DNA of 60,869 nucleotides, taken from positions 1-60,869 of the IMG/VR virus record IMGVR_UViG_3300008113_008492. One strand, given 5' to 3'. The position numbers were made by a program, and so were the translations under genes. Below, one piece after another: positions 1 to 60,869 of the stretch. Below the pieces are notes generated by a model. That model was given only the letters and a program-made list of their open reading frames with translations, did no database searches and had not been told where the DNA came from. Positions within the stretch are counted from its first letter, which is position 1, and every line of letters starts with the position of its first letter. This stretch comes from a virus.

Positions 1-456
1 GTAGTACAAGCAAAAACAGTATCGGATGCAATGCTCACATACAGTAAATTTGTTGAGTTAGGTTACACCCACATTGCATTAAATCATGCTGGTGTGTTTT
101 ATAAAGAATTATATAAGCATCAAAACGAGTTATTAAGTTTAATGACTGGACGTATTAAATTCGTTAATATGTTACCATCATTAAATGGATTTAATAAAAC
201 AATTCACCACCACTTATTAGGTGCTACATTACCTAATGAATTCTCTAGCTACAAAGGTAAAGAATACTTATTTATTAAAACAATCGATACATCTAATCCA
301 GTTATTTACGGTTTAAAACACGGTAAATATCCAGATGAAGTATTGTTAGATAAACCAAAAGAAAAATTAGAAACATTCTTTAATCAGCAATTAACACAAC
401 AGCAGATTTCAGATGTATTACATAACGTCAAACATTTTAGAACACTATTATCATGA
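1..456 (+). CDS. dpdA: DpdA-like DNA (7-deaza)guanine transglycosylase, C-terminal part
   Basis: The frame is open from the first base, so the true start lies upstream; an internal ATG at 31 is unlikely to be the start. The visible part of about 150 residues has an HHHLLG segment followed by a TIDTSNP segment, the pattern I know from the C-terminal half of phage tRNA-guanine-transglycosylase-like DpdA proteins. These exchange guanine in DNA for preQ0 or a derivative. Identification rests on these motifs and on the adjoining queD, queC and queE genes. The last codons overlap queD by 4 nt (ATGA). The catalytic N-terminal part is outside the window. Confidence 0.72.
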   Translation, partial: VVQAKTVSDAMLTYSKFVELGYTHIALNHAGVFYKELYKHQNELLSLMTGRIKFVNMLPSLNGFNKTIHHHLLGATLPNEFSSYKGKEYLFIKTIDTSNPVIYGLKHGKYPDEVLLDKPKEKLETFFNQQLTQQQISDVLHNVKHFRTLLS

Positions 457-932
457 TTACATTTAAATCATCAAAATTATTTGATGGATTCTCTACTGTA
501 TTTAGACAATGGAGAGCAGAAGGAACCCATTGTAGGTTCTTACATGGATATGCCATATCCTTTAAAGTAGATTTTGAAGGAGATTTAGACGAACGCAATT
601 GGGTATGGGATTTCGGTGGTATGAAACGTGCTAATGGCAATATCGATGGAATGAATCCAAAACAGTGGTTCGATTACTTATTAGATCATACTACAATTAT
701 TTCCGAAGACGATCCGTATTTAGAACAATTCAAACAAATGGGCGAAGATGGGATCATCCAGTTACGAATTTTACCTTACGTTGGCGCTGAACGTTTTGCT
801 GAATATCTATTTAAAAAGATCAATGAATTCGTTCAAGACGAAACTCATTACCGAGTTAGGGTATCTAAAGTAGAAGTATTTGAAAATGGCCGTAATTCAG
901 CTTCATACGAAGAGGAATACATGCCTATTTAA
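453..932 (+). CDS. queD: QueD-like 6-carboxy-5,6,7,8-tetrahydropterin synthase
   Basis: This 159-residue protein belongs to the 6-pyruvoyl-tetrahydropterin synthase family. QueD turns dihydroneopterin triphosphate into carboxy-tetrahydropterin, the second step to preQ0. Visible landmarks are Cys27 in HCRFLHGY, a DFG segment after about residue 54, LLDH near 75-80 and a VEVFEN segment near 143, matching the catalytic Cys, Asp/His and Glu of the family. Oddly, the first zinc histidine of the FSAAH motif is replaced (FSTVF) and the HGH motif reads HGY (Tyr33), so two of three usual zinc ligands are missing. The gene starts inside the dpdA stop and is followed by a phage promoter motif. Confidence 0.8.
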   Translation: MITFKSSKLFDGFSTVFRQWRAEGTHCRFLHGYAISFKVDFEGDLDERNWVWDFGGMKRANGNIDGMNPKQWFDYLLDHTTIISEDDPYLEQFKQMGEDGIIQLRILPYVGAERFAEYLFKKINEFVQDETHYRVRVSKVEVFENGRNSASYEEEYMPI

Positions 933-949
933 TTTCTTAATTAAATTTA
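933..949 (+). promoter_or_regulatory. phage promoter-like 17-nt motif
   Basis: Copy TTTCTTAATTAAATTTA of the recurrent upstream motif. It ends 29 nt before the ATG at 979 and starts just after the queD stop. Confidence 0.6.
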
Positions 950-978
950 TATTATAAACAATTTAAACAAAATAAGTT

Positions 979-1215
979 ATGATATCAGTATTTGATTACC
1001 TAGGTCGTGCAGGTGGTAAGGAATTATGCGGACGTATAAATCTATATGCTAAAAAAGTAGGTGCTAAATTTGAAAAAATTAGAGACGTTTCTAATCCTAA
1101 ATATACAGGGTTAGTTACTTTGTATGAAGAAGAATTTTTAGATGAGTTCGCTAGATTACATCCTGAAGAAAATTTAGTAAAAAAAAATCGGTTATCGGAA
1201 CTAATCGATCAATAA
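979..1215 (+). CDS. hypothetical protein in the que block
   Basis: This 78-residue soluble protein has no signal peptide or membrane segment and I do not recognise its family. It lies between queD and queC with its own promoter motif upstream, so it heads the queC-queE transcript. A role in 7-deazaguanine metabolism is possible from position only. The ATG follows an AAGTT box that precedes many starts in this genome. Confidence 0.7.
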   Translation: MISVFDYLGRAGGKELCGRINLYAKKVGAKFEKIRDVSNPKYTGLVTLYEEEFLDEFARLHPEENLVKKNRLSELIDQ

Positions 1216-1249
1216 ATTAATACGTTCCAATCTTATATTTTATAATTTT

Positions 1250-2104
1250 ATGTCTAGTACAAAAAAAGCAGTTTTATCATTATCCGGAGGAATGGACTCC
1301 TCAACATTATTACTCCACCTATTAGCTAATGGCTACGAAGTTACAGCATTAGGATTTGATTATGGTCAAAAACATCGTGTTGAATTAGAACGTGCCGCAT
1401 CATTGGTTGAGTATATTAATACAGCTCCAATGCGTGTTACTCATACTGATCAAGCATTTGGTGGATTTGAAGAAGCATATCCTAAAGTAAAACATCAAAT
1501 TATCAAATTAGATGGATTACAAAATTTACTTCATTCAGCATTAGTTACAGGTGGAAACGATGTACCCGAAGGACATTACGAGCAAGACAACATGAAAGAA
1601 ACTGTTGTACCTAATCGTAATAAGATTTTCGCTTCATTAATTCAAGCAGCAGCATTATCAGTAGCAACTAAAGGCGATAAGCAAGAAGTAGCAATTGCAA
1701 TGGGTATTCACGCTGGTGATCATGCTATTTATCCTGATTGCCGTCAAGAATTCCGTGACGCTGATTTTGAAGCATTTAAAGTTGGTAATTGGGATTCTGA
1801 ATTAGTTTATCATTATACTCCATATTTAGAAGGTAATAAATTTACTATTTTAGAAGACGGATTAGCATGTTGTGAAAAATTAGGTTTAAATTTTGATGAA
1901 GTATATAAACGTACTAATACATCATACAAACCTTATCCATCAGGAAATAGCGATTACAAATCAGCTGCATCCGTTGAACGTATCGAAGCATTCATTCGCT
2001 TAGGACGTAAAGATCCAGTTCAATATGAAGATGAAACTGGTGAAGTTAGTTGGGAAGTTGCTAAAGCAGCAGTAGAACAAGTATTAGCTGAATATCAACA
2101 ATAA
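1250..2104 (+). CDS. queC: QueC-like 7-cyano-7-deazaguanine (preQ0) synthase
   Basis: QueC uses ATP and ammonia to convert 7-carboxy-7-deazaguanine to preQ0. The N-terminal PP-loop SGGMDSS (about residues 12-18), the ETVVPNRN segment near 123-130 and YPDCRQEF near 163-170 are clear family signatures. At 284 residues it is longer than common bacterial QueC. The C-terminal zinc site, normally four cysteines ending in CGxCxxC before an ER-EAF segment, is intact in outline (SVERIEAF), but every expected Cys is replaced, mostly by Ser or Ala. Either the zinc site is structurally dispensable here or the enzyme has changed. No glutaminase domain is fused to it. The stop overlaps the next ATG. Confidence 0.88.
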   Translation: MSSTKKAVLSLSGGMDSSTLLLHLLANGYEVTALGFDYGQKHRVELERAASLVEYINTAPMRVTHTDQAFGGFEEAYPKVKHQIIKLDGLQNLLHSALVTGGNDVPEGHYEQDNMKETVVPNRNKIFASLIQAAALSVATKGDKQEVAIAMGIHAGDHAIYPDCRQEFRDADFEAFKVGNWDSELVYHYTPYLEGNKFTILEDGLACCEKLGLNFDEVYKRTNTSYKPYPSGNSDYKSAASVERIEAFIRLGRKDPVQYEDETGEVSWEVAKAAVEQVLAEYQQ

Positions 2105-2244
2105 TGGAGGAAATTAGACACATTATTAGTCATTTGTTAGGATCGTGTGGCGACGCACATCCTAACATTTTATCTGTACTCGCTGGTGATGTGCAGTTTC
2201 TTACTTATATTCAACAATTAATTAAATTAAAATTCAAAATATGA
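2104..2244 (+). CDS. small hypothetical protein
   Basis: This 46-codon ORF begins with an ATG that shares one base with the queC stop codon and ends in an ATGA overlap with the next gene. Tight coupling on both sides is the main evidence that it is real. The product is mildly hydrophobic in its middle and has no family I recognise. Confidence 0.55.
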   Translation: MEEIRHIISHLLGSCGDAHPNILSVLAGDVQFLTYIQQLIKLKFKI

Positions 2245-2474
2245 AGTGTATCAAAAAAGGAGATGAAATCCGTAGAGTATCAGACCAAGATGCTGATTTA
2301 AAAGTAAAAGTACATGGATGGTCATTCGTTCCTAAAGCCGAATGGAAAACCAAAGTTCGAGATGCAAATAAGAAAACCGTTGAGGTAGATATTAATGCAG
2401 AAGTAGTTGTAGATAAAAAATTAGCTAAACGTCAAAAATTAAAAGAAAAACAAAATGGCACTAGATTATACTAA
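2241..2474 (+). CDS. lysine-rich hypothetical protein
   Basis: This 77-residue basic protein has a Lys-rich C-terminus (KLAKRQKLKEK). It is coupled to the genes on either side: ATGA overlap upstream and a 20-nt overlap with queE downstream. I recognise no domain. Its place between queC and queE suggests co-expression with preQ0 synthesis but gives no function. Confidence 0.65.
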   Translation: MKCIKKGDEIRRVSDQDADLKVKVHGWSFVPKAEWKTKVRDANKKTVEVDINAEVVVDKKLAKRQKLKEKQNGTRLY

Positions 2475-3231
2475 AAATCAACCAGTAATTGAAGTATATC
2501 GTTGCATTCAGACTGAAGGATCATTAGCAGGCAAACCACACATTATTGTACGTACTACAGGATGTACCCATCGCTGCTACTTTGGTGAAGGTGGGTGGTG
2601 TGATTCATGGTACACATCAATTCATCCAGAGAAGGGCAAATATACAATGCAGGATATTAAAGATTTCCTCATGAAGAATTGGGATATTACTCATTTAATG
2701 ATTACTGGTGGTGGTCCGTCAATGCATCCTGAATTAGTAAATGAATTAGTTAATGTATTCAAACATATCCATTCGGCTAAAAAAGGTATTGTAACTATTG
2801 AAACCGAAGGTTCACATATGCTGCATACTGATTTACCAATTGATGTTATCTCATTATCACCTAAATTTACAAATTCAATTCCTGTACTTGGTGTTGAAAC
2901 ACCACAAGGTAAAATTGTAGATCAAAAGATGATTGATCAACATAACAAATACCGAATGAATTATCCCGCAATTCATCAATTATTATCATATCATAAGAAC
3001 TATCATTTTAAACCAGTATGGGATGGTTCGAAAGAAACATTAGATGAAATTGAAGCATTCCGTAAGCGTTTTAATATACCAAAATCTAAAACATGGATTA
3101 TGCCTGCTGGAGATACTCGTGAAGAATTAATTAAAATGTATCCAATAGTATTAGATTACTGTACAGAAAATTCATATAATTTTTCAGGACGAGATCACAT
3201 CATTGCATACGGTGACAAGAGAGAGGTTTAG
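2455..3231 (+). CDS. queE: QueE-like 7-carboxy-7-deazaguanine synthase (radical SAM)
   Basis: QueE rearranges carboxy-tetrahydropterin to 7-carboxy-7-deazaguanine with a [4Fe-4S] cluster and S-adenosylmethionine. Near the N-terminus are IQTEGSLAGKP and the cluster cysteines Cys37, Cys41 and Cys49, giving CX3CX7C rather than the classic CX3CX2C; the extra residues are FGEGG. ITGGGPSMHPEL near residue 82 matches the SAM-binding GGEP region. Length (258) is slightly above the bacterial norm. With FolE, QueD and QueC it completes the route to preQ0. The stop codon lies within a perfect inverted repeat. Confidence 0.85.
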   Translation: MALDYTKNQPVIEVYRCIQTEGSLAGKPHIIVRTTGCTHRCYFGEGGWCDSWYTSIHPEKGKYTMQDIKDFLMKNWDITHLMITGGGPSMHPELVNELVNVFKHIHSAKKGIVTIETEGSHMLHTDLPIDVISLSPKFTNSIPVLGVETPQGKIVDQKMIDQHNKYRMNYPAIHQLLSYHKNYHFKPVWDGSKETLDEIEAFRKRFNIPKSKTWIMPAGDTREELIKMYPIVLDYCTENSYNFSGRDHIIAYGDKREV

Positions 3232-3248
3232 TATATTTATACTAAACC
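3225..3248 (+). terminator. perfect 11-bp inverted repeat at the queE stop
   Basis: GGTTTAGTATA is followed after two bases by its exact reverse complement and then CTTAACTTG. The T-tract is weak, so it may be a terminator or an operator. It also contains an ATATTTATA element like those upstream of other genes. Confidence 0.5.
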
Positions 3249-3264
3249 CTTAACTTGTTATAAC

Positions 3265-3402
3265 ATGGCAAAAGCTAAAGCAGCGGAATCTCGCAAGATT
3301 GAAATCAAAAAGAAAACATTGTTTCGTCATTCAAAAACAAAACAATCATTTGCTAAGCAATCTAAAAATTACGTTAAAAGATATCGTGGACAAGGTCGTT
3401 AA
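3265..3402 (+). CDS. very basic small protein
   Basis: This 45-residue ORF starts MAKAKAAESRK and is rich in Lys and Arg throughout, with no hydrophobic stretch. Such composition suits a nucleic-acid-binding protein, but I see no named motif. The stop codon sits inside the loop of the next terminator hairpin. Confidence 0.55.
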   Translation: MAKAKAAESRKIEIKKKTLFRHSKTKQSFAKQSKNYVKRYRGQGR

Positions 3403-3411
3403 TTCGACCTT
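3392..3411 (+). terminator. rho-independent terminator
   Basis: AAGGTCG / CGACCTT stem of 7 bp with a 6-nt loop, then TTTCC. Its T-tail is the start of the promoter motif at 3411. Confidence 0.6.
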
Positions 3412-3427
3412 TTCCTGATTACATTTA
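3411..3427 (+). promoter_or_regulatory. phage promoter-like 17-nt motif
   Basis: Copy TTTCCTGATTACATTTA, fused to the upstream terminator tail and ending 17 nt before the ATG at 3445. Confidence 0.6.
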
Positions 3428-3444
3428 AGTATAAAATAAAAGTT

Positions 3445-3669
3445 ATGGCAACAGCAACACTAACGTACGATTTAAATGATCCAGATGATAAAATAGCACA
3501 TTTAAGAGCTATTATGTCATTGGATTTAGTATTAATGATGTGGAAATATGACCAGCATTTACGATCAGAATACAAACATGGTGGTAATGAAGGAGCATAT
3601 GAATATAGAGAGAAATTTATTCAAATGATGAATGAATATAATATCGATTTAGACCAATTATTATCATAA
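3445..3669 (+). CDS. conserved phage protein of unknown function
   Basis: This 74-residue protein opens with ATLTYDLNDPDD, followed by a helix with a Trp-Lys-Tyr-Asp segment and an acidic tail. The arrangement resembles a small protein family common in tailed phages (beta strand, DP-D motif, then LW-x-D helix). Its function is not known to me. It leads an operon that runs into heme oxygenase and thymidylate synthase. Confidence 0.75.
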   Translation: MATATLTYDLNDPDDKIAHLRAIMSLDLVLMMWKYDQHLRSEYKHGGNEGAYEYREKFIQMMNEYNIDLDQLLS

Positions 3670-3672
3670 TCA

Positions 3673-3960
3673 ATGTACCAAGTAGGACAACGCATAGTTA
3701 CAGATTTAGGTGTTGGTGATATATTACGAGTAGAACACGAGAGATACTACGTGTTAATCGATTTTCCCTCCGACAGCACACACTCATATGAAACTTGGCT
3801 TACCGATAGTGATATCCGATATTCATTCGATACTAAAGAAGATTATAGGCGGGTGCCGCCTGAAGATGATAGTAGAATAACCCGATCAATAAAACAACCA
3901 AGAGCAAAAAAACAAAAAACAATCTGGAGACATGGAAGATACACACAAGTTTGGAGGTAA
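3673..3960 (+). CDS. hypothetical protein with a basic tail
   Basis: This 95-residue protein begins YQVGQRIVTDLGVGDILRVE, suggesting a small SH3-like or KOW-like beta barrel (inference only), and ends in a Lys/Arg-rich tail. It lies 3 nt after the preceding stop and overlaps the next gene by 29 nt. I do not recognise a family. Confidence 0.7.
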   Translation: MYQVGQRIVTDLGVGDILRVEHERYYVLIDFPSDSTHSYETWLTDSDIRYSFDTKEDYRRVPPEDDSRITRSIKQPRAKKQKTIWRHGRYTQVWR

Positions 3961-4309
3961 AACAATAGCAATAATATCATTTATTGTAGGAGCCGCATTA
4001 TATCAATTAATTTTTTGGACGTTAATACACCCAACTGATACACCCTCAGAACCAATAATTACAGAATGTAAAGCTGATTCATTACAGAATGTAATTGGAA
4101 ATTTACAATCTGATATTAAAATATTAGAAGATGGGTTTGATTCTAGAGAACATCGATATGAAGATGTATTATTTGAATATGAGTTAGGATTATCTTATTT
4201 AAAAGATTACCACCCAACAGCATATAAAGATTTCCATAGAATAGTTGGAATGAGAGAAAGATACTCACATGAACTTGAAAGAGAAAATATTAAACATTTA
4301 AAATTATAA
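3932..4309 (+). CDS. single-pass membrane protein with helical tail
   Basis: The product has 125 residues, with a transmembrane helix at about residues 11-30 (IAIISFIVGAALYQLIFW) and then a long charged, probably coiled-coil periplasmic or cytoplasmic domain. The topology resembles an inner-membrane spanin, but no lysin is adjacent, so that is only a possibility. It overlaps the upstream gene by 29 nt and ends 2 nt before heme oxygenase. Confidence 0.7.
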   Translation: MEDTHKFGGKTIAIISFIVGAALYQLIFWTLIHPTDTPSEPIITECKADSLQNVIGNLQSDIKILEDGFDSREHRYEDVLFEYELGLSYLKDYHPTAYKDFHRIVGMRERYSHELERENIKHLKL

Positions 4310-4311
4310 AA

Positions 4312-4833
4312 ATGGGATTAAGAGAAGCAACAGCTGAACTACACAGTAAAGCAGAAAAAATGGAATTCAACCAACGAATGTTTCGTGGTGAATTATCTAC
4401 AGACGAATATGTAAAATACTTATATCAGCAATTATCTATATTTGATGCTATTGAATCAGAGGAATTACCTCACCCATCATTAACTCGTACAGATAAAATA
4501 AAGGAAGATATACTTGAATTAAAATCAGTAATGGATATAATGAATATTCTTCCAATCACAACAGCATATTCTTATTATTTATCTACTTTAACTAAGGAAG
4601 AACGTCTACCTCACGTTTATTTACATTATTTAGCATTGGCTTATGGTGGACAAATGATGAAAGATCAAACACCAGGTTTAGGTAGAATGTATGATTTTGA
4701 AAACATGCAAGAAGCTATTGGTACTATTAGAGCAATTCAGCAAGATGAATGGGCAGACGAAGTAAATAAAGGATTTGAATATATCATTACTATCTTAGAT
4801 GAATTACAAAATAATACTGGATCAAACAGCTAA
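4312..4833 (+). CDS. heme oxygenase (biliverdin-forming)
   Basis: Heme oxygenase opens heme to biliverdin, CO and iron using ferredoxin-type electrons. The 173-residue protein starts LREATAELHSKAE, placing the proximal heme ligand at His11. It carries the distal-helix signature YGGQMMKDQTPG with Gly112-Gly113-Gln114. The all-helical length is slightly below the 200+ of bacterial enzymes. The next gene overlaps by 35 nt and is a bilin reductase, exactly the partner that uses biliverdin, which makes the call much stronger. Phage homologues are known in cyanophages and in uncultured marine viruses; the surrounding genes here suggest a Bacteroidota host. Confidence 0.85.
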   Translation: MGLREATAELHSKAEKMEFNQRMFRGELSTDEYVKYLYQQLSIFDAIESEELPHPSLTRTDKIKEDILELKSVMDIMNILPITTAYSYYLSTLTKEERLPHVYLHYLALAYGGQMMKDQTPGLGRMYDFENMQEAIGTIRAIQQDEWADEVNKGFEYIITILDELQNNTGSNS

Positions 4834-5416
4834 TATTTTAGAAAATATTCTGATTGAAGATAATGGATTTGAAATCGAAACAGAAGATTTCGGGTGGGAA
4901 AATACCCGATATGTTTCTGATTCATTTCGTATAGCTCATATTGAACGCTATAGTGATAGAGCACTAGAGGTACTACATTTTACAGCATTTCCACAATTGA
5001 ATTTTGCAGATCCAATATTTGGATTTGATATTATATGCACTAATGAAAAACCATTAGCAGCATTTATTGATTTATCTCCAGTTACATACTCACCAGATAA
5101 ATTCATCGATTACGAATTTAAAACACCATATCCATTACCTGAATGGGCCAATAATATATTTTCAGAACACGCAGTGGCAATTAGGCCCGGTGTAGAAGAA
5201 ATGGTTCGATTATGTAATGAAGCAACTGATTTATTTGAGTCATATACTAAAACAGTAGGTCTGTTTGCTGATCCTAAATTAGTAGTTGAAGCACAAAATT
5301 ATTATTGCGAACAACAATCTAAAAACGAACGTACATATAATGTATTAAAAGCTAAATTAGGTGAAGAACGCGCTAAATATTTTATGGACACAGTTTTATT
5401 TTCAAAAATCCAATAA
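4799..5416 (+). CDS. ferredoxin-dependent bilin reductase (PcyA/PebS/PcyX family)
   Basis: These enzymes reduce biliverdin to coloured bilins using ferredoxin. The 205-residue product has the family core: RIAHIER, a VLHFTAFP segment with His60, then DPIFGFDII (Asp77) and AAFIDLSPV (Asp91), which corresponds to the catalytic Asp of PcyA and PebS. It is shorter than PcyA and close to the compact phage enzymes. Which bilin is made (phycoerythrobilin, phycocyanobilin or another) cannot be read from sequence alone. It overlaps heme oxygenase by 35 nt and thyA by one base, so it is translated as part of one operon. Confidence 0.85.
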   Translation: MNYKIILDQTANILENILIEDNGFEIETEDFGWENTRYVSDSFRIAHIERYSDRALEVLHFTAFPQLNFADPIFGFDIICTNEKPLAAFIDLSPVTYSPDKFIDYEFKTPYPLPEWANNIFSEHAVAIRPGVEEMVRLCNEATDLFESYTKTVGLFADPKLVVEAQNYYCEQQSKNERTYNVLKAKLGEERAKYFMDTVLFSKIQ

Positions 5417-6396
5417 TGAATAACATAGACAAACATTATCAAGCATTATTACAAGACATTTTAGATAACGGTGTAGAAAAATCCGATAGAACTGGTACTG
5501 GTACTATTTCAGTATTTAGTAGACAGATTCGCCATAAAATGTCTGAAGGATTTCCATTGCTGACTACTAAAAAGATGGCGTGGAAATCAATCGTAGCTGA
5601 ATTATTGTGGTTTCTACGTGGTGATACTAATATTAAATTTCTATTGGATTATGATTGTCACATTTGGAATGGTGATGCATATAAAAATTATGTATCAAAA
5701 CAAAATGAATTAAATCTACTTACATATTCAAAAGACCACTTTATTAAGTACATTAAAACCGATGAAGAGTTTGCTAAAAAGTGGGGTGATTTAGGACCAA
5801 TCTATGGTAAGCAATGGAGACAATGGCAAGGGTGGATGGATATGGATGGTAATGAGAAAGGTTCATTGTGGTATGATCAAATTCTACAATTAGTTCATTC
5901 ACTTAGAACTAATCCAGATAGCAGACGATTGATGGTATCAGCATGGAATGTAGCAGAATTAGATCAAATGGTACTTCCACCATGTCATTATGGGTTTCAA
6001 TGTTATGTTAGAGAAGGTAAATACCTTTCATTAATGTGGAACCAACGTTCAGTAGATACATTTTTAGGATTACCATTTAACATTGCTTCATATGCTTTAT
6101 TATTAGAAATCATAGCAAAAGAAGTTGGTATGATACCTGATGAATTGATTGGTAATTTAGGTGATGTTCATTTATATTTAAATCATATTGAACAAGCTAA
6201 AATGCAAATACTACGCAAACCATTTAAATTACCTAAAGTAAATATTACTGAACGTAATTGGTATCAGCATGAATTAGTTAAAGAACGATTAGGACCAAAA
6301 ACATTTAATGACAAAATATTATCGTATCGCCCAAACTGCTTCGAATTAATTGGATACGAATCACATTCAGGAATTAAAGCACCATTATCGAATTAA
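5416..6396 (+). CDS. thyA: thymidylate synthase (ThyA type)
   Basis: The enzyme makes dTMP from dUMP and methylene-tetrahydrofolate. The 326-residue protein has the dUMP-phosphate arginine in SDRTGTGT, the catalytic Cys190 in LPPCHYGFQCYV, the SRRLMVSAWN segment and LPFNIASYALL. The Asn in the last segment is the residue that selects dUMP; dCMP hydroxymethylases have Asp here, so ordinary dTMP synthesis is the best reading. It follows the bilin reductase with a one-base overlap. It would boost thymidine supply for replication of an AT-rich genome. Confidence 0.95.
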   Translation: MNNIDKHYQALLQDILDNGVEKSDRTGTGTISVFSRQIRHKMSEGFPLLTTKKMAWKSIVAELLWFLRGDTNIKFLLDYDCHIWNGDAYKNYVSKQNELNLLTYSKDHFIKYIKTDEEFAKKWGDLGPIYGKQWRQWQGWMDMDGNEKGSLWYDQILQLVHSLRTNPDSRRLMVSAWNVAELDQMVLPPCHYGFQCYVREGKYLSLMWNQRSVDTFLGLPFNIASYALLLEIIAKEVGMIPDELIGNLGDVHLYLNHIEQAKMQILRKPFKLPKVNITERNWYQHELVKERLGPKTFNDKILSYRPNCFELIGYESHSGIKAPLSN

Positions 6397-6398
6397 TT

Positions 6399-6476
6399 AT
6401 GATATATAAAATAGGAGTAGTTGTTGGGGTATTCATGTTTGTTTACGCATTGTATAAATTATCAAAAATATATTAG
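6399..6476 (+). CDS. 25-residue membrane mini-protein
   Basis: A short ORF starting 2 nt after the thyA stop encodes a single hydrophobic helix (GVVVGVFMFVYALY) with a basic end. The next ATG follows 2 nt after its stop. It is supported only by spacing and composition. Confidence 0.4.
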   Translation: MIYKIGVVVGVFMFVYALYKLSKIY

Positions 6477-6478
6477 TT

Positions 6479-7069
6479 ATGAAGTATTTAGTTTTATTAT
6501 TGGCTTTATTGTTTCCTTCGTTTACTAAGCCAAAACGAATATTGTTTATAGGAGACTCATTAACATGTTATTCAGGTGGATGGCAACATCAATTTGCTAA
6601 AGGATTAGAACGTGAGTATGTAAATTTATCGTCTGTAGGAAAACGTACAGATTGGATGTTTAAAACATTACATAACCAACTTTCAACTTATTCAGATTAT
6701 GAAATGGTAGTAATTTATGGTGGAGCAAATGATGCTTTCTCAAATGTACCCCTATCTAAAGTAGTAGATAACGTTCAAAACATGATAGATGAATGCATCT
6801 ACTATGATATTCCAGTAGTAGTTGTATTAGGATACTCCCCTCATAAAATACTTACAAACGGACCCTACCCAGAAGTAACAATGTTCCGTGCTAGAACAAG
6901 ATATGCTAATTTACAAGCAAGATTAAACAAACAATTAATGAGATGTGATATCATTCCAGTAGATACTACTATAGATCGTTCAGATTCTGGTGATGGGATA
7001 CATTTGAAAGCATCAGGACATCGTAAATTTGCTAAATTTGTATTAGCTAATATACATTATTCAAAGTAG
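6479..7069 (+). CDS. secreted SGNH/GDSL-family hydrolase
   Basis: The 196-residue protein has an N-terminal signal peptide (about 16 residues). The SGNH blocks follow: IGDSLT with the nucleophilic Ser near residue 27, a Gly block, GGAND near residue 81 and DGIHLKASGH near the C-terminus with the Asp-His pair. Family members are esterases, often deacetylating glycans. Export suggests action on the cell surface, for example removing acetyl groups from host polysaccharide; the substrate is not determined. The upstream 25-residue ORF and thyA are likely in the same operon. Confidence 0.85.
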   Translation: MKYLVLLLALLFPSFTKPKRILFIGDSLTCYSGGWQHQFAKGLEREYVNLSSVGKRTDWMFKTLHNQLSTYSDYEMVVIYGGANDAFSNVPLSKVVDNVQNMIDECIYYDIPVVVVLGYSPHKILTNGPYPEVTMFRARTRYANLQARLNKQLMRCDIIPVDTTIDRSDSGDGIHLKASGHRKFAKFVLANIHYSK

Positions 7070-7105
7070 TAATAATTAAGTTAATTTACATAAAAGATAG
7101 AATTG

Positions 7106-7120
7106 ATATTTATATATATA
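7106..7120 (+). promoter_or_regulatory. ATATTTATA-type promoter-like element
   Basis: The 75-nt gap 7070-7144 contains ATATTTATATATATA, framed by an inverted repeat AGATAG/CTATCT (7096-7135). It lies upstream of the glycosyltransferase at 7145. It resembles the shorter element seen before several other genes. Confidence 0.35.
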
Positions 7121-7144
7121 CAATAATGTCTATCTAAAACTTTT

Positions 7145-8203
7145 ATGAAACCCAACAAAAATAAAGTACTCTTTATTTTAAAACGCAACGAAAATTATGG
7201 TGCTGAACAATATTCTCACGTAGGATTAAGCACTGGCCTGTACAATTCAGCTCTCTTTATGGATGAGATGCTAAAGAAAGATCACATTGAATCTAAAATG
7301 GTGGTTGTAACTGATAATAACGATATTGATCGTGAAGTAACAGAATTCAATCCATCACATGTTATTATCGAAGCGCTATGGGTAGTTCCATCCAAATTTG
7401 ATATATTAGTTAAATTACATCCAAACGTTAAATGGGTAATTCGTTTACATAGTGAAGTGCCATTTTTAGCAAATGAAGGAATGGCAATGAATTGGTTAGG
7501 TAATTATAGCAAATACGATAATGTAGTTGTAGCTTGTAATTCACCACAAACAACTAAAGACATCCAATTCTATTTAGGACATAAGAATGATTGGGATAAA
7601 AAATTACAAAAACAACGAGTAATATTCTTACCTAATTATTATCCTCAAGAATATAAATCTAAAAAGTTAGATAAATCAAAAGATACTATCGATATAGCTT
7701 GCTTTGGTGCTGTTCGCCCATTAAAAAATCATTTAATCCAGGCAATAGCTGCTGTTGGATTAGCTGATAAAATAGGTAAAAAACTTAATTTCCATATTAA
7801 CTTTAGATTAGAGCAAAAAGGCGAACCAATATTCAATAATTTAGTTGCTTTATTTGAACAATTAGAAAATAAGGGACATAAGTTAGTAATCCATAAGTGG
7901 GCATCACGTGAAGAATTTTTAGAATTATGCTCTAAAATGGATATTGGAATGCAAGTATCGTTTAATGAAACATTCAATATTGTAGCAGCTGACATTATTT
8001 CACAAGGTGTACCATTAGTAGCATCACCTGAGATACCTTGGGCAAGTCACCAATTTACAACACGTCAAACTAATACAAATGACATCTTTAGTACTTTATG
8101 TGATACGTATAATTATCCACGTGTGAATGTTTATATGAATAAATGTTTATTGAAATCGTATACAGATAAAACACGTAAAATTTGGGTAAATTACTTTAAA
8201 TAA
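7145..8203 (+). CDS. GT-B glycosyltransferase (GT4-like)
   Basis: The 352-residue protein shows a two-domain GT-B layout. The N-terminal half carries a short Rossmann-like start (KVLFILKRNENYGAEQYS). The C-terminal half has FGAVRPLKNH near residue 188 and the donor-site region SFNETFNIVAADIISQGVP near 277-295, where the E-x7-E pattern of GT4 enzymes is expected. There is no signal peptide, so it acts in the cytoplasm. It stands apart from the two large glycan blocks. Donor and acceptor sugars are unknown. Confidence 0.75.
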   Translation: MKPNKNKVLFILKRNENYGAEQYSHVGLSTGLYNSALFMDEMLKKDHIESKMVVVTDNNDIDREVTEFNPSHVIIEALWVVPSKFDILVKLHPNVKWVIRLHSEVPFLANEGMAMNWLGNYSKYDNVVVACNSPQTTKDIQFYLGHKNDWDKKLQKQRVIFLPNYYPQEYKSKKLDKSKDTIDIACFGAVRPLKNHLIQAIAAVGLADKIGKKLNFHINFRLEQKGEPIFNNLVALFEQLENKGHKLVIHKWASREEFLELCSKMDIGMQVSFNETFNIVAADIISQGVPLVASPEIPWASHQFTTRQTNTNDIFSTLCDTYNYPRVNVYMNKCLLKSYTDKTRKIWVNYFK

Positions 8204-8207
8204 AACT

Positions 8208-8831
8208 ATGAAAAAATTATTATTACTATTATTACTCGTATCATTTGGTTTAACAGCACAAGATATTGTGGTAATTAAACACACAAATTACACAACACAC
8301 TTCAGTAAATCAAAACGCTATCCTGTATTAGTGCAGTGGGAAACAACCAAAGCAATGGTAGGTTGTCCAACTCCATTAAAAAGAAAGGATAACTTCAAGC
8401 CAGACCCACAATTAGTAGATGAAACTAATATTGCATTTTATTATGTAAAGAGTGGATACGATAGAGGACACGTAATGCCCGCAGCAGATAACCTTTGCCA
8501 AACACAAGCCGTACAAGATGAATGTTTCTACTTTTCAAACATGGTAGCACAAACTCATAGATTAAATGCTGGAGATTGGAAATCATTAGAAACAGCTACC
8601 CGAAATTGGGCATTAATTAGTTCAAAAGTAAGAGTATGGAGTGGCTCAGTTGGTGAGGCAAAAAAGATTGGTTTAGTATCAGTTCCAACTCAATGTTGGA
8701 AAGTAGTTCAGGTAGCAGGTAAATGGCATGCGTATCTATTTAATAATGATTTATCTAATCCTGATGGATTTGCAAATAATGAAGTACCATTAGCACAAAT
8801 TGAAAAATTAACTGGATTTACATTCAAATAA
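8208..8831 (+). CDS. secreted DNA/RNA non-specific endonuclease (NUC family)
   Basis: The 207-residue protein has a signal peptide ending LTAQ, typical of Flavobacteriia. It carries the NUC active site YDRGHVMPAAD near residues 83-93 (catalytic His in DRGH) and the metal-binding segment FSNMVAQTHRLNAGDW near 115-130. Such enzymes degrade DNA and RNA in the periplasm or outside the cell. In a phage this could clear extracellular or competing DNA, or recycle nucleotides. It begins 4 nt after the glycosyltransferase stop. Confidence 0.9.
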   Translation: MKKLLLLLLLVSFGLTAQDIVVIKHTNYTTHFSKSKRYPVLVQWETTKAMVGCPTPLKRKDNFKPDPQLVDETNIAFYYVKSGYDRGHVMPAADNLCQTQAVQDECFYFSNMVAQTHRLNAGDWKSLETATRNWALISSKVRVWSGSVGEAKKIGLVSVPTQCWKVVQVAGKWHAYLFNNDLSNPDGFANNEVPLAQIEKLTGFTFK

Positions 8832-8853
8832 AGTATAATTTGTTTGTTAATTA

Positions 8854-8870
8854 TTTCCTTATTACATTTA
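8854..8870 (+). promoter_or_regulatory. phage promoter-like 17-nt motif
   Basis: Copy TTTCCTTATTACATTTA ending 15 nt before the ATG at 8886. It rules out the in-frame TTG at 8844 as start of the next gene. Confidence 0.6.
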
Positions 8871-8885
8871 GGAAAAATAAAAGTT

Positions 8886-9131
8886 ATGGCTGATTTTTCA
8901 AAACAATGGTGTGAGATAAATGATTCCGATATGCCTTGGGATTTTGATATTGACGAATTAGCAAAAAAATTACAACCAGGTAGTTATATACATGCTATAT
9001 GTGAAGGTATAGGTTTTCATATTATTGCTAGAAATGAAGAAGGTGATTTATTATTAGGATTTATTCCTGATTGGAGTACTGGTGAAGTAGAATATAAAAC
9101 ATATAAAGAAGTTATAGATGGATCAATTTAA
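8886..9131 (+). CDS. hypothetical acidic protein
   Basis: This 81-residue protein starts MADFSKQW. The ATG at 8886 is chosen because the longer reading would start inside the promoter motif. It is acidic, soluble and without a recognised domain. Its end overlaps the next gene by 14 nt. Confidence 0.7.
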   Translation: MADFSKQWCEINDSDMPWDFDIDELAKKLQPGSYIHAICEGIGFHIIARNEEGDLLLGFIPDWSTGEVEYKTYKEVIDGSI

Positions 9132-9321
9132 AGTAGACACAGTAGTAGCAAGCATTATTGCTAAATTTGAGCGTAGAGCTCGTTTTGGTAAAACAAAATA
9201 TGGTACCGATTTAGATCGTACTGATTTAGAAAAAATTGATTGGATTAATCACGCTCAAGATGAGTTAATGGATGGTATTTTATACCTAGAAAAATTAAAA
9301 CAAGAATTACAGAAAGATTAA
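9118..9321 (+). CDS. conserved phage protein, MazG-like helical
   Basis: This 67-residue protein contains RARFGKTKYG, LDRTDL and WINHAQDELMDGILYLEKL. The last segment has the Glu/Asp spacing of small helical nucleotide pyrophosphohydrolases (MazG-like), and this compact form is widespread in tailed phages. A role in nucleotide cleanup is inferred, not shown. It ends just upstream of the tRNA array. Confidence 0.7.
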   Translation: MDQFKVDTVVASIIAKFERRARFGKTKYGTDLDRTDLEKIDWINHAQDELMDGILYLEKLKQELQKD

Positions 9322-9328
9322 AGTAGTT

Positions 9329-9408
9329 GGGAGTGTTGAGCAACGGTTGCTTAGCAGACTGTAAATCTGTGGTCTACGACATTGGCGGTTCGAATCCGTC
9401 CACTCCCA
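9329..9408 (+). tRNA. tRNA-Tyr (GTA)
   Basis: The acceptor GGGAGTG pairs with CACTCCC. The anticodon arm GCAGA-CTGTAAA-TCTGT gives anticodon GTA. The variable arm is long, as in bacterial tRNA-Tyr, and the T-arm is GGTTCGAATCC. The discriminator A is followed by CA rather than CCA. Confidence 0.93.
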
Positions 9409-9418
9409 CAATAAACAA

Positions 9419-9503
9419 GGAGAGTTGTCAGAGCGGTCGAACGAGGTAGTCTTGAAAACTATTGTCTGTAACAGGACCGGGGGTTCGAATCCCTCACTCT
9501 CCT
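9419..9503 (+). tRNA. tRNA-Ser (TGA)
   Basis: Acceptor GGAGAGT/ACTCTCC, anticodon arm GTAGT-CTTGAAA-ACTAT with anticodon TGA, a long variable arm as in class II tRNAs, and T-arm GGGGGTTCGAATCCC. Encoded CA follows the discriminator T. Confidence 0.93.
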
Positions 9504-9510
9504 CATAGGT

Positions 9511-9607
9511 TGATTGGGATGTATTCTTTAACTGTAGGAAGGGCGGATACAATCGGTTAGAAATGCCAATCATAAAAGTAGATGTCCACGCACCCATCTT
9601 CTACTTT
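9511..9607 (+). ncRNA. unassigned structured element inside the tRNA array
   Basis: Perfect 7-bp ends TGATTGG (9511-9517) and CCAATCA (9566-9572) enclose an inner stem GTATTC/GGATAC extended by GAT/ATC, as in a folded small RNA. A second hairpin (AAAGTAG.ATG with CAT.CTACTTT, about 9575-9606) follows and ends in TTTCC. There is no TTC-containing T-loop, so it is not a standard tRNA. It may be a degenerate tRNA or a small RNA with its terminator. Confidence 0.35.
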
Positions 9608-9615
9608 CCTAAATT

Positions 9616-9688
9616 GCTTCCGTAGCTCAGATGGTAGAGCAGCTGACTTGTAATCAGCAGGCCGTTGGTTCGACCCCGACCGGAAGCT
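9616..9688 (+). tRNA. tRNA-Thr (TGT)
   Basis: Acceptor GCTTCCG/CGGAAGC, D-arm GCTC...GAGC, anticodon arm GCTGA-CTTGTAA-TCAGC with anticodon TGT, and T-loop TTCGACC. The discriminator T is followed by CA. Confidence 0.95.
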
Positions 9689-9695
9689 CAGTAAT

Positions 9696-9767
9696 GGCCC
9701 TATCGACAAGCGGTTAAGTCACATCCCTTTCACGGATGAGTCACGGGTTCGATTCCCGTTGGGGCTA
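9696..9767 (+). tRNA. tRNA-Glu (TTC)
   Basis: Acceptor GGCCCTA pairs with TGGGGCT through two G-T pairs. Anticodon arm CATCC-CTTTCAC-GGATG gives TTC. T-arm CGGGTTCGATTCCCG. Discriminator A, then CA. Confidence 0.92.
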
Positions 9768-9775
9768 CAGTAAAT

Positions 9776-9846
9776 TGCTCGATGGTGTAGCGGTAACACA
9801 AGCGTTTTTGGTGCGCTTATGGTAGGTTCGAATCCTGCTCGGGTAA
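9776..9846 (+). tRNA. tRNA-Gln (TTG)
   Basis: Starts with T, as bacterial tRNA-Gln does. Acceptor TGCTCGA/TCGGGTA has two G-T pairs. Anticodon arm AGCGT-TTTTGGT-GCGCT gives TTG. T-arm GTAGGTTCGAATCCTGC. Discriminator A, then CA. Confidence 0.9.
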
Positions 9847-9861
9847 CAAATATTTATTATT

Positions 9862-9993
9862 ATGATAACAACAATTGCAATTGCCTCATTGGCTGGATTT
9901 GGTTTAGGATGTATTTGTACTCTATTAGCATTTGATTGTCCTAAATGTAAATGTGAGTGCAACGATAATAAAAAACAACTATTAAAAGGATAA
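9862..9993 (+). CDS. small Cys-rich membrane protein
   Basis: A 43-residue ORF with an N-terminal hydrophobic helix (IAIASLAGFGLGCICTLL) followed by CPKCKCEC, a possible metal-binding knot. It sits between the tRNA array and the next gene, 3 nt before that ATG. The spacing supports translation. Function unknown. Confidence 0.5.
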   Translation: MITTIAIASLAGFGLGCICTLLAFDCPKCKCECNDNKKQLLKG

Positions 9994-9996
9994 GTT

Positions 9997-10344
9997 ATGC
10001 TAGATTTAAAAGAATTACTTATAATGCTCGGTTTAGCCGTAGGTGGTCCGATGCCTAATCAAGACATGACATTTTACAGACAAAAATTGAGCAATGAGAT
10101 GATAATGGAGAAAAAGCTTCAATCAGAAATTAAAGCGCTTGAATATCGTAAGATGTGGGATGATGTAAACAAAACAGAAAAAACTGATTTTGCATCTAGT
10201 TGGTTAAAAGAGAAAAAAACCGATGATAAATTAACCCAACATAAAAAAGATCTTACTCAAACTAAGAAAAAAATCAAAGTGCTCAAACAAATCATTGAAA
10301 AAGATTCGTTAGAGCACATCAAAATAGAACCTATGGTATTATAG
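9997..10344 (+). CDS. coiled-coil hypothetical protein
   Basis: This 115-residue protein has a short hydrophobic start and then a long Lys/Glu-rich heptad-like helix from about residue 25 to 105. I recognise no family. It closes the operon, followed by a terminator hairpin at 10361. Confidence 0.65.
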   Translation: MLDLKELLIMLGLAVGGPMPNQDMTFYRQKLSNEMIMEKKLQSEIKALEYRKMWDDVNKTEKTDFASSWLKEKKTDDKLTQHKKDLTQTKKKIKVLKQIIEKDSLEHIKIEPMVL

Positions 10345-10358
10345 GTATAACTATTTTA

Positions 10359-10520
10359 CTAGACTGATAAGTCTTTATTAATATCTAGCAACCCGTTTCT
10401 TCCACCAGCATGTCTGCGGTTAGAGATGGGTTGTTTTGATTTCCGTTCAACATTGTCAAATTTGACTAACACCGCGCTAAATAATGTACTAATTAATAAT
10501 GAGATTGCTAATAATGGCAT
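10359..10520 (-). CDS. possible minus-strand small membrane protein
   Basis: Reading leftward from an ATG at 10520, a 53-codon frame encodes a hydrophobic N-terminus (LLAISLLISTLFSAVLV) followed by a basic tail and ends at 10359. It would be the only leftward gene in the window. It lies opposite a terminator and an extended hairpin, so the frame could be incidental. No family is recognised. Confidence 0.25.
   Translation of the reverse strand: MPLLAISLLISTLFSAVLVKFDNVERKSKQPISNRRHAGGRNGLLDINKDLSV
10361..10374 (+). terminator. terminator-like hairpin
   Basis: AGACT-GATA-AGTCT followed by TTATTAATAT. The tail also resembles a degenerate copy of the phage promoter motif. Confidence 0.45.
10389..10437 (+). 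ncRNA. extended hairpin ending in TTTT
   Basis: CAACCC...GGGTTG encloses TTTCT/AGAGA and ACC(A)GC/GCGGT stems around an ATGTCT loop, then TTTT. It is a strong folded RNA element or terminator. The rest of the gap (10438-10644) holds no convincing + strand gene: an ORF at 10426-10617 has no family features and overlaps this stem. Confidence 0.4.
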
Positions 10521-10644
10521 TTTATTTTATATTTTGTTCGATAATACGTATATAACACTTCTACGAAAACGACAAATTGCCATAATGTTCGTTGAAAAAT
10601 CCACACTACGCCTATAATATTCAAATTTGGTTTTGTAGTATATA

Positions 10645-10655
10645 CTATATTTATG
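10645..10655 (+). promoter_or_regulatory. ATATTTAT promoter-like element
   Basis: CTATATTTATG lies 18 nt before the ATG at 10674. It contains the in-frame ATG at 10653, which argues against that ATG as the gene start. It precedes the whole exported-protein block. Confidence 0.4.
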
Positions 10656-10673
10656 GGGGAACTAGTTCTATCT

Positions 10674-11165
10674 ATGAAGAAAGTAATTGCTATATTAATA
10701 TTAGTTTTGGCATCATTCATTAGCCAAGCGCAAACTCCTAAGTTATTTCTACATAATGTAGAAAATAAAATCCAAATTGGTAAATTAGCAGGTAACCGCA
10801 ATTTAGCATTTGGTGTTAAAAATATAGTTGAAGAACTATTATCCGAAAATTATTCATTAGTACCTACTAAAGACGCTGCTGATTATTCAGTACAAGTCGA
10901 CATCGTATTTTTAGATGTTGAACAAGCAAATGTAAGTATAGGTATAATGCATCAAGATAAACAATCAGTCGTTATTAGTATGGTTGGAAAACTATTAAAA
11001 GGCGATAAAGTTATAAAAACAAAAACAGCAACAGAAAAATCATCCGAAGTATCAATGTCTACTTTAGTTATTTCTGAAGCCGGTGGTTTTAATCAAACAT
11101 CATTATCAAATGCGTTGAAGAAAGCATCGGTTTCATTAACAACTAAATTATTAGACAAAATATGA
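10674..11165 (+). CDS. secreted protein of unknown function
   Basis: The start at 10674 gives a clean signal peptide (KKVIAILILVLASFISQAQ) and mature protein of about 144 residues; the alternative ATG at 10653 would bury it. The mature part alternates strands and helices (GVKNIVEELLSENYSLVP, then DYSVQVDIVFLDVE). This is reminiscent of lipoprotein or CsgG-like periplasmic folds, similar in style to the protein at 14655, but not enough for a family call. It heads a run of exported proteins and overlaps the next gene by 4 nt. Confidence 0.75.
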   Translation: MKKVIAILILVLASFISQAQTPKLFLHNVENKIQIGKLAGNRNLAFGVKNIVEELLSENYSLVPTKDAADYSVQVDIVFLDVEQANVSIGIMHQDKQSVVISMVGKLLKGDKVIKTKTATEKSSEVSMSTLVISEAGGFNQTSLSNALKKASVSLTTKLLDKI

Positions 11166-12964
11166 AAAAATTATTATTCTTACTATTATCATTAGTAAGT
11201 TTAACTGCGTTCGCTCAAGAACCAAGAGTAAGATTATCCGATGACTCTACTAAAGTAGATGTAAATGGTGGTGTAATTGACAAAGGTGATGAATTTATCG
11301 TTAATGTTCAATTAAATGGTAATGGAAATACAACAGCTCGTTCATTGTATTTTGATTTTGAATTTAATAATGCTGCATTTGATTTTATTAATGTAAACCA
11401 TACTGGAACTGGTGGTAATGGTGGTGTACTTCCTGCAGGTTCATCAATTACAATAAGTAATTACACATACCCTGGATATTCATATGCTGGGGCTGCAAAT
11501 AACACTACAGCAAATGGTAATACAAACTATAATAATGCTAATTATAATTATACTCAAGGTGGTCCTAAAACCATTATTCGTGTTTATCTAAACTGGGCTA
11601 CAAACTCACCATTACCTTATAATGCATATAGTGATTTATTAAAATTACGTTTTAGATTAAAAACAACAGCAGTGGGTGATGCATGGGATCCAATCAAAAT
11701 GAACTTTGCAGCATCATTTAACCAAAACGGCTCATCAGGTGCTTGTCTAAATGAGATTCCATTAACTACAGTAATTACTCAAAATCCAGACGCTAAAAAA
11801 TTCGTTAAAGCTGTATTAGATTTAAATGGAAATATCAATCCAGCTTATGTTAAAGTTGGTTTCTTAAAAGCAGATAATACAGGTCCTTTATTTAACGTAA
11901 CAGCAAATGGTACTGTAAATATTATTGATTCATTACTAACCGGTAATACTCAATATAAAATTATGACATTTATTAATATGGATCAGTTACCAGGCATAAT
12001 GAATGCCGCCGTATCCGTATCTGACTATACAACAGCAGAAGCTGAATTCATATCTCAAAACTTAGATAGAACATATAAAAATATTAGTATATTAACAGGT
12101 ATGGGATATTGGGCAGCGGATGTTAATAGAAGTAATGTTTTTGATGGTGGTGATTTAACTCAATTATATGCACAAGCTGTTGGTGTTAACCAATTACTTG
12201 TATTACCAGCAAATTATGTACAAGGAAGTGGTGGACATATGAGTGTACCAACATTTAAAGCAGCTCACTTTGATGCATTAACACCTTCAAATTGGGGAAC
12301 AGATGCAGCTAAAACATCTCAAGCAGTGTTTGAATATACTACAGTACCAACTCCAGGAACTCCACCAACAATTAACATTAAGTATGTGCTGCCTGGTGAT
12401 GTAAACCGTTCACATTCATCCCAAGTAGTTGTTAATGGAGCTGTAAGAACTAACGCTATACCTTCATTAAATAAAAGCATAGCTAATAAATTATATGCTG
12501 CTGGTCCTAGTATGAATCGCACTGAAGTATTTATCAATACTCCTCAAAATGTAGCTTCAATTGATGTAAATTTAAAAAATGCAACTGTAACTTCAAATAC
12601 AATTGAAATACCAGTAAGCGTAACAGGAAATGATATTGCTGCATTGCAATTTGAATTTAAATACGATGCATCAAAACTTAAATTCGAATCAATGAAATCT
12701 GAAATACCAGCTGATTGGTATGTGTTTGCTAACTCAATAGAAGGGCAAGTTAAATTTGGAGCAATTGATCAGAAATTAAAAACTCCAATATCAGGTACTA
12801 CAATTCCATTTAAATTAAAATTTACAGCTCTACAAAACGGATTAGACATTAATACATTAATTAAAGTTACTCCTGCAATAGATGCTGCTAACTCTAAAGG
12901 AGCTCAATTAGGAATTAACTTGAACACAGATAAAATTAAATTAACAGGATATAACAACTTTTAA
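11162..12964 (+). CDS. large secreted cohesin/dockerin-like protein
   Basis: This 600-residue protein has a signal peptide ending FAQ. Residues about 25-170 form a cohesin-like beta domain (FIVNVQLNGNG, SLYFDFEF). In the middle are dockerin-like calcium loops: ADVNRSNVFDGGDL near 320 and GDVNRSHS near 412. From about 465 a second cohesin-like domain follows (IEIPVSVTGNDIAALQFEF). Such modules mediate protein-protein adhesion in extracellular complexes. I see no type IX secretion C-terminal signal. It may decorate the cell surface or the virion; that is inference. Confidence 0.7.
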   Translation: MKKLLFLLLSLVSLTAFAQEPRVRLSDDSTKVDVNGGVIDKGDEFIVNVQLNGNGNTTARSLYFDFEFNNAAFDFINVNHTGTGGNGGVLPAGSSITISNYTYPGYSYAGAANNTTANGNTNYNNANYNYTQGGPKTIIRVYLNWATNSPLPYNAYSDLLKLRFRLKTTAVGDAWDPIKMNFAASFNQNGSSGACLNEIPLTTVITQNPDAKKFVKAVLDLNGNINPAYVKVGFLKADNTGPLFNVTANGTVNIIDSLLTGNTQYKIMTFINMDQLPGIMNAAVSVSDYTTAEAEFISQNLDRTYKNISILTGMGYWAADVNRSNVFDGGDLTQLYAQAVGVNQLLVLPANYVQGSGGHMSVPTFKAAHFDALTPSNWGTDAAKTSQAVFEYTTVPTPGTPPTINIKYVLPGDVNRSHSSQVVVNGAVRTNAIPSLNKSIANKLYAAGPSMNRTEVFINTPQNVASIDVNLKNATVTSNTIEIPVSVTGNDIAALQFEFKYDASKLKFESMKSEIPADWYVFANSIEGQVKFGAIDQKLKTPISGTTIPFKLKFTALQNGLDINTLIKVTPAIDAANSKGAQLGINLNTDKIKLTGYNNF

Positions 12965-12966
12965 AT

Positions 12967-13335
12967 ATGAAAAACTTATTATCAATTGTTTTGATCGGCC
13001 TTATATTTATTACCGCAGGATGCAGTGATATAGAAGTTTTATCCACACCTGATATTAAATTAGGAGTTACAGCAAAATCCACAGATATACTAAGTGTAGT
13101 ATCAACAGGTGGTACAGTTACAGTACAATACGCGGTTACGACTGGAGCTAAGTACTCTGTACAAGTATACAAATTTGCTGCTACTGAACCTACAAAAACA
13201 TTACCATTAACTGCTGAAAGCGAGATTGTAACTAAAATATACGATTTCAAAGATTTAGAAGATGGAATATATGATATAACATTAACCGATATCAACGGGG
13301 TATCAGTTAAAAAACCATTAGTAATTAAACGTTAA
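12967..13335 (+). CDS. lipoprotein
   Basis: The 122-residue product has a lipoprotein signal with lipobox TAGC (lipidated Cys near residue 19). A small beta-rich, Ig-like domain follows (VSTGGTVTVQYAVTTGAKYSVQVYKF) ending in KKPLVIKR. It would sit in the membrane facing the periplasm or surface. It starts 2 nt after the cohesin-like gene and probably works with it. Confidence 0.8.
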   Translation: MKNLLSIVLIGLIFITAGCSDIEVLSTPDIKLGVTAKSTDILSVVSTGGTVTVQYAVTTGAKYSVQVYKFAATEPTKTLPLTAESEIVTKIYDFKDLEDGIYDITLTDINGVSVKKPLVIKR

Positions 13336-13342
13336 AAATAAA

Positions 13343-13645
13343 ATGGCAGAAGAAGCAGAAAACTCAGGTGGAGGATCATTAAAAAGTATCCTTATTGGTC
13401 TAGCAAGTACAGTAGCATTAGGTATTGGTGGATATGTTACAAAAACTCTTACAGGTGAAAAAGATGAACCAGCAGCAGCTGTATCAGCACCAGCTCCAGT
13501 AATTAATATTACTACTAACAACACACAACAACAAAAGAATGTTGTAGGTGGTGGTGGTAGTGGTGTAAAACCAGCTCCCGCACCTGCTCCAAAACCAAAA
13601 CCTAAAACAGCTAAAGAAGAGCTAGAAGAAGCTCCTAAATGGTAA
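13343..13645 (+). CDS. membrane-anchored proline-rich protein
   Basis: 100 residues: one hydrophobic helix at about 14-33 (ILIGLASTVALGIGGYV), then Ala/Pro-rich and Gly-rich stretches and a PAPAPAPKPKPK segment. The Pro-rich part could span the periplasm, as in TonB-like or spanin-like proteins. No family is recognised. It lies between a lipoprotein and a holin-like membrane protein. Confidence 0.65.
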   Translation: MAEEAENSGGGSLKSILIGLASTVALGIGGYVTKTLTGEKDEPAAAVSAPAPVINITTNNTQQQKNVVGGGGSGVKPAPAPAPKPKPKTAKEELEEAPKW

Positions 13646-13651
13646 TTAACA

Positions 13652-14209
13652 ATGAAGTTATTTAAAGAAGAACAACCTATGGTAAAACCTACTCCTACGG
13701 GATTTAAGGATCTATTAAATGCAATGATGAAACGTAGATGGTATATTACCGCTATGGTTTTAGGTGGATTTATGTTAATAATTGGTGGTATATTTGCCGC
13801 TATTATTCAAGGCACCGAAATTGCGGGTGAATGGAAAGAATTAATGTTGTTATTACTTGGAGCATTTATTGGTTCATACGGTAAGATTATAGATTATTGG
13901 TTTTCAGATACTGATAAAGATAAAATGTTGGTTCAGAAAATGGATGAAGAAGATGGTGTCGCATTATCTGATACTAAAGGAGGTGACTCACCAGCTCCTG
14001 TACCAACTACCGAAAAGAAGGGCGTTGAAATCGATGAAGATGGGGATGGTGTGATGGATGGTTTAGATCATGATGGTGACGGTAAAATCGATGAATATTT
14101 CGCTCATCGCCAATGCGAACATGTATGGGGTGATGCTGATGGAGACGGAGATGAAGAATGTCTTAAATGTGGTAAAATAAAGGATATAGAAGAATCTATA
14201 GAAGGATAA
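13652..14209 (+). CDS. two-helix membrane protein with Ca- and Zn-binding tail
   Basis: The 185-residue product has two hydrophobic helices (about 31-53 and 62-78), giving a holin-like topology. A soluble tail follows with DEDGDGVMDGLDHDGDGKID, a repeated Asp-x-Asp-Gly calcium loop as in thrombospondin type 3 repeats. It ends with Cys-x-His plus DADGDGDEECLKCG, a likely metal site. Calcium-loop tails on a small membrane protein are unusual. It may be a lysis or envelope protein in this block; function is unproven. Confidence 0.65.
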   Translation: MKLFKEEQPMVKPTPTGFKDLLNAMMKRRWYITAMVLGGFMLIIGGIFAAIIQGTEIAGEWKELMLLLLGAFIGSYGKIIDYWFSDTDKDKMLVQKMDEEDGVALSDTKGGDSPAPVPTTEKKGVEIDEDGDGVMDGLDHDGDGKIDEYFAHRQCEHVWGDADGDGDEECLKCGKIKDIEESIEG

Positions 14210-14214
14210 TAAAA

Positions 14215-14367
14215 ATGGAAAAGGTATATAAAATTTATTCAAAAATGGTTTTAGCTGGGATTATAATTGGCTTTAGCACTCAGATGTATTTTGTATACCT
14301 ACATTTTACTAATCAGAATGAGAAAGCAAATCAAATAGCGGCTAAAATTTCAAAACAACCTTGGTAA
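14215..14367 (+). CDS. 50-residue membrane protein
   Basis: A short ORF with one membrane helix (MVLAGIIIGFSTQMYFVYL) and a polar tail. It begins 5 nt after the upstream stop and ends one base before the next ATG. It is likely translated with its neighbours; role unknown. Confidence 0.55.
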   Translation: MEKVYKIYSKMVLAGIIIGFSTQMYFVYLHFTNQNEKANQIAAKISKQPW

Positions 14368-14368
14368 A

Positions 14369-14665
14369 ATGGAAATATTAAAAAAATTTATGGCAGGTGC
14401 CAATTCATTACTAGCTGATGAAAAAGGTGCTGTATCATCAAAACGATTTGTTGGTTTATTAGCTGCATTAACATTGTGTATTACAATGTATCAAAATTCA
14501 TTCTCTGAAGCACATATTGCCCCAGCAGAATCATTAGTAAATGCAGTAGCATTACTTGCATTCGGTTCATTAGGTTTATCTTCAGTAGATAAATTTACAG
14601 GAATGAAAAAACAAATTTCAGAAGCTACTAAAGCAGAAAAAAAAGAAGAAGAATATGAAGGCTAA
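14369..14665 (+). CDS. holin-like two-helix membrane protein
   Basis: The 98-residue product has SSKRFVGLLAALTLCITMY (helix 1, about 23-41) and SLVNAVALLAFGSLGLSSV (helix 2, about 55-73), with a charged Lys/Glu tail. This SKR-first-helix and late-glycine second helix is common in small membrane proteins of Bacteroidota phages often labelled holins. A lysin gene lies 1.2 kb downstream. Lysis function is inferred from topology and context. Confidence 0.6.
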   Translation: MEILKKFMAGANSLLADEKGAVSSKRFVGLLAALTLCITMYQNSFSEAHIAPAESLVNAVALLAFGSLGLSSVDKFTGMKKQISEATKAEKKEEEYEG

Positions 14666-15368
14666 TTTATTGGTATTATTCCTGTCTTTATTATGTTTAC
14701 CAGTACTTGGACAAACTATTGGTTCTGTAAAGACAGAAGCATACCAAGCTGATTTTGAAAAGAAACAATCGATTGATGTTGTATCTGATTATGAAGGACC
14801 TAAAATCCCAATTCAATTATTAAGTATTGGAATTACAGATGAGATATTTGCAATGTATCCTGAACTTAAAGACAAACGTGTTGGTTTAGGTTTAACAAAT
14901 ATTGTAGTTGAATTTTTAGAAGAAACTAATCGATTTACATTTACTGAAGATAAAGCCGAGATTAAGAACAGAATGGTAAAACAATTCCAAGCATCTCAAT
15001 CAGGAATCACAGAAAATAAATTAGATGGTAGAGGAAAAATCAAGCTTGCACAATATTTTGTATATGTAGAGGTATACGACTTCTCTGTTTCTGAAGACGA
15101 ACAATTAAAATTGAAAGATGGTGTTAAGCAAACTCAAACTACCCGGTTGGGTCTACAAGTTAAGTTCGTTAACGCTGAAACTGCTGAGTATATCACTGGT
15201 TCAGGCTTAGGCGAGGCAAGTACAGTAAAACAAGGTGCGTTATCTGATTCATTTGATGAGATTAAATTTAATCAATCAACAATTGGAATTACCACTAAAA
15301 AAGCGTTGGAAACAGCAGCTTCTAGGATAGTATCACGTATGATAAAAAAGAATATATTTAAAAATTAA
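14655..15368 (+). CDS. secreted CsgG-like protein
   Basis: 237 residues with signal peptide ending LGQ. The mature part has PIQLLSIGITDEIF, GLTNIVVEFLEETNRFTFTED and ETAEYITGSGLGEAS, and ends in a helix with KKALETAASRIVSRMI. This order resembles CsgG-type lipoproteins that form outer-membrane curli secretion pores, but the lipobox is absent. So it may be a soluble periplasmic relative. The family call is tentative. It overlaps the upstream gene by 11 nt. Confidence 0.55.
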   Translation: MKANLLVLFLSLLCLPVLGQTIGSVKTEAYQADFEKKQSIDVVSDYEGPKIPIQLLSIGITDEIFAMYPELKDKRVGLGLTNIVVEFLEETNRFTFTEDKAEIKNRMVKQFQASQSGITENKLDGRGKIKLAQYFVYVEVYDFSVSEDEQLKLKDGVKQTQTTRLGLQVKFVNAETAEYITGSGLGEASTVKQGALSDSFDEIKFNQSTIGITTKKALETAASRIVSRMIKKNIFKN

Positions 15369-15371
15369 ACT

Positions 15372-15791
15372 ATGAAAAAGTTATTATTGATTGCAATTTT
15401 GTGTTTGTCTGCAGCAGCTGCTAATGCACAAGAATTTTTCGGTTCTGCTACTAATAAAGGTATGGACGGATACTTAACAGGTGGTTATATTAAAAAAGGA
15501 TGGGGTATTTATGCTGGTTTCAAGTATGATGCTGATCCAATGGTATCAACTAAAACAGGTAGTTTAGATAAAACTATGAAATTTGGTGTTATCCGTATGT
15601 TTGCTAGTGAGAAATTGATGTTAGGTATGGGTATTCAACCAGTAGGCAATGTAAATAAGCCAAACGTATGGTTAGGATATGCTCCATTAAAATCTGAAGG
15701 ACTTAAAATTTGGGTTATTGGTAATTTAGTTGGAAATAACTTCACACCAGGCTTAGGTTTAACTTACAAATTGGATAAAATCCAATTCTAA
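15372..15791 (+). CDS. small outer-membrane beta-barrel-like protein
   Basis: 139 residues: signal peptide ending ANAQ, then alternating amphipathic strands (GWGIYAGFKYD, MKFGVIRMFASEKLMLGMGIQP, VWLGYAP) ending in a terminal strand GLGLTYKLDKIQF. A C-terminal Phe is the classic signal for outer-membrane barrel assembly. It starts 3 nt after the CsgG-like gene. It may alter the host surface, for example as a receptor mask; that is speculation. Confidence 0.65.
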   Translation: MKKLLLIAILCLSAAAANAQEFFGSATNKGMDGYLTGGYIKKGWGIYAGFKYDADPMVSTKTGSLDKTMKFGVIRMFASEKLMLGMGIQPVGNVNKPNVWLGYAPLKSEGLKIWVIGNLVGNNFTPGLGLTYKLDKIQF

Positions 15792-15837
15792 GAACAAAGA
15801 GTACAACTGTAATAATTAACTATAAAAACAATAAACG

Positions 15838-16680
15838 ATGCTATTAAAGTTAGGATCTGAGGGTGAAGATGTAAAAAAGCTTCAAGTAAAATTAGGCATA
15901 GAAGCCATTGGTAAATTTGGACCTAAAACAGACGCCGCTGTTAAAGCATGGCAATCAGCTAATGGATTAACAGCTGATGGTATTGTTGGTGCTGGTACTT
16001 GGTCAAAAATGTTTGGTGGTGCTGCTCCAGTAGCTACTGCACCTGCTACCCCTGCGGCTCCAATTGCTAATTCAGGCAATTTAAAATTATCTAATTTAAA
16101 AGGACATATTCCAGATGCAGTAATCGCAATGATTCCTGATACAGCGTCTAAATTTGGTATTAACACACCATTACGTTTAGCTCACTTTTTAGCACAGTGC
16201 GGACACGAATCAGGTGGATTCCGTGCAACTCAAGAAAATTTAAATTATTCGGCTAAAGGATTAATGGGGATATTTAAAAAATATTTTCCAAACGCATCAT
16301 TAGCTGCTCAATATGAACGCAAACCTGCTAAAATTGCTGCTCGTGTCTACGGAGGTAGAATGGGTAATGGTAATGAAGCATCAGGTGAAGGATATAAATT
16401 TCGCGGAAGAGGTTACATACAGTTAACTGGTAAAGAGAACTACACTGCATTCGGTAAGTCCATTGGAGAAGACATTTTGTCTAACCCAGATGTGGTTTCA
16501 TCGAAATACGCCTTACTCTCAGCTGCTTGGTTTTTCTCTAAAAACGGATTACATAAGATGGCTGATAGTGGTGCTTCCGATGCTGTAGTTACTCAAATTA
16601 CAAAACGTGTTAATGGTGGTACAATTGGCCTACCAGATCGTATCAAACACTTTAAAGAGTATTACAAATTACTAGCTTAA
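15838..16680 (+). CDS. endolysin: peptidoglycan-binding domain plus GH19 lysozyme/chitinase
   Basis: 280 residues. Residues 1-60 are a PG_binding_1 domain (LGSEGEDVKKLQVKLG, FGPKTDAAVKAWQ, DGIVGAGTW). An Ala/Pro linker follows, then a GH19 domain from about 85 with CGHESGGF near 120-127 (catalytic Glu) and the substrate loop FRGRGYIQLTG near 190. GH19 phage lysins cut the glycan chains of peptidoglycan. There is no signal peptide, so it needs a holin, consistent with the upstream membrane proteins. A second lysin is at 53370. Confidence 0.92.
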   Translation: MLLKLGSEGEDVKKLQVKLGIEAIGKFGPKTDAAVKAWQSANGLTADGIVGAGTWSKMFGGAAPVATAPATPAAPIANSGNLKLSNLKGHIPDAVIAMIPDTASKFGINTPLRLAHFLAQCGHESGGFRATQENLNYSAKGLMGIFKKYFPNASLAAQYERKPAKIAARVYGGRMGNGNEASGEGYKFRGRGYIQLTGKENYTAFGKSIGEDILSNPDVVSSKYALLSAAWFFSKNGLHKMADSGASDAVVTQITKRVNGGTIGLPDRIKHFKEYYKLLA

Positions 16681-16692
16681 TAGAAAGTAATT

Positions 16693-17001
16693 ATGCTACC
16701 AATAAGAGTAACGTTATATGAAGATAGAGATGTATTAGTAGAATGTGATTATCTATTCAATAAAAGTAAGATTGCAATGCATATAACTTTTGATGAGAAT
16801 ATTTGGTCACATTCCTTTTTTAAAAGAATGATGTATATCTATGATAGTATTCTTAACAATTTTAAAAAAGAAGGATATACTGAAATATACGGAGCACCTT
16901 TAAAGGGTAATCTTAAAGCAAAGAAATTAGCAAAAATGTTTGGATTCAAAGATTGGTTTGAAAACAACGAGTTATATTTAATGAGAATGGAAATAAACTA
17001 A
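16693..17001 (+). CDS. GNAT-like small protein
   Basis: This 102-residue protein ends with a segment resembling the C-terminal half of GNAT acetyltransferases: a beta strand (EIYGAPLK), KAKKLAKMFGFKDW and a final strand LYLMRMEI. The acetyl-CoA loop is not clearly seen. It could be an acetyltransferase-fold phage protein; activity is uncertain. Confidence 0.5.
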   Translation: MLPIRVTLYEDRDVLVECDYLFNKSKIAMHITFDENIWSHSFFKRMMYIYDSILNNFKKEGYTEIYGAPLKGNLKAKKLAKMFGFKDWFENNELYLMRMEIN

Positions 17002-17013
17002 ACTAAAAAAAAT

Positions 17014-17814
17014 ATGGGCGGAGCCGGAAAAGCAATTGAAAACGCATTCGTAGATGCGGGAAATGCAATTAATGATAATGTTATTCAGCCAATTGGTAAT
17101 GCATTTGTAGATGCAGGAAATGCAATTAATGATAACGTAATTCAACCAATTGGAAGTGGTATAAACACTGCAATAGGTAGTGTAGAAGATGCATACAACT
17201 ATTCAGTAGCATTTGCTACCGATAGTGCACACAGAGTAGAAAGTGCAGCTTGTACTATTGCAAGTACTACCGAAGAATTTGCAAAGGTAGGATTTGATGT
17301 AACTCAAAATGAGTTCGTTCAATTATCTAAACAAGCCGAACAACAAATTGTTGCGGGTGTTGAAATAGTGGCAGCAGGTGCAGTAGCTGCATATAATTGG
17401 GCAGATGCAAATGCTTGTACAATTGGAATAACTGCGGCAATCTCTATGGGTTGTGTTGCAGCATTTACTCCAGCTCAACCAGCTGGAGCAGCAACTTCAA
17501 CTACATTATCTTTAATGGCTACGCCGGTTCTTTATACGGCAGATATGGCAGCTAAATCAGTAGCAGCAACAGCAATGGGTTCAATAGTAGCAGATGGGTT
17601 TTTAGCAATACCTGGTGTTGGTGGAAATGTTGATCCACAATTATTAAGAAACGTATGTTCAAATTGTATTTATTATAGTTTGGATTCAGCAGCATTGTGG
17701 GCTACCCCAGCAGGAGTTGGGATTGCAATCGGAGCTGCAGTAGCACCAGTTGTTGCATCTTTAGTATGTACTAGAACTTGTCCTAACGGATTTAGTAAAG
17801 CAATAGGAGCTTAA
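17014..17814 (+). CDS. Ala/Gly-rich hydrophobic protein with N-terminal tandem repeat
   Basis: 266 residues. The first 50 contain two near-identical 19-residue units (NAFVDAGNAIND...). After that come amphipathic helices and three or four hydrophobic, Ala/Gly-rich stretches (about 118-130, 140-160, 165-195, 228-250) with Cys pairs. No signal peptide. Small-residue membrane helices of this sort appear in pore-forming or injected virion proteins, but I cannot assign a family. It is followed closely by an exported protein with a GTG start. Confidence 0.65.
   Translation: MGGAGKAIENAFVDAGNAINDNVIQPIGNAFVDAGNAINDNVIQPIGSGINTAIGSVEDAYNYSVAFATDSAHRVESAACTIASTTEEFAKVGFDVTQNEFVQLSKQAEQQIVAGVEIVAAGAVAAYNWADANACTIGITAAISMGCVAAFTPAQPAGAATSTTLSLMATPVLYTADMAAKSVAATAMGSIVADGFLAIPGVGGNVDPQLLRNVCSNCIYYSLDSAALWATPAGVGIAIGAAVAPVVASLVCTRTCPNGFSKAIGA
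17036..17157 (+). repeat. two tandem ~57-nt units in the coding sequence
   Basis: Two units reading roughly NAFVDAGNAINDNVIQPIG lie head to tail, with mostly synonymous differences (for example GCGGGA versus GCAGGA). This indicates an older duplication under protein-level selection. Confidence 0.75.
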
Positions 17815-17817
17815 TAA

Positions 17818-19347
17818 GTGAAGTATGTACTTGTATTCTTACTTTTAACTGTTTCATTTTTAAGTAAGTCACAAGTACTTACCAACGCATACTTTGACCC
17901 CTGTTCGAAACAAATGGTATTCTATGATGTTCCGATCGGGGGTTCTGTGTTGATTGTATATCGTAGTTCTGCTCGTTCGTTTTCATACGAAGAAGCAGCT
18001 AAAGGTGATGTACAATTATGGGTAAACGAACAAATAAAAGCTTATGTTTGTAAAGCAAACGAAGTAGTTACTCAAACCCAAACACAAACAATATCAAATA
18101 CAATTTCAGCAGTAGTAGCTCAAGCAGCAGCACAAGTTGCTGCTCAAACAGCTGCTCAGACTGCTGCCCAAACAGCAGCACAAACAGCTGCTGCTACTGC
18201 TGCATCAACAGCAGCAAGTACTGCTGCTTCAACTGCTGCTAGTACAGCAGCAAGTACAGCGGCATCAACAGCTTCGTCAACCGCATCTAATACTGCCGCA
18301 GGTGCTGCTGCTAGTACAGCATCAAGTACAGCTTCATCTACCGCATCATCTAGTGCATCTAGTTCAGCATCATCTACAGCGAGTTCAAGCGCATCATCAG
18401 CGGGTAGTTCCGCACCAAGTGGTGGGGCTGCCCCAAGTGGTGGAGGTGGAGGAGGTGGTGGAGGTGGCGGGGGATCCTCGGGTGGTGCTAAAGCCGAAGC
18501 TAAGGCTGAAGCCAAATCTGAAGCCAAATCTGAGGCAAAATCAGAAAGTAAAAGCGAATCTAAATCTGAATCAAAAGAGGAAAGCAAATCAGAATCTAAA
18601 TCCGAAAGTAAGGAAGAAAAGAAAGATGATGCTAAAAGTGAAAGCAAAAAAGAAGAGAAGAAATCAGACAGTAAGAAAGACGAAAAGAAAGCTAAAACAG
18701 TAAACACAACCAATCCATTAGTAGTACAAGGTGATTTAGCAGCAATGCAGAATGCAGATAATTCATTTACTCCTGTATTAGGTATATCAGCATCTAAATC
18801 ATCGTTAATGGGTAATGAATCATGGGGTGCTACTTCGATGATACATTTAAATTTTAAACAATTAGCATTAACAGGTAAATATACTAAAATGTATACTACA
18901 AATGGTGCTATTAGTCACGTTCGAAATTATTCATTAACATATGCAACTACATTTACAGACCATTTAACATTTGGAGGTTACACGTATATTAAATTATTAG
19001 GTAAAAAAGGTGTTACTGGTTATAACGTATCATTAATTGCCGGATTCTTAGGATCAGGAGATCAAATGTATGGTCCTTCATTAACTGGTTTTTATATGAG
19101 ACCATTAGAAACAAAAACTAAAGTTAAATTTACACCTGAAGTGTTTTTACTTTATTCTCCGACATCTTATATTACGAGTGATCCAATAATGAAAGTAAAT
19201 AAAAATTTTAATGTTATGTTAGGTAATTCATTCGATATTCCGTTATCTAAACGTTTCCGAATTAACTTTAATATTAAATCAAACATACCATCTACATTTG
19301 ATAAACCTACATTCTTCTTTACTATAGGTTCTAAATTAAATTTGTAA
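17818..19347 (+). CDS. exported protein: low-complexity stalk plus C-terminal beta-barrel
   Basis: 509 residues starting at GTG 17818, which gives a signal peptide ending SKSQ. After a small N-terminal domain come about 60 residues of AAQT/AAST repeats, then Ala/Ser repeats, a 12-residue Gly run, a long Lys/Glu/Ser tract, and from about residue 300 alternating strands (SMIHLNFKQLALTGKYTKMY, YSLTYATTFTDHLTFGGYTYIKLL) ending TIGSKLNL. The final domain looks like an outer-membrane barrel. So it may be anchored at the surface with a charged stalk. No match to a known phage family comes to mind. Confidence 0.7.
   Translation: MKYVLVFLLLTVSFLSKSQVLTNAYFDPCSKQMVFYDVPIGGSVLIVYRSSARSFSYEEAAKGDVQLWVNEQIKAYVCKANEVVTQTQTQTISNTISAVVAQAAAQVAAQTAAQTAAQTAAQTAAATAASTAASTAASTAASTAASTAASTASSTASNTAAGAAASTASSTASSTASSSASSSASSTASSSASSAGSSAPSGGAAPSGGGGGGGGGGGGSSGGAKAEAKAEAKSEAKSEAKSESKSESKSESKEESKSESKSESKEEKKDDAKSESKKEEKKSDSKKDEKKAKTVNTTNPLVVQGDLAAMQNADNSFTPVLGISASKSSLMGNESWGATSMIHLNFKQLALTGKYTKMYTTNGAISHVRNYSLTYATTFTDHLTFGGYTYIKLLGKKGVTGYNVSLIAGFLGSGDQMYGPSLTGFYMRPLETKTKVKFTPEVFLLYSPTSYITSDPIMKVNKNFNVMLGNSFDIPLSKRFRINFNIKSNIPSTFDKPTFFFTIGSKLNL
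18078..18700 (+). repeat. low-complexity coding repeats
   Basis: GCTGCTCAAACA-like units give way to GCATCAACA/AGTACAGCA units, a GGTGGAGGT run and then GAATCTAAA/GAAAGTAAA units. Opposite-strand and other-frame ORFs here are artefacts of this repetition. Confidence 0.8.
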
Positions 19348-19355
19348 TAAATTAG

Positions 19356-19372
19356 TTTCTTTATTATAATTA
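19356..19372 (+). promoter_or_regulatory. phage promoter-like 17-nt motif
   Basis: Copy TTTCTTTATTATAATTA, ending 5 nt before the ATG at 19378. Confidence 0.55.
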
Positions 19373-19377
19373 GTTAT

Positions 19378-19974
19378 ATGCAGTTTATCTACTCACAACG
19401 AAATGTACTTACCCCCGAAGAATGTTCTAAATTTATAGATGCATTTGAAAAATCTTCACAAAAGAAACCAGGTAGAGTTGTATCTCAAGATAATGAGATG
19501 TCTGCTCATAATAAAACAGAAACTAAAAAATCTACTGATATTAGTTTCACTTCAGATTCATTTAATGAGTGGGATAAAAATGAAATCCAATTATGGGATC
19601 CATTAATGAAAAATTTATTTCCTGCAATACAGGAAGGATTAGAATATTATACAGCACAATTTCAAGCAATTGATGTTCTACCCCCGTTTTCAATACTTCG
19701 ATTTAATTTACAAAAATACGAACCTGGTGAAGGATTTTATACATGGCATTGCGAACGTTCACATGGTCCTACTAGTACCCGTGTATTAGTTTGGATGATC
19801 TATCTAAATGATGTAGAAGATGGTGGAACAGAATTTCTATATCAAGAACATACAGAAAAAGCAGAAGCAGGTAAATTACTAATATGGCCCCCAGATTGGA
19901 CTCATACACACAGGGGGCAAATTAGTTATACTAAAACTAAATATATATTAACAGGTTGGTTTGACTTTATTTAA
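19378..19974 (+). CDS. 2OG-Fe(II) oxygenase (prolyl-hydroxylase-like)
   Basis: 198 residues with the double-stranded beta-helix pattern of 2-oxoglutarate-dependent oxygenases: WHCE (His124, Glu126), WMIYLNDVEDGGTEF, GKLLIWPPDWTHTHRG (distal His176 or His178), then a Lys/Arg segment for 2-oxoglutarate. The metal motif reads HxE...H instead of the commoner HxD...H. Relatives are common in large aquatic phages, with unknown substrates. It has its own promoter motif and is followed by another, so it seems separately transcribed. Confidence 0.88.
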   Translation: MQFIYSQRNVLTPEECSKFIDAFEKSSQKKPGRVVSQDNEMSAHNKTETKKSTDISFTSDSFNEWDKNEIQLWDPLMKNLFPAIQEGLEYYTAQFQAIDVLPPFSILRFNLQKYEPGEGFYTWHCERSHGPTSTRVLVWMIYLNDVEDGGTEFLYQEHTEKAEAGKLLIWPPDWTHTHRGQISYTKTKYILTGWFDFI

Positions 19975-19982
19975 TATTTTTA

Positions 19983-19999
19983 TTTCTCTGCTATATTTA
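19983..19999 (+). promoter_or_regulatory. phage promoter-like motif (weaker copy)
   Basis: TTTCTCTGCTATATTTA keeps the TTTC start and ATTTA end of the motif. It ends 14 nt before the ATG at 20014. Confidence 0.5.
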
Positions 20000-20013
20000 T
20001 ATCAAATAATAAT

Positions 20014-20316
20014 ATGGAAGATCAAGAACAAGAAGAAAACAAAATGGATGTCATCTCAGTTGATGTACCATTATTTATACGTTTACTAGAATTCGCTCGC
20101 GAAGATGCAACTGATGATATGATGCTACACGATGTAGCTGAAAAATTAATCGAAATGTGTGCTGATGGAGATATCATGCAGATGGAACAATACGATGAAA
20201 TTGTTGGTACCAAAGAAGATAAAGCTGCTACTTCAGGAATGAATGCAGTTGAAGATTCAATGGAACCAATGAGTGAAATTGAATATCGTTGGAATAAAAT
20301 TGCAGGTATTAAATAA
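20014..20316 (+). CDS. conserved phage protein of unknown function
   Basis: 100 residues, acidic. The core VDVPLFIRLLEFAREDATDDMMLHDVAEKLIEM is a helical segment I know from small proteins of T4-like and related phages, where function is unassigned. The C-terminal half is probably flexible. It is a monocistronic unit between a promoter motif and a terminator. Confidence 0.75.
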   Translation: MEDQEQEENKMDVISVDVPLFIRLLEFAREDATDDMMLHDVAEKLIEMCADGDIMQMEQYDEIVGTKEDKAATSGMNAVEDSMEPMSEIEYRWNKIAGIK

Positions 20317-20340
20317 TACCAATTAAAATATTAAATAATG

Positions 20341-20365
20341 GAAGGACTTGTCAATCAAGTCTTTC
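20341..20365 (+). terminator. rho-independent terminator fused to promoter
   Basis: GAAGGACTTG-TCAAT-CAAGTCTTTC, a 10-bp stem including one G-T pair. The T-tail at 20362 is the first base block of the next promoter motif. Confidence 0.65.
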
Positions 20366-20378
20366 CTAATTAAATTCA
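20362..20378 (+). promoter_or_regulatory. phage promoter-like 17-nt motif
   Basis: Copy TTTCCTAATTAAATTCA, ending 23 nt before the folE ATG at 20402. Confidence 0.55.
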
Positions 20379-20401
20379 GTTATAAATTTAAACAATAAGT
20401 T

Positions 20402-21112
20402 ATGTGCGAAATTAGCAATTTAGAAATTACCAATTCAGGTAATGCAAATGGTATCTCACTCCATTTACAACAAATCATTGAAACCGAAGGCAAAGAGCGC
20501 TCTCTAACCGTAGAAGAAAAACAAACTATTATCGATAATGCAACTGTTGCATATGGTAATTTCTTAGACGCATTAGGTGTTGATTGGCGTAATGATCCTA
20601 ATTCCTCCAACACTCCAAAACGTGTAGCTAAAGCATACGTTAATGATTTATGGAGAGGTCGTTACGAAGTATTAGGCGATGTTACAGCATTCCCATCAGA
20701 CGGTTATAATGGTATTGTATTAGAACGCGATATTCCAGTAATATCAATGTGTTCTCACCACCACCAAGCAATTTTAGGTAAATGTCATATTGCATATGTA
20801 CCTGGTCCTGAATCAAAGGTAATCGGATTATCAAAATTAAATCGTGTCGTTGAACATTTCTCACGTAGAGGTGCTATCCAAGAACAGTTAACGATGGCTA
20901 TTCATAATGCTATGGATAAATTAATTGAAGGTAATGAAGGTATTATGGTAATGATGCATGCAACTCATAACTGTGTATCATGTCGTGGAGTTAAGCATAT
21001 GGGTGCTAGTATGATGACGTCTGAAGTATCAGGTGTATTTGCTGACCACGCTAAAACAGCTAAACAAGAAGTATTAGAAATGTTAAAATTTAACCTACAA
21101 GCATATATTTAA
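20402..21112 (+). CDS. folE: GTP cyclohydrolase I
   Basis: FolE converts GTP to dihydroneopterin triphosphate, the first step towards preQ0 and folates. 236 residues, with NTPKRVAKAY near 66-75, the zinc site CSHHH near 117-121 plus HNCVSCRG near 190-197, GLSKLNRVVEHFSRRGAIQE, and a typical C-terminal helix. All expected zinc and catalytic residues are present, unlike QueD and QueC in this genome. It lies 17 kb from the other que genes under its own promoter. The MazG-like gene overlaps its stop by a base. Confidence 0.93.
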   Translation: MCEISNLEITNSGNANGISLHLQQIIETEGKERSLTVEEKQTIIDNATVAYGNFLDALGVDWRNDPNSSNTPKRVAKAYVNDLWRGRYEVLGDVTAFPSDGYNGIVLERDIPVISMCSHHHQAILGKCHIAYVPGPESKVIGLSKLNRVVEHFSRRGAIQEQLTMAIHNAMDKLIEGNEGIMVMMHATHNCVSCRGVKHMGASMMTSEVSGVFADHAKTAKQEVLEMLKFNLQAYI

Positions 21113-21648
21113 TGGAAAATTATCAAGACGGAGTTATTGCAAAAATGATCGATAATGATCGATTACACTTCATTACTGAAGTAGAAACATTTAATAAGTT
21201 ATTTGGTAAATTAAACAATAAAATACCTACCATTCCTGAAAAAATGGAACGTGATTTTATCTATAACTTTATTTTAGAGGAATTAGATGAATACAAAGCA
21301 GCAGCTGAAGACGGAGATATCGTAGAAGTACTAGATGCATTCTGTGATATTATGTACGTTTTATCTGCTGGTATTATGGCGTTTGGATTAAAAGATAAAT
21401 TCCTAGCTGCATATAATGAAGTACAGGAATCTAATTTATCTAAATCATGTGCTACAGAGGAAGAAGCTGACGCAACTGCTAAATTCAGAACAGCAGCATC
21501 TGGTCGTCCATGTCATTTCGAAAAACGTGGTGATAAGTATGTAGTATACCGTTCAGAAGATCGCAAAGTACAGAAATCATTATCATATTTTGCTCCTAAT
21601 TTAAAACAATTCTTCACAGAAGACGAATTAAAAAATGCAAAACGATAA
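21112..21648 (+). CDS. MazG-like nucleotide pyrophosphohydrolase
   Basis: 178 residues. EELDEYKAAAEDGDIVEVLDAFCDIMYVL (about 58-86) carries the E-E-x-x-E ... D-x-x-D metal pattern of all-alpha NTP pyrophosphohydrolases. It is followed by FGLKDKFLAAYNEVQESNLSK, typical of the PRA-PH/MazG-like phage form. The extra C-terminal 50 residues are unassigned. Likely role: removing unwanted or alarmone nucleotides. Coupled to folE by overlapping stop and start. Confidence 0.85.
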   Translation: MENYQDGVIAKMIDNDRLHFITEVETFNKLFGKLNNKIPTIPEKMERDFIYNFILEELDEYKAAAEDGDIVEVLDAFCDIMYVLSAGIMAFGLKDKFLAAYNEVQESNLSKSCATEEEADATAKFRTAASGRPCHFEKRGDKYVVYRSEDRKVQKSLSYFAPNLKQFFTEDELKNAKR

Positions 21649-22558
21649 AATATTTGTAAATGTTTCTTCATATAGGGATCCTTTACTTCCTTATACTATA
21701 GAAAACGTACTCCAAAATGCAAAAAATCCTGAAAATTTAGTTTTTGGGGTGTGTTGGCAATATGGGGATGAAGAAATAAAAGAATTACCTTTTGATAAAG
21801 ACCAAGTTAAAATAATTAAAGTACCAGCATCTCAAAGTAAAGGGGCTTGTTGGGCACGTAATTTAGCTTATCAATTATGGGATAATGAAAAATATTTTTG
21901 GTTAATTGATTCTCATATAATAACAATAAAAGATTGGGATGAGAAATTAATTCAAATGTACAATCAAACCGAAAATCCACGCTCTATTTTATCATGTGCA
22001 GCATCTCAATGGAACCCACCTACTGATAAGGTACATTATCATGGTGATCCTGGTAAAATGGCAGTATCAGTAGCAAACCATTTTTATGGAAGTATTTTAC
22101 TTCAAATGTATGAAGTAAGAGAAAATTCAATTAAACCAGAATTAAATTCATTTTTAACAGCTTGTAATTTATTTGGTCATTCACAGTGGATAAAAGAAGT
22201 ACAGTATGACCCTGATTTATTCTTCTTAGGAGAAGAAATAACACTAGCTGTTAGATCTTTTACTCATGGGTGGGATCACTACGCTACTACTGAAAATATG
22301 ATTTATCATAAACATGATAGAGGATATAGAAAAGTATTCAGTGATGACCATTATAATCAAGTAGGCAATTTAATGGATTACAGTTTAAAACGTTTAGAAA
22401 GTATGTTACTAGAAACGAATGAAATCGATATGGGAATATACGGTTTAGGAGACAAACGTACTCTAAAACAATATGAGCAATATGCTGGAGTAAATTTTAA
22501 AGAAAAAATAATAACTGACAGAGCAAAAACTGGTCGTCCTGATTTAAATTATTTATAA
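21635..22558 (+). CDS. glycosyltransferase, GlcNAc-transferase (PF11397-like) family
   Basis: 307 residues. FVNVSSYRDPLLPYTIENVLQNAKNPENLVFGV at the start is the hallmark of the eukaryotic-type UDP-GlcNAc transferase family that acts on Skp1. SKGACWARNLA and LIDSHIITIKDWDEKL (DxH metal motif) near 78-110 and FLGEEITLAVRSFTHGWD near 205 fit too. It would transfer GlcNAc or a similar sugar; the acceptor is unknown. Overlaps the MazG-like gene by 14 nt and starts a four-gene glycosyltransferase operon. Confidence 0.85.
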   Translation: MQNDKIFVNVSSYRDPLLPYTIENVLQNAKNPENLVFGVCWQYGDEEIKELPFDKDQVKIIKVPASQSKGACWARNLAYQLWDNEKYFWLIDSHIITIKDWDEKLIQMYNQTENPRSILSCAASQWNPPTDKVHYHGDPGKMAVSVANHFYGSILLQMYEVRENSIKPELNSFLTACNLFGHSQWIKEVQYDPDLFFLGEEITLAVRSFTHGWDHYATTENMIYHKHDRGYRKVFSDDHYNQVGNLMDYSLKRLESMLLETNEIDMGIYGLGDKRTLKQYEQYAGVNFKEKIITDRAKTGRPDLNYL

Positions 22559-22559
22559 T

Positions 22560-23816
22560 ATGAGCAATATTTTTATTCAAATAGCTTCTTATAGAGATCC
22601 TCAACTAATATTAACTGTTGAAGATTGTATTAAAAATGCTAAAAACCCCGAAAATTTAGTTTTTTGCATTGCTCATCAATTTAGTGATGATGATGCGTTT
22701 TCAAAAGATATAGATAAATATCGTGATGATTCTCGATTTAAGATCATAGATATTCCTTATAAAGAAGCTAGAGGGGCATGTTGGGCTAGAAATTTAATCC
22801 AACAAAGATACGATAATGAAACATATACACTTCAAATTGATTCACATCACCGATTTACAGAAAATTGGGATGAACAATTAATTAATATGCTTCTTCATTT
22901 ACAAAGTAAAGGACATAAAAAACCATTATTAACTTCATATATATCATCCTTTAATCCTGAAAATGATCCCGATGAAAGAGGTACTGAACCTTGGTGGATG
23001 ACATTTGATAGATTTATTCCTGAAGGTGCTATATTTTTCCTACCTGCAGGAATACCAAACTGGAGAGAACTTACAGAACCAGTTCCTGCTAGATTTTATT
23101 CAGCCCATTTTGCCTTTACCTTAGGACAGTTTTCAAAAGAGGTTCAACATGATCCTCAAATGTATTTTCATGGAGAAGAAATCTCAATTGCTGTTAGAGC
23201 TTATACTCATGGATATGATTTATTTCACCCTCATAAAATAATTGCATATCATGAATATACTAGAAAAGGTAGAACTAAACAATGGGATGATGATCCAGAA
23301 TGGGGACAAAAGAATAATGCTTCTCATTTAAGAAATAGAACATTATTTGGAATGGACGGAGAATGTTCTCCATGTACAAAAAATAGTTTTGGACATTATT
23401 GGTTTGGAACTGAACGTACATTAGAAGAATATGAAGCATATGCTGGTATATCATTTAAAAAACGAGCAGTTCAGCAATATACATTAGATAATAAATTTGC
23501 ACCTAACCCAGTTATTGAAGATCCTATTGAATATGATCAATCATTTTTACAAAGATTTAAACACTGTATTGATTTAGGATTTGATAGTGTACCTTATGAT
23601 GATTATGAATTCTGGGCTGTAATTTTTGAAGATAAAGATGGCAACTTAATTAGTAGAAAAGACGCTGATAAAGAAGAAATTAAACGATTAAAAAGCGACC
23701 CTGAAGGGTATTGTAAAATTTGGAGAGAATATTATGGACCAAACCCACATAAATATATTGTTTGGCCTTATTCTACAGAACATGGATGGTGTGAAAAAAT
23801 AGAAAGAGATTTATGA
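22560..23816 (+). CDS. glycosyltransferase, GlcNAc-transferase (PF11397-like) family
   Basis: 418 residues and a clear paralogue of the preceding protein: IFIQIASYRDPQLILTVEDC, ARGACWARNLIQ, LQIDSHHRFTENWDEQL, FHGEEISIAVRAYTHGYD. It is about 110 residues longer; the extra C-terminal domain (YDDYEFWAVIFEDKDG...) is unassigned and may bind the acceptor. The two genes are 1 nt apart. This looks like an in-phage duplication followed by divergence. Confidence 0.85.
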   Translation: MSNIFIQIASYRDPQLILTVEDCIKNAKNPENLVFCIAHQFSDDDAFSKDIDKYRDDSRFKIIDIPYKEARGACWARNLIQQRYDNETYTLQIDSHHRFTENWDEQLINMLLHLQSKGHKKPLLTSYISSFNPENDPDERGTEPWWMTFDRFIPEGAIFFLPAGIPNWRELTEPVPARFYSAHFAFTLGQFSKEVQHDPQMYFHGEEISIAVRAYTHGYDLFHPHKIIAYHEYTRKGRTKQWDDDPEWGQKNNASHLRNRTLFGMDGECSPCTKNSFGHYWFGTERTLEEYEAYAGISFKKRAVQQYTLDNKFAPNPVIEDPIEYDQSFLQRFKHCIDLGFDSVPYDDYEFWAVIFEDKDGNLISRKDADKEEIKRLKSDPEGYCKIWREYYGPNPHKYIVWPYSTEHGWCEKIERDL

Positions 23817-25258
23817 GAAAATTAAATATAATTATTTTATCTAAAAATCGTGCTTTGCAATGCCAAGCATTAATTGAAAGTTTATTTTTAAATTTAAAAA
23901 GTTACTATCCTGTATCTTTTAAAATAATATATAATGATGAAGATAAAGAACACTTTTTTAACCCTAATAGTTACAGAAAGTTAAAATCTTTATATTCTTA
24001 TATTACATTTGAAAATACATCTTTTGATAGCAATTTTGATATAAATGACTTTTTAGTGCCTGATGAATTAAATTTAATTCTTACTGATAATACTATATTT
24101 ACTTTACCTTTTGATTTAGATGAATTAAATTATATTGATTTTAACAATTCAGTTTTAGATTTATTTAAAGGTATAAATCGTCAGTTAAATGAAAATGGTA
24201 GCTATAGATATGATGCTCATAAATGGAAAAAAGAAGATTATTTATATGTTATTGAATCAAATAATGATGCTTTTGAATCATTTTCAGGTATAGTACCCAA
24301 TATAGGTAAAATATTTAAACATCAATCTAAAGATTTAAATAGTTTAAAACATTATTTTTATCCGTTAGCCCCGTGTTTTGTAAATAACATTAACTCTGAA
24401 ATTGGGGTAGATAATTACGAATCAGAAAATTTAAAAGATTATGCATCATATTCTTTATGTTTAAGATTTTTAATGGGAGAAAATATTGATATAAAAGAAA
24501 TTCAAAATTTTAGCCCTAATAAAACATGTACAGAATATAGATTTAAATTTACAGATAATATAAAACCAAGTAATCCATTTAATAAGTTTAAAAATATTAT
24601 TTATTTTAATTTAGATGAACGAGTTGATAGAAATGAACAGGTTAAACGAGAATTTGAAAAAATAAACATCACTCCTATAAGAATCAGTGGGATAAAGTTA
24701 TCAACTGAAGAAACGTACCCATATATTCAACATCGAAATTTAGATGAACATAGTATTTCTTTAGCTCCTTCTAGAGTTGGATGTACTAAATCTCATTTAG
24801 ATGTAATTCAAATGGCTAAAGACAATGATTGGGAAAATTGTTTTATTTTAGAAGATGATGTTAAATTTTTAGATCATGCGGATTTAATTTTAGAACAGGC
24901 TTTAAAGGAACTAGAATATCTTCCTAAATGGGATATTTTATATTTAGGTGCTAATTCTTTAGATACTATAAAACAACTAAGTGGACATGTTGGAGAGATG
25001 ACAGCGGCATTTACTACCCACGCTTATGTTGTTAATAAACATTTCTATGATGTTGTATTAAGTTATGATTGGAACGAATATTCAGTTATAGACCAATGGT
25101 TATTTAATATATGTCGTGATTCTCGTTTTACTGCGTATACTGTATTACCTATAATAGCTACTCAATATTCTTCATTTTCTGATATTGAAGGAAAAAATGT
25201 AGATTATGAAAATGTTTTGATAGATTCGTATAAAAACACACTTAATAAAATAAAATGA
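23813..25258 (+). CDS. glycosyltransferase family 25-like protein with extra N-terminal domain
   Basis: 481 residues. The C-terminal half (from about 262) is GT25: IIYFNLDERVDRNE, PSRVGCTKSHLDVIQMA, ENCFILEDDVKFLD (metal motif EDD), DILYLGANS. GT25 enzymes usually add galactose to lipopolysaccharide. The N-terminal 260 residues begin LNIIILSKNRALQCQALIESL, typical of GT2-like folds, so this may be a two-enzyme fusion, though its catalytic residues are less clear. Overlaps neighbours by 4 nt on both sides. Confidence 0.8.
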   Translation: MRKLNIIILSKNRALQCQALIESLFLNLKSYYPVSFKIIYNDEDKEHFFNPNSYRKLKSLYSYITFENTSFDSNFDINDFLVPDELNLILTDNTIFTLPFDLDELNYIDFNNSVLDLFKGINRQLNENGSYRYDAHKWKKEDYLYVIESNNDAFESFSGIVPNIGKIFKHQSKDLNSLKHYFYPLAPCFVNNINSEIGVDNYESENLKDYASYSLCLRFLMGENIDIKEIQNFSPNKTCTEYRFKFTDNIKPSNPFNKFKNIIYFNLDERVDRNEQVKREFEKINITPIRISGIKLSTEETYPYIQHRNLDEHSISLAPSRVGCTKSHLDVIQMAKDNDWENCFILEDDVKFLDHADLILEQALKELEYLPKWDILYLGANSLDTIKQLSGHVGEMTAAFTTHAYVVNKHFYDVVLSYDWNEYSVIDQWLFNICRDSRFTAYTVLPIIATQYSSFSDIEGKNVDYENVLIDSYKNTLNKIK

Positions 25259-26034
25259 TAACATTTCAAAAATTAGGGGAACATGGAAGATTAGGCAATC
25301 AAATGTTTCAATATGCTTTACTTGAAGGAATAAAAGATAGAACCGGATATAATATCATATTCAGTGAAGGTAAAGAGTCTATTGATTTGTTTAAATATTT
25401 TGATATATCTGGTTGCCATTTTTATAATCCTAATGATGTAAATGTAAAACACAATTTTGTAGAAGAATACTTTCATTTTAATAGGAAAATAATTACTTGT
25501 TTAGATAATACTAATTTTGAAGGTTATTTCCAATCATCAAGATATTTTGACCATTGTAAAGAAACAATAATAAAACAGTTTAGCTTTAAAAATGAATATT
25601 TAGAATCTGCTAAATCGTTTTTATTGCCTTATCATGATAAAACCTTAGTTTCGGTCCATATTAGAAGAACTGATTATTTAAATCTTCAAAATCACCACCC
25701 TGTATTAACATTAGATTATTATACTAAAGCATTTGATTATTTTAAAAATATACCAAATATACTCTTTATAGCTACCTCAGATGATATTGAATGGTGTAAA
25801 GAAAATTTCACTCAAGATAATATTATATTTTCTAATAATTCACACCCAACAGATATGTGTATAACGAGTTTATGTCATCACAATATTATTGCAAATAGCT
25901 CTTTTAGTTGGTGGGGGTCATATCTAAACACTAATGTGGATAAAATCGTAATTGCTCCTAAAATATGGTTTGGTCCTTCATATTTCCACTTTGATACTAA
26001 AGATTTATATTGCGAAAATTTTATAAAAATATAA
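25255..26034 (+). CDS. alpha-1,2-fucosyltransferase-like (GT11)
   Basis: 259 residues with GT11 motifs in order: GRLGNQMFQYALLEG near 11-25 (first motif), VHIRRTDYL near 134 (GDP-fucose binding HxRRxDY), and NSSFSWWGSYLN near 212-223. GT11 enzymes transfer fucose to galactose. This ends the four-gene operon, right before the DNA polymerase promoter. A fucosylated product would need host GDP-fucose. Confidence 0.88.
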   Translation: MITFQKLGEHGRLGNQMFQYALLEGIKDRTGYNIIFSEGKESIDLFKYFDISGCHFYNPNDVNVKHNFVEEYFHFNRKIITCLDNTNFEGYFQSSRYFDHCKETIIKQFSFKNEYLESAKSFLLPYHDKTLVSVHIRRTDYLNLQNHHPVLTLDYYTKAFDYFKNIPNILFIATSDDIEWCKENFTQDNIIFSNNSHPTDMCITSLCHHNIIANSSFSWWGSYLNTNVDKIVIAPKIWFGPSYFHFDTKDLYCENFIKI

Positions 26035-26051
26035 TTTCTTAATTATGTTTA
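26035..26051 (+). promoter_or_regulatory. phage promoter-like 17-nt motif
   Basis: Copy TTTCTTAATTATGTTTA, ending 15 nt before the DNA polymerase ATG. Confidence 0.6.
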
Positions 26052-26066
26052 CAACAAAAAGGTTAT

Positions 26067-28709
26067 ATGTATCAATCAATCTATTACGATTCTAGAGAAA
26101 AGAAATATCACTTACGTGATGATAAATTGGGTTGGAACTCATTCGAGTATCAACCCACATTTTACAAACCAGATCTACAAGGACAATATTTAACATTGTT
26201 CGGTGATAAGGTATCCCCTACTAAAACATACTCGAGTGATTGTTACGAAACAGATGTTGATAAACACACTCGAGTACTAGTTGATTTATACTCAGAATCA
26301 GACGATACGCCAGAATACCACAATACAGTATTCTTTGATATTGAGTGCGAGATTGCAGGTGCATTAACACCCCAAACAGTAGCTAATGCTCCAACTAAAA
26401 TTACATCAATTGCTTTATATGATAATTCATTAAAGCAATATTATTGCTATATTCTAGATGAAGATCAATTACTTACAAATTCTGAAAAAGATAATACATT
26501 TGTTATCTCTTGTATTTCGGAAAAAATCCTGCTGCAAACGTTCCTAGATAAATGGAATGAATTAGATCCTACGATAATCTCGGGGTGGAATAGTGAATTC
26601 TTCGATGTGCCTTACACATACAACAGAATTGCCAAAGTATTAGGTAAAACGCAAGCTGACCGCTTATCTCCGATTAATAAAGTTGCTGTGGGTGAAAATG
26701 ATGGTGAGCAAGTAGTTAAAATTGGTGGTTTAAATCACCTAGATTATATGTTACTATTTAAAAAATATGTAACTAAACAAGAACCATCATACGCATTAGG
26801 TAATATCGGAACCAAATATGTTAAATTAGGTAAAATCGAGTATTACGGTTCATTAGATAAATTATTTAAAGAAGACGTGCAGAAATTTATCGAATATAAC
26901 ATTCGCGACGTTGAGATTTTAGTTAAGTTAGAGGAAAAAATGAAATTTATCGATCTAACAGTTACTGTTGGTCACTTATGTCATACTACATACGATAACA
27001 TCTATTACTCAACTGCTCTAAATGATGGCGCTATCTTAACTTACCTAAAACGTAAGAATGTAGTATCGCCTAATAAACCTACTACATCTAATCCTCAATT
27101 AGGTGGTTTATCACGTAAAAAAGCTGAAATAGATTATAAAGCCGGACGTATTACTAAAGAACAATACGAGGAAGTAATCGAATTATCTGAATATGCTGGT
27201 GGTTATTTAAAGGATCCAGAACCAGGATTATATGAGTGGGTGATTGACTTGGACTTTACATCACTGTATCCATCAATTATTCGTTCTTTAAACATTGGTA
27301 TCGAAACATTAGTAGGTCGTATTGTAAATAAGCACAAAACTGATAATCAATGGTCTTTGGAGGAATTAAAAAACATGGATCCAAACACTAAAATTACAGT
27401 CGAAAAACTACTACCAGATAAAACATTAAAGCTAACAGATACTACAGCAGGTATAATGTATAATTTCGTTAAAAATAATAACTTAATTATATCTGCTCCA
27501 GGTGTTATATTCGATAAAAATAAACAATCAGTCGTGTGTGAAATCCTAACTGACTGGTTTAATAAACGTGTTGAGTATAAAAATCTAATGAAAAAAGCAT
27601 ATAAGGTAGATAATGATCCTGCTATGGGTGAGTTTTATAACCGACGCCAACATGCATATAAAATTAAATTAAATGACGTTTATGGTGTATTTGCATTAAA
27701 TTCATGGAGATATACTGATGGCCATAAAATGATATCTAAAGCTATCACTTTAACAGGACAGCGATTAACTCAAGAATCGATTAAGTTCTGTAATAAAATA
27801 ATGAATGAGCGATTAGGTACAAATAATAAAGACTATATTGTTACCTCAGATACCGATTCATTATTTATTCATGTTAAGGATTTATTACGAGCTGAAGGTG
27901 TTGATTTAACTGATAAAGATGCTTGTATTAAAGCTACGTTAGAACTTGCAACTGAAATCCAATCATTAGCAAATAAGCATTTAGATACACTAGTAGTTGA
28001 CTTATTTAATCTACATGATCGACCTCATTACTTTGAATTAAAGCAGGAAGTAGTAATCGAACGGGGATATTTCTCAGGTAAACGTCGTTACGCAATGTAT
28101 ATTGTAAATAAGGAAGGTGTTACTGTTGAGGAGCTAGACATGAAAGGACTCGATTTGATGAAGTCTAACTTCCCACCATTATTCCGTGAATTTGGTGAGT
28201 CGATCCTAAATCAAATTATGTTTGGTAAGAAAAAACAAGATATTGATAAACAAATACTTGATTTTAAAACTAAAGTAAATACAATTGATTGGCGCCAGTT
28301 ATTAAAACCAACTGGCCTAAAGCAATTAGGATCATATATTGATTCACGTCCTAGAAATGGTGAGATATTTAGTAAATTACGATTAAAATGTCCAATTAAC
28401 ACTAAAGCAGCTATTCGCTATAATGACTTACTACAATTTAAAGGATTAGATAAGCAATACTCTAAATTCCAGATTGGTGATAAAATGTTAATTGCATATT
28501 TAAAAGATAATCCATTTAAGATTGATTGTATTGGATTTAACGGCTATAACGACCCTAAAGAAATAATTGACTTTATTGAAAAATACATTAATAGAGGATT
28601 ATTATTTGATTCAGTTATGAAAAACAAAATTGAAGGACTATATAGCGATATTGGTTGGGGAATGCCTATATTTAATGCTAATTTTAACAAGTTCTTCACT
28701 TTTGATTAA
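26067..28709 (+). CDS. family B DNA polymerase (T4 gp43-like)
   Basis: 880 residues, the expected length for a T4-type replicative polymerase with proofreading. Exonuclease motif I is FFDIECEIAG near 88-97. Polymerase motif A is DLDFTSLYPS near 392-401, motif B KIKLNDVYGVFALN near 531-544, and motif C TSDTDSLF near 592-599. Both catalytic aspartates are present (D in DxxSLYPS and DTDS). No intein or intron is visible. It is separated from the sliding clamp by one exported-protein gene. Confidence 0.96.
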   Translation: MYQSIYYDSREKKYHLRDDKLGWNSFEYQPTFYKPDLQGQYLTLFGDKVSPTKTYSSDCYETDVDKHTRVLVDLYSESDDTPEYHNTVFFDIECEIAGALTPQTVANAPTKITSIALYDNSLKQYYCYILDEDQLLTNSEKDNTFVISCISEKILLQTFLDKWNELDPTIISGWNSEFFDVPYTYNRIAKVLGKTQADRLSPINKVAVGENDGEQVVKIGGLNHLDYMLLFKKYVTKQEPSYALGNIGTKYVKLGKIEYYGSLDKLFKEDVQKFIEYNIRDVEILVKLEEKMKFIDLTVTVGHLCHTTYDNIYYSTALNDGAILTYLKRKNVVSPNKPTTSNPQLGGLSRKKAEIDYKAGRITKEQYEEVIELSEYAGGYLKDPEPGLYEWVIDLDFTSLYPSIIRSLNIGIETLVGRIVNKHKTDNQWSLEELKNMDPNTKITVEKLLPDKTLKLTDTTAGIMYNFVKNNNLIISAPGVIFDKNKQSVVCEILTDWFNKRVEYKNLMKKAYKVDNDPAMGEFYNRRQHAYKIKLNDVYGVFALNSWRYTDGHKMISKAITLTGQRLTQESIKFCNKIMNERLGTNNKDYIVTSDTDSLFIHVKDLLRAEGVDLTDKDACIKATLELATEIQSLANKHLDTLVVDLFNLHDRPHYFELKQEVVIERGYFSGKRRYAMYIVNKEGVTVEELDMKGLDLMKSNFPPLFREFGESILNQIMFGKKKQDIDKQILDFKTKVNTIDWRQLLKPTGLKQLGSYIDSRPRNGEIFSKLRLKCPINTKAAIRYNDLLQFKGLDKQYSKFQIGDKMLIAYLKDNPFKIDCIGFNGYNDPKEIIDFIEKYINRGLLFDSVMKNKIEGLYSDIGWGMPIFNANFNKFFTFD

Positions 28710-28713
28710 AAAA

Positions 28714-28727
28714 TATATATTTATATA
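28714..28727 (+). promoter_or_regulatory. ATATTTATA-type promoter-like element
   Basis: TATATATTTATATA lies 2 nt before the ATG at 28730, in the 20-nt gap after the polymerase gene. Confidence 0.4.
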
Positions 28728-28729
28728 CG

Positions 28730-29368
28730 ATGAAAAAGTTATACATACTACTACTAATGCTGATGGGAGTATCAGCGTTTGGCCAAAAACAAAAATTTAT
28801 TATTGTTAAAACATATAAGAACGGAGTTGCTACCGTATCTAAAGTAATTCCAATTCCCGTTCCTACACCAAAACCAATAATTGTACCTGTTGCTAAGGCA
28901 CCAAAACCACGAGTTAGAACAGTTACTAAAACAGTTGAAGTATTAAAATACACAATGGTACCAGTACCAACTGCTCCTACAGCATTAGATACTGTTGCTA
29001 TTCTACAACAATACTATCCAAAAAATGTACATAAAGAAACACTTACATTAGAAGATGGAATTGGTAATGTTATAATTACAGATACAATCTCACATAATCG
29101 ATTAGTAAGTAGAAGATGGATTGCTGATGTAAAACCAAAAGTTAAGGAACGAATTGTAGAAGTATATCGTCCAAAAACAGTACAATGGTATATGGGACCA
29201 CATATTACTACAAACTTTACACAACCATTCCAATCATTCGGTATATCAGTTGTTCGTAAAAATCTAAATGATAATATGATTCAATTCCAAGTGGGTGGAA
29301 ATGTACATGAGGGTTCTATGCGTCCAAATGCTTATATGGGAGTTGGTATGCTTTTAAAGCTAAACTAG
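28730..29368 (+). CDS. exported protein with Pro/Lys-rich region and barrel-like end
   Basis: 212 residues: signal peptide ending AFGQ, a Val/Pro/Lys-rich middle (IPIPVPTPKPIIVPV), then strands YMGPHITTNFTQPFQSFGISVVR and PNAYMGVGMLLKLN. The C-terminal part resembles an outer-membrane strand set, and the layout echoes the longer protein at 17818. It is odd to find it between the polymerase and the sliding clamp. Confidence 0.7.
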   Translation: MKKLYILLLMLMGVSAFGQKQKFIIVKTYKNGVATVSKVIPIPVPTPKPIIVPVAKAPKPRVRTVTKTVEVLKYTMVPVPTAPTALDTVAILQQYYPKNVHKETLTLEDGIGNVIITDTISHNRLVSRRWIADVKPKVKERIVEVYRPKTVQWYMGPHITTNFTQPFQSFGISVVRKNLNDNMIQFQVGGNVHEGSMRPNAYMGVGMLLKLN

Positions 29369-29369
29369 A

Positions 29370-29386
29370 TTTCTTTATTAAATTAA
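29370..29386 (+). promoter_or_regulatory. phage promoter-like 17-nt motif
   Basis: Copy TTTCTTTATTAAATTAA, ending 4 nt before the sliding clamp ATG. Confidence 0.55.
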
Positions 29387-29390
29387 GGTT

Positions 29391-30107
29391 ATGATCGATA
29401 AACGTAAATTAGTAGATAGTATTGAAAAATATTATCTGAATGGACTGACTGAAGCAGTTAAGTTCAATGTAAAAAATAATGTATTAGTTATTCCATTCTC
29501 TACTACTAATCGTGATGTAGTAGGTGAAGTTACGTTACCAATTGAATTACCTGATGCTGAATTTGGTATATTTGAAACATCACCATTATTAAAATTACTA
29601 AATATCCTAGATACTAATATTGATATCCAGTATAAGGAAACATTTAATATTGTAGAAAAATTATTAATTGAAGATAATCAGTACAAAATGATGTTTTCAG
29701 TATCGGATATTTCATTGATTCCAAAAACACCAAATGCAATTGATGTAGATTATCAATTAACATATGCTATGGAACCTGATTTCGTTACTCGATTTATTGA
29801 TTGTAAAAAAGCATTAGGACCTGATGTTAAAACATTTACATTAGAACCACAAACAGATACTGCTCGAATTATATTAGGTGATCCATCAGGGTATGCTAAT
29901 AAATTAGAATTTAATATCCCCGCAGTAACTAAAGGATTCCCATTTACTTCATTATTATTTCCATCAGATATTTTAAAAGAGATATTAGCAGCAAATAAAA
30001 ACTTTGATACTGCTGAAATGAAAGTAAACGAAGATGGATTAATGCATCTGATGTTTATTGAAGGAGATACCATCTCTCAGTACTTTATTATGGCTTCTTT
30101 AAATTAG
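29391..30107 (+). CDS. sliding clamp (T4 gp45-like)
   Basis: 238 residues, close to T4 gp45 (228). The two-fold beta pattern of a DNA clamp is visible: VLVIPFSTTNRDVVGEV, FGIFETSPLLKLLNIL, then a second half with DTARIILGDPSGYANKLEFNIP and LKEILAANKN. The clamp tethers DNA polymerase to DNA. The gp44- and gp62-like loader genes lie 4 kb downstream, and the polymerase is just upstream, so the gp45 call is well supported by context. Confidence 0.85.
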   Translation: MIDKRKLVDSIEKYYLNGLTEAVKFNVKNNVLVIPFSTTNRDVVGEVTLPIELPDAEFGIFETSPLLKLLNILDTNIDIQYKETFNIVEKLLIEDNQYKMMFSVSDISLIPKTPNAIDVDYQLTYAMEPDFVTRFIDCKKALGPDVKTFTLEPQTDTARIILGDPSGYANKLEFNIPAVTKGFPFTSLLFPSDILKEILAANKNFDTAEMKVNEDGLMHLMFIEGDTISQYFIMASLN

Positions 30108-30120
30108 ATATATTTATATT
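30108..30120 (+). promoter_or_regulatory. ATATTTATA-type promoter-like element
   Basis: ATATATTTATATT overlaps the region just after the clamp stop. It precedes the structured leader of hsp20. A 10-codon ORF (30121-30153) follows it but has no other support. Confidence 0.35.
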
Positions 30121-30128
30121 ATGGAACC

Positions 30129-30182
30129 CGTCATAGGTCCAAATGGAGTATGACGTTAAAAGTTGATTAATTTAATAACTTT
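30129..30182 (+). promoter_or_regulatory. two hairpins in the hsp20 leader
   Basis: CGTCATA..TCC-AAAT-GGA.TATGACG (30129-30155) is followed by an AT-only stem AAAGTT(G)ATTAA / TTAATAACTTT (30159-30182) that ends 14 nt before the hsp20 ATG. The second would melt easily, so a heat-sensitive switch is possible (inference). Confidence 0.35.
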
Positions 30183-30196
30183 AAAATTTAAAAACC

Positions 30197-30673
30197 ATGT
30201 ATTTAACACTCCTAAACGAGAGGAATAACTCCGTTACCGCATTCGACAAAGTCTTTGACGACTTATTAAAAAAACAATTCCCAGAATTACAAAAAGAAAC
30301 CGGACTATCATTTTCACAAGGATCATATCCTAAAGTTAATGTTATTGAGTTCGAAGATAAAGTTAGAATCGTAGCAGAAATTGCTGGACTAACTAAAGAC
30401 GACATCAGTATTGATATTGATGAATATGTTATGACTATATCAGGTGATTCACAAGTTAAAAGTGATGAAAAAGGTATATATTTGATTAAAGAATTAAAGC
30501 ATTCATCATTCAAACGTTCATTCACATTCGGAGATAAATTCGATATGGAAAATGTATCAGCTGAATTTAATGAAGGTATCTTAAATATCGAAATTGCTAA
30601 AAAGACACCTGAACCTAAAATATCTAAAAGGGTAGAAATCGTATCCAAAGTAAATAAAAAAGCACTTAAATAA
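30197..30673 (+). CDS. small heat-shock protein (Hsp20 family)
   Basis: 158 residues with an alpha-crystallin domain from about residue 45: YPKVNVIEFEDKVRIVAEIAGLTKDDISIDIDEYVMTISGD, then FKRSFTFGDKFDMENVSAEFNEGILNIEIAKK with the G-x-L motif. Hsp20 proteins hold unfolding proteins. Phage copies occur in aquatic T4-like phages. Here it precedes GroES and GroEL, giving a virus-encoded chaperone set, although a terminator and a promoter motif separate them. Confidence 0.93.
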   Translation: MYLTLLNERNNSVTAFDKVFDDLLKKQFPELQKETGLSFSQGSYPKVNVIEFEDKVRIVAEIAGLTKDDISIDIDEYVMTISGDSQVKSDEKGIYLIKELKHSSFKRSFTFGDKFDMENVSAEFNEGILNIEIAKKTPEPKISKRVEIVSKVNKKALK

Positions 30674-30676
30674 ATT

Positions 30677-30699
30677 AAAGGACGTGGTTCCCGTCCTTT
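30677..30699 (+). terminator. rho-independent terminator fused to promoter
   Basis: AAAGGACG-TGGTTCC-CGTCCTTT, 8-bp stem. Its last Ts begin the next promoter motif. Confidence 0.75.
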
Positions 30700-30714
30700 T
30701 CTTAATTAAATTTA
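30698..30714 (+). promoter_or_regulatory. phage promoter-like 17-nt motif
   Basis: Copy TTTCTTAATTAAATTTA, ending 23 nt before the ATG at 30738. Confidence 0.65.
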
Positions 30715-30737
30715 CGATAAACGAAAATAAAAGTTAT

Positions 30738-31034
30738 ATGAGCGAAGAGAAAAAAGCATTCGGCCGTGTGAAAGGCCAAACCAAATCACAATCCATTATT
30801 TCTGACGCATTATTAGCGCCTTACGAAATCCAAGTAGATGAATACAGTTATACTGTAATTGATTCCACTAAAACTGGTAACAATTTCTGTGGTAGCTTTA
30901 CTTCATTATCAAACGCAATGGATAAAATTATTCGTTACCAAGTAGCAAATAAGCGCGAGACTTATTCACTCCAAGAATTTTTAAGTAATTATACATCAGT
31001 AAAAGACGAAATTAAAAACTTAGTAACAGCATGA
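30738..31034 (+). CDS. conserved phage protein upstream of groES
   Basis: 98 residues starting MSEEKKAFGRVKGQTK. ATG 30738 is chosen because a longer GTG reading would begin in the terminator. SIISDALLAPYEIQVDEYSYTVID is similar to small proteins found near chaperone genes in large aquatic phages; function unknown. Overlaps groES by 4 nt. Confidence 0.75.
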   Translation: MSEEKKAFGRVKGQTKSQSIISDALLAPYEIQVDEYSYTVIDSTKTGNNFCGSFTSLSNAMDKIIRYQVANKRETYSLQEFLSNYTSVKDEIKNLVTA

Positions 31035-31330
31035 TAAAAGCAGTATTCGACAATATCGTCGTTAAAAATGAAGAATCCGGAGAAAAATTCTACGGTTCAA
31101 TTGTAGTACCAGATATGGGTAAGGAAATGCCCCACGTTGGAACTATCATTGGTGTAGGTCCAGGTCGCCGCAATGGAGAAGGTAAATTGATTCCATCTAC
31201 ATTTAAAGTAGGTGATAAAGTTATCTTACCTAAAATCGGACCAGTAAGAGTAGAGTATGATGGGGTAGAATACCTCGTTACATCAGAAAATAACGTTTTA
31301 GCATTAATCGAAACAGAAGACAATGAGTAA
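31031..31330 (+). CDS. groES: GroES co-chaperonin
   Basis: 99 residues. The start is (V)FDNIVVKNEESGEKFYGSIVVPD, with the mobile loop near 17-32; GTIIGVGPGRRN, FKVGDKVILPK and an ending VLALIE match bacterial GroES over its full length. It caps the GroEL ring. It is followed by groEL with an 8-nt overlap, the same order as in bacteria. The mobile loop is shorter in hydrophobics than the usual GGI/VL pattern, which could suit the phage GroEL partner. Confidence 0.92.
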   Translation: MIKAVFDNIVVKNEESGEKFYGSIVVPDMGKEMPHVGTIIGVGPGRRNGEGKLIPSTFKVGDKVILPKIGPVRVEYDGVEYLVTSENNVLALIETEDNE

Positions 31331-32948
31331 GCAAATAGTATTTAATCAAGACGCAAAAACCAAATTATTAAAAGGCGTCATCAAATTATCAGATGCAGTT
31401 ACGTGTACATTAGGACCAAATGGTCGTAACGTAATCATCGACAATGAAGGTGATAATCCAATATCAACTAAGGACGGTGTAACAGTTGCTCGTTCTATTG
31501 AATTAGAAAACCCAATTGAAAACATCGGTGCACAACTATTAAAGCAAGCAGCAATCAAAACAGCTGATTTAGCTGGTGATGGTACTACTACAACTACATT
31601 ACTTGCATCAACTATGATTGCAGAAGGATTCAATGCAATTAAAGCAGGATCTAATGCAGTAGAAGTTAAACGTGGTATTGAGCAAGCAACTAAAGAAGTA
31701 ATCGATCAAATTAAAAAGATCTCTAAAGACATTACTTCAGACGAGCAAATCAAACAAGTAGCAGTTATTTCAGCTAATGGTGATGAGGAAATCGGTTCGT
31801 TGATTTCTGAAGCAATGCAAGCAGTAGGTGTAGATGGTGTAGTTACAGTAGAAGAATCTCGTATTGGCGAAACGTCATTAGAGATTGTAGAAGGTATTCA
31901 AATCGATAAAGGATACAAATCATTATATTTCGTTACTAATAACGATACAATGACTGCTACATTAAACAATCCTAAAATTCTATTGTATAATGGCCGTTTA
32001 ACTCAAGTTAAAGAATTGCTACCGCTATTAAATTCATTATCACAATCAAATGATGAATTATTAGTTATTGCTGAAGATATTGATGGTGAAGCGCTATCAA
32101 CATTATTAGTAAATAAAATGCGTGGTATTCTAAAAGCAGCAGTAGTTAAAGCACCTGATTTTGGAGATCGCCGTTTGCATATCTTAGAAGACATTGCTAC
32201 AGTAACAGGCGGGCAAGTTATCTCACCAGAAAAGGGAATGAAGTTGGAGAAATTCAATTCCGATTGGCTAGGTTCGGCTCGTTTAGTTACAGTAGCTAAA
32301 GAAACAACAACAATTGTTGATGGTAAAGGTAATGTTGAGGAAATTGAGCAACGTATTGATGATTTAAAACAACAAATCGACAATGCTAAGTCAATGTTTG
32401 AACGTGAAAAATTACAAGAACGTTTAGGTAAATTATCAGGTGGTGTAGCAGTAATTAATATCGGCGCTCCTACAGAAGTAGAAATGAGAGAGAAAAAGGA
32501 CCGTGTTGATGATGCTTTACACGCAACCAAAGCAGCTCTACAAGAAGGTATCTTACCAGGTGGTGGTGTTGCATTAGTACATGCTCGTCAAGTATTGGCT
32601 AATAAAAAATACGATAATGTTGATTTAGATTTAGGACGTGACATTGTTTACAAAGCATGTACAGCTCCATTCCTTAAAATCTTATCTAACGCAGGTTATG
32701 AAAATTTAGAATCATTTAGTATTGTAAATCGATTAGCTACTGTTGAATCTGATTATGGTTATAATTTAAAAACTAAAATCATTACAGACTTAGTTGAAGA
32801 AGGTATTATTGATCCTACTAAAGTTACTCGTTTAGCATTAGAAAACGCAGTATCAGTTGCAGGTACAATTTTGATTACAGAATCGATTGTATACAATAAA
32901 CCTGAAGAAAAGAAACCACAACAACCAGATATGGGAATGTATGAATAA
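31323..32948 (+). CDS. groEL: GroEL chaperonin
   Basis: 541 residues, full length. It has TLGPNGRNVIID, DGVTVARSIELENPIENIGAQLL, GDGTTTTTLLAS (nucleotide-binding Asp87 region), the apical domain, and DALHATKAALQEGILPGGGVALV (Asp398 region). The C-terminus is EEKKPQQPDMGMYE rather than a Gly-Gly-Met tail. With its own GroES this could fold phage proteins without host chaperonin. Known phage chaperonins are often divergent single-ring types; this one keeps the full bacterial layout and may derive from a host by transfer. Confidence 0.96.
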   Translation: MSKQIVFNQDAKTKLLKGVIKLSDAVTCTLGPNGRNVIIDNEGDNPISTKDGVTVARSIELENPIENIGAQLLKQAAIKTADLAGDGTTTTTLLASTMIAEGFNAIKAGSNAVEVKRGIEQATKEVIDQIKKISKDITSDEQIKQVAVISANGDEEIGSLISEAMQAVGVDGVVTVEESRIGETSLEIVEGIQIDKGYKSLYFVTNNDTMTATLNNPKILLYNGRLTQVKELLPLLNSLSQSNDELLVIAEDIDGEALSTLLVNKMRGILKAAVVKAPDFGDRRLHILEDIATVTGGQVISPEKGMKLEKFNSDWLGSARLVTVAKETTTIVDGKGNVEEIEQRIDDLKQQIDNAKSMFEREKLQERLGKLSGGVAVINIGAPTEVEMREKKDRVDDALHATKAALQEGILPGGGVALVHARQVLANKKYDNVDLDLGRDIVYKACTAPFLKILSNAGYENLESFSIVNRLATVESDYGYNLKTKIITDLVEEGIIDPTKVTRLALENAVSVAGTILITESIVYNKPEEKKPQQPDMGMYE

Positions 32949-33186
32949 GGATCAATTCATTTATTGGCTTAAGGGATTTGCTAAAGCAGTTAATGAAGAA
33001 GGACCAACACGGGGGCAATGGGGAATCATTGCCTCCGAGTTGAGTAAAATCGAAGATTGTACTGATTTTGGTTCAAAAATAGATAATGAACCATATGAGT
33101 TTAAAAAATCTTGGACTACAACTTCAACCGGTTATAAAGCAAATTTACCTAAAGAAAATAATCAATTAGAATTAGATTTAGATTGA
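32941..33186 (+). CDS. conserved phage protein of unknown function
   Basis: 81 residues, starting MNKDQFIYWLKGFAKAV at ATG 32941, overlapping groEL by 8 nt. A longer in-frame TTG reading from 32887 is rejected because it runs through groEL. The F-I-Y-W-L-x-G-F start and a following helix resemble a small phage family without known function. The C-terminus is acidic. It precedes two tRNA loci. Confidence 0.7.
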   Translation: MNKDQFIYWLKGFAKAVNEEGPTRGQWGIIASELSKIEDCTDFGSKIDNEPYEFKKSWTTTSTGYKANLPKENNQLELDLD

Positions 33187-33192
33187 TTAAAT

Positions 33193-33351
33193 TGTAGTGT
33201 GGCGAAATGCGTACGCTTGGCAGACGCACCCTCCTGTCTCGGGGGCAAGGATAACGAAATAAAGTAAGGATATCGGGGTAGACCACCAGCTTGCAAGCGC
33301 TATTGTCCTTTACCTAATTGCCTTATGGTGGTTCGACTCCACCCACTACAG
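33193..33351 (+). tRNA. tRNA-like gene with long insert (tRNA-Leu-like body)
   Basis: TGTAGTG pairs perfectly with CACTACA, and the T-arm GGTGG-TTCGACT-CCACC is standard. The 5' half TGGCGAAAT...GACGC is tRNA-Leu-like, but the D-loop holds an extra GCGTACGC palindrome. An anticodon-type arm CCCTC-CTGTCTC-GGGGG would read GTC (Asp), not Leu. About 80 nt then separate it from the T-arm, folding into GTAAGGA/TCCTTTAC and GCTTGCAAGC stems. Total 159 nt, roughly double normal. It may hold an intron or be a non-tRNA function; identity is uncertain. Confidence 0.45.
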
Positions 33352-33354
33352 CAT

Positions 33355-33428
33355 GGACTTGTAGCTCAGTAGGTTAGAGCGCCTGACTCATAATCAGTAG
33401 GTCCCAGGTTCGAGCCCTGGCTGGTCCA
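33355..33428 (+). tRNA. tRNA-Met or tRNA-Ile2 (CAT)
   Basis: Acceptor GGACTTG/CTGGTCC, with one G-T pair and one T-T mismatch. D-arm GCTC/GAGC. Anticodon loop CTCATAA gives CAT. T-arm CCAGGTTCGAGCCCTGG. Elongator Met and lysidine Ile2 tRNAs share this loop, so which one is unsettled. Confidence 0.88.
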
Positions 33429-33443
33429 CTTAAAAATAAAGCT

Positions 33444-33593
33444 ATGACAGTAAAGACAGTAAAATTACAATTGGAGCGAGCTCAAGAGGAAATCGCTTTA
33501 CTAAATGAAAAAATCGCTATACTTGAAGATCAAATTGACAAATTAAAAGCTCTTAATTACATTCAAGAAAAATATAATATACCAGGTAATTAA
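33444..33593 (+). CDS. 49-residue coiled-coil protein
   Basis: Short ORF of repeated Leu/Ile heptads (LERAQEEIALLNEKIAILED) ending PGN, directly upstream of the clamp loader with 1 nt between stop and ATG. Probably real because of coupling. Function unknown. Confidence 0.55.
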   Translation: MTVKTVKLQLERAQEEIALLNEKIAILEDQIDKLKALNYIQEKYNIPGN

Positions 33594-33594
33594 T

Positions 33595-34482
33595 ATGCAA
33601 CATACTCTTTGGACTGAAAAGTACCGCTCACAAACATTAGATCAATACATTGGTAATACCGAACTGAAGACTACAATTGGTAGTTGGATTCTAAAAAACG
33701 ACATCCCCCACTTATTACTATACGGTAAAGCAGGTACAGGTAAAACCACACTTGCTAAATTAATTACCCAAAATATCGATTGCGATATGATGTACATTAA
33801 TGCATCAGATGAAAACGGTATTGATACAATTCGTGATAAAGTAAAATCATTCGCTTCTACATCTACATTCCAACCATTAAAGGTAGTAATACTGGATGAA
33901 TCCGATTACTTAACTATCAATGCACAAGCATCGTTACGTAATATAATCGAAACATTCTCGGCTAAAACACGTTTTATTTTAACGTGTAATTACGTTGAAC
34001 GTATTATTGAGCCATTACAATCTAGATGCCAAGCATTTAAAATTGAAACGCTATCTAAACCATTAATTGCTGCTCACATCGCTGATATTTTAACTGCAGA
34101 AAAGGTTATATATCATTTAAAGGATGTAGCTAGAATCATTAATGAATATTATCCAGATATTCGTAAAATTATTAATGTAACCCAACAGAATACTATTAAT
34201 GGTGAATTAGCACTTACTAAAATCAATACTAAATTCGATATAACAGATGTAGTTAAATTGATCCAAGGTAAAGATGCATTCAAATCAGTTAGACAATATC
34301 TAGTTGATAATAATATATCTGATTTTGAACCAATGTATAGAGCGTTATACGATGAATTAGGTAAAGATAATGGATTGATCACAATGACATTAGCTGAATA
34401 CCAATTCAAACACGCTACTGTAGTAGATAAAGAAATCAATTTTATGGCGTGTATCGCCTCAATTATAAACATAATTAAATAA
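33595..34482 (+). CDS. clamp-loader large subunit (T4 gp44-like, RFC-type AAA+)
   Basis: 295 residues. LWTEKYRSQTLDQYIGN at the start is the RFC box. Walker A GKAGTGKT is near 43-50, Walker B VVILDESD near 97-104, and the SRC arginine-finger motif (LQSRCQAF) near 140. This ATPase opens the sliding clamp on DNA. The gp62-like partner lies two genes on, as in T4-like phages, but with a zinc-ribbon gene between them. Confidence 0.93.
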   Translation: MQHTLWTEKYRSQTLDQYIGNTELKTTIGSWILKNDIPHLLLYGKAGTGKTTLAKLITQNIDCDMMYINASDENGIDTIRDKVKSFASTSTFQPLKVVILDESDYLTINAQASLRNIIETFSAKTRFILTCNYVERIIEPLQSRCQAFKIETLSKPLIAAHIADILTAEKVIYHLKDVARIINEYYPDIRKIINVTQQNTINGELALTKINTKFDITDVVKLIQGKDAFKSVRQYLVDNNISDFEPMYRALYDELGKDNGLITMTLAEYQFKHATVVDKEINFMACIASIINIIK

Positions 34483-34766
34483 TGGACCCAGTAAAAATGA
34501 ACATTAATCTCGAAGATACAACCGAGATAACATGCGACGAGTGTGGTAGCGCTACATTCCACGAAGCAGTATTATTACGCAGTATTTCCCGTTTTATTAC
34601 CGGAACTGCTCAAGATGGTATGATGCCTATTCCTGTATTTGCTTGTGATAAATGTGGTCATGTAAATAATCAATTTATGCCTAAATCACAACCTACAGTA
34701 GGTGCACCATCAGTTGAAGATGTAACAGACCAACCAAAACGTTCACGTTTTCCACGTCCTGAATAA
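34482..34766 (+). CDS. zinc-ribbon phage protein
   Basis: 94 residues with two Cys pairs, CDECG near 18-22 and CDKCG near 54-58, around a beta hairpin: a zinc-ribbon. The C-terminus is disordered and basic (PKRSRFPRP). Related small zinc proteins are common in large phages. Coupled by one-base overlaps to both clamp-loader genes, so a replication or late-transcription link is plausible. Confidence 0.75.
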   Translation: MDPVKMNINLEDTTEITCDECGSATFHEAVLLRSISRFITGTAQDGMMPIPVFACDKCGHVNNQFMPKSQPTVGAPSVEDVTDQPKRSRFPRPE

Positions 34767-35215
34767 TGAATGAATTTTTTAAAATATTAAGTTATTTATC
34801 ATACGATAAGGTACCTTATAGCAAATTAACTGATGCTGAAATTAAAAGCATCAATGTTTATATGCTACATAGGTACCTATCTATGAGTTCTGAATATTGT
34901 GTATTTGCTAATGAAGTACAAGCTATACCTAATTTAAACGCAGAACAAGTATATAATATTTACTTATCATTATTACCAAAAGCTAAAAAGTATTTTAAAT
35001 ACACTAAAGCTGCTTCTGAAAAAATAGATAAGGATAAAGTTTCTAAATTATCTTTATTATTGCAAGTATCTCAAAGAGAAGCAAACGATTATCTTGCTTT
35101 ATTAAGCAACGATCAATTTCAAGGTATATTAAACAGTTATGGCCAAAACACAGATACCCGCCCTTCTAAAGGAAATAAAAAACAAAGCGGTAAGAGAAAT
35201 AAATTATCAAAATGA
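34766..35215 (+). CDS. clamp-loader small subunit (gp62-like)
   Basis: 149 residues. The pattern INVYMLHRYLSM, then YNIYLSLLPKAKKYFKYTKA, then VSQREANDYLALL follows the helical layout of gp62 in T4-like phages, where the small subunit joins gp44 in a 4:1 complex. Sequence identity in this family is always low, so position after gp44 is important evidence. The C-terminal 25 residues are Lys-rich and overlap the next gene by 77 nt. Confidence 0.7.
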   Translation: MNEFFKILSYLSYDKVPYSKLTDAEIKSINVYMLHRYLSMSSEYCVFANEVQAIPNLNAEQVYNIYLSLLPKAKKYFKYTKAASEKIDKDKVSKLSLLLQVSQREANDYLALLSNDQFQGILNSYGQNTDTRPSKGNKKQSGKRNKLSK

Positions 35216-36092
35216 TAAAACAATTTCATACTCACAGTTCTCTATCTATGCTAAATGTCCATTTCGTTGGGGTTTAGAATATAGAGAAGGGTATCGTATT
35301 TATCAACCTTCAATGGCTGCTGTTTTCGGAACATCAGTACACGTTGCAATGCAACATTATATTCAAACTATGTTTGATGAATCTGGTGCTGCTGCTGATC
35401 GTGTTGATATTGAATCATTCTTTCAACAGACATTCTCAGACGAATATAAGAAAACACTAAATGAAAATAAAGGTGTTCATTTCTCTTCAGCTAGTGAAAT
35501 GCGTGAGTATTATGAAGATGGATTAGCTATTATCGATTATTTTAAAAAGAATAAAGGCGAATACTTTTCAACACGTAAATGGGATTTAGTTGGGATCGAA
35601 ATGCCATTAGTGCAACCAATTGATGATAATCATCCTAATGTTTATTTAAAAGGATATATTGACTTTGTGTTATACAACGAAAACACTAATAAAATCAAAA
35701 TATTCGATATTAAAACATCTAAGATGGGATGGAAAGATAAGGAAAAGAAAGATGAATTAAAAATGCAACAGATTATCCTATACAAGGAATATTTCGCTAA
35801 ACAGTATAATATCGACCCAGAACAAATAGATGTAGAGTTCTTTATCGTTAAACGTAAATTATATGAAAATCTTGATTTTCCTCAGAAACGCATTCAAATC
35901 GTTGAACCCGCTTCAGGTAAAGGCAAACGTAATAAAGCAGTATCACACATTACAGAATTTATCAATACAGTATTCAACCCTGATGGTACTTATAAATCAA
36001 CAGAGTTAATCAAAAATGTGTCTAAGGAATCATGTCAATGGTGTCCATTCAAAGACAATAAAGAGCTTTGCAATAAAGATTCATCTTTTTAG
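35139..36092 (+). CDS. PD-(D/E)XK nuclease with Fe-S cysteines (Cas4/RecB-like)
   Basis: 317 residues. ISYSQFSIYAKCPFRW near 29-44 holds the first Cys; FGTSVHVAMQHYI holds the conserved His; GYIDFVLY...IKIFDIKTSK near 174-193 is the D...D-x-K nuclease core; CQWCPFKDNKELC near the end gives three more Cys. Four Cys suggest a 4Fe-4S cluster as in Cas4/AddB-type nucleases. Such phage enzymes trim DNA ends in recombination or replication. No CRISPR array is nearby. Overlap of 77 nt with gp62 is unusually long. Confidence 0.85.
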   Translation: MAKTQIPALLKEIKNKAVREINYQNDKTISYSQFSIYAKCPFRWGLEYREGYRIYQPSMAAVFGTSVHVAMQHYIQTMFDESGAAADRVDIESFFQQTFSDEYKKTLNENKGVHFSSASEMREYYEDGLAIIDYFKKNKGEYFSTRKWDLVGIEMPLVQPIDDNHPNVYLKGYIDFVLYNENTNKIKIFDIKTSKMGWKDKEKKDELKMQQIILYKEYFAKQYNIDPEQIDVEFFIVKRKLYENLDFPQKRIQIVEPASGKGKRNKAVSHITEFINTVFNPDGTYKSTELIKNVSKESCQWCPFKDNKELCNKDSSF

Positions 36093-36097
36093 TTTTG

Positions 36098-36113
36098 TTA
36101 TATATTTATATAC
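36098..36113 (+). promoter_or_regulatory. ATATTTATA-type promoter-like element
   Basis: TTATATATTTATATAC lies 20 nt before the ATG at 36134 and after an AAAGAT/ATCTTT hairpin ending in TTTT. Confidence 0.45.
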
Positions 36114-36133
36114 AAATATAATAATATACAAAA

Positions 36134-36334
36134 ATGGGAAAAAATGAACAACTAGTCTTAACAAGTGTAAAGGTACACGGAGACTTATTTGAGGGATTCA
36201 AAGTTGCCTCTATAAAAGATAAATTCAACTTACAAAAATTAATGAATAGAGCAATGCATTTATATTTGACTAATGATGAGTTTAAAAAACAAATTCATAG
36301 CCATAATGCATTAGTAATGTCAGGAAGTTTATAA
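36134..36334 (+). CDS. ribbon-helix-helix-like phage protein
   Basis: 66 residues. TSVKVHGDLFEGFKVASIKDKFNLQKLMNRAMHLYL has a short strand then two helices, the ribbon-helix-helix layout of small DNA-binding repressors. It may regulate the glycan operon that follows. The motif is a common phage type; target unknown. Confidence 0.7.
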   Translation: MGKNEQLVLTSVKVHGDLFEGFKVASIKDKFNLQKLMNRAMHLYLTNDEFKKQIHSHNALVMSGSL

Positions 36335-36350
36335 TAAAAAGTAAAAGGTT

Positions 36351-36980
36351 ATGTTGTGTGCTGCTATAGTAGAAACTAGGGATGTTAATATAAGTGAGAT
36401 ATTTTTAAATCATACACCTTATTTACCTTTAGATACACATTATTTTCTATTTACAGTATCTGAATTAAAAGATAAATACAACAACGAGTTAAAAAATCTT
36501 AATATAGATTATACAATAATTGAAATTCAATTAGAAGACAATTCAGTTCATTGTTACAATTTATTACTTACAGATCACGGCCTTAAATTTTGGTCCTATT
36601 TTACTGATTACGATAGAGTATTAATATTCCAAAGCGATAGTGGATTACTAAGAAGTGGAATCGAAGATTTTCTTGAGTATGATTATATAGGAGCCCCATA
36701 TCCATATTTTCCATATGTTGGAAATGGAGGTTTATCATTAAGAAACCCAAAAATAATGATAGATATATGCCTAAATTACAAATGGAAACGGGATTGTGGG
36801 GAAGATTTGTATTTCACCAGAATGATGGTTGTACATAATATAGGTAAATTAGCTCCTATTAAAATAGCTAAAAAATTCAGCGTAGAAAGTTTATTCGAAT
36901 TAGATACTTTAGGTTATCATAAACCATGGTATTATTTAGGAGAAGATAAATGGAATCAAATTAAAACACAATATAAGTAA
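36351..36980 (+). CDS. DUF5672-like glycosyltransferase
   Basis: 209 residues. LIFQSDSGLLRSGIEDFLEYDYIGAPYPY and VGNGGLSLRNP are typical of the DUF5672 family, a GT-A-like fold found in LPS and capsule loci. The DS in QSDS may be the metal motif. First gene of the large glycan block, 16 nt after the RHH protein. Donor and acceptor are unknown. Confidence 0.8.
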   Translation: MLCAAIVETRDVNISEIFLNHTPYLPLDTHYFLFTVSELKDKYNNELKNLNIDYTIIEIQLEDNSVHCYNLLLTDHGLKFWSYFTDYDRVLIFQSDSGLLRSGIEDFLEYDYIGAPYPYFPYVGNGGLSLRNPKIMIDICLNYKWKRDCGEDLYFTRMMVVHNIGKLAPIKIAKKFSVESLFELDTLGYHKPWYYLGEDKWNQIKTQYK

Positions 36981-36983
36981 GTT

Positions 36984-38426
36984 ATGCAAAACTACATTCC
37001 TAAAGAACAAAGGAAAAAAATCCTATTACTATGTGATGATATCAGATTTACTTCTGGTATTGCAACAATGGCCCGAGAAATTGTTGTAGGTACCTCCCAT
37101 CATTTTAATTGGGTAAATATTGGAGGGGCTATTAATCACCCAGAAAAAGGTACTCGCTTAGATTTATCTTCAGATACTAATAAAAACGCGGGAATTGAAG
37201 ACGCATCAGTAATGGTTTATCCTATAGATGGGTATGGTACAATTGAATTTGTTAGACAAATTCTTGAAATTGAAAAACCAGATGCAATTATGTTATTTAC
37301 TGATCCACGTTATTGGGTTTGGTTATTTCAACATGAGCGTGAATTACGTCAACAGTTACCTATTATTTATTTAAATATTTGGGATGATTTACCTTATCCA
37401 TTATATAATAAACCATATTATGAATCCTGTGATACATTATTTGCTATTTCAAAACAAACAGAAAATATAAATCGTGTAGTATTAGGAGATGTAGCTAAGA
37501 ATAAATTAATCAAATATGTTCCTCATGGAATTAATTCAAAATACTTCTTTCCATTAGATAAAACATCGGATGAATTTAAGTCATTTAAAAAACAAGTATT
37601 AGGAGATAATGAATTTGATTTTATTACATTTCATAATGCTCGTAATTTAAGACGTAAATCTACATCTGATTTAATTCTAGCATTTAAGACATTTATTGAT
37701 ACACTACCAAAACAACAAGCAGATAAATGTGCTTTAATAATGCACACAGATGCAGTTGATGATAATGGTACTGATTTACCTAAAGTAATTGAAATGTTAA
37801 TGGGTGATAAACAAAAGAATATATTCATCTCAAATCAAAAAATTACTCAATCACAGTTAAATAATTATTATAATCTAGCCGATATTACTGCATTAATATC
37901 CTCGAATGAGGGTTGGGGATTATCGCTTACCGAGTCAATGATGGCGGGTACTCCGATTTTAGCAAATGTAACTGGAGGTATGCAGGATCAAATGCGTTTT
38001 GAGGATAAAGATGGTAACTGGATTAAATTTACTGAATCATTTGGTTCAAACCACTTAGGTAAATATAAAAAACATGGGAAATGGGCATTCCCAGTATTTC
38101 CAAGTAACGTTTCATTAATTGGTTCTCCACCAACACCTTATATCTTTGATGATAGATGTGACTTTAGAGATGTAGCTAATCAATTAGCAACAGCTTACAG
38201 TTTAAAAATGGAAGATACTAATGAATATTATAAATTAGGAGAATTAGCTCGTGAGTGGGTAACATCAGATGAAGCAATGATGACAGCAGCAAATATGTGT
38301 ATCAATGTTATTGATGGTATTGATGAAACATTTAACACATGGAATCCAAGATCAATATTTGATCTAATTAAAATTGAAGATTATAAACCAAATTATTTAA
38401 AATACCCAGTAGCAGAACATGAATAA
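36984..38426 (+). CDS. GT4-like glycosyltransferase
   Basis: 480 residues in two GT-B halves. The N-terminus KKILLLCDDIRFTSGIATMAREIV matches the acceptor-side domain. VPHGINSKYFFP near 178, HNARNLRRKS near 212 and SSNEGWGLSLTESMMAGTPILAN near 306-328 (the E-x7-E donor site) are GT4 landmarks. The long C-terminal 150 residues are less clear. It overlaps the next glycosyltransferase by 8 nt. Sugar specificity is unknown. Confidence 0.85.
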   Translation: MQNYIPKEQRKKILLLCDDIRFTSGIATMAREIVVGTSHHFNWVNIGGAINHPEKGTRLDLSSDTNKNAGIEDASVMVYPIDGYGTIEFVRQILEIEKPDAIMLFTDPRYWVWLFQHERELRQQLPIIYLNIWDDLPYPLYNKPYYESCDTLFAISKQTENINRVVLGDVAKNKLIKYVPHGINSKYFFPLDKTSDEFKSFKKQVLGDNEFDFITFHNARNLRRKSTSDLILAFKTFIDTLPKQQADKCALIMHTDAVDDNGTDLPKVIEMLMGDKQKNIFISNQKITQSQLNNYYNLADITALISSNEGWGLSLTESMMAGTPILANVTGGMQDQMRFEDKDGNWIKFTESFGSNHLGKYKKHGKWAFPVFPSNVSLIGSPPTPYIFDDRCDFRDVANQLATAYSLKMEDTNEYYKLGELAREWVTSDEAMMTAANMCINVIDGIDETFNTWNPRSIFDLIKIEDYKPNYLKYPVAEHE

Positions 38427-39723
38427 GCCGTTATGTATAGTAAGCTCACCCGTAGACACATTCAGTGGTTATGGTGCACGCTCAAGAGATTTTATTAAGT
38501 CGTTAATTAAAGCTAAAGGTGACGAATGGGATATTAAATTATTATCTCAGCGTTGGGGGTCTACTCCATTTGGATTTTTAAATGATGAAATTGAAGAAGA
38601 AGCCGATTTAAAATCACGTATTATCCCTCAAATAGTTGCTCAACCTGATGCTTGGTTCCAAATTACAGTACCTAATGAATTCCAACCAGTAGGTAAACAT
38701 TTAAATGTAGGTGTAACAGCAGGTATTGAAACAACAATATGTGATCCATCTTGGATTGAAGGGTGCAATCGAATGACTTTAAATTTAGTTTCATCCCAAC
38801 ACGCAAAAACAGTATTTGAAAATAGCCAATTCGAACAAAAAGATACAACCACAAATAAAACAACAGCTATTATTAAATTAACATCACCTGTTGAAACATT
38901 ATTTGAAGGTGTAGATTTAAATAAATACTTTAAAACAACTCCCACAAAAACAGATTTAGTTGCCGAAATATCTAAAATTAAAGAGGATTTTTGTTTTTTA
39001 TTTGTAGGACATTGGTTACAAGGTGATTTTGGTGAAGATAGAAAGAATGTTGGTTATATGATTAAAGCATTTTTAGAGGTATTTAAAGGTAAAACTAATG
39101 CTCCTGCTTTAATTATGAAAACTAATTCTGCTACAACTTCTATTATGGATCGTAATTCAATGTTAGAAAAAATTGAAGCAGTTCGTAAAACAGTAAAAGG
39201 ACGTTTACCTAACATTTATTTACTACATGGTGATTTAGAAGATGAAGATATAAATGATCTATACAATCATTCTAAAGTAAAAGCAATGGTATCGTTTACT
39301 AAAGGTGAAGGATTTGGTAGACCATTATTAGAATATACAGTTACAGAAAAACCAGTAATTGCTTCAGGGTGGTCAGGTCATATTGATTTCTTAGATAAAG
39401 ATGCATCTATTTTAGTAGGTGGTGAATTAAAACCTATACATGCATCAGCAGTAGTACCTAATATGTTAATTGCTGATTCACAATGGTTTGCTCCAAATGA
39501 TGGACAAGCAGGATTTGCTTTAAAAGAAGTATTTGAAAATTATAAAAAATACCTCCCACTAGCTAAAAAACAAGCAAATATATCTAAAACCAAATTTTCA
39601 TTAGATAAAATGACTGAACGATTAAGTCAAATTTTAAATGAAAAAACTAACCCAATACCTAAATTTATTCCTTTAGAACTACCTAAATTAAATAAACTAG
39701 AATTACCTAAACTAAATAAATAA
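38419..39723 (+). CDS. GT4-like glycosyltransferase with C-terminal repeat
   Basis: 434 residues. FSGYGARSRDFIKSL near the N-terminus, FVGHWLQGDFGEDRKNVGYMIKAF in the middle and FTKGEGFGRPLLEYTVTEKPVIASGWSGHIDFL form the donor-binding half. It ends with a repeated LELPKLNK octapeptide, a small duplication. Similar to the preceding gene, so the pair may have arisen by duplication or work in series. Confidence 0.85.
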   Translation: MNKPLCIVSSPVDTFSGYGARSRDFIKSLIKAKGDEWDIKLLSQRWGSTPFGFLNDEIEEEADLKSRIIPQIVAQPDAWFQITVPNEFQPVGKHLNVGVTAGIETTICDPSWIEGCNRMTLNLVSSQHAKTVFENSQFEQKDTTTNKTTAIIKLTSPVETLFEGVDLNKYFKTTPTKTDLVAEISKIKEDFCFLFVGHWLQGDFGEDRKNVGYMIKAFLEVFKGKTNAPALIMKTNSATTSIMDRNSMLEKIEAVRKTVKGRLPNIYLLHGDLEDEDINDLYNHSKVKAMVSFTKGEGFGRPLLEYTVTEKPVIASGWSGHIDFLDKDASILVGGELKPIHASAVVPNMLIADSQWFAPNDGQAGFALKEVFENYKKYLPLAKKQANISKTKFSLDKMTERLSQILNEKTNPIPKFIPLELPKLNKLELPKLNK

Positions 39724-40169
39724 TGGAAGAAATGTTTGATTGCCCTATTTGTGGAACTAATAAATCAGTAATAGCACTTAAAATGCAGGGAGTTAATACT
39801 CGTATCTGTCAAAGTTGTGGATACCAAACTAATGAAGGTATGGTTGATGGATCAGATTTAGAAAAATCAATTTATGAATCCCAACCAGAATTGTTTAAAG
39901 ATTTAAAATTAATCGATGATGATGGATTTGTTTGGTACCCAACAGTATTAAATGAACAAAATGAAGCTATGTTATTTCCAGATGGAAAAAATGCTGATAA
40001 TTGGGGGTGGAGAGTAGCTGAATATATTCCAATAGGTGAGAATGATAAAGCATTAGTTGGACAAACCTATAAATTGGATATGGAAAATTCAGTTGTATAT
40101 CCTAATGTAATGTTTCCTGCTGCTTTATATGCTTATTCAACATTAATTAAAAACGACGATGAAGTTTAG
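39723..40169 (+). CDS. zinc-finger-like hypothetical protein
   Basis: 148 residues with CPICG near 7 and CQSCGYQT near 33, a zinc-ribbon at the N-terminus, and a mostly beta C-terminal part (FVWYPTVLNEQNEAMLFPDG). No enzyme motifs. It overlaps the surrounding glycosyltransferase genes by 1 and 11 nt, so is co-expressed with them. Confidence 0.7.
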   Translation: MEEMFDCPICGTNKSVIALKMQGVNTRICQSCGYQTNEGMVDGSDLEKSIYESQPELFKDLKLIDDDGFVWYPTVLNEQNEAMLFPDGKNADNWGWRVAEYIPIGENDKALVGQTYKLDMENSVVYPNVMFPAALYAYSTLIKNDDEV

Positions 40170-40791
40170 TTTTGCAGTAACAGTATGTAATGAATTGGAG
40201 GAGATAAAACAACTTCTCCCCAATTTATTAGAAAATAAACAAGTACAAGATGAAATCGTTATCTTGTATGATGAAAAAAACGGTACTCCTGAAGTGTTAG
40301 AGTACCTACTTTCATTCAATAAATTACCAAATGTACAAACATGGCGTAAATTAGATTTTAATGGTCATTTTGCTGATTGGAAGAATCAATTCCTAGAATA
40401 TTGTACAGGTGATTATATTATTCAGATTGATGCTGATGAGTTACCATCTAAAGAATTTTGGGCATATTTACCAGCTATATTTGAATCTAATCGTGGATTA
40501 GCTGAATCGTTTTATATTGCGCGACGTAATACAGTTGATGGATTAACTCAAGAGCATATTACTAAATGGGGATGGAAAGTTCAAAACATTGATGGTAAAG
40601 ATTTAATCAACTTCCCAGATTGGCAGCATCGTATATTCAAAAACGATGGATCCATTAAATGGAAAAATAAAGTACATGAAGTACTTGAAGGATATGGATC
40701 TCTTTCATACATTCCAGCTGAATTATTTTTATGGCATCATAAAGATATTAAACGCCAAGAAAAACAAAACGCATACTACGACACATTATAA
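40159..40791 (+). CDS. GT2-like glycosyltransferase
   Basis: 210 residues. FSFAVTVCNELEEIKQLLPNLL at the start and YIIQIDADELPSKEFW near 94-109 give the GT-A core and metal motif (DADE). RNTVDG and WQHRIFKNDG...KNKVHEVLEG follow, as in LpxA-region family 2 glycosyltransferases. Cytoplasmic. One-base overlap with the next gene. Confidence 0.82.
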   Translation: MKFSFAVTVCNELEEIKQLLPNLLENKQVQDEIVILYDEKNGTPEVLEYLLSFNKLPNVQTWRKLDFNGHFADWKNQFLEYCTGDYIIQIDADELPSKEFWAYLPAIFESNRGLAESFYIARRNTVDGLTQEHITKWGWKVQNIDGKDLINFPDWQHRIFKNDGSIKWKNKVHEVLEGYGSLSYIPAELFLWHHKDIKRQEKQNAYYDTL

Positions 40792-41441
40792 TGTACACAA
40801 ATAATCTAGATAATCCAAATATCATTCGTTACGATAATACTCCATTTAAACGTTTTGATGCTATTAACTATTTAATAGAAAAATATAATCTAATTAATTA
40901 TCTTGAAATTGGAGTATTTCATGGAGAAAATATTCGTGCTGTTAAAGCACCTCATAAGGATGGAGTTGATCCAGGAACCGAAGGAATAGTAGTACCTGAA
41001 GTTAATTACCCTACAACATCTGATAAATTTTTTGAACTTATTAAAGGTCACCAAGATATTAAATATGATATTATATTCATTGATGGGCTACATCATTCAG
41101 ATCAAGTAGTTAAAGATATAGCTAATTCACTAAATCATTTAGTTGAGAATGGATTTATACTAATGCATGATTGTAATCCTATAAGTTATGAAGCCCAAAA
41201 AGTTCCTCGCGAAACTGTTGCTTGGAATGGGGATACATGGAAAGCATTTGTAGATTTCAAATTTAACAATCCTACATACGATTGCTGTGTTATTGATGCT
41301 GATTATGGTGTAGGTGTTATTAAAAATAATGGTAATTCCCCAAAACCATATACCGATTCATTTACTTGGGAACAATTTGAAGCAAATAAAAAAGAATTAC
41401 TTAATTTAATTACCCCTGATGAATTTAAAGCAACTTATTAA
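40791..41441 (+). CDS. class I SAM-dependent methyltransferase (Methyltransf_24-like)
   Basis: 216 residues. YLEIGVFHGENIRAV near 37-51 is the SAM motif I, GVDP the acidic loop, and YDIIFIDGLHHSDQVVKDI and FILMHDCNP complete the fold. Methylation of sugars is common in such loci. The acceptor is unknown. Sits in an overlapping run of glycan genes. Confidence 0.82.
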   Translation: MYTNNLDNPNIIRYDNTPFKRFDAINYLIEKYNLINYLEIGVFHGENIRAVKAPHKDGVDPGTEGIVVPEVNYPTTSDKFFELIKGHQDIKYDIIFIDGLHHSDQVVKDIANSLNHLVENGFILMHDCNPISYEAQKVPRETVAWNGDTWKAFVDFKFNNPTYDCCVIDADYGVGVIKNNGNSPKPYTDSFTWEQFEANKKELLNLITPDEFKATY

Positions 41442-42213
41442 TAAATCAGCTTATGGTACTATTGGATATATAGGATCTGAAAATGATTTAATAAAAACTG
41501 ATAAGTATTTTGCTTATAATAAGGAAGTAATAAATAATTTTGCTCATATTATTATTGTAACTAATTTTGATAGTGAAGAGTATATTAATACTCATACTTT
41601 GATGTGTAAACATCATTTTCCAAACTGCATCATATTAAATTCAACTAATAATAGAGGGCATAATTTTGGAACTGCTGATTTAGATAATATATTATTTAAT
41701 TATTGTAAAGAAAATAATATTGAATGGTTATGTAAATCAGCTAATGATATGGTTATTCATAATGAATTACTTGATAAAGAAATCAAAGAAGCTGATTTTT
41801 ATTATTTGAATGGGATTGGATATGGTGGAATGGTTATGTATGATTTTGATATTGATAGAATATTAAAAGAAGATTTTAAACCTCAAACTAATTTTTATTT
41901 TATTAATGTATCCAAAACAGATTATTTAAATGATGCTCATTACATTGATGAAACTTATAATTTTGTTAAATCATTAGATGAATATAATGGACGCATTTGG
42001 GAATATGTTGAAGGATGGAGTTGTGAGAAATTTTTAGCCGATTGTGTAGAACGTAATAATCTTAAAAAAGAACATTTACTTTCAGAATCTACATATATTT
42101 CTTTATTAAATTCAATTATAGAACTTAAAATACACGATCCAAGTCATAAAAATATAATGATAGAAAACATGTGTCATCTTCATTTCTTTAATCAAAATAT
42201 ACTTTATATATGA
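41419..42213 (+). CDS. glycosyltransferase-like protein
   Basis: 264 residues. HIIIVTNF, then NNRGHNFGTADLDNILFNYC and EWLCKSANDMVIH resemble a GT-A fold where the second segment would bind nucleotide sugar and the ND pair a metal. The family is not clear. It overlaps both neighbours (23 and 4 nt). Confidence 0.55.
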   Translation: MNLKQLINKSAYGTIGYIGSENDLIKTDKYFAYNKEVINNFAHIIIVTNFDSEEYINTHTLMCKHHFPNCIILNSTNNRGHNFGTADLDNILFNYCKENNIEWLCKSANDMVIHNELLDKEIKEADFYYLNGIGYGGMVMYDFDIDRILKEDFKPQTNFYFINVSKTDYLNDAHYIDETYNFVKSLDEYNGRIWEYVEGWSCEKFLADCVERNNLKKEHLLSESTYISLLNSIIELKIHDPSHKNIMIENMCHLHFFNQNILYI

Positions 42214-42887
42214 AAATAACGATTGCTGTAGCAAGTAATATTAATTTTTACCAACAATCACTTCCAGTGATTATTCCTTCACTATTAGAACAGGGTATAG
42301 AACCTGATGATATTCATGTGTTTATTGCTGGGTGTGGAGATTACGTTTATCAAAATCAAGATGGAGTTCATTATCACCAATTAGAACATAATTCATATGA
42401 ATATAGTCCGTTGATTGAAATTGTAGATAAACAGATTCAAGCTGATTATTGGTTTTTAATTCATGATACTTGTAAAGTGGGACCTAAATTTAAAGAATTA
42501 GTATATAATATCCCATCAGAAAGACCAGATAAAGCAGCAATGCGATTAACTCCATCTATGTCTATTGGTGCTTACAAATATGAATACTTATTAACTGTTA
42601 AAGATAAATTAATGAGTATTCGAAATACAGATTTATCTAGAGAAGCATTAAAAAGATGGAAATATTGGGGTGTTAATGCTGAAGATTATATTTTATGGCA
42701 AACTGAACCTACCCCAGCAATTTATAATGGGAATGATAAAGATGGTGAATGGGAGTTAGTTGGTTATGAAAATTGGTTCGGAACTGATGTAGTTAGACGA
42801 ACTGAATATTATCCATCATTAGATTTATATAAAAATAAATCAAATTGGGGTCAAAGTACAGGTTTAGATATGGTTATCGACGTATAG
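42210..42887 (+). CDS. glycosyltransferase-like protein
   Basis: 225 residues starting ITIAVASNINFYQQSLPVIIPSLLEQGI, a GT-A-type opening, with YWFLIHDTCKVGPKF as possible metal-binding strand and ENWFGTDVVRRTEYYPSLDL near the end. No precise family. It is translated with the neighbours in the block. Confidence 0.55.
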   Translation: MKITIAVASNINFYQQSLPVIIPSLLEQGIEPDDIHVFIAGCGDYVYQNQDGVHYHQLEHNSYEYSPLIEIVDKQIQADYWFLIHDTCKVGPKFKELVYNIPSERPDKAAMRLTPSMSIGAYKYEYLLTVKDKLMSIRNTDLSREALKRWKYWGVNAEDYILWQTEPTPAIYNGNDKDGEWELVGYENWFGTDVVRRTEYYPSLDLYKNKSNWGQSTGLDMVIDV

Positions 42888-42888
42888 T

Positions 42889-43881
42889 ATGAAAATAGCA
42901 ATTGTAGGTGGAGGATGGGTTGGATGTCATCTAGCTCGTAAGTTAATGAAAAATAATGATGTAACATTATTTGAAAAAGATGAATTATTTAAAGCAACAT
43001 CATACTTTAATCAGAATCGTCTTCATTTAGGTTATCATTATGCTCGAAATTCTAAAACTAGAAATTTATGTCAAGATACATTTCCTCAGTTTATGGATGA
43101 TTATAAAATATTAACTAGTGAAGTTGAAAATAATTTATATTGTGTTGCTGAAGATTCATTATTAGACTATTACACATTCAGAAAAATATTTAATGACCCA
43201 CAACATTATAAAAAACACTTCCCCGAATTTGAACATGTTGAAGGGATTATAAAAACTGAAGAACGATATATTGATTTTGAATTAGCTAATCTTTACTTTA
43301 ACAAAATACTAAAAGATATTATTGTTAAGAAAACAATAACTGATATTAAAGCATTATCTAAAGAATATGATTTAGTAATTAATGCTACTAATAATCACTT
43401 AAATCAAATCAATGATACATTCTATGAATTAACATTATCATTATTATATAAGAAAATACAACCAACATCATTTGGTGCTCTTACTTTAGTTGATGGTGAT
43501 TTTTTTTCAATTTATCCTTATAAAGATAAATTATACACAGTAACAGATGTAGAACATACACCTTTATTTACTACTAATGATGTTGATGAATTAAATAATT
43601 ATAAATTTAGTTTTGATAATGTTTTAGAAAAAATAAAATTAATTGAAAATAAAATTAAACATTATTATCCTGAATTTTTAGAACATTTTACTTATGATAA
43701 TTATTTTCTATCAATTAAATCAAAAGTAAAAAGTAATTCAGCTAATAGATATCCTGTAGTAAATTGGGAAGGTAATATAATGAATTGTTTTACAGGTAAA
43801 ATACAAGGAATATACATTATAGAAAAACAAATAGATGAAATTATTAATTGGCAACACTGGATTGGTGGGACAAACAATTAA
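42889..43881 (+). CDS. FAD-dependent oxidoreductase (DAO-like)
   Basis: 330 residues. IAIVGGGWVGCHLARKLMKNNDVTLFEKD is the N-terminal Rossmann FAD motif (GxGxxG). SYFNQNRLHLGYHYARN follows, and the C-terminus has the second nucleotide region with MNCFTGKIQGIY. Related proteins occur in sugar biosynthesis loci. It could oxidise a sugar or amino sugar. Overlaps the next gene by 47 nt. Confidence 0.75.
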   Translation: MKIAIVGGGWVGCHLARKLMKNNDVTLFEKDELFKATSYFNQNRLHLGYHYARNSKTRNLCQDTFPQFMDDYKILTSEVENNLYCVAEDSLLDYYTFRKIFNDPQHYKKHFPEFEHVEGIIKTEERYIDFELANLYFNKILKDIIVKKTITDIKALSKEYDLVINATNNHLNQINDTFYELTLSLLYKKIQPTSFGALTLVDGDFFSIYPYKDKLYTVTDVEHTPLFTTNDVDELNNYKFSFDNVLEKIKLIENKIKHYYPEFLEHFTYDNYFLSIKSKVKSNSANRYPVVNWEGNIMNCFTGKIQGIYIIEKQIDEIINWQHWIGGTNN

Positions 43882-44596
43882 ACAGTTTGAAACATTTAAT
43901 CATGAGTTCAACAGTAAGAACTTATACACATTTGAGAATTTAGCTAAAGATGGTGATGAACTATTTTTAACCTGTTTACCAGCAACAAAATGGATGGTTA
44001 ATAAGAATTTAACTGATGATATTCAAAATATTAATAACATTATCAGTATTATATCTAAATTCCATTATTCAAAGATAACATTAATTTCAACTATTGATGT
44101 TTATAATGACTCACCATTATCATCTAATGAAGATTATTACCCAAACGTTTCAAAATTAAGTTATGGTAATAATCGTTATATATTTGAATTAATGGTTAGG
44201 GAAATGGTTAAATGTGATGATTTAAAAATATTTAGATTACCCGCATTATTTAATTCACTAATAAAGAAAAATGTTATATATGATTTAATTCATGATAATA
44301 ATGTAGATCAAATAAACCAAAATTCATACTACCAATGGTATAATTTAGATAACTTATATAATGATATAAATTCATATTCATCAAAATACCCTGATGAAAT
44401 AGTGTTCAATTTATTTACAGAACCAATTTATACAGCCGAAATAGTTAAATTATTTCCTTATTACATTAATAAAGTTAAAAATGGAGATTTTATAATATAT
44501 AATTATAAAACAAAATTTGGTAATTATTACATTAGTGATAAAAATAAAGTATTAAACGAAATTAAACAATTTGTCAATGAATTTAGCATTAAGTAA
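43835..44596 (+). CDS. NAD-dependent epimerase/dehydratase (SDR family)
   Basis: 253 residues. LLIGNTGLVGQTIKQF is a short Rossmann start (GxxGxxG), TLISTIDVYNDSP contains the Ser/Thr of the active site, and YGNNRYIFELMVRE is near the YxxxK motif, but Lys is replaced by Arg (YGNNR). So activity may be altered. Likely prepares nucleotide sugars for the local transferases. Starts inside the upstream gene by 47 nt. Confidence 0.7.
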   Translation: MKLLIGNTGLVGQTIKQFETFNHEFNSKNLYTFENLAKDGDELFLTCLPATKWMVNKNLTDDIQNINNIISIISKFHYSKITLISTIDVYNDSPLSSNEDYYPNVSKLSYGNNRYIFELMVREMVKCDDLKIFRLPALFNSLIKKNVIYDLIHDNNVDQINQNSYYQWYNLDNLYNDINSYSSKYPDEIVFNLFTEPIYTAEIVKLFPYYINKVKNGDFIIYNYKTKFGNYYISDKNKVLNEIKQFVNEFSIK

Positions 44597-45341
44597 TTTT
44601 GCTTGGGATAGGTACCATGCTGGAGATGTATTTAATTGTTTAAGAGAAAACAATATTACTCAAGTTGAAACTATTCTAACTAAACTTAAAGATTGGGATA
44701 AGTTAACTTATATTGATTTAATGAATTATAAAATTACATTAGATGATTATAATCTTAAATCTTATTCTATCCAGTCTTTATTTTATGGAGTTGATTGTAA
44801 GATAACTGATGTTGATGTTATTGTATCTCATTTTAAACGAGTAATTAATTGTGCTGTTACATTAGGTGCTAAAATACTTGTATTTGGTTCACCTAGTTTA
44901 AGACAAAAACATGAAGGGTGGGAAAAAGCACTTGTAAGTATATTCACTCAAGTAGATAAGTTATTAGAAGGTAAAGATATTAAAGTTGTAATTGAACCTA
45001 ACGCTTCTGTATATAATGGTCAATTCTTTCATAATATTGATGAGATAGTTAATTTTATTAAAGAGAATAACTTAATTAATATAAGAACAATGGTTGATAC
45101 CCATAATTCTATTCTTGAAAAACGAAATCCAATGAGTGATTTTCTTAACTATATTGACTATATAGAACATATTCATATTTCAGAACCTAAATTAGTTCCT
45201 ATTGTTGACAAATCTCTTCATTTAGGATGGGCAAATATGATCAAAAATAGTAAATATGATAAAACAATAACATACGAAGTATTAGAACATGATACTGTTT
45301 TAGATAGTATTAAAACATTTGCTCAAATATACAACAAATGA
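44577..45341 (+). CDS. sugar phosphate isomerase/epimerase-like (TIM barrel)
   Basis: 254 residues, with ATG 44577 preferred over an upstream in-frame TTG. VETILTKLKDW, KILVFGSPSLRQKH, VVIEPNA (metal Glu), TMVDTHNS (Asp-His) and HIHISEPKL plus ITYEVLEHD are the strand ends of AP-endonuclease-2/xylose-isomerase-like barrels. Glu, Asp, His and Glu would bind a divalent metal. Its neighbours suggest sugar isomerisation. Confidence 0.8.
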   Translation: MNLALSNFAWDRYHAGDVFNCLRENNITQVETILTKLKDWDKLTYIDLMNYKITLDDYNLKSYSIQSLFYGVDCKITDVDVIVSHFKRVINCAVTLGAKILVFGSPSLRQKHEGWEKALVSIFTQVDKLLEGKDIKVVIEPNASVYNGQFFHNIDEIVNFIKENNLINIRTMVDTHNSILEKRNPMSDFLNYIDYIEHIHISEPKLVPIVDKSLHLGWANMIKNSKYDKTITYEVLEHDTVLDSIKTFAQIYNK

Positions 45342-46021
45342 AAATAATTTATAGAATATCAGACGCAGGTTATAATAAAGTAAAACCGAAGTACATCAAT
45401 AATAGAAATTGCTTATGGAATGCAGTTAATGTATTTAAAGATGCTGATTGGTCTATTATTGCCGATAATGTATCTGAAAAAACAGATAACATGATTCAAG
45501 AGTATGTATCTAAAGATAATATCTTCTACACTTCAGTAGGTCATGGTGCTGGTACATTTAATATTGCTTTAACTGAAGCATTAGGTTATGACGATAATGA
45601 AATAGTATACTTCTGTGAAAATGATTATTTACATAAACCAGGCTCACAAAAAATAATTGAAGAAGGATTAAATGAAATTGGAGCCGATTTCGTTTCATTA
45701 TACGATCATCCAGACAAATATATTGATGGTGCTAATCCATACGTACAAGGTGGAGGTGAAATGACTCGTGTTATGTTATCTACATCATCTCATTGGAAAG
45801 TAACTAATTCAACAACGATGACATTCGCGTCTAAAGTGAAGACACTTCGTAAGACGGAAAATGTATTGCGTGAATATACTCAAGGCAGTTATCCCCGTGA
45901 TTTCGACATGTTTGTCTCATTATACAATTCAGCTCATTACTTAGTTACTCCAATACCAGGTTATTCAACTCACGGCGAAACAGCTTGGTTAACACCCTTA
46001 ATCGATTGGTCAAAAATATGA
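45338..46021 (+). CDS. glycosyltransferase-like protein
   Basis: 227 residues. IIYRISDAGYNKVKPKYINN at the start, IVYFCENDYLHKPGS near 91-105 as possible metal motif (END), and TPIPGYSTHGETAWL near the C-terminus. The overall order fits a GT-A enzyme of the type seen in viral glycan loci. ATGA overlap with both neighbours. Confidence 0.6.
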   Translation: MKIIYRISDAGYNKVKPKYINNRNCLWNAVNVFKDADWSIIADNVSEKTDNMIQEYVSKDNIFYTSVGHGAGTFNIALTEALGYDDNEIVYFCENDYLHKPGSQKIIEEGLNEIGADFVSLYDHPDKYIDGANPYVQGGGEMTRVMLSTSSHWKVTNSTTMTFASKVKTLRKTENVLREYTQGSYPRDFDMFVSLYNSAHYLVTPIPGYSTHGETAWLTPLIDWSKI

Positions 46022-46782
46022 TATCAGTTATAATCCCAACTTACAGAGAACCAGAAGTACTTGATTTATGTTTAAGATCAGCTATTGAAGGCCAAACAAA
46101 TAGAAATGAAATTATTGTTGTTGTAGATGGATTCTACGAGGAAAATAAAGAAGTACTATACAAATATCAAGATGATATTTCAGTACTTGATTTAAAACAA
46201 AACGTAGGATTAGCTCGAGCAACTAATTTAGGTGTTTATAATGCGTCTAACGATTTAATTTTAATTGTAAATGATGATAATGTGTTTCCTGCTGATTGGG
46301 ATACACGTTTAGAATCACAATACCAACCAGGTGCGGTTTATACCCCCAATCAAATTGAACCAATTCCAAGTATATTTAGTCAATTTATAATTAAAGATTT
46401 AGGACGTGATCCTAAAACATTTAATTTAGAAGCATTTAGGGTATTTGAAGTTAATTCATCTAAAATGGTTAAGGATATAAACGGATCTACTTTACCTATA
46501 TTCATGTCTAAAAATGATTATTTAAGGGTAGGTGGATGGGATGAATCATATCCTGGTGGGTGGGTTGTTGATTGTGAATTCTTTATGAAATGTAATTTAA
46601 ATAACATAGGAAGTATTCGTTTATATAATGTCTCATTTTACCATTTCGTTTCAGTAGGTACTAAATCCGAAGAACGTATTAAAGAAGCAGTATATAAAGA
46701 ACAAATATGCCATGAAGCATTTAAATACAAATGGGGTGGTTATATGAAACGAGACTCTCAGACTAACAAAATATTTGTCTAA
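46018..46782 (+). CDS. GT2 family glycosyltransferase
   Basis: 254 residues from ATG 46018; an earlier TTG would extend into the previous gene. ISVIIPTYREPEVLDLCLRSAI, EIIVVVDG, NVGLARATNLGV, LILIVNDDNVFPADW (metal motif DDN near 92) and GGWDESYPGGWVVDCEF are textbook GT2. Last gene of the glycan block; a promoter motif follows. Confidence 0.9.
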   Translation: MISVIIPTYREPEVLDLCLRSAIEGQTNRNEIIVVVDGFYEENKEVLYKYQDDISVLDLKQNVGLARATNLGVYNASNDLILIVNDDNVFPADWDTRLESQYQPGAVYTPNQIEPIPSIFSQFIIKDLGRDPKTFNLEAFRVFEVNSSKMVKDINGSTLPIFMSKNDYLRVGGWDESYPGGWVVDCEFFMKCNLNNIGSIRLYNVSFYHFVSVGTKSEERIKEAVYKEQICHEAFKYKWGGYMKRDSQTNKIFV

Positions 46783-46788
46783 GTAAAA

Positions 46789-46805
46789 TGTCCTTATTAA
46801 ATTTA
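46789..46805 (+). promoter_or_regulatory. phage promoter-like 17-nt motif
   Basis: Copy TGTCCTTATTAAATTTA, ending 4 nt before the ATG at 46810. Confidence 0.55.
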
Positions 46806-46809
46806 AAAT

Positions 46810-46986
46810 ATGAATAAAGTTTTAATACAATACGCAATCGTATCAATGTTACTTTCATTTGGAGTATTTACATTAATTAATTATGATGTTGCTCTAGTTG
46901 ATTGGACTGATTCATCTAAATTCGGATGGGTATTACTTACATTTTTCATTTATCATAACACAACTAAACAACACCGAGAAGAATAA
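46810..46986 (+). CDS. 58-residue two-helix membrane protein
   Basis: Short ORF with hydrophobic helices near 5-25 (YAIVSMLLSFGVFTLI) and 38-48 (FGWVLLTFFIY) and a polar end (TTKQHREE). It has a promoter motif just upstream and ends one base before the next ATG. Function unknown. Confidence 0.6.
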   Translation: MNKVLIQYAIVSMLLSFGVFTLINYDVALVDWTDSSKFGWVLLTFFIYHNTTKQHREE

Positions 46987-46987
46987 T

Positions 46988-47224
46988 ATGTTTTACTACT
47001 TAATGCTTGCCTTTCTTATATTTGTAGCCTTAATGGTTCACGTTATTATAGCTCATATTACTCACTCATTATTAGAAGAAGTTGATAGTAATGGCTGGTA
47101 TAAATCAAAATACAAAAAATTCTTACTAATACCTGGAATTCCAGAAGTAGTATTAGCAATATTGTTACTTATGATATGTGGTGTAGTTACATATGCTTAT
47201 ATTATTAGTTTATTTGAAGATTAA
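46988..47224 (+). CDS. two-helix membrane protein
   Basis: 78 residues from ATG 46988; a longer reading from 46898 would overlap the preceding gene. Helices near 3-22 (YYLMLAFLIFVALMVHVII) and 47-72. No family recognised. Confidence 0.65.
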   Translation: MFYYLMLAFLIFVALMVHVIIAHITHSLLEEVDSNGWYKSKYKKFLLIPGIPEVVLAILLLMICGVVTYAYIISLFED

Positions 47225-47249
47225 ATTTTAAACCAAAACCCAAACAATT

Positions 47250-47645
47250 ATGTTAATTGCAATTTTAGTATTGTTAGGTCTTGCTGGTGCCATCTGGTAC
47301 TTTGCTAGTAAGCAAACGCAGACCGTTACTCTTTCACAAGAGGATGTTGCCGCTTCTGATCCTACGATCGAATTAAAAAAAGCTGCAGATGTTGTTAAAA
47401 CAACTAATGAGAATCTTAGAAAAATGACTAAGAAGATTGATGAAGTATTAGCAACAGATGAATCTGCTTTTACTACTCCTGAAGTAGCAGCTGAAAAGGA
47501 AGCTATTCAAATTTTACAAGATGAATTAGCTAAAGCGCAGGAGCTAGCAGCTGCTGAAAGTAAATCTACTTTAGTTGAAACTCCAGTAGTTGAAGCTCCT
47601 AAACCAGCTAAGAAGAAGCGTCGTTACTATCCTAAGAAGAAATAA
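47250..47645 (+). CDS. membrane-anchored coiled-coil protein with basic tail
   Basis: 131 residues: an N-terminal helix (LIAILVLLGLAGAIWYF), a helical Glu/Lys/Ala-rich middle and a C-terminal KKKRRYYPKKK. The basic tail could contact nucleic acid or membrane lipid. No family is recognised. It is followed by a strong terminator. Confidence 0.65.
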   Translation: MLIAILVLLGLAGAIWYFASKQTQTVTLSQEDVAASDPTIELKKAADVVKTTNENLRKMTKKIDEVLATDESAFTTPEVAAEKEAIQILQDELAKAQELAAAESKSTLVETPVVEAPKPAKKKRRYYPKKK

Positions 47646-47663
47646 TAACACACGGTTAAAATT

Positions 47664-47688
47664 AAAGGTCCTAGTTTCTAGGGCCTTT
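47664..47688 (+). terminator. rho-independent terminator fused to promoter
   Basis: AAAGGTCCTAG-TTT-CTAGGGCCTTT, 11-bp stem with one G-T pair; the TTT tail opens the promoter motif. Confidence 0.75.
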
Positions 47689-47702
47689 CTTTATTATATT
47701 TA
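47686..47702 (+). promoter_or_regulatory. phage promoter-like 17-nt motif
   Basis: Copy TTTCTTTATTATATTTA, ending 23 nt before the ATG at 47726. Confidence 0.65.
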
Positions 47703-47725
47703 TATGAGAAAATAAATACTAAAAT

Positions 47726-48142
47726 ATGCATCACTTATTAGAAGACGAAATTAAAGCTATTATAGGTGAGGTAGGAGAAGAAGTAACAGCAGCTGAACCA
47801 ACATCCCCAGCAGTTGATATGACTCCACCTCAATCACCCGATAGTGGATTAAAAATGGTAGTAGATGTGAACAAGAATCCAACTAAAAAGGGTATTAAAG
47901 TTCAATTCATCGTTCCTCAAGGCACAGACGAGGCTAAGAAGGAAGAAATTACCCAAAAATTAAAAACAAAATTAAATAAAGGATTAGCTAATATTGGATT
48001 ATCAGTTGATACCGATTTAGACGTACCATATCAGAATGTAATTGGATTCTTAATCCGATTAGAGAGCTTTAAATTATTTATCAAAAACATTTTAAACCCT
48101 AATTCTGATGAGCAAACGAGTAATACCGAACCTACAGTTTAA
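47726..48142 (+). CDS. hypothetical protein
   Basis: 138 residues. The N-terminal third is acidic and Pro-rich, probably flexible. The rest (KMVVDVNKNPTKKGIKVQFIVPQGTDEAKKEEITQKL) has a strand-loop-helix look. No family recognised. It overlaps the next gene by 35 nt, starting a four-gene operon that ends in the HNH protein. Confidence 0.65.
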   Translation: MHHLLEDEIKAIIGEVGEEVTAAEPTSPAVDMTPPQSPDSGLKMVVDVNKNPTKKGIKVQFIVPQGTDEAKKEEITQKLKTKLNKGLANIGLSVDTDLDVPYQNVIGFLIRLESFKLFIKNILNPNSDEQTSNTEPTV

Positions 48143-48416
48143 TATAAACGGAGACGGCGAACCTGATTACTCAGTAATCGGAGAAAACGAAATAATACAA
48201 GATATTGTTTATTCTCAAACAGTATGGGGGATTAGAGAAGCTATTAAGCGTAAATTAAAACACGCTAAAATAATAGAAATTAACTCAACTGGAAATTATT
48301 TAACAGTAGATAAACAAGATTTTGAATCAGCATTAAATAAATCAATCTCATACTATGAAAAGTTTGAAGATTATGAAACATGTGCTGAAATTATAAAATT
48401 AAAAGAAAAGTTATGA
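48108..48416 (+). CDS. hypothetical protein with C-terminal UVR-like helix pair
   Basis: 102 residues. The end YYEKFEDYETCAEIIKLKEKL resembles the UvrB/UvrC (UVR) helical motif that mediates protein contacts; the same pattern recurs in the protein at 50050. The first half is unassigned. ATG is within the upstream gene. Confidence 0.6.
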   Translation: MSKRVIPNLQFNINGDGEPDYSVIGENEIIQDIVYSQTVWGIREAIKRKLKHAKIIEINSTGNYLTVDKQDFESALNKSISYYEKFEDYETCAEIIKLKEKL

Positions 48417-48808
48417 ACGTAGATAAAGAGATTGAGGGAATTCAAAACCAAATTAATGGCCTTATTGGTACTAATACTAAAATAGTACGTCGTAAGAAGA
48501 ATAATGAAGATATCAAACATGAATTATTCATTAATATCATTACCCAAATTGAATTAGTAATCAATCGTTCTACATTAGTACATTCAGATTTCAAAATTGA
48601 TTTATCAGATTATGATGAAATGTATTTACAAATCATCGATAATTTGATTTATTTATCGTTTGGAACACAAGCTGCTGAATTAATTATTCACTACTGTTAT
48701 GATCGATTAGAAATGGATGGTTCTATCCCATATACTGATGCAAAGGGAATTGAACGTGAAATATCAAATCCAGAACAGCTATGGATTGCTGTAAAACAAT
48801 TGTTATAA
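48413..48808 (+). CDS. hypothetical helical protein
   Basis: 131 residues, mainly helical, with an N-terminal basic stretch (KIVRRKKNNED) and acidic remainder. In position it is like small transcription-accessory genes of T4-like phages, but no motif supports that. Overlaps upstream by 4 nt, and the HNH gene begins 1 nt after its stop. Confidence 0.6.
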   Translation: MNVDKEIEGIQNQINGLIGTNTKIVRRKKNNEDIKHELFINIITQIELVINRSTLVHSDFKIDLSDYDEMYLQIIDNLIYLSFGTQAAELIIHYCYDRLEMDGSIPYTDAKGIEREISNPEQLWIAVKQLL

Positions 48809-48809
48809 A

Positions 48810-49451
48810 ATGGCTAAAGCTAAACCGTTTAATAAAGAGGACCTATTAAGGGCTATGAGACATACCAAATCAATCCGAGCCGCTGCTCGTTATTTGGGAT
48901 GTTCTTATCAGCACTTATGGCCATTTATGAAGTCCTACCGTATAGATGATAACGATCCTAATTCTCCTACTTTGTTCGAGGTACATAAGAACCAAACCGG
49001 AGTGGGTATTCCTAAATTCCTTCCTAACCGTCGTAAAGAACCGAATGTTAAGGCTATACTCGAAGGTGAGGACGGTTGGCAGAGCTTTACTCCTGAGAAG
49101 ATCAAAATTAGAGCAGTCGAAGAAGGATATCTAAAAGAATGTTGTGACATGTGTGACTTTTCAGAACGACGAGTTACAGATTATAAGATGCCGTTATTGA
49201 TGCATTTTCGAAATGGTAATAAAGTAGATTATAGATTAGAAAATCTACAATTGTTGTGTTATAATTGTTATTACTTATATGTAGGTGAAGTACTTACAGG
49301 TAACCAAATACGTTCTATAGAATCAAATCAGGAAACTAAGCAAGTAGATTTTGATTGGCAATTAGATGAAGACCAAATCGCAAACATGAAAGCGCTTGGA
49401 TTGTGGGAAGATGACGAGCCCGAAGAAAATAGCTTAATTGCTAGGAATTAA
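48810..49451 (+). CDS. HTH plus HNH endonuclease-like protein
   Basis: 213 residues. SIRAAARYLGCSYQHLWPFMKSY near 21-43 is a helix-turn-helix. CCDMCDFSERR near 114, MHFRNGNKVDYRLENLQLLCYNCYYL near 133-158 give two Cys pairs and the H-N-(H/N) core of a phage HNH protein. It may be a homing-type nuclease or a DNA-binding protein derived from one. The last operon gene before a promoter motif. Confidence 0.78.
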   Translation: MAKAKPFNKEDLLRAMRHTKSIRAAARYLGCSYQHLWPFMKSYRIDDNDPNSPTLFEVHKNQTGVGIPKFLPNRRKEPNVKAILEGEDGWQSFTPEKIKIRAVEEGYLKECCDMCDFSERRVTDYKMPLLMHFRNGNKVDYRLENLQLLCYNCYYLYVGEVLTGNQIRSIESNQETKQVDFDWQLDEDQIANMKALGLWEDDEPEENSLIARN

Positions 49452-49455
49452 TTGT

Positions 49456-49472
49456 TTTCCTTATTATTTTCA
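49456..49472 (+). promoter_or_regulatory. phage promoter-like 17-nt motif
   Basis: Copy TTTCCTTATTATTTTCA, ending 20 nt before the ATG at 49493. Confidence 0.55.
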
Positions 49473-49492
49473 ATTTAAAATAAAAATAAGTT

Positions 49493-49576
49493 ATGAAAGA
49501 AATTAAAACACCATTAATATTATTTATAGTTGGATTCGCTTTATGCTTTTTGGTATTAGAGTGTGCAACTATGTAA
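49493..49576 (+). CDS. 27-residue membrane peptide
   Basis: Short ORF of one hydrophobic helix (PLILFIVGFALCFLVLE) beginning after the promoter motif and an AAGTT box. It may be a small membrane protein. Evidence is spacing only. Confidence 0.4.
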   Translation: MKEIKTPLILFIVGFALCFLVLECATM

Positions 49577-49596
49577 TATAAAATCAAACTAAAGAT

Positions 49597-49806
49597 ATGG
49601 AATTATTAGTATTTTCTCTAGCTATTTTAACAGTAGCTTCAATCATTGGATTGTCAATGATATCATTTTCAGTTGCAATTAAATCATTAGTGAAGATTAA
49701 TGAATTGGAGAGTAAATTAAATTCAATCCAAGGTGCACCACCAAAACAAGACAAAGATTTACATTGTGAATACAGTGGATTACCATCAGTTAAAGCATAC
49801 GAATAA
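49597..49806 (+). CDS. single-helix membrane protein
   Basis: 69 residues with a long N-terminal hydrophobic helix (about 3-30) and a polar tail with a coiled segment (LVKINELESKLNSIQG). No family recognised. It lies 20 nt after the 27-residue ORF. Confidence 0.6.
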   Translation: MELLVFSLAILTVASIIGLSMISFSVAIKSLVKINELESKLNSIQGAPPKQDKDLHCEYSGLPSVKAYE

Positions 49807-49827
49807 ATAAAACAAAATAAAATAAAT

Positions 49828-50037
49828 ATGGCACAGTATTTCACAGTGAAAGCCGTTTTCGAAACAGAAGACAACAAAGGTAAAATTAAAAAACAAACTG
49901 AAGTTTATTTAGTAGACGCAATGTCCGTTACTGAAGCTGAAGCTCGTATTACAGATTATTTATCTGAACGTGGTGAGAATGATTTTGAAGTAAAATCAGC
50001 ATCTAAATCAAATATTGTTTCAGTAATTGAAGCATAA
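49828..50037 (+). CDS. DUF4494-like protein
   Basis: 69 residues. YFTVKAVFETEDNKGKIKKQTEVYLVDAMSVTEAEARITDYL has the strand-loop-strand then VDA-S-TEAEARI pattern of DUF4494, a small family of Bacteroidota and their phages. Function unknown. It is one of the better clues to the host group. Confidence 0.78.
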   Translation: MAQYFTVKAVFETEDNKGKIKKQTEVYLVDAMSVTEAEARITDYLSERGENDFEVKSASKSNIVSVIEA

Positions 50038-50049
50038 TATTTATCAGTA

Positions 50050-50424
50050 ATGAAAGAACAAGACGAATTCGAACCGCTTATAATTAAAGGAGGTAAGTTT
50101 GGCACACCAGGACCTGAATACAGGTTAGAGATTGCTAAGCAAACTGTTAAAGCGGTCGAATTTGCTTGTAATCATAAGATAAAATATGTTATTGCTTGTA
50201 TCATATTATCACCAACAATAGGAGGTATGAATATGGCTACATCATTAGCAATGGATGATACTGATTATTTAGAAAATTTAGATGGTTGTTTACCAACATT
50301 AGAAGAAGCAGAAGAGTATGAATATTGTGCTCGGGTTATAAAGCTAAAAGAATTAGTACCAACAATTAAATTTACTCGTAAAAAACTTAAAAAATCAATT
50401 GTAGATGCAATCACAGACTTATAA
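50050..50424 (+). CDS. hypothetical protein with UVR-like end
   Basis: 124 residues. LEEAEEYEYCARVIKLKELV is close to the UVR-like helix of the protein at 48108, suggesting a shared partner. The N-terminal part has IKGGKFGTPGPEYRLEIAK and no clear domain. Overlaps the next gene by 20 nt. Confidence 0.6.
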   Translation: MKEQDEFEPLIIKGGKFGTPGPEYRLEIAKQTVKAVEFACNHKIKYVIACIILSPTIGGMNMATSLAMDDTDYLENLDGCLPTLEEAEEYEYCARVIKLKELVPTIKFTRKKLKKSIVDAITDL

Positions 50425-50665
50425 ACCACGCGATCCTAAAACTCCACTCGATATTGATATTGATAATATCGCTTATAATGAAACCTACGAGGAGGATCTA
50501 GAATATTACGGGTTAGAAGAAATTATTGACCCATTAAATGAATTAGATGGTGATAAATGGGAAGTCATTTGGGCAGATGAAGATTTATTGGATGACGATG
50601 ATGATTATGAGGAGTTTCCTGAAGATCTATTTGCTGATGAAAATGTAAGCGACTTTGTAGATTAA
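50405..50665 (+). CDS. very acidic hypothetical protein
   Basis: 86 residues, over a third Asp/Glu, especially in the C-terminal half (DEDLLDDDDDYEEFPEDLF). Phage proteins of this charge can mimic DNA and block DNA-binding proteins; nothing here proves it. ATG is inside the upstream gene; a 2-nt gap follows. Confidence 0.6.
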   Translation: MQSQTYKPRDPKTPLDIDIDNIAYNETYEEDLEYYGLEEIIDPLNELDGDKWEVIWADEDLLDDDDDYEEFPEDLFADENVSDFVD

Positions 50666-50667
50666 CT

Positions 50668-50883
50668 ATGACTTACAAAGAAGTTAAACGGGCTCAACGA
50701 CGTATGCTTTTAAAAGCATTAGATGATTTATACATGCAATGTGAGGATGATGATTTATCTACATTAACATTAGAAATAAACTACAACCCATACAATATGG
50801 GGCATAAAATAACAACAACACATCATACAATAGGTTATGCAGAACGATATCCAAACTCCGATAACGGAGAGCCTAATTCGTGA
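50668..50883 (+). CDS. hypothetical protein
   Basis: 71 residues with a helical first half (YKEVKRAQRRMLLKALDDLYMQ) and a polar, possibly extended end. No recognised domain. The next gene overlaps by 47 nt in another frame. Confidence 0.55.
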   Translation: MTYKEVKRAQRRMLLKALDDLYMQCEDDDLSTLTLEINYNPYNMGHKITTTHHTIGYAERYPNSDNGEPNS

Positions 50884-51013
50884 AGTACTTACTTCATACG
50901 ACAAATATAGAGGACAATATAAATTAAATACTCTATTAGTAATGACGCCTGATGAAATTATTAAGCAAATTGCTGAAGACTTGAAACGAGAACATGCTAA
51001 AGATAAAAGATAA
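50837..51013 (+). CDS. 58-residue helical protein
   Basis: Short ORF overlapping both neighbours (47 nt upstream, 20 nt downstream). MQNDIQTPITESLIREVLTSYDKYR followed by helix and a charged end. Coding potential is supported by uninterrupted overlap with the chain of starts. Function unknown. Confidence 0.55.
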   Translation: MQNDIQTPITESLIREVLTSYDKYRGQYKLNTLLVMTPDEIIKQIAEDLKREHAKDKR

Positions 51014-51530
51014 ACACTTCGAACCACTAATACCCAAACAGAAGCTAAATGCTATGATTAAAGCATTAGCAATGGAAATCATACATGATCAAAATTACAA
51101 TCCAGTATTAGTTATAGTATTAAAGGGAGCAGGTATATTTGGAGCACATTTAGCTGAACAATTATATCCATTAAGCCCCGAATTAGAATTCGTTAGATTG
51201 TCATCATATGAAGGTATCGAATCTACAGGTGCTGTAAAACAAGTTCTTGGAATATCCCGCGACCTCTATAAACGTAATATAATTATAGTCGAGGACATTG
51301 TTGAGACAGGCTTAACAATGGTTGAATTAAAAGACTATCTAATTAATGAGAAGCAAGTTAACAGCGTTAAAATATGTTCTTTATTTACACGCCCCAAAAA
51401 TTACAAGACTAATGTGGTTGTTGATTACGTAGGAATGGAATTAACTAATGATGAGTTCATTATTGGATTTGGATTAGACTACGATGAACAAGGACGCTGT
51501 TTAGACGAAATATATAAATTAGTCGATTAA
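50994..51530 (+). CDS. phosphoribosyltransferase (HPRT-like)
   Basis: 178 residues. LVIVLKGAGIFGAHLAEQL is the first loop, SSYEGIESTGAVKQV the flexible loop, and IIIVEDIVETGLTM near 97-110 the PRPP-binding motif. The ending FIIGFGLDYDEQGR is typical of hypoxanthine/guanine phosphoribosyltransferases. It would salvage purine bases from degraded host DNA. One-base overlap with the next gene. Confidence 0.88.
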   Translation: MLKIKDKHFEPLIPKQKLNAMIKALAMEIIHDQNYNPVLVIVLKGAGIFGAHLAEQLYPLSPELEFVRLSSYEGIESTGAVKQVLGISRDLYKRNIIIVEDIVETGLTMVELKDYLINEKQVNSVKICSLFTRPKNYKTNVVVDYVGMELTNDEFIIGFGLDYDEQGRCLDEIYKLVD

Positions 51531-52528
51531 TGAAAATATTATATGCCTTTAATGGCACTGGTTACGGTCATGCTTCACGTGCAATGTCAATATTACCCAT
51601 TCTAAAACACTACGATGTAGATATTTTAGTATCAGGTGAAATGAATCCAATCAATATTGGACATCAAATTAAATATCGTTTTAAAGGGTTTACATTCGCT
51701 TATGATAATGGTAAATTAGATTATTGGAAGACATTTAAACAACTAAATATAATCCAATTCATTAAAGATATATTATCATTAAATGTTGAGCAATATGACT
51801 TAATTATATCGGATTTTGAACCAATATCAGCATATGCTGCTAAATTACGAGGCGTTAAATCACTATCATTATCTCATCATGCCGCATTTCTATCTAAAAA
51901 TACTCCACGACCATCTAAAATAGATAAAGTTGCTGAATGGATATTAAAGAATTATGCTCCATGTGAGTATAATATTGGATTCCATTTTAAACGATATGAT
52001 GACTTCATATTACCACCTCATATTAGAAGTGTTATACGTAATAGTAAAGAAAATACAACTAAACAAGACTACATATTAGTATACCTATCAGCATATAACC
52101 CATATGATTTAGTTAAAGCATTTGGTAAATACACCGACTATAAATTTATCATAATTTCACCTGAGATAAAAGCCACAGTACATCCAACACTAAACACAAC
52201 AATACAACCTGCTGATCCTATTAAATTTATGGATTTACTTATAAATTGTAGTGGTGTTATTACTGGAGGTGGGTTTGAAACTGTAGCTGAAGCATTATAT
52301 TTAAATAAACGAGTATTAACGATTCCAATTAAAGGACAATACGAGCAGGAATGTAATGCAACTGCAGCAAGTGGTATCCATAATGGATATAAAGGTATAT
52401 TAGCACCTATATATTTAAGATGGTTTTTAGAAAGAACAAAACTGCCAGATGCTGATTTTGATTTTAAAATATCAACCGACGAAGAAGTACTACAAGCAAT
52501 AGAACATATATTATATGATCAAGTATAA
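51530..52528 (+). CDS. glycosyltransferase of the MJ1255/UDP-GT (GT28-like) type
   Basis: 332 residues. ILYAFNGTGYGHASRAMSILPIL is a GT-B glycine-rich start with the G-x-GH-x-SR motif. DLIISDFEPISAYAAKLRG follows, and LINCSGVITGGGFETVAEALYLNKRVLTIPIKGQYEQECNA is the donor-binding half. In Bacteroidota genomes this family often sits next to an LpxH-like phosphoesterase, as here. The host pair thus seems to have been captured together. Confidence 0.82.
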   Translation: MKILYAFNGTGYGHASRAMSILPILKHYDVDILVSGEMNPINIGHQIKYRFKGFTFAYDNGKLDYWKTFKQLNIIQFIKDILSLNVEQYDLIISDFEPISAYAAKLRGVKSLSLSHHAAFLSKNTPRPSKIDKVAEWILKNYAPCEYNIGFHFKRYDDFILPPHIRSVIRNSKENTTKQDYILVYLSAYNPYDLVKAFGKYTDYKFIIISPEIKATVHPTLNTTIQPADPIKFMDLLINCSGVITGGGFETVAEALYLNKRVLTIPIKGQYEQECNATAASGIHNGYKGILAPIYLRWFLERTKLPDADFDFKISTDEEVLQAIEHILYDQV

Positions 52529-53193
52529 AACAATTATAGTATCTGATATCCATTTAGGAACTAAAGATAGCCAGGCTAAAGAATTTATTAAGTTCTTAGA
52601 CGAATATCCAACTGAACAACTGATACTAAATGGTGATATAGTTGATGGATGGGCCTTGCAGCGTGGATCAAAATGGAAAAAACAACATACTAAAGTTATA
52701 CTTAAGTTACTTGAATTATCTAAGAAAACAGACATTATTTGGATTAGAGGTAATCACGATGAGTTTCTATCTGATTTCTTCATGATTAAAATGTCTAATA
52801 TTACAATGTGTGAAGAATATATACTTGGGATTAAACGTAAGAAATATTTGGTATTTCATGGAGATGTATTAGATGTATTTTCATCAACGTGGAAATGGGT
52901 AGCTAAAATTGGATCCGTTGGGTACGATTTAGCATTAGCTTTAAATACAACATATAATAGAATTAGAGCATCATTTGGATTACCATATTACTCAATCAGT
53001 AAACAAATTAAAGCTAAAGTAAAACAAGCAGTAGCATTTATAGCTGATTTTGAAGAAAATGCAGCTAAATTAGCTAAACAACATAAATGTAGTGGTGTTT
53101 GGAATCCATTATTTAAATTCAGGTGATTGGGTTGAATCTAAAACAGCTATACTAATAGACAAAGACGATAATATTAAAACATTCGGATTTTAA
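52515..53193 (+). pseudogene. LpxH-like metallophosphoesterase, disrupted
   Basis: The first 195 residues (frame from 52515, stop at 53126) match the UDP-2,3-diacylglucosamine-pyrophosphatase-like family: VSDIHLGTKDSQ, NGDIVDGW, GNHDEF, HGDVLDV, FIADFEENAAKLAKQHKCSGV. Then the frame changes: after GV the family C-terminus continues in another frame as GIHYLNSGDWVESKTAI to a stop at 53191-53193. The piece between, which should hold the CGHxH metal site, is missing (about 14-15 residues, not a multiple of 3 in bases). The encoded protein therefore lacks an essential metal ligand. Real deletion or assembly error. Confidence 0.75.
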
Positions 53194-53196
53194 AAT

Positions 53197-53213
53197 TTTC
53201 TCAATTATATTCA
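53197..53213 (+). promoter_or_regulatory. phage promoter-like 17-nt motif
   Basis: Copy TTTCTCAATTATATTCA, ending 22 nt before the ATG at 53236. Confidence 0.5.
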
Positions 53214-53235
53214 TATCGTACTTAAAAATAAGACG

Positions 53236-53307
53236 ATGGACGAAATTTATATTGAAGCAGTTTTAAATGGTTTTTATCCATTCCCCGAATTTGAAGATGA
53301 GCCTTAG
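53236..53307 (+). CDS. possible 23-residue peptide
   Basis: A short ORF (MDEIYIEAVLNGFYPFPEF...) follows a promoter motif, and its stop codon lies in the stem of a terminator. It looks like a tiny monocistronic unit. Evidence is positional. Confidence 0.35.
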   Translation: MDEIYIEAVLNGFYPFPEFEDEP

Positions 53308-53318
53308 GAAACTAAGGC
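53301..53318 (+). terminator. rho-independent terminator, GAAA tetraloop
   Basis: GCCTTAG-GAAA-CTAAGGC, 7-bp stem with a GNRA loop, followed by TTTC of the next promoter motif. Confidence 0.75.
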
Positions 53319-53335
53319 TTTCTTAATTAACTTTA
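53319..53335 (+). promoter_or_regulatory. phage promoter-like 17-nt motif
   Basis: Copy TTTCTTAATTAACTTTA directly after the terminator, 34 nt before the lysozyme ATG at 53370. Confidence 0.6.
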
Positions 53336-53369
53336 GATTATAAGTTTAACAATTTAACCAACATTACTT

Positions 53370-53990
53370 ATGAAGAAAATAGTCATAACGGCTATGCTAG
53401 CCGCATTGTGGGTAGGTTATAACGACAAACACAAACCCAAAGTCGAACCCCCAATTATCGAAGCAGTAGACACATCAGACGACAAACTCTACAACACCGC
53501 TGCTTTATTTATCAAATCAGAAGAATCATTAAAATTAAAACCGTATAAATGCCCAGGCGGTAAATGGACCATTGGGTGGGGTCACGTCATGACCCGAAAG
53601 GAACGTCGTTTATATCGTAACGGCATTTCAGTTAAGCAAGCAGATGAATTATTTGATAAAGATTATGCTAAATTCATTAAAGACGTTAAACGTCGTTTTC
53701 CAGAATTAAAATCACGTAAAAAGATTATATTAACATCAATGATCGCTTTCAATATTGGAATGCGTTTTACCACTGATGGATTAGGCAAAGCAATTAAGCG
53801 TGGACGCGATATTGAACCATACCTATCCCAATATAAATTAGCAGGTGGACGTGTTCGTAAAGGATTAGTACGCAGACGTAAAGCTGAATTAGTATTATGG
53901 AATTCATCACGTGGTGAATTTATAGCCGCTGCTGATGATTATAAAGAATTAGTCGCTAAACGAATTAGCGAAGCCTACAGATCGATTTAA
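53370..53990 (+). CDS. T4-type lysozyme (GH24) with N-terminal signal-anchor
   Basis: 206 residues. An N-terminal hydrophobic stretch (VITAMLAALWVGY, about 5-17) precedes a linker and then the lysozyme domain: SEESLKLKPYKCPGGKWTIGWGH, with catalytic Glu52 and the TIGWGH motif near 67-72, then ILTSMIAFNIG and LVRRRKAELVLW. GH24 enzymes cut peptidoglycan. The weak N-terminal helix could be a signal-anchor, allowing holin-independent release. A second lysin (GH19) is at 15838. Confidence 0.9.
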   Translation: MKKIVITAMLAALWVGYNDKHKPKVEPPIIEAVDTSDDKLYNTAALFIKSEESLKLKPYKCPGGKWTIGWGHVMTRKERRLYRNGISVKQADELFDKDYAKFIKDVKRRFPELKSRKKIILTSMIAFNIGMRFTTDGLGKAIKRGRDIEPYLSQYKLAGGRVRKGLVRRRKAELVLWNSSRGEFIAAADDYKELVAKRISEAYRSI

Positions 53991-53992
53991 AT

Positions 53993-54009
53993 TTTCTTAA
54001 TTATATTTA
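53993..54009 (+). promoter_or_regulatory. phage promoter-like 17-nt motif
   Basis: Copy TTTCTTAATTATATTTA, starting 3 nt after the lysozyme stop and ending 38 nt before the ATG at 54048. Confidence 0.6.
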
Positions 54010-54047
54010 CCTTATAAAATAAATTTTCAATTTAAAAAACAAACAAA

Positions 54048-54269
54048 ATGGAGAGTACAAACAAGAAAACAACACGTGATTACAAAGAGATGCTTTTACT
54101 TAAAGGTATCGGCTCTGAATTAGAAAAAATGGCATACCCTAAAGTAACAAACTTGAGAGCAATGTTAGAAACATTAGGATACACAATCGTACCTTATACT
54201 TATTCAAAACCAATCAATCCAGCAAGGGATGAAGATATGGCTGAAGAAGAAACTACTTATAAATTCTAG
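54048..54269 (+). CDS. hypothetical protein
   Basis: 73 residues with a charged start, a helix (YKEMLLLKGIGSELEKM) and LRAMLETLGYTIVPYTYS in the middle. No family recognised. It is a single-gene unit between a promoter motif and a terminator that overlaps its stop codon. Confidence 0.65.
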   Translation: MESTNKKTTRDYKEMLLLKGIGSELEKMAYPKVTNLRAMLETLGYTIVPYTYSKPINPARDEDMAEEETTYKF

Positions 54270-54283
54270 GAAAGCGAGAATTT
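54261..54283 (+). terminator. terminator hairpin fused to promoter
   Basis: AAATTCT...AGAATTT (7 bp, 9-nt loop) ending in the TTT of the next promoter motif. Confidence 0.5.
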
Positions 54284-54297
54284 CCTTATTATCTTTA
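54281..54297 (+). promoter_or_regulatory. phage promoter-like 17-nt motif
   Basis: Copy TTTCCTTATTATCTTTA, ending 28 nt before the ATG at 54326. Confidence 0.6.
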
Positions 54298-54325
54298 ATT
54301 TGTAAAACAAATAAATAAACATAAG

Positions 54326-55129
54326 ATGAATATTTTATCAAACGAGCAGATCCAAGCGATCGCACCCGCAGTTATGTCAACCGAGCACAAGGCCGGTTTA
54401 TCAGATCACTACACTCAGATTCCTACTATTCAGGTAGTTGAAGACATGAGGAAATTAGGATGGGAACCAGTTCAAGCAATTGGTGTTAAGGCCCGTAAGG
54501 GTGGTAATTCAGCAATTAAAAAGCACTTAGTTAAATTCCGTAATGAGGGTGTGTATATGGCTGATGCAGATGGTAATGTTGATTCATATATTGAAATTTT
54601 ATTAACCAATTCACATGATGGATCGTCTACATTCCGATTTGAGGTAGGTATTTTCCGTTTAGTATGTTCGAATGGTTTAGTTATTAAAGACCAAGATATG
54701 GGTACGTTAAAGATTCGTCATCAAGGTTATGATTTTGAAGCATTACGTTCATTAATTCATACAATGGTTGAAAAATTACCTGATGTAGTGGGTCGTATTA
54801 ATAAATTCAACGATGTAACTATTTCAGATGACATGGCTAATGCGTTTGCAGCTAAAGCAGCTCAATTGCGTTTTGGAGATAATTTGAAAGAAATTAATAC
54901 CGATCAATTACTATTAGTTGAACGTAAAGAAGATGCTGGTATGTCAATGTGGGCAATTCTGAACCGCGTTCAGGAGAAGTTAGTGGGTGGTGGATTTAAT
55001 TACCAAAATGAAAAAGGCAAAACACGTAAAGCAAGAGCGTTAAAGAACTTCACACAGAACATCGAATTCAATTCCGAATTATGGGAGTTAGCCGATCAGT
55101 ATGTAAGCGAATACGCTGAAGTAGCTTAA
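54326..55129 (+). CDS. DUF932-like phage protein
   Basis: 267 residues with the layout of DUF932: an N-terminal domain ending YTQIPTIQVVEDMRKLGWEPVQAI, a beta-rich core with HLVKFRN and EILLTNSHDGSSTFRFEVGIFRLVCSNGLVI, and a helical C-terminus. The SHDG...G-FR-VCSNG segment is the family's best landmark. DUF932 occurs in plasmids and phages with no settled function. A terminator-promoter unit follows. Confidence 0.85.
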   Translation: MNILSNEQIQAIAPAVMSTEHKAGLSDHYTQIPTIQVVEDMRKLGWEPVQAIGVKARKGGNSAIKKHLVKFRNEGVYMADADGNVDSYIEILLTNSHDGSSTFRFEVGIFRLVCSNGLVIKDQDMGTLKIRHQGYDFEALRSLIHTMVEKLPDVVGRINKFNDVTISDDMANAFAAKAAQLRFGDNLKEINTDQLLLVERKEDAGMSMWAILNRVQEKLVGGGFNYQNEKGKTRKARALKNFTQNIEFNSELWELADQYVSEYAEVA

Positions 55130-55132
55130 TAG

Positions 55133-55153
55133 AAAGGGGGCTTCGACCCCTTT
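55133..55153 (+). terminator. rho-independent terminator fused to promoter
   Basis: AAAGGGG-GCTTCGA-CCCCTTT, 7-bp stem. The following TTTCT starts the promoter motif. Confidence 0.75.
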
Positions 55154-55168
55154 TCTTTATTATTTTTA
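55152..55168 (+). promoter_or_regulatory. phage promoter-like 17-nt motif
   Basis: Copy TTTCTTTATTATTTTTA, ending 19 nt before the ATG at 55188. Confidence 0.6.
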
Positions 55169-55187
55169 GAATATAAAAACAAACATT

Positions 55188-55367
55188 ATGACAGCTAAAA
55201 AGGATATCTTTAATATTCAATCTACTCCTATAGGATGGGATGATCATATTGATAAAGAATTAAAAGCGTATTATACTCGCCAAAAACAAGAATATATGCG
55301 CAAGTATAATTTAACTGAATTAAAGCAGAATAAATCAAAAACATCGTTTGAAGTATGGAATTCTTAG
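55188..55367 (+). CDS. 59-residue hypothetical protein
   Basis: MTAKKDIFNIQSTPIGWDDH followed by a Lys/Tyr/Arg-rich helix. No domain recognised. It has a promoter motif upstream and overlaps the next ORF by 13 nt. Confidence 0.6.
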   Translation: MTAKKDIFNIQSTPIGWDDHIDKELKAYYTRQKQEYMRKYNLTELKQNKSKTSFEVWNS

Positions 55368-55513
55368 CATTGTTTGGATTTATTGTATTATTAGCATCAC
55401 CATTTATTTGGTTATGGATACGTGGATTTGACTACATGGATAAGAACCACCCTGATTATACAGGTAATGACTTGTTCGGATTAGATGACGACGATAAAAC
55501 ACAAATAGGATGA
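55355..55513 (+). CDS. 52-residue membrane protein
   Basis: Short ORF with an N-terminal helix (FLALFGFIVLLASPFIWLWI) and an acidic tail (FGLDDDDKTQ). It overlaps both neighbours. Function unknown. Confidence 0.55.
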   Translation: MEFLALFGFIVLLASPFIWLWIRGFDYMDKNHPDYTGNDLFGLDDDDKTQIG

Positions 55514-55665
55514 TAATCGAATTTAAAAAACAAGTAAATGTATTCGAATTAATCCCAGCTATTACTTATTATAATGGGTGGGGAGAATACAATAGAGGGA
55601 CATTAACTATAGGATGGTTAAAATGGGCTGCTGTAATAAGATATAAACAGAAACATGAAAATTAA
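55510..55665 (+). CDS. 51-residue hypothetical protein
   Basis: ATGA overlap with the previous stop, and an 11-nt overlap with the phosphoesterase gene. It contains ITYYNGWGEYNRGTLTIGWLKW, a Trp/Tyr-rich strand region. No family recognised. Confidence 0.55.
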   Translation: MIIEFKKQVNVFELIPAITYYNGWGEYNRGTLTIGWLKWAAVIRYKQKHEN

Positions 55666-56290
55666 ATTAGAACCAACCCAACAATTGTACTTTACTTCAG
55701 ATACACACTATATGCATACAAACATATGTCGTGGTACTACAAGGTGGAGTAATGCTGATGGATTTACTCGTGATTTTGATACATTAGATCAAATGAATAA
55801 TAGAATTGTAAATGGAATTAATTCAGTAGTTGGGCAAGACGATATATTATTTCACTTAGGTGATTGGTCGTTTGGTGGGTTTGAAATGATTGAACAATTT
55901 CGTAATCGTATTAATTGTAGAAACATACATATCATTTTAGGTAATCATGATCATCACATCGAACGCGATCGTGAAGGTATTAGAGGATTATTTACTTCAG
56001 TTAATCAGTACTTAGAGTTAGAAGTTAAAGGTAAAGATTGGGAACAAAACTATGTTTTGATGCATTACCCAATTATATCTTGGAATAAAATGAATGATGG
56101 TGTAATACATTTACACGGACACGTCCATTTATCTGCTGATCGCCGCATTGGTAAAGGTAAAACAATGGATGTAGGCGTAGATGGAAATGGATTAAATCCA
56201 CTACACACATCAGACATTAAACGATTAATGGGTAATCAACCGATTAAATCAGGATTTGAATTTGATCATCACATAAAACGATTTGTATAA
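55655..56290 (+). CDS. calcineurin-like metallophosphoesterase
   Basis: 211 residues with all metal-binding blocks in order: YFTSDTHYMHTN (D-x-H), DILFHLGDWSFGG (GD), IILGNHDHHIE (GNHD), YVLMHYPI (His) and IHLHGHVHL (GHxH). Phage copies of this type are widespread; the substrate may be a nucleotide or phospho-RNA. Unlike the LpxH-like gene at 52515 it is intact. One-base overlap with the next gene. Confidence 0.88.
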   Translation: MKIKLEPTQQLYFTSDTHYMHTNICRGTTRWSNADGFTRDFDTLDQMNNRIVNGINSVVGQDDILFHLGDWSFGGFEMIEQFRNRINCRNIHIILGNHDHHIERDREGIRGLFTSVNQYLELEVKGKDWEQNYVLMHYPIISWNKMNDGVIHLHGHVHLSADRRIGKGKTMDVGVDGNGLNPLHTSDIKRLMGNQPIKSGFEFDHHIKRFV

Positions 56291-56529
56291 TGAAAAAATT
56301 ATTAATATTAGGAACATTATTATTAAGCAGTTGTTCAGCTTATCGTGTTAGGGTAAATGAAACCGAATCCCAAACATATTATACTCCGTCTAAACGAGTT
56401 GGACTACATTGGGTAGAACATTATGCTTCATTTCAAACACAAAAATTAGCTGAATGGCAAATCCAAAATTGGAAAGCTGATAAAGCATTTGAAAAACGTA
56501 ATAAGTCACAGTACATTTATATTAAATAA
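56290..56529 (+). CDS. small lipoprotein
   Basis: 79 residues with a lipoprotein signal and lipobox LLSSC (lipidated Cys near 15). The mature part is Tyr/Trp/Lys-rich. It overlaps both neighbours by one base, an odd place for an exported protein between a phosphoesterase and an ATPase. Confidence 0.7.
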   Translation: MKKLLILGTLLLSSCSAYRVRVNETESQTYYTPSKRVGLHWVEHYASFQTQKLAEWQIQNWKADKAFEKRNKSQYIYIK

Positions 56530-57635
56530 TGAATAAAGCTCCATACGTTAATGTTGAAGATAATGAATATCCTGTTGCCCATAAAATATTTGAAGCAACA
56601 GATAGATGGGTTAGTCATTATGAGAGTATTAATGATTATTCATTTAAAAATGATGATTTAAGTAAGTTTCTTAGTAAATGGAATTTTACTGAGTTGTATT
56701 CAACTTATTACTCTACACCTAAAAAGCGTAGCCAACATAAATACTTTGGCAAAACGGTTATTAATGAGAAAGGACAACCATCAATGATTGCGTTGAAGAT
56801 ATCACCATACGCGTTTAAAAAAATTAATGGTGGTGAAGATAATGATTGGGAAGATGAAAACGAACGTACTATTATTATTTATTCAAACATAAGTGATAGT
56901 GGATTTGAATTATTTAGAGAAGATCTATTTAAAATCCTTAAAAAACACAAAACAAAAGAAAACAATATATCATTAATTGTTCAGACTCGTCACGGATATG
57001 ATACTCAAACATTCGATCTGCCTAAGCAAAAATTGGATTTAGAACATAATTATGGTTCGTCATTTATACCAGTGCATGATAAGATATTATCAACACTAAA
57101 TAAAAAGAACGCTAATGGATTAGTTCTATTACATGGTGAACCAGGTACAGGCAAGACACACTACTTAAAATATTTAGCCTCTAAAATCAAGGACAAGAAG
57201 GTGATGTTCGTTCCACCATATTTAGTAGACTTCATCACCTCACCTGAAATGACTCCGTTTTTAATTGAAAACAGCGATTCAATTCTATTCATTGAAGATG
57301 CTGAACGTGTTATTACTGACCGAGATACTAACGGAGCCAACGGTGTATCTAATATACTAAACTTGACTGACGGTATTCTGGGAGATATATTAAACATTCA
57401 AATAGTCGCCACATTTAATATGGATCGTAAAAAGATTGATACAGCATTATTACGTAAAGGTAGATTAATTGCTGAACATAAATTCGATAAGTTAAAAGTC
57501 GACGATGCAAATAAGTTAATCAAACATTTAGGAATGGATCACATCGCTACTGATGATATGACATTAACTGAAATATATAATTTACAGGAAATCGAATATA
57601 AAGCTGTAGATACAAAACGTAAAATTGGATTTTAA
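56529..57635 (+). CDS. AAA+ ATPase (BCS1/Cdc48-like)
   Basis: 368 residues. The N-terminal 180 are unassigned. Walker A GEPGTGKT is near 202-209, Walker B ILFIEDAE near 251-258, sensor 1 IVATFNMD near 297, and RKGRL near 313 is an arginine-finger region. Such single-domain ATPases in large phages are of unknown role, possibly unfolding or remodelling. It lies after a lipoprotein gene in a one-base overlap. Confidence 0.88.
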   Translation: MNKAPYVNVEDNEYPVAHKIFEATDRWVSHYESINDYSFKNDDLSKFLSKWNFTELYSTYYSTPKKRSQHKYFGKTVINEKGQPSMIALKISPYAFKKINGGEDNDWEDENERTIIIYSNISDSGFELFREDLFKILKKHKTKENNISLIVQTRHGYDTQTFDLPKQKLDLEHNYGSSFIPVHDKILSTLNKKNANGLVLLHGEPGTGKTHYLKYLASKIKDKKVMFVPPYLVDFITSPEMTPFLIENSDSILFIEDAERVITDRDTNGANGVSNILNLTDGILGDILNIQIVATFNMDRKKIDTALLRKGRLIAEHKFDKLKVDDANKLIKHLGMDHIATDDMTLTEIYNLQEIEYKAVDTKRKIGF

Positions 57636-57638
57636 AAG

Positions 57639-57655
57639 TGTCTTCATTACATTTA
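57639..57655 (+). promoter_or_regulatory. phage promoter-like 17-nt motif
   Basis: Copy TGTCTTCATTACATTTA, ending 5 nt before the ATG at 57661. It excludes the upstream in-frame TTG as start of the next gene. Confidence 0.55.
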
Positions 57656-57660
57656 ATCAT

Positions 57661-57885
57661 ATGAAAAAATTAATATTATTGTTATTGATTGCTACCGTAA
57701 CGTCGAGTTGTTATACCTACATTCCTGGATTTGGAGTTAGACGTGTAAACACTAGATTACAACCTTATCATCGTATAGGCGTTAATGGATATCATTTGCC
57801 TAATCGTAGATATAACAGAATTATTATACCTCATTCACCAAAACGTAGACAGAGTATAATAATTATACCTTCAAATAAAAAGTAA
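57661..57885 (+). CDS. lipoprotein with basic tail
   Basis: 74 residues from ATG 57661: signal with lipobox TSSC (Cys near 17), then a Arg/Pro/Tyr-rich mature part (HLPNRRYNRIIIPHSPKRR). It would be anchored in the outer membrane. No family recognised. Confidence 0.7.
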   Translation: MKKLILLLLIATVTSSCYTYIPGFGVRRVNTRLQPYHRIGVNGYHLPNRRYNRIIIPHSPKRRQSIIIIPSNKK

Positions 57886-57896
57886 ATATTTATAAT
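57884..57896 (+). promoter_or_regulatory. ATATTTATA-type promoter-like element
   Basis: AAATATTTATAAT, ending 19 nt before the ATG at 57916. Confidence 0.35.
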
Positions 57897-57915
57897 AAAC
57901 CAAAACCAAGTAAAA

Positions 57916-58101
57916 ATGAAAAATTTATTCGCACTAACATTCGTTGCATTATTTATCGCATTAGCAGCTACATCATGTGGTTCTAAAACAGAATCTACTA
58001 CTGCTGATTCAACTACAGTAGATACTATTGCTGCTGATACAGTTGTTGCAGACACTGCTGTTACTGATTCAGTTGATGCTGATGCTGTTGAAGCTAAATA
58101 A
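57916..58101 (+). CDS. small lipoprotein with Asp/Thr/Ala-rich tail
   Basis: 61 residues: signal peptide, lipobox ATSC (Cys near 21), then a low-complexity acidic tail (DSTTVDTIAADTVVADT). It would be a flexible surface or periplasmic tether. Followed by a strong terminator. Confidence 0.7.
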   Translation: MKNLFALTFVALFIALAATSCGSKTESTTADSTTVDTIAADTVVADTAVTDSVDADAVEAK

Positions 58102-58120
58102 TTTTAGTTAGTATTAAGTG

Positions 58121-58142
58121 AAGGGGAACTTAGGTTCCCCTT
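58121..58142 (+). terminator. rho-independent terminator fused to promoter
   Basis: AAGGGGAAC-TTAG-GTTCCCCTT, 9-bp stem, then the TTTCTTAATT start of the promoter motif. Confidence 0.8.
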
Positions 58143-58157
58143 TCTTAATTATATTTA
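58141..58157 (+). promoter_or_regulatory. phage promoter-like 17-nt motif
   Basis: Copy TTTCTTAATTATATTTA, ending 22 nt before the ATG at 58180. Confidence 0.65.
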
Positions 58158-58179
58158 TATCAAATGAATAAATAATAAA

Positions 58180-58539
58180 ATGAAATTAACTCCAGAACAA
58201 ATACAAGGTGTTTTAGAATTAGAACCTAATGCTCAAATTGATCGTTTACAAAGTGCAAAACCATATATCAGAACAGGATATTGGAATCGTAATCGTGATT
58301 TAGAATCATTAAATGCTGGTTTAGCTAAATTAGGTTTAAAAGCAGAAGAATATGATGATTATGATGAGGATACAGGTTGGTTATATTGGTATGTATTAGA
58401 ACCTATTTCAAATGAATTATCACCTGAAGATCAAGCAACAGTTGATAAATACGAGGATGAAGAAGCGAATCGTGAAGTACCTCGTGACTATGCTTCGATG
58501 TATGAGCGCTTTGAAAAACTATCAGGCTTGTCTAAGTAA
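58180..58539 (+). CDS. hypothetical acidic protein
   Basis: 119 residues. Begins MKLTPEQIQGVLELEPNAQ; has RTGYWNRNRDLESLNAGLAKLG and an acidic C-terminus. No known domain. A single-gene unit ended by the next promoter motif. Confidence 0.65.
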   Translation: MKLTPEQIQGVLELEPNAQIDRLQSAKPYIRTGYWNRNRDLESLNAGLAKLGLKAEEYDDYDEDTGWLYWYVLEPISNELSPEDQATVDKYEDEEANREVPRDYASMYERFEKLSGLSK

Positions 58540-58541
58540 GA

Positions 58542-58558
58542 TTTCTTAATTATCTTTA
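58542..58558 (+). promoter_or_regulatory. phage promoter-like 17-nt motif
   Basis: Copy TTTCTTAATTATCTTTA, starting 2 nt after the upstream stop and ending 4 nt before the ATG at 58563. Confidence 0.6.
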
Positions 58559-58562
58559 AGGT

Positions 58563-58757
58563 ATGAAAACGAATAAATTAACATTTGCAGAAATTTTAGC
58601 TCAATTCAAACCAGAACCATTATCAGTAGGTGAAAGCTGTCACATTATATCTAGAATGACAACGCAACGAACAGGTAAAGGTAAACGAGATAAATTATAT
58701 CAAGTAAAACATAAGGGACACAGAGATGTGTCCCATTATATTTATGTGTGTATTTAA
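58563..58757 (+). CDS. hypothetical basic protein
   Basis: 64 residues, basic in the middle (TTQRTGKGKRDKLYQVKHKG). No family recognised. Its last codons form a hairpin followed by a motif-like ATTATATTTA, so its end is shared with a regulatory signal. Confidence 0.6.
   Translation: MKTNKLTFAEILAQFKPEPLSVGESCHIISRMTTQRTGKGKRDKLYQVKHKGHRDVSHYIYVCI
58715..58744 (+). terminator. hairpin plus half promoter motif inside a coding end
   Basis: GGGACAC-AGAGAT-GTGTCCC (7 bp) is followed by ATTATATTTA, the downstream half of the promoter motif. It repeats the fused stop/start arrangement within the 3' end of the gene at 58563. Confidence 0.5.
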
Positions 58758-58765
58758 TATGAGCA

Positions 58766-58951
58766 GTGGAAACAAATACCATAATTACTCGATTGATGGA
58801 TTTACACAATCAGTCAACAATGATATTGTTGTCGAGTAAAGATGGACTACGCTCAAATGAATATAAAATGTTACAATTAGAAATACGTCAATTACAAAAC
58901 CAACTATCAAATGCCCAGAGGACGACCAAAATCAACACAGATACCAACTGA
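58766..58951 (+). CDS. helical hypothetical protein (GTG start possible)
   Basis: 61 residues if started at GTG 58766 (ATG 58796 gives a shorter form). Mainly helical: ITRLMDLHNQSTMILLSS, then EYKMLQLEIRQLQNQLSN, a coiled-coil segment. Overlaps the next gene by 41 nt. A 26-codon ATG ORF at 58759 in another frame is judged spurious. Confidence 0.5.
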   Translation: METNTIITRLMDLHNQSTMILLSSKDGLRSNEYKMLQLEIRQLQNQLSNAQRTTKINTDTN

Positions 58952-59129
58952 AAAATGGACTATTACTTATGTAGTAATGGGATCCAAAGATATAAAAGGT
59001 AAATATCAGAATTATAAGGTAGTACGAAATCAAGATAACCAATTGAGATGCAATTGCTTAGCATTCCAATGTGGACGTACTAAAGTGTGTAAGCATATTC
59101 AAAACATTAAAGACCATTTACATATATAG
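58911..59129 (+). CDS. SWIM zinc-finger-like protein
   Basis: 72 residues. A basic start (PRGRPKSTQIP, AT-hook-like) is followed by strands and CNCLAFQCGRTKVCKHIQNI, fitting the C-x-C-x(n)-C-x-H pattern of SWIM zinc fingers, which bind DNA or proteins. Possibly a DNA-binding regulator. Overlaps the previous ORF. Confidence 0.7.
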   Translation: MPRGRPKSTQIPTEKWTITYVVMGSKDIKGKYQNYKVVRNQDNQLRCNCLAFQCGRTKVCKHIQNIKDHLHI

Positions 59130-59131
59130 TT

Positions 59132-59872
59132 ATGAAAACAGTTATAATAGGTGACATTCACGGACGTGATTGTTGGAAAGGTATTGTAGCAAATGAAGCT
59201 CCAGACCGAGTTATATTCATAGGTGATTACTTTGATTCATATGATAATTATACTGCGGCTGAGCAGATGCACAATTTCCAAGAAATTGTAAATTGGAAGA
59301 AATCAGGCCAATGTGGTGTAGCTATGTTGATTGGTAATCATGATTATCATTATATGAGAGGTATTACTGAGCATTATTCAGGATACCAAGCCGGAGCTAG
59401 AGCTGCTATTGAACAATTATTAGAAGATAATAAAGAACATTTACAGATGTGTTATCAAATGGGCGTGTTCGTATTTAGTCATGCTGGTGTATCAGCTAAT
59501 TGGTTGAAAAATAATGGATGGAATGGAGAGTACGTATCTGATTTTGTAAATGATGTATGGAGATATAAACCAAATAAATTTAAATTTACAGGACGTGATC
59601 CATATGGTGATAGTGTTGAGTCGTCCCCAATTTGGATTCGACCGGATGCATTACAGAGATCAAATTATGATGTATTACGATCACATTATATTCAAGTTGT
59701 AGGACATACCCAACAACGACAAATTGATCGTAAAGGTAAATCAACAGGTGGTCGTTACTACTATATCGATGCATTAGGCACATCAGGTGAATATATGATT
59801 TTAGAACAAATTAGTACGGATAACGGTGAAATAAAATTTAACACATATAAAAATGAAACAGCTACTACGTAA
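59132..59872 (+). CDS. PPP-like metallophosphoesterase
   Basis: 246 residues with GDIHGRDCW near 7-15, FIGDYFDSYDN near 30-40, LIGNHDYHYM near 66-75, FSHAGVS near 113-119 and VGHTQQRQ near 193. This is the PPP family order (D-x-H, GD-x-x-D, GNHD, H, GHT) of protein and diadenosine-tetraphosphate phosphatases. A phosphatase role in takeover is possible. The next ORF overlaps its end by 20 nt. Confidence 0.9.
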   Translation: MKTVIIGDIHGRDCWKGIVANEAPDRVIFIGDYFDSYDNYTAAEQMHNFQEIVNWKKSGQCGVAMLIGNHDYHYMRGITEHYSGYQAGARAAIEQLLEDNKEHLQMCYQMGVFVFSHAGVSANWLKNNGWNGEYVSDFVNDVWRYKPNKFKFTGRDPYGDSVESSPIWIRPDALQRSNYDVLRSHYIQVVGHTQQRQIDRKGKSTGGRYYYIDALGTSGEYMILEQISTDNGEIKFNTYKNETATT

Positions 59873-59978
59873 AATTGAATTATGGATTGATATCCATTTA
59901 GTATATTTCCTATATAATGGAAATAAAACACAACGTTATTACGATTATTTAGAACAAAAGTGGAACATTAAAAAATAA
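59853..59978 (+). CDS. 41-residue hypothetical protein
   Basis: Short ORF overlapping the phosphatase gene by 20 nt and ending 3 nt before the next ATG. Sequence KIELWIDIHLVYFLYNGNK with aromatic residues, no recognised domain. Supported by tight spacing. Confidence 0.5.
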   Translation: MKQLLRKIELWIDIHLVYFLYNGNKTQRYYDYLEQKWNIKK

Positions 59979-59981
59979 ATT

Positions 59982-60242
59982 ATGGAAAAGTACAATAAAC
60001 TAAAGTACGGCAAATTTAAAACAGCAGACGGAACAATCGGCTACTACATTGATCGAGGTGGTAAGAAACAATTCCACAATTCAGACGGACCTGCATTCAT
60101 CCCACAAGGCGATCGCAAATTAAAAGAATACCACGTATTCGGAATGCCGATGAGCGAGAAGGACTTCGATTATTGGCAACGTAATTTCGAGGGTATTCCT
60201 GATTATAAGAAATTCCAGAAAGCGGGAAATAGAGGTGAATAA
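59982..60242 (+). CDS. conserved phage protein, MORN-like repeat
   Basis: 86 residues. DGTIGYYIDRGGKKQFHNSDGPAFI has the H-N-x-D-G-P-A motif of small phage proteins related to MORN-like repeats, and YHVFGMPMSEKDFDYW follows. Function unknown. Terminator and promoter follow. Confidence 0.75.
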   Translation: MEKYNKLKYGKFKTADGTIGYYIDRGGKKQFHNSDGPAFIPQGDRKLKEYHVFGMPMSEKDFDYWQRNFEGIPDYKKFQKAGNRGE

Positions 60243-60249
60243 CATGGAT

Positions 60250-60267
60250 AGAGGGCTTCGGCCCTCT
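60250..60267 (+). terminator. rho-independent terminator, TTCG tetraloop
   Basis: AGAGGGC-TTCG-GCCCTCT, 7-bp stem with a UNCG loop. The last T is the first base of the promoter motif. Confidence 0.85.
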
Positions 60268-60283
60268 TTCCTTATTATCTTTA
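60267..60283 (+). promoter_or_regulatory. phage promoter-like 17-nt motif
   Basis: Copy TTTCCTTATTATCTTTA, ending 31 nt before the ATG at 60315. Confidence 0.6.
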
Positions 60284-60314
60284 CTATGTTCGAAAATTAA
60301 AAACAAACAAACAT

Positions 60315-60529
60315 ATGAATAAGACAGAAAAACGATTGAAGGTGATGGAACATTTACCTTAACTAATGAAAATTATCCAAACGAGTCAATGTCATATCAT
60401 AGATCATATTATGATGTATGTACGCCTAATTGGTCGCCTGCTGAAATGATTGAACATGAAGAACTGTTCAACAACCACATTCAAACAGTTATCATTCCTG
60501 AAGCCGATAGGCTAGAACAACTTTCTTAA
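60315..60529 (+). pseudogene. small gene with a -1 frame break at an A-run
   Basis: From ATG 60315 the frame stops after 15 codons. If one extra A is read in the A5 run near 60331-60335, the frame continues as MNKTEKTIEGDG... for about 71 residues to a stop at 60527-60529, which lies in the next promoter motif. Coding-like spacing (promoter to start, stop to promoter) favours one gene. The break could be a sequencing error, slippage or a real mutation. Confidence 0.55.
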
Positions 60530-60538
60530 TTACATTTA
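60522..60538 (+). promoter_or_regulatory. phage promoter-like 17-nt motif
   Basis: Copy TTTCTTAATTACATTTA, overlapping the stop of the preceding frame-broken gene and ending 22 nt before the ATG at 60561. Confidence 0.6.
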
Positions 60539-60560
60539 ACATGTACAAATAAACAAACAT

Positions 60561-60869
60561 ATGGAAAATACAATCGAAATTGCCCCAAATCAATTACCGC
60601 TATTCGCAGATATGCTAACGGTAGAACAAGAACAACGTGTTGCTGCTGCTAAAGCAGATGCTACAAAGCAAATGGAACGTCAACGAGTTGATGTTATACG
60701 CAAAGCAGCATTAGTAGATAAGGCTGGGTTCACATCGGATCAATATGGTTATAGTATTGACTGTATTAAAGTGACGCGTGAAATTAATGTTAACCCATGG
60801 AGAGAAACAAGTAAACTAGTTGAGGTAGAATTAGACCGTTTCAATGGTAACTTCTATATCTTATTTGAT
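60561..60869 (+). CDS. hypothetical protein, 3' end outside window
   Basis: 103 codons are visible with no stop before the window end. NQLPLFADMLTVEQEQRVAAAKADATKQMERQRVDVIRKAALVDKAGF forms a helical, charged N-terminal half; then a strand-rich part (YGYSIDCIKVTREINVNPW). No family recognised. It has a promoter motif upstream. Confidence 0.65.
   Translation, partial: MENTIEIAPNQLPLFADMLTVEQEQRVAAAKADATKQMERQRVDVIRKAALVDKAGFTSDQYGYSIDCIKVTREINVNPWRETSKLVEVELDRFNGNFYILFD

Follow-up and report, generated by a model that had tools for sequence, protein, structure and literature searches.

The heme oxygenase–bilin reductase gene pair and its surroundings

The window, by which we mean the whole 60,869-nucleotide stretch of viral DNA analysed here (some 60 kb, probably part of a larger genome), carries on its plus strand a gene for a heme oxygenase (HO; 4312..4833, 173 aa) and a gene for a PcyA-type ferredoxin-dependent bilin reductase (FDBR; 4799..5416, 205 aa), the 3′ end of the first overlapping the 5′ end of the second by 35 nt (4799..4833, plus strand, from the ORF coordinates). 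The HO reading frame matches Pfam PF01126 (E 2.2e-13; 51 bits, cut-off 23), and its AlphaFold model (pLDDT 94) has the HO fold, with rat HO-1 as best match (Z 21 over 171 residues). The FDBR reading frame matches PF05996 (E 2.5e-23; 83.4 bits, cut-off 31), and its model (pLDDT 96) has the PcyA fold, PcyA structures being the best PDB matches (TM 0.81-0.86); phmmer alignment, residue table and phylogeny, taken up below, bear on the same assignment. A sequence-only reading of this DNA had proposed overlapping HO and FDBR genes with His11 and a GGQ motif in the one and FGFD, IDLSP and Asp91 in the other, and reading frames, both Pfam families and both predicted folds place every one of these features where it was claimed.

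Upstream, 2 nt before the HO gene, lies a gene with no assigned function (3932..4309, +) that adjoins the pair in the closest relatives too, as seen by neighbourhood comparison; downstream, the FDBR stop and the start of a thymidylate synthase gene (thyA; 5416..6396, +; PF00303) have one base in common. Comparison of the closest relatives gives a dN/dS of 0.04-0.12 for FDBR and 0.2-0.39 for HO; both values being well below 1, purifying selection keeps both genes. The middle of HO (residues 45-98; 4444-4605) diverges far faster than the gene ends among close relatives, with dN/dS up to 0.78, which suggests relaxed or mosaic evolution. Protein identities of 95% for FDBR but 66-75% for HO had suggested a recombination sweep of FDBR; we rejected this, since FDBR dS is ordinary (0.23-0.39) and the fast-evolving part is the middle of HO.

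To what extent is the pair kept as a unit? Separate FDBR and HO scans gathered 83 viral contigs, not all of them independent, and all 83 contain the FDBR; HO lies just upstream in 81, the remaining two contigs ending at that point, and none of the 83 has an HO without an FDBR beside it. Of the 81 relative pairs, 75 have overlapping reading frames, and HO and FDBR pairwise distances correlate (r 0.78, p 0.001). The surroundings are less constant. Genes flanking the pair vary from lineage to lineage, and thyA follows it in the window and in L001-L004, but in neither L005 nor most other lineages. The operon with thymidylate synthase that had been read from the window is thus real there and in those four relatives, while the conserved unit is HO-FDBR alone and the ThyA linkage is lineage-specific. 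One relative, L073, has an intact HO and, around 10001-10592, an FDBR match over residues 14-205 whose longest ORF is 121 aa; this reads as a decayed or frameshifted FDBR copy.

Several other genes of the relatives deserve mention. NifU (PF01592) and IscA/HesB (PF01521) genes occur in HO-FDBR phages (L044:1284-1694 and L074:1301-1630, with L011, L041-L046 and L049 in the same group), and in basal Glu-type phages (L065:10678-12087, with relatives L060, L061, L063 and L067) the pair is followed by a gene for a complete sigma-70 factor (regions 1.2 to 4). Glutamyl-tRNA reductase (hemA/GtrR) was found in 3 of 50 relative contigs: in L048 directly downstream of HO-FDBR (10586-11551; 245.7 bits, cut-off 209.6), and in the L058 (G007:C1:160141-160563) and L086 (G443:C1:3411-3830) contigs. 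In the literature searched we found no report of a phage glutamyl-tRNA reductase beside HO-FDBR; the gene is the C5-pathway counterpart of the phage valaS described previously (PMC11480375), and suggests that these phages sometimes feed the head of the pathway. The window itself also encodes, at 11162-12964, a 600-aa secreted-looking protein that matches the Cohesin domain (PF00963) and opens with a signal-peptide-like segment, the last residues of which are AFAQ.

A PcyA-type reductase and an oxygenase with altered distal residues

The catalytic residues of Synechocystis PcyA are Glu76, His88 and Asp105 (PMC10151467), and in our phmmer alignment and residue table they correspond to Glu49, His60 and Asp77 of the window FDBR, Asp77 lying within FGFD and Asp91 within IDLSP. 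The active-site comparison proposed in the sequence-only reading therefore bears it out, His60 and Asp77 aligning with PcyA and Asp91 standing where expected, and adds Glu49, which that reading had missed. Asp55 is the residue specific to PcyX (PMC11480375); we set its column through an alignment to 5OWG, in which the chain numbers run eight ahead of the native ones (native Met at 9, native residue 55 at 63). At the PcyA Glu76 column, every phage member of the window group has Glu and every member grouping with EBK42635 and Mosig has Asp, while at the His88 position PebS has Asn and the window FDBR His.

The maximum-likelihood tree of 77 FDBR sequences, which contains neither CB_2 (Crystal_bog_pmoC-phage_2) nor alphaproteobacterial PcyA nor pre-PcyA, places the window inside a 49-member phage clade (support 99/96) and outside the Asp-type PcyX clade (100/99). 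These two clades unite (100/99) to the exclusion of PcyA from cyanobacteria and cyanophages, and the Peb enzymes lie far outside (100/100), separating the window from cyanophage PebS. Basal among the Glu-type FDBRs are L012, L060 and L067, the union of all Glu-type sequences being weakly supported (70/29). PcyX identity is thus ruled out for the window FDBR by Glu49 and tree position, and PebS identity by the tree (100/100) and the His at the His88 position: the enzyme, though near PcyX, is neither PcyX nor PebS and belongs to a clade of its own. Of the FDBR models, the NCBI PcyA equivalog fits best, at 101 bits; because this lies below its cut-off of 206, we call the enzyme PcyA-type and not PcyA. 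Database searches returned an uncultured phage PcyA entry, A0A6J5KK88 (35% identical), and, from plasmids, only PebB-like matches; an FDBR-alignment pattern scan across GTDB yielded no bacterial relative, the scan needing exact conserved peptides such that distant ones may escape.

Since the window FDBR has Glu49 as in PcyA, and not the Asp of PcyX, the predicted product is phycocyanobilin rather than the phycoerythrobilin of PcyX and PebS; absence of Asp55 has likewise been linked to phycocyanobilin formation in CB_2 (PMC11480375). Judged from these residues, phycocyanobilin is reasonably likely to be the main product.

By score, predicted fold and proximal His the window HO is classed as a PF01126 heme oxygenase, and it appears to lack the canonical distal network. 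It keeps the proximal His11 (human His25), Glu15, Glu48, His101, Gly112-Gly113 (within GGQ, 112-114) and Arg140, but has Phe44, His105, Ala108 and Leu109 for human Tyr58, Arg136, Gly139 and Asp140, equivalences read from alignments anchored on the proximal stretch, which has no gaps, and on the HxYxxYLxxxxGGQ helix, not from coordinate superposition. The change follows the type of partner reductase. Among HOs paired with Glu-type FDBRs, Asp140 is missing from 64 of 64 (replaced by Leu, Ile, Met, Pro or Trp), Phe stands at the Tyr58 position in 57 of 64, and Arg136 is also mostly lost, with Asn in most at the column where the window has His105; of the 14 HOs paired with Asp-type (PcyX) FDBRs, by contrast, 11 retain both Tyr58 and Asp140.

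Canonical HOs need a distal hydrogen-bond network (PMC5623701, PMC7948506), and the protein might accordingly have ceased to be a standard heme oxygenase, acting instead as a peroxidase, as an enzyme with altered products or proton path, or as a heme carrier, with the FDBR working on the altered product or on host biliverdin. The coupled loss just described favours this reading, as do the human HO-1 mutants D140A, which becomes a peroxidase, and G139A, which likewise perturbs the distal network (PMC5623701). Yet a plant HO without the same Asp140 and Arg136 is active via an alternative network (PMC7948506); the proximal His, Glu, GG pair and Arg140 are invariant; and strict pairing with a biliverdin reductase points to biliverdin as the product. 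We regard an altered function as improbable. Whichever holds, this HO clade is a natural counterpart of the human peroxidase mutants, and could show either how HO chemistry proceeds without the distal Asp or what other uses the fold has.

A probable Bacteroidota host

Comparison with 49 kb of Flavobacterium phage immuto (vB_FspM_immuto) gave matches for roughly two dozen ORFs of the window at 23-64% identity, among them GroEL (31323..32948, +; 60%), QueC (1250..2104, +; 62%), FolE (64%) and QueE (55%). The two phages have in common QueC/D/E, FolE, ThyA, GroES/EL, glycosyltransferases and DUF932; unlike in the window, HO and FDBR were not detected in immuto. The QueD-like, QueC, QueE-like and FolE genes of the window (453-3231 and 20402-21112) make up a 7-deazaguanine set as in immuto, which also has DpdA, and the window phage likely modifies its DNA. 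GroEL searched against GTDB gave only 47-51% matches from mixed phyla, uninformative on the host.

A second line of evidence comes from translation signals. Bacteroidota mRNAs, including those of Flavobacterium, are without Shine-Dalgarno (SD) sequences (PMC6847099), and SD-like motifs precede 2 of 77 ORFs in the window (2.3 expected) and 2 of 63 in immuto (2.4 expected), against 17 of 65 in Mel-JY01 (4.1 expected) and 7 of 15 in Mosig (1.4 expected). By FDBR clade, observed/expected ratios are 0 to 1.9 for subgroups of the 49-member clade, 2.9 for the basal Glu-type and 3.4 for the PcyX-type. Searches of 49 relatives for photosystem (Photo_RC) and phycobilisome or phycobiliprotein genes found none. 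The immuto gene set, the missing SD signal and the lack of photosynthesis genes together indicate that the window virus probably infects a non-photosynthetic member of the Bacteroidota, the kind of host that had been suspected from the sequence. For the other members of the 49-member clade the SD statistic is the basis: because its subgroups lie near the SD background, it is probably a clade of Bacteroidota phages. Mel-JY01 (L028, PP395634.1), a phage recorded from Microcystis, has part of the group's replication and glycosyltransferase core (29-54% identity).

A proposed route from heme to a reduced bilin, and its relation to known systems

In the pathway that we propose, HO would open host heme to biliverdin IX-alpha, iron and CO, and the FDBR would carry out a four-electron reduction of biliverdin, most likely to phycocyanobilin. 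A search of 50 relatives for ferredoxin (Fer2) gave no match, so the electron donor would have to be a host ferredoxin. None of 395 sampled Bacteroidota genomes matched FDBR either, the positive control being detected, so the host would have no such bilin of its own. That the pair forms an active PcyA-type heme-to-reduced-bilin pathway in a Bacteroidota phage we consider likely. The FDBR is retained throughout, which makes it probable that selection acts on the reduced bilin itself or on the full removal of heme and biliverdin, and not on iron alone.

What the phage gains is harder to say, pigment genes in phages of non-photosynthetic bacteria having been called enigmatic (PMC11480375), and any specific physiological benefit, the antioxidant role raised in the sequence-only reading included, is doubtful. 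Heme breakdown might chiefly supply iron to iron-sulfur enzymes, 2-oxoglutarate-dependent enzymes or ribonucleotide reductase, with the FDBR doing no more than removing biliverdin. Iron supply has been proposed for the marine cassette (PMC11480375), and the L041-L049 group has NifU and IscA close to the pair; those genes are confined to that one subgroup, however, and HO alone would suffice for the purpose, yet it is not seen apart from the FDBR. Iron as the main gain is accordingly improbable, about as much so as an altered oxygenase.

Phycocyanobilin might instead displace biliverdin in a host bacteriophytochrome and so alter light signalling, a role related to the phytochrome supply suggested in the sequence-only reading. 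A PHY domain scored above the cut-off in 24 of 296 sampled Bacteroidota genomes, leaving most without a phytochrome, and a search of seven relative phage contigs, among the largest, gave no PHY match. Biliverdin-binding phytochromes use an N-terminal Cys and phycocyanobilin-binding ones a GAF Cys; the four Bacteroidota phytochromes inspected were all of the biliverdin type, with the N-terminal Cys present and the GAF Cys missing. Although the CB_2 PcyA is able to supply a phytochrome chromophore (PMC11480375), the phytochrome proposal is weakened by these proteins, and photoreceptor tuning strikes us as distinctly unlikely. A cyanobacterial host, whose phycobilisomes the pair would serve as in cyanophages, is scarcely credible: the isolate whose DNA polymerase comes closest is the Microcystis phage Mel-JY01 (34% identity), but no photosystem or phycobiliprotein genes turned up in 49 relatives, Mel-JY01 has the SD signal that the window lacks, and in the stretches compared the window has many more genes in common with immuto.

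Returning to the heme-to-bilin pathway, a bolder version of it, which we offer as a doubtful possibility, is that Bacteroidota phages evolved an exclusive module in which an HO without the distal network and a dedicated PcyA-type reductase make a host-foreign bilin for a non-photosynthetic role; the stripped HO would then use another oxygen or proton path, or form a different heme product. The purpose of a pair kept amid changing surroundings across a widespread Bacteroidota-phage clade is open to experiment, given that there are phages of Flavobacterium strains in culture.

One of the nearest known systems is that of CB_2, which like the window is of freshwater origin and has a phage HO with an FDBR lacking the PcyX Asp55, and whose vHemO and vPcyA make biliverdin and then phycocyanobilin in vitro (PMC11480375). 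Unlike the window, CB_2 is a pmoC-carrying, presumably methanotroph phage with valaS, the pair and valaS forming a broken cassette (PMC11480375). In 50 relatives of the window valaS had no match, nor did pmoC, whose search found none in its control either and so is uninformative. The HemO-PcyX system of pelagiphage Mosig EXVC030M and EBK42635 (PDB 5OWG) likewise has adjacent HO and FDBR genes in a heterotroph's phage, with an FDBR of a related clade, but differs in having Asp where the window has Glu49, a phycoerythrobilin product, SD-using phages, partner HOs that mostly keep Tyr58 and Asp140, and 33% (FDBR) and 24% (HO) identity to the window.

Cyanobacterial and cyanophage PcyA (Synechocystis 2D1E, P-SSM4, P-RSM4) have the same catalytic Glu, His and Asp and the same fold (TM ~0.84), yet they are 26-33% identical to the window enzyme, form a separate clade, belong to photosynthetic hosts and are not paired with a window-type HO. 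The pre-PcyAs of heterotrophic bacteria (PMC10151467) resemble the window enzyme in being FDBRs, often with HO neighbours, outside photosynthetic organisms, but are without Glu76 and His88, both present in the window FDBR; their gene clusters hold bilin-binding globins, whereas a search of 49 window relatives gave no protein of the phycobilisome family. A phage HO-FDBR cassette, in phages of heterotrophs included, is therefore already known from Mosig and CB_2. New, as far as we have checked, are the clade of Bacteroidota phages, the large group that its Glu-type FDBRs form on their own, and the coupled loss of the distal network in their partner HOs.
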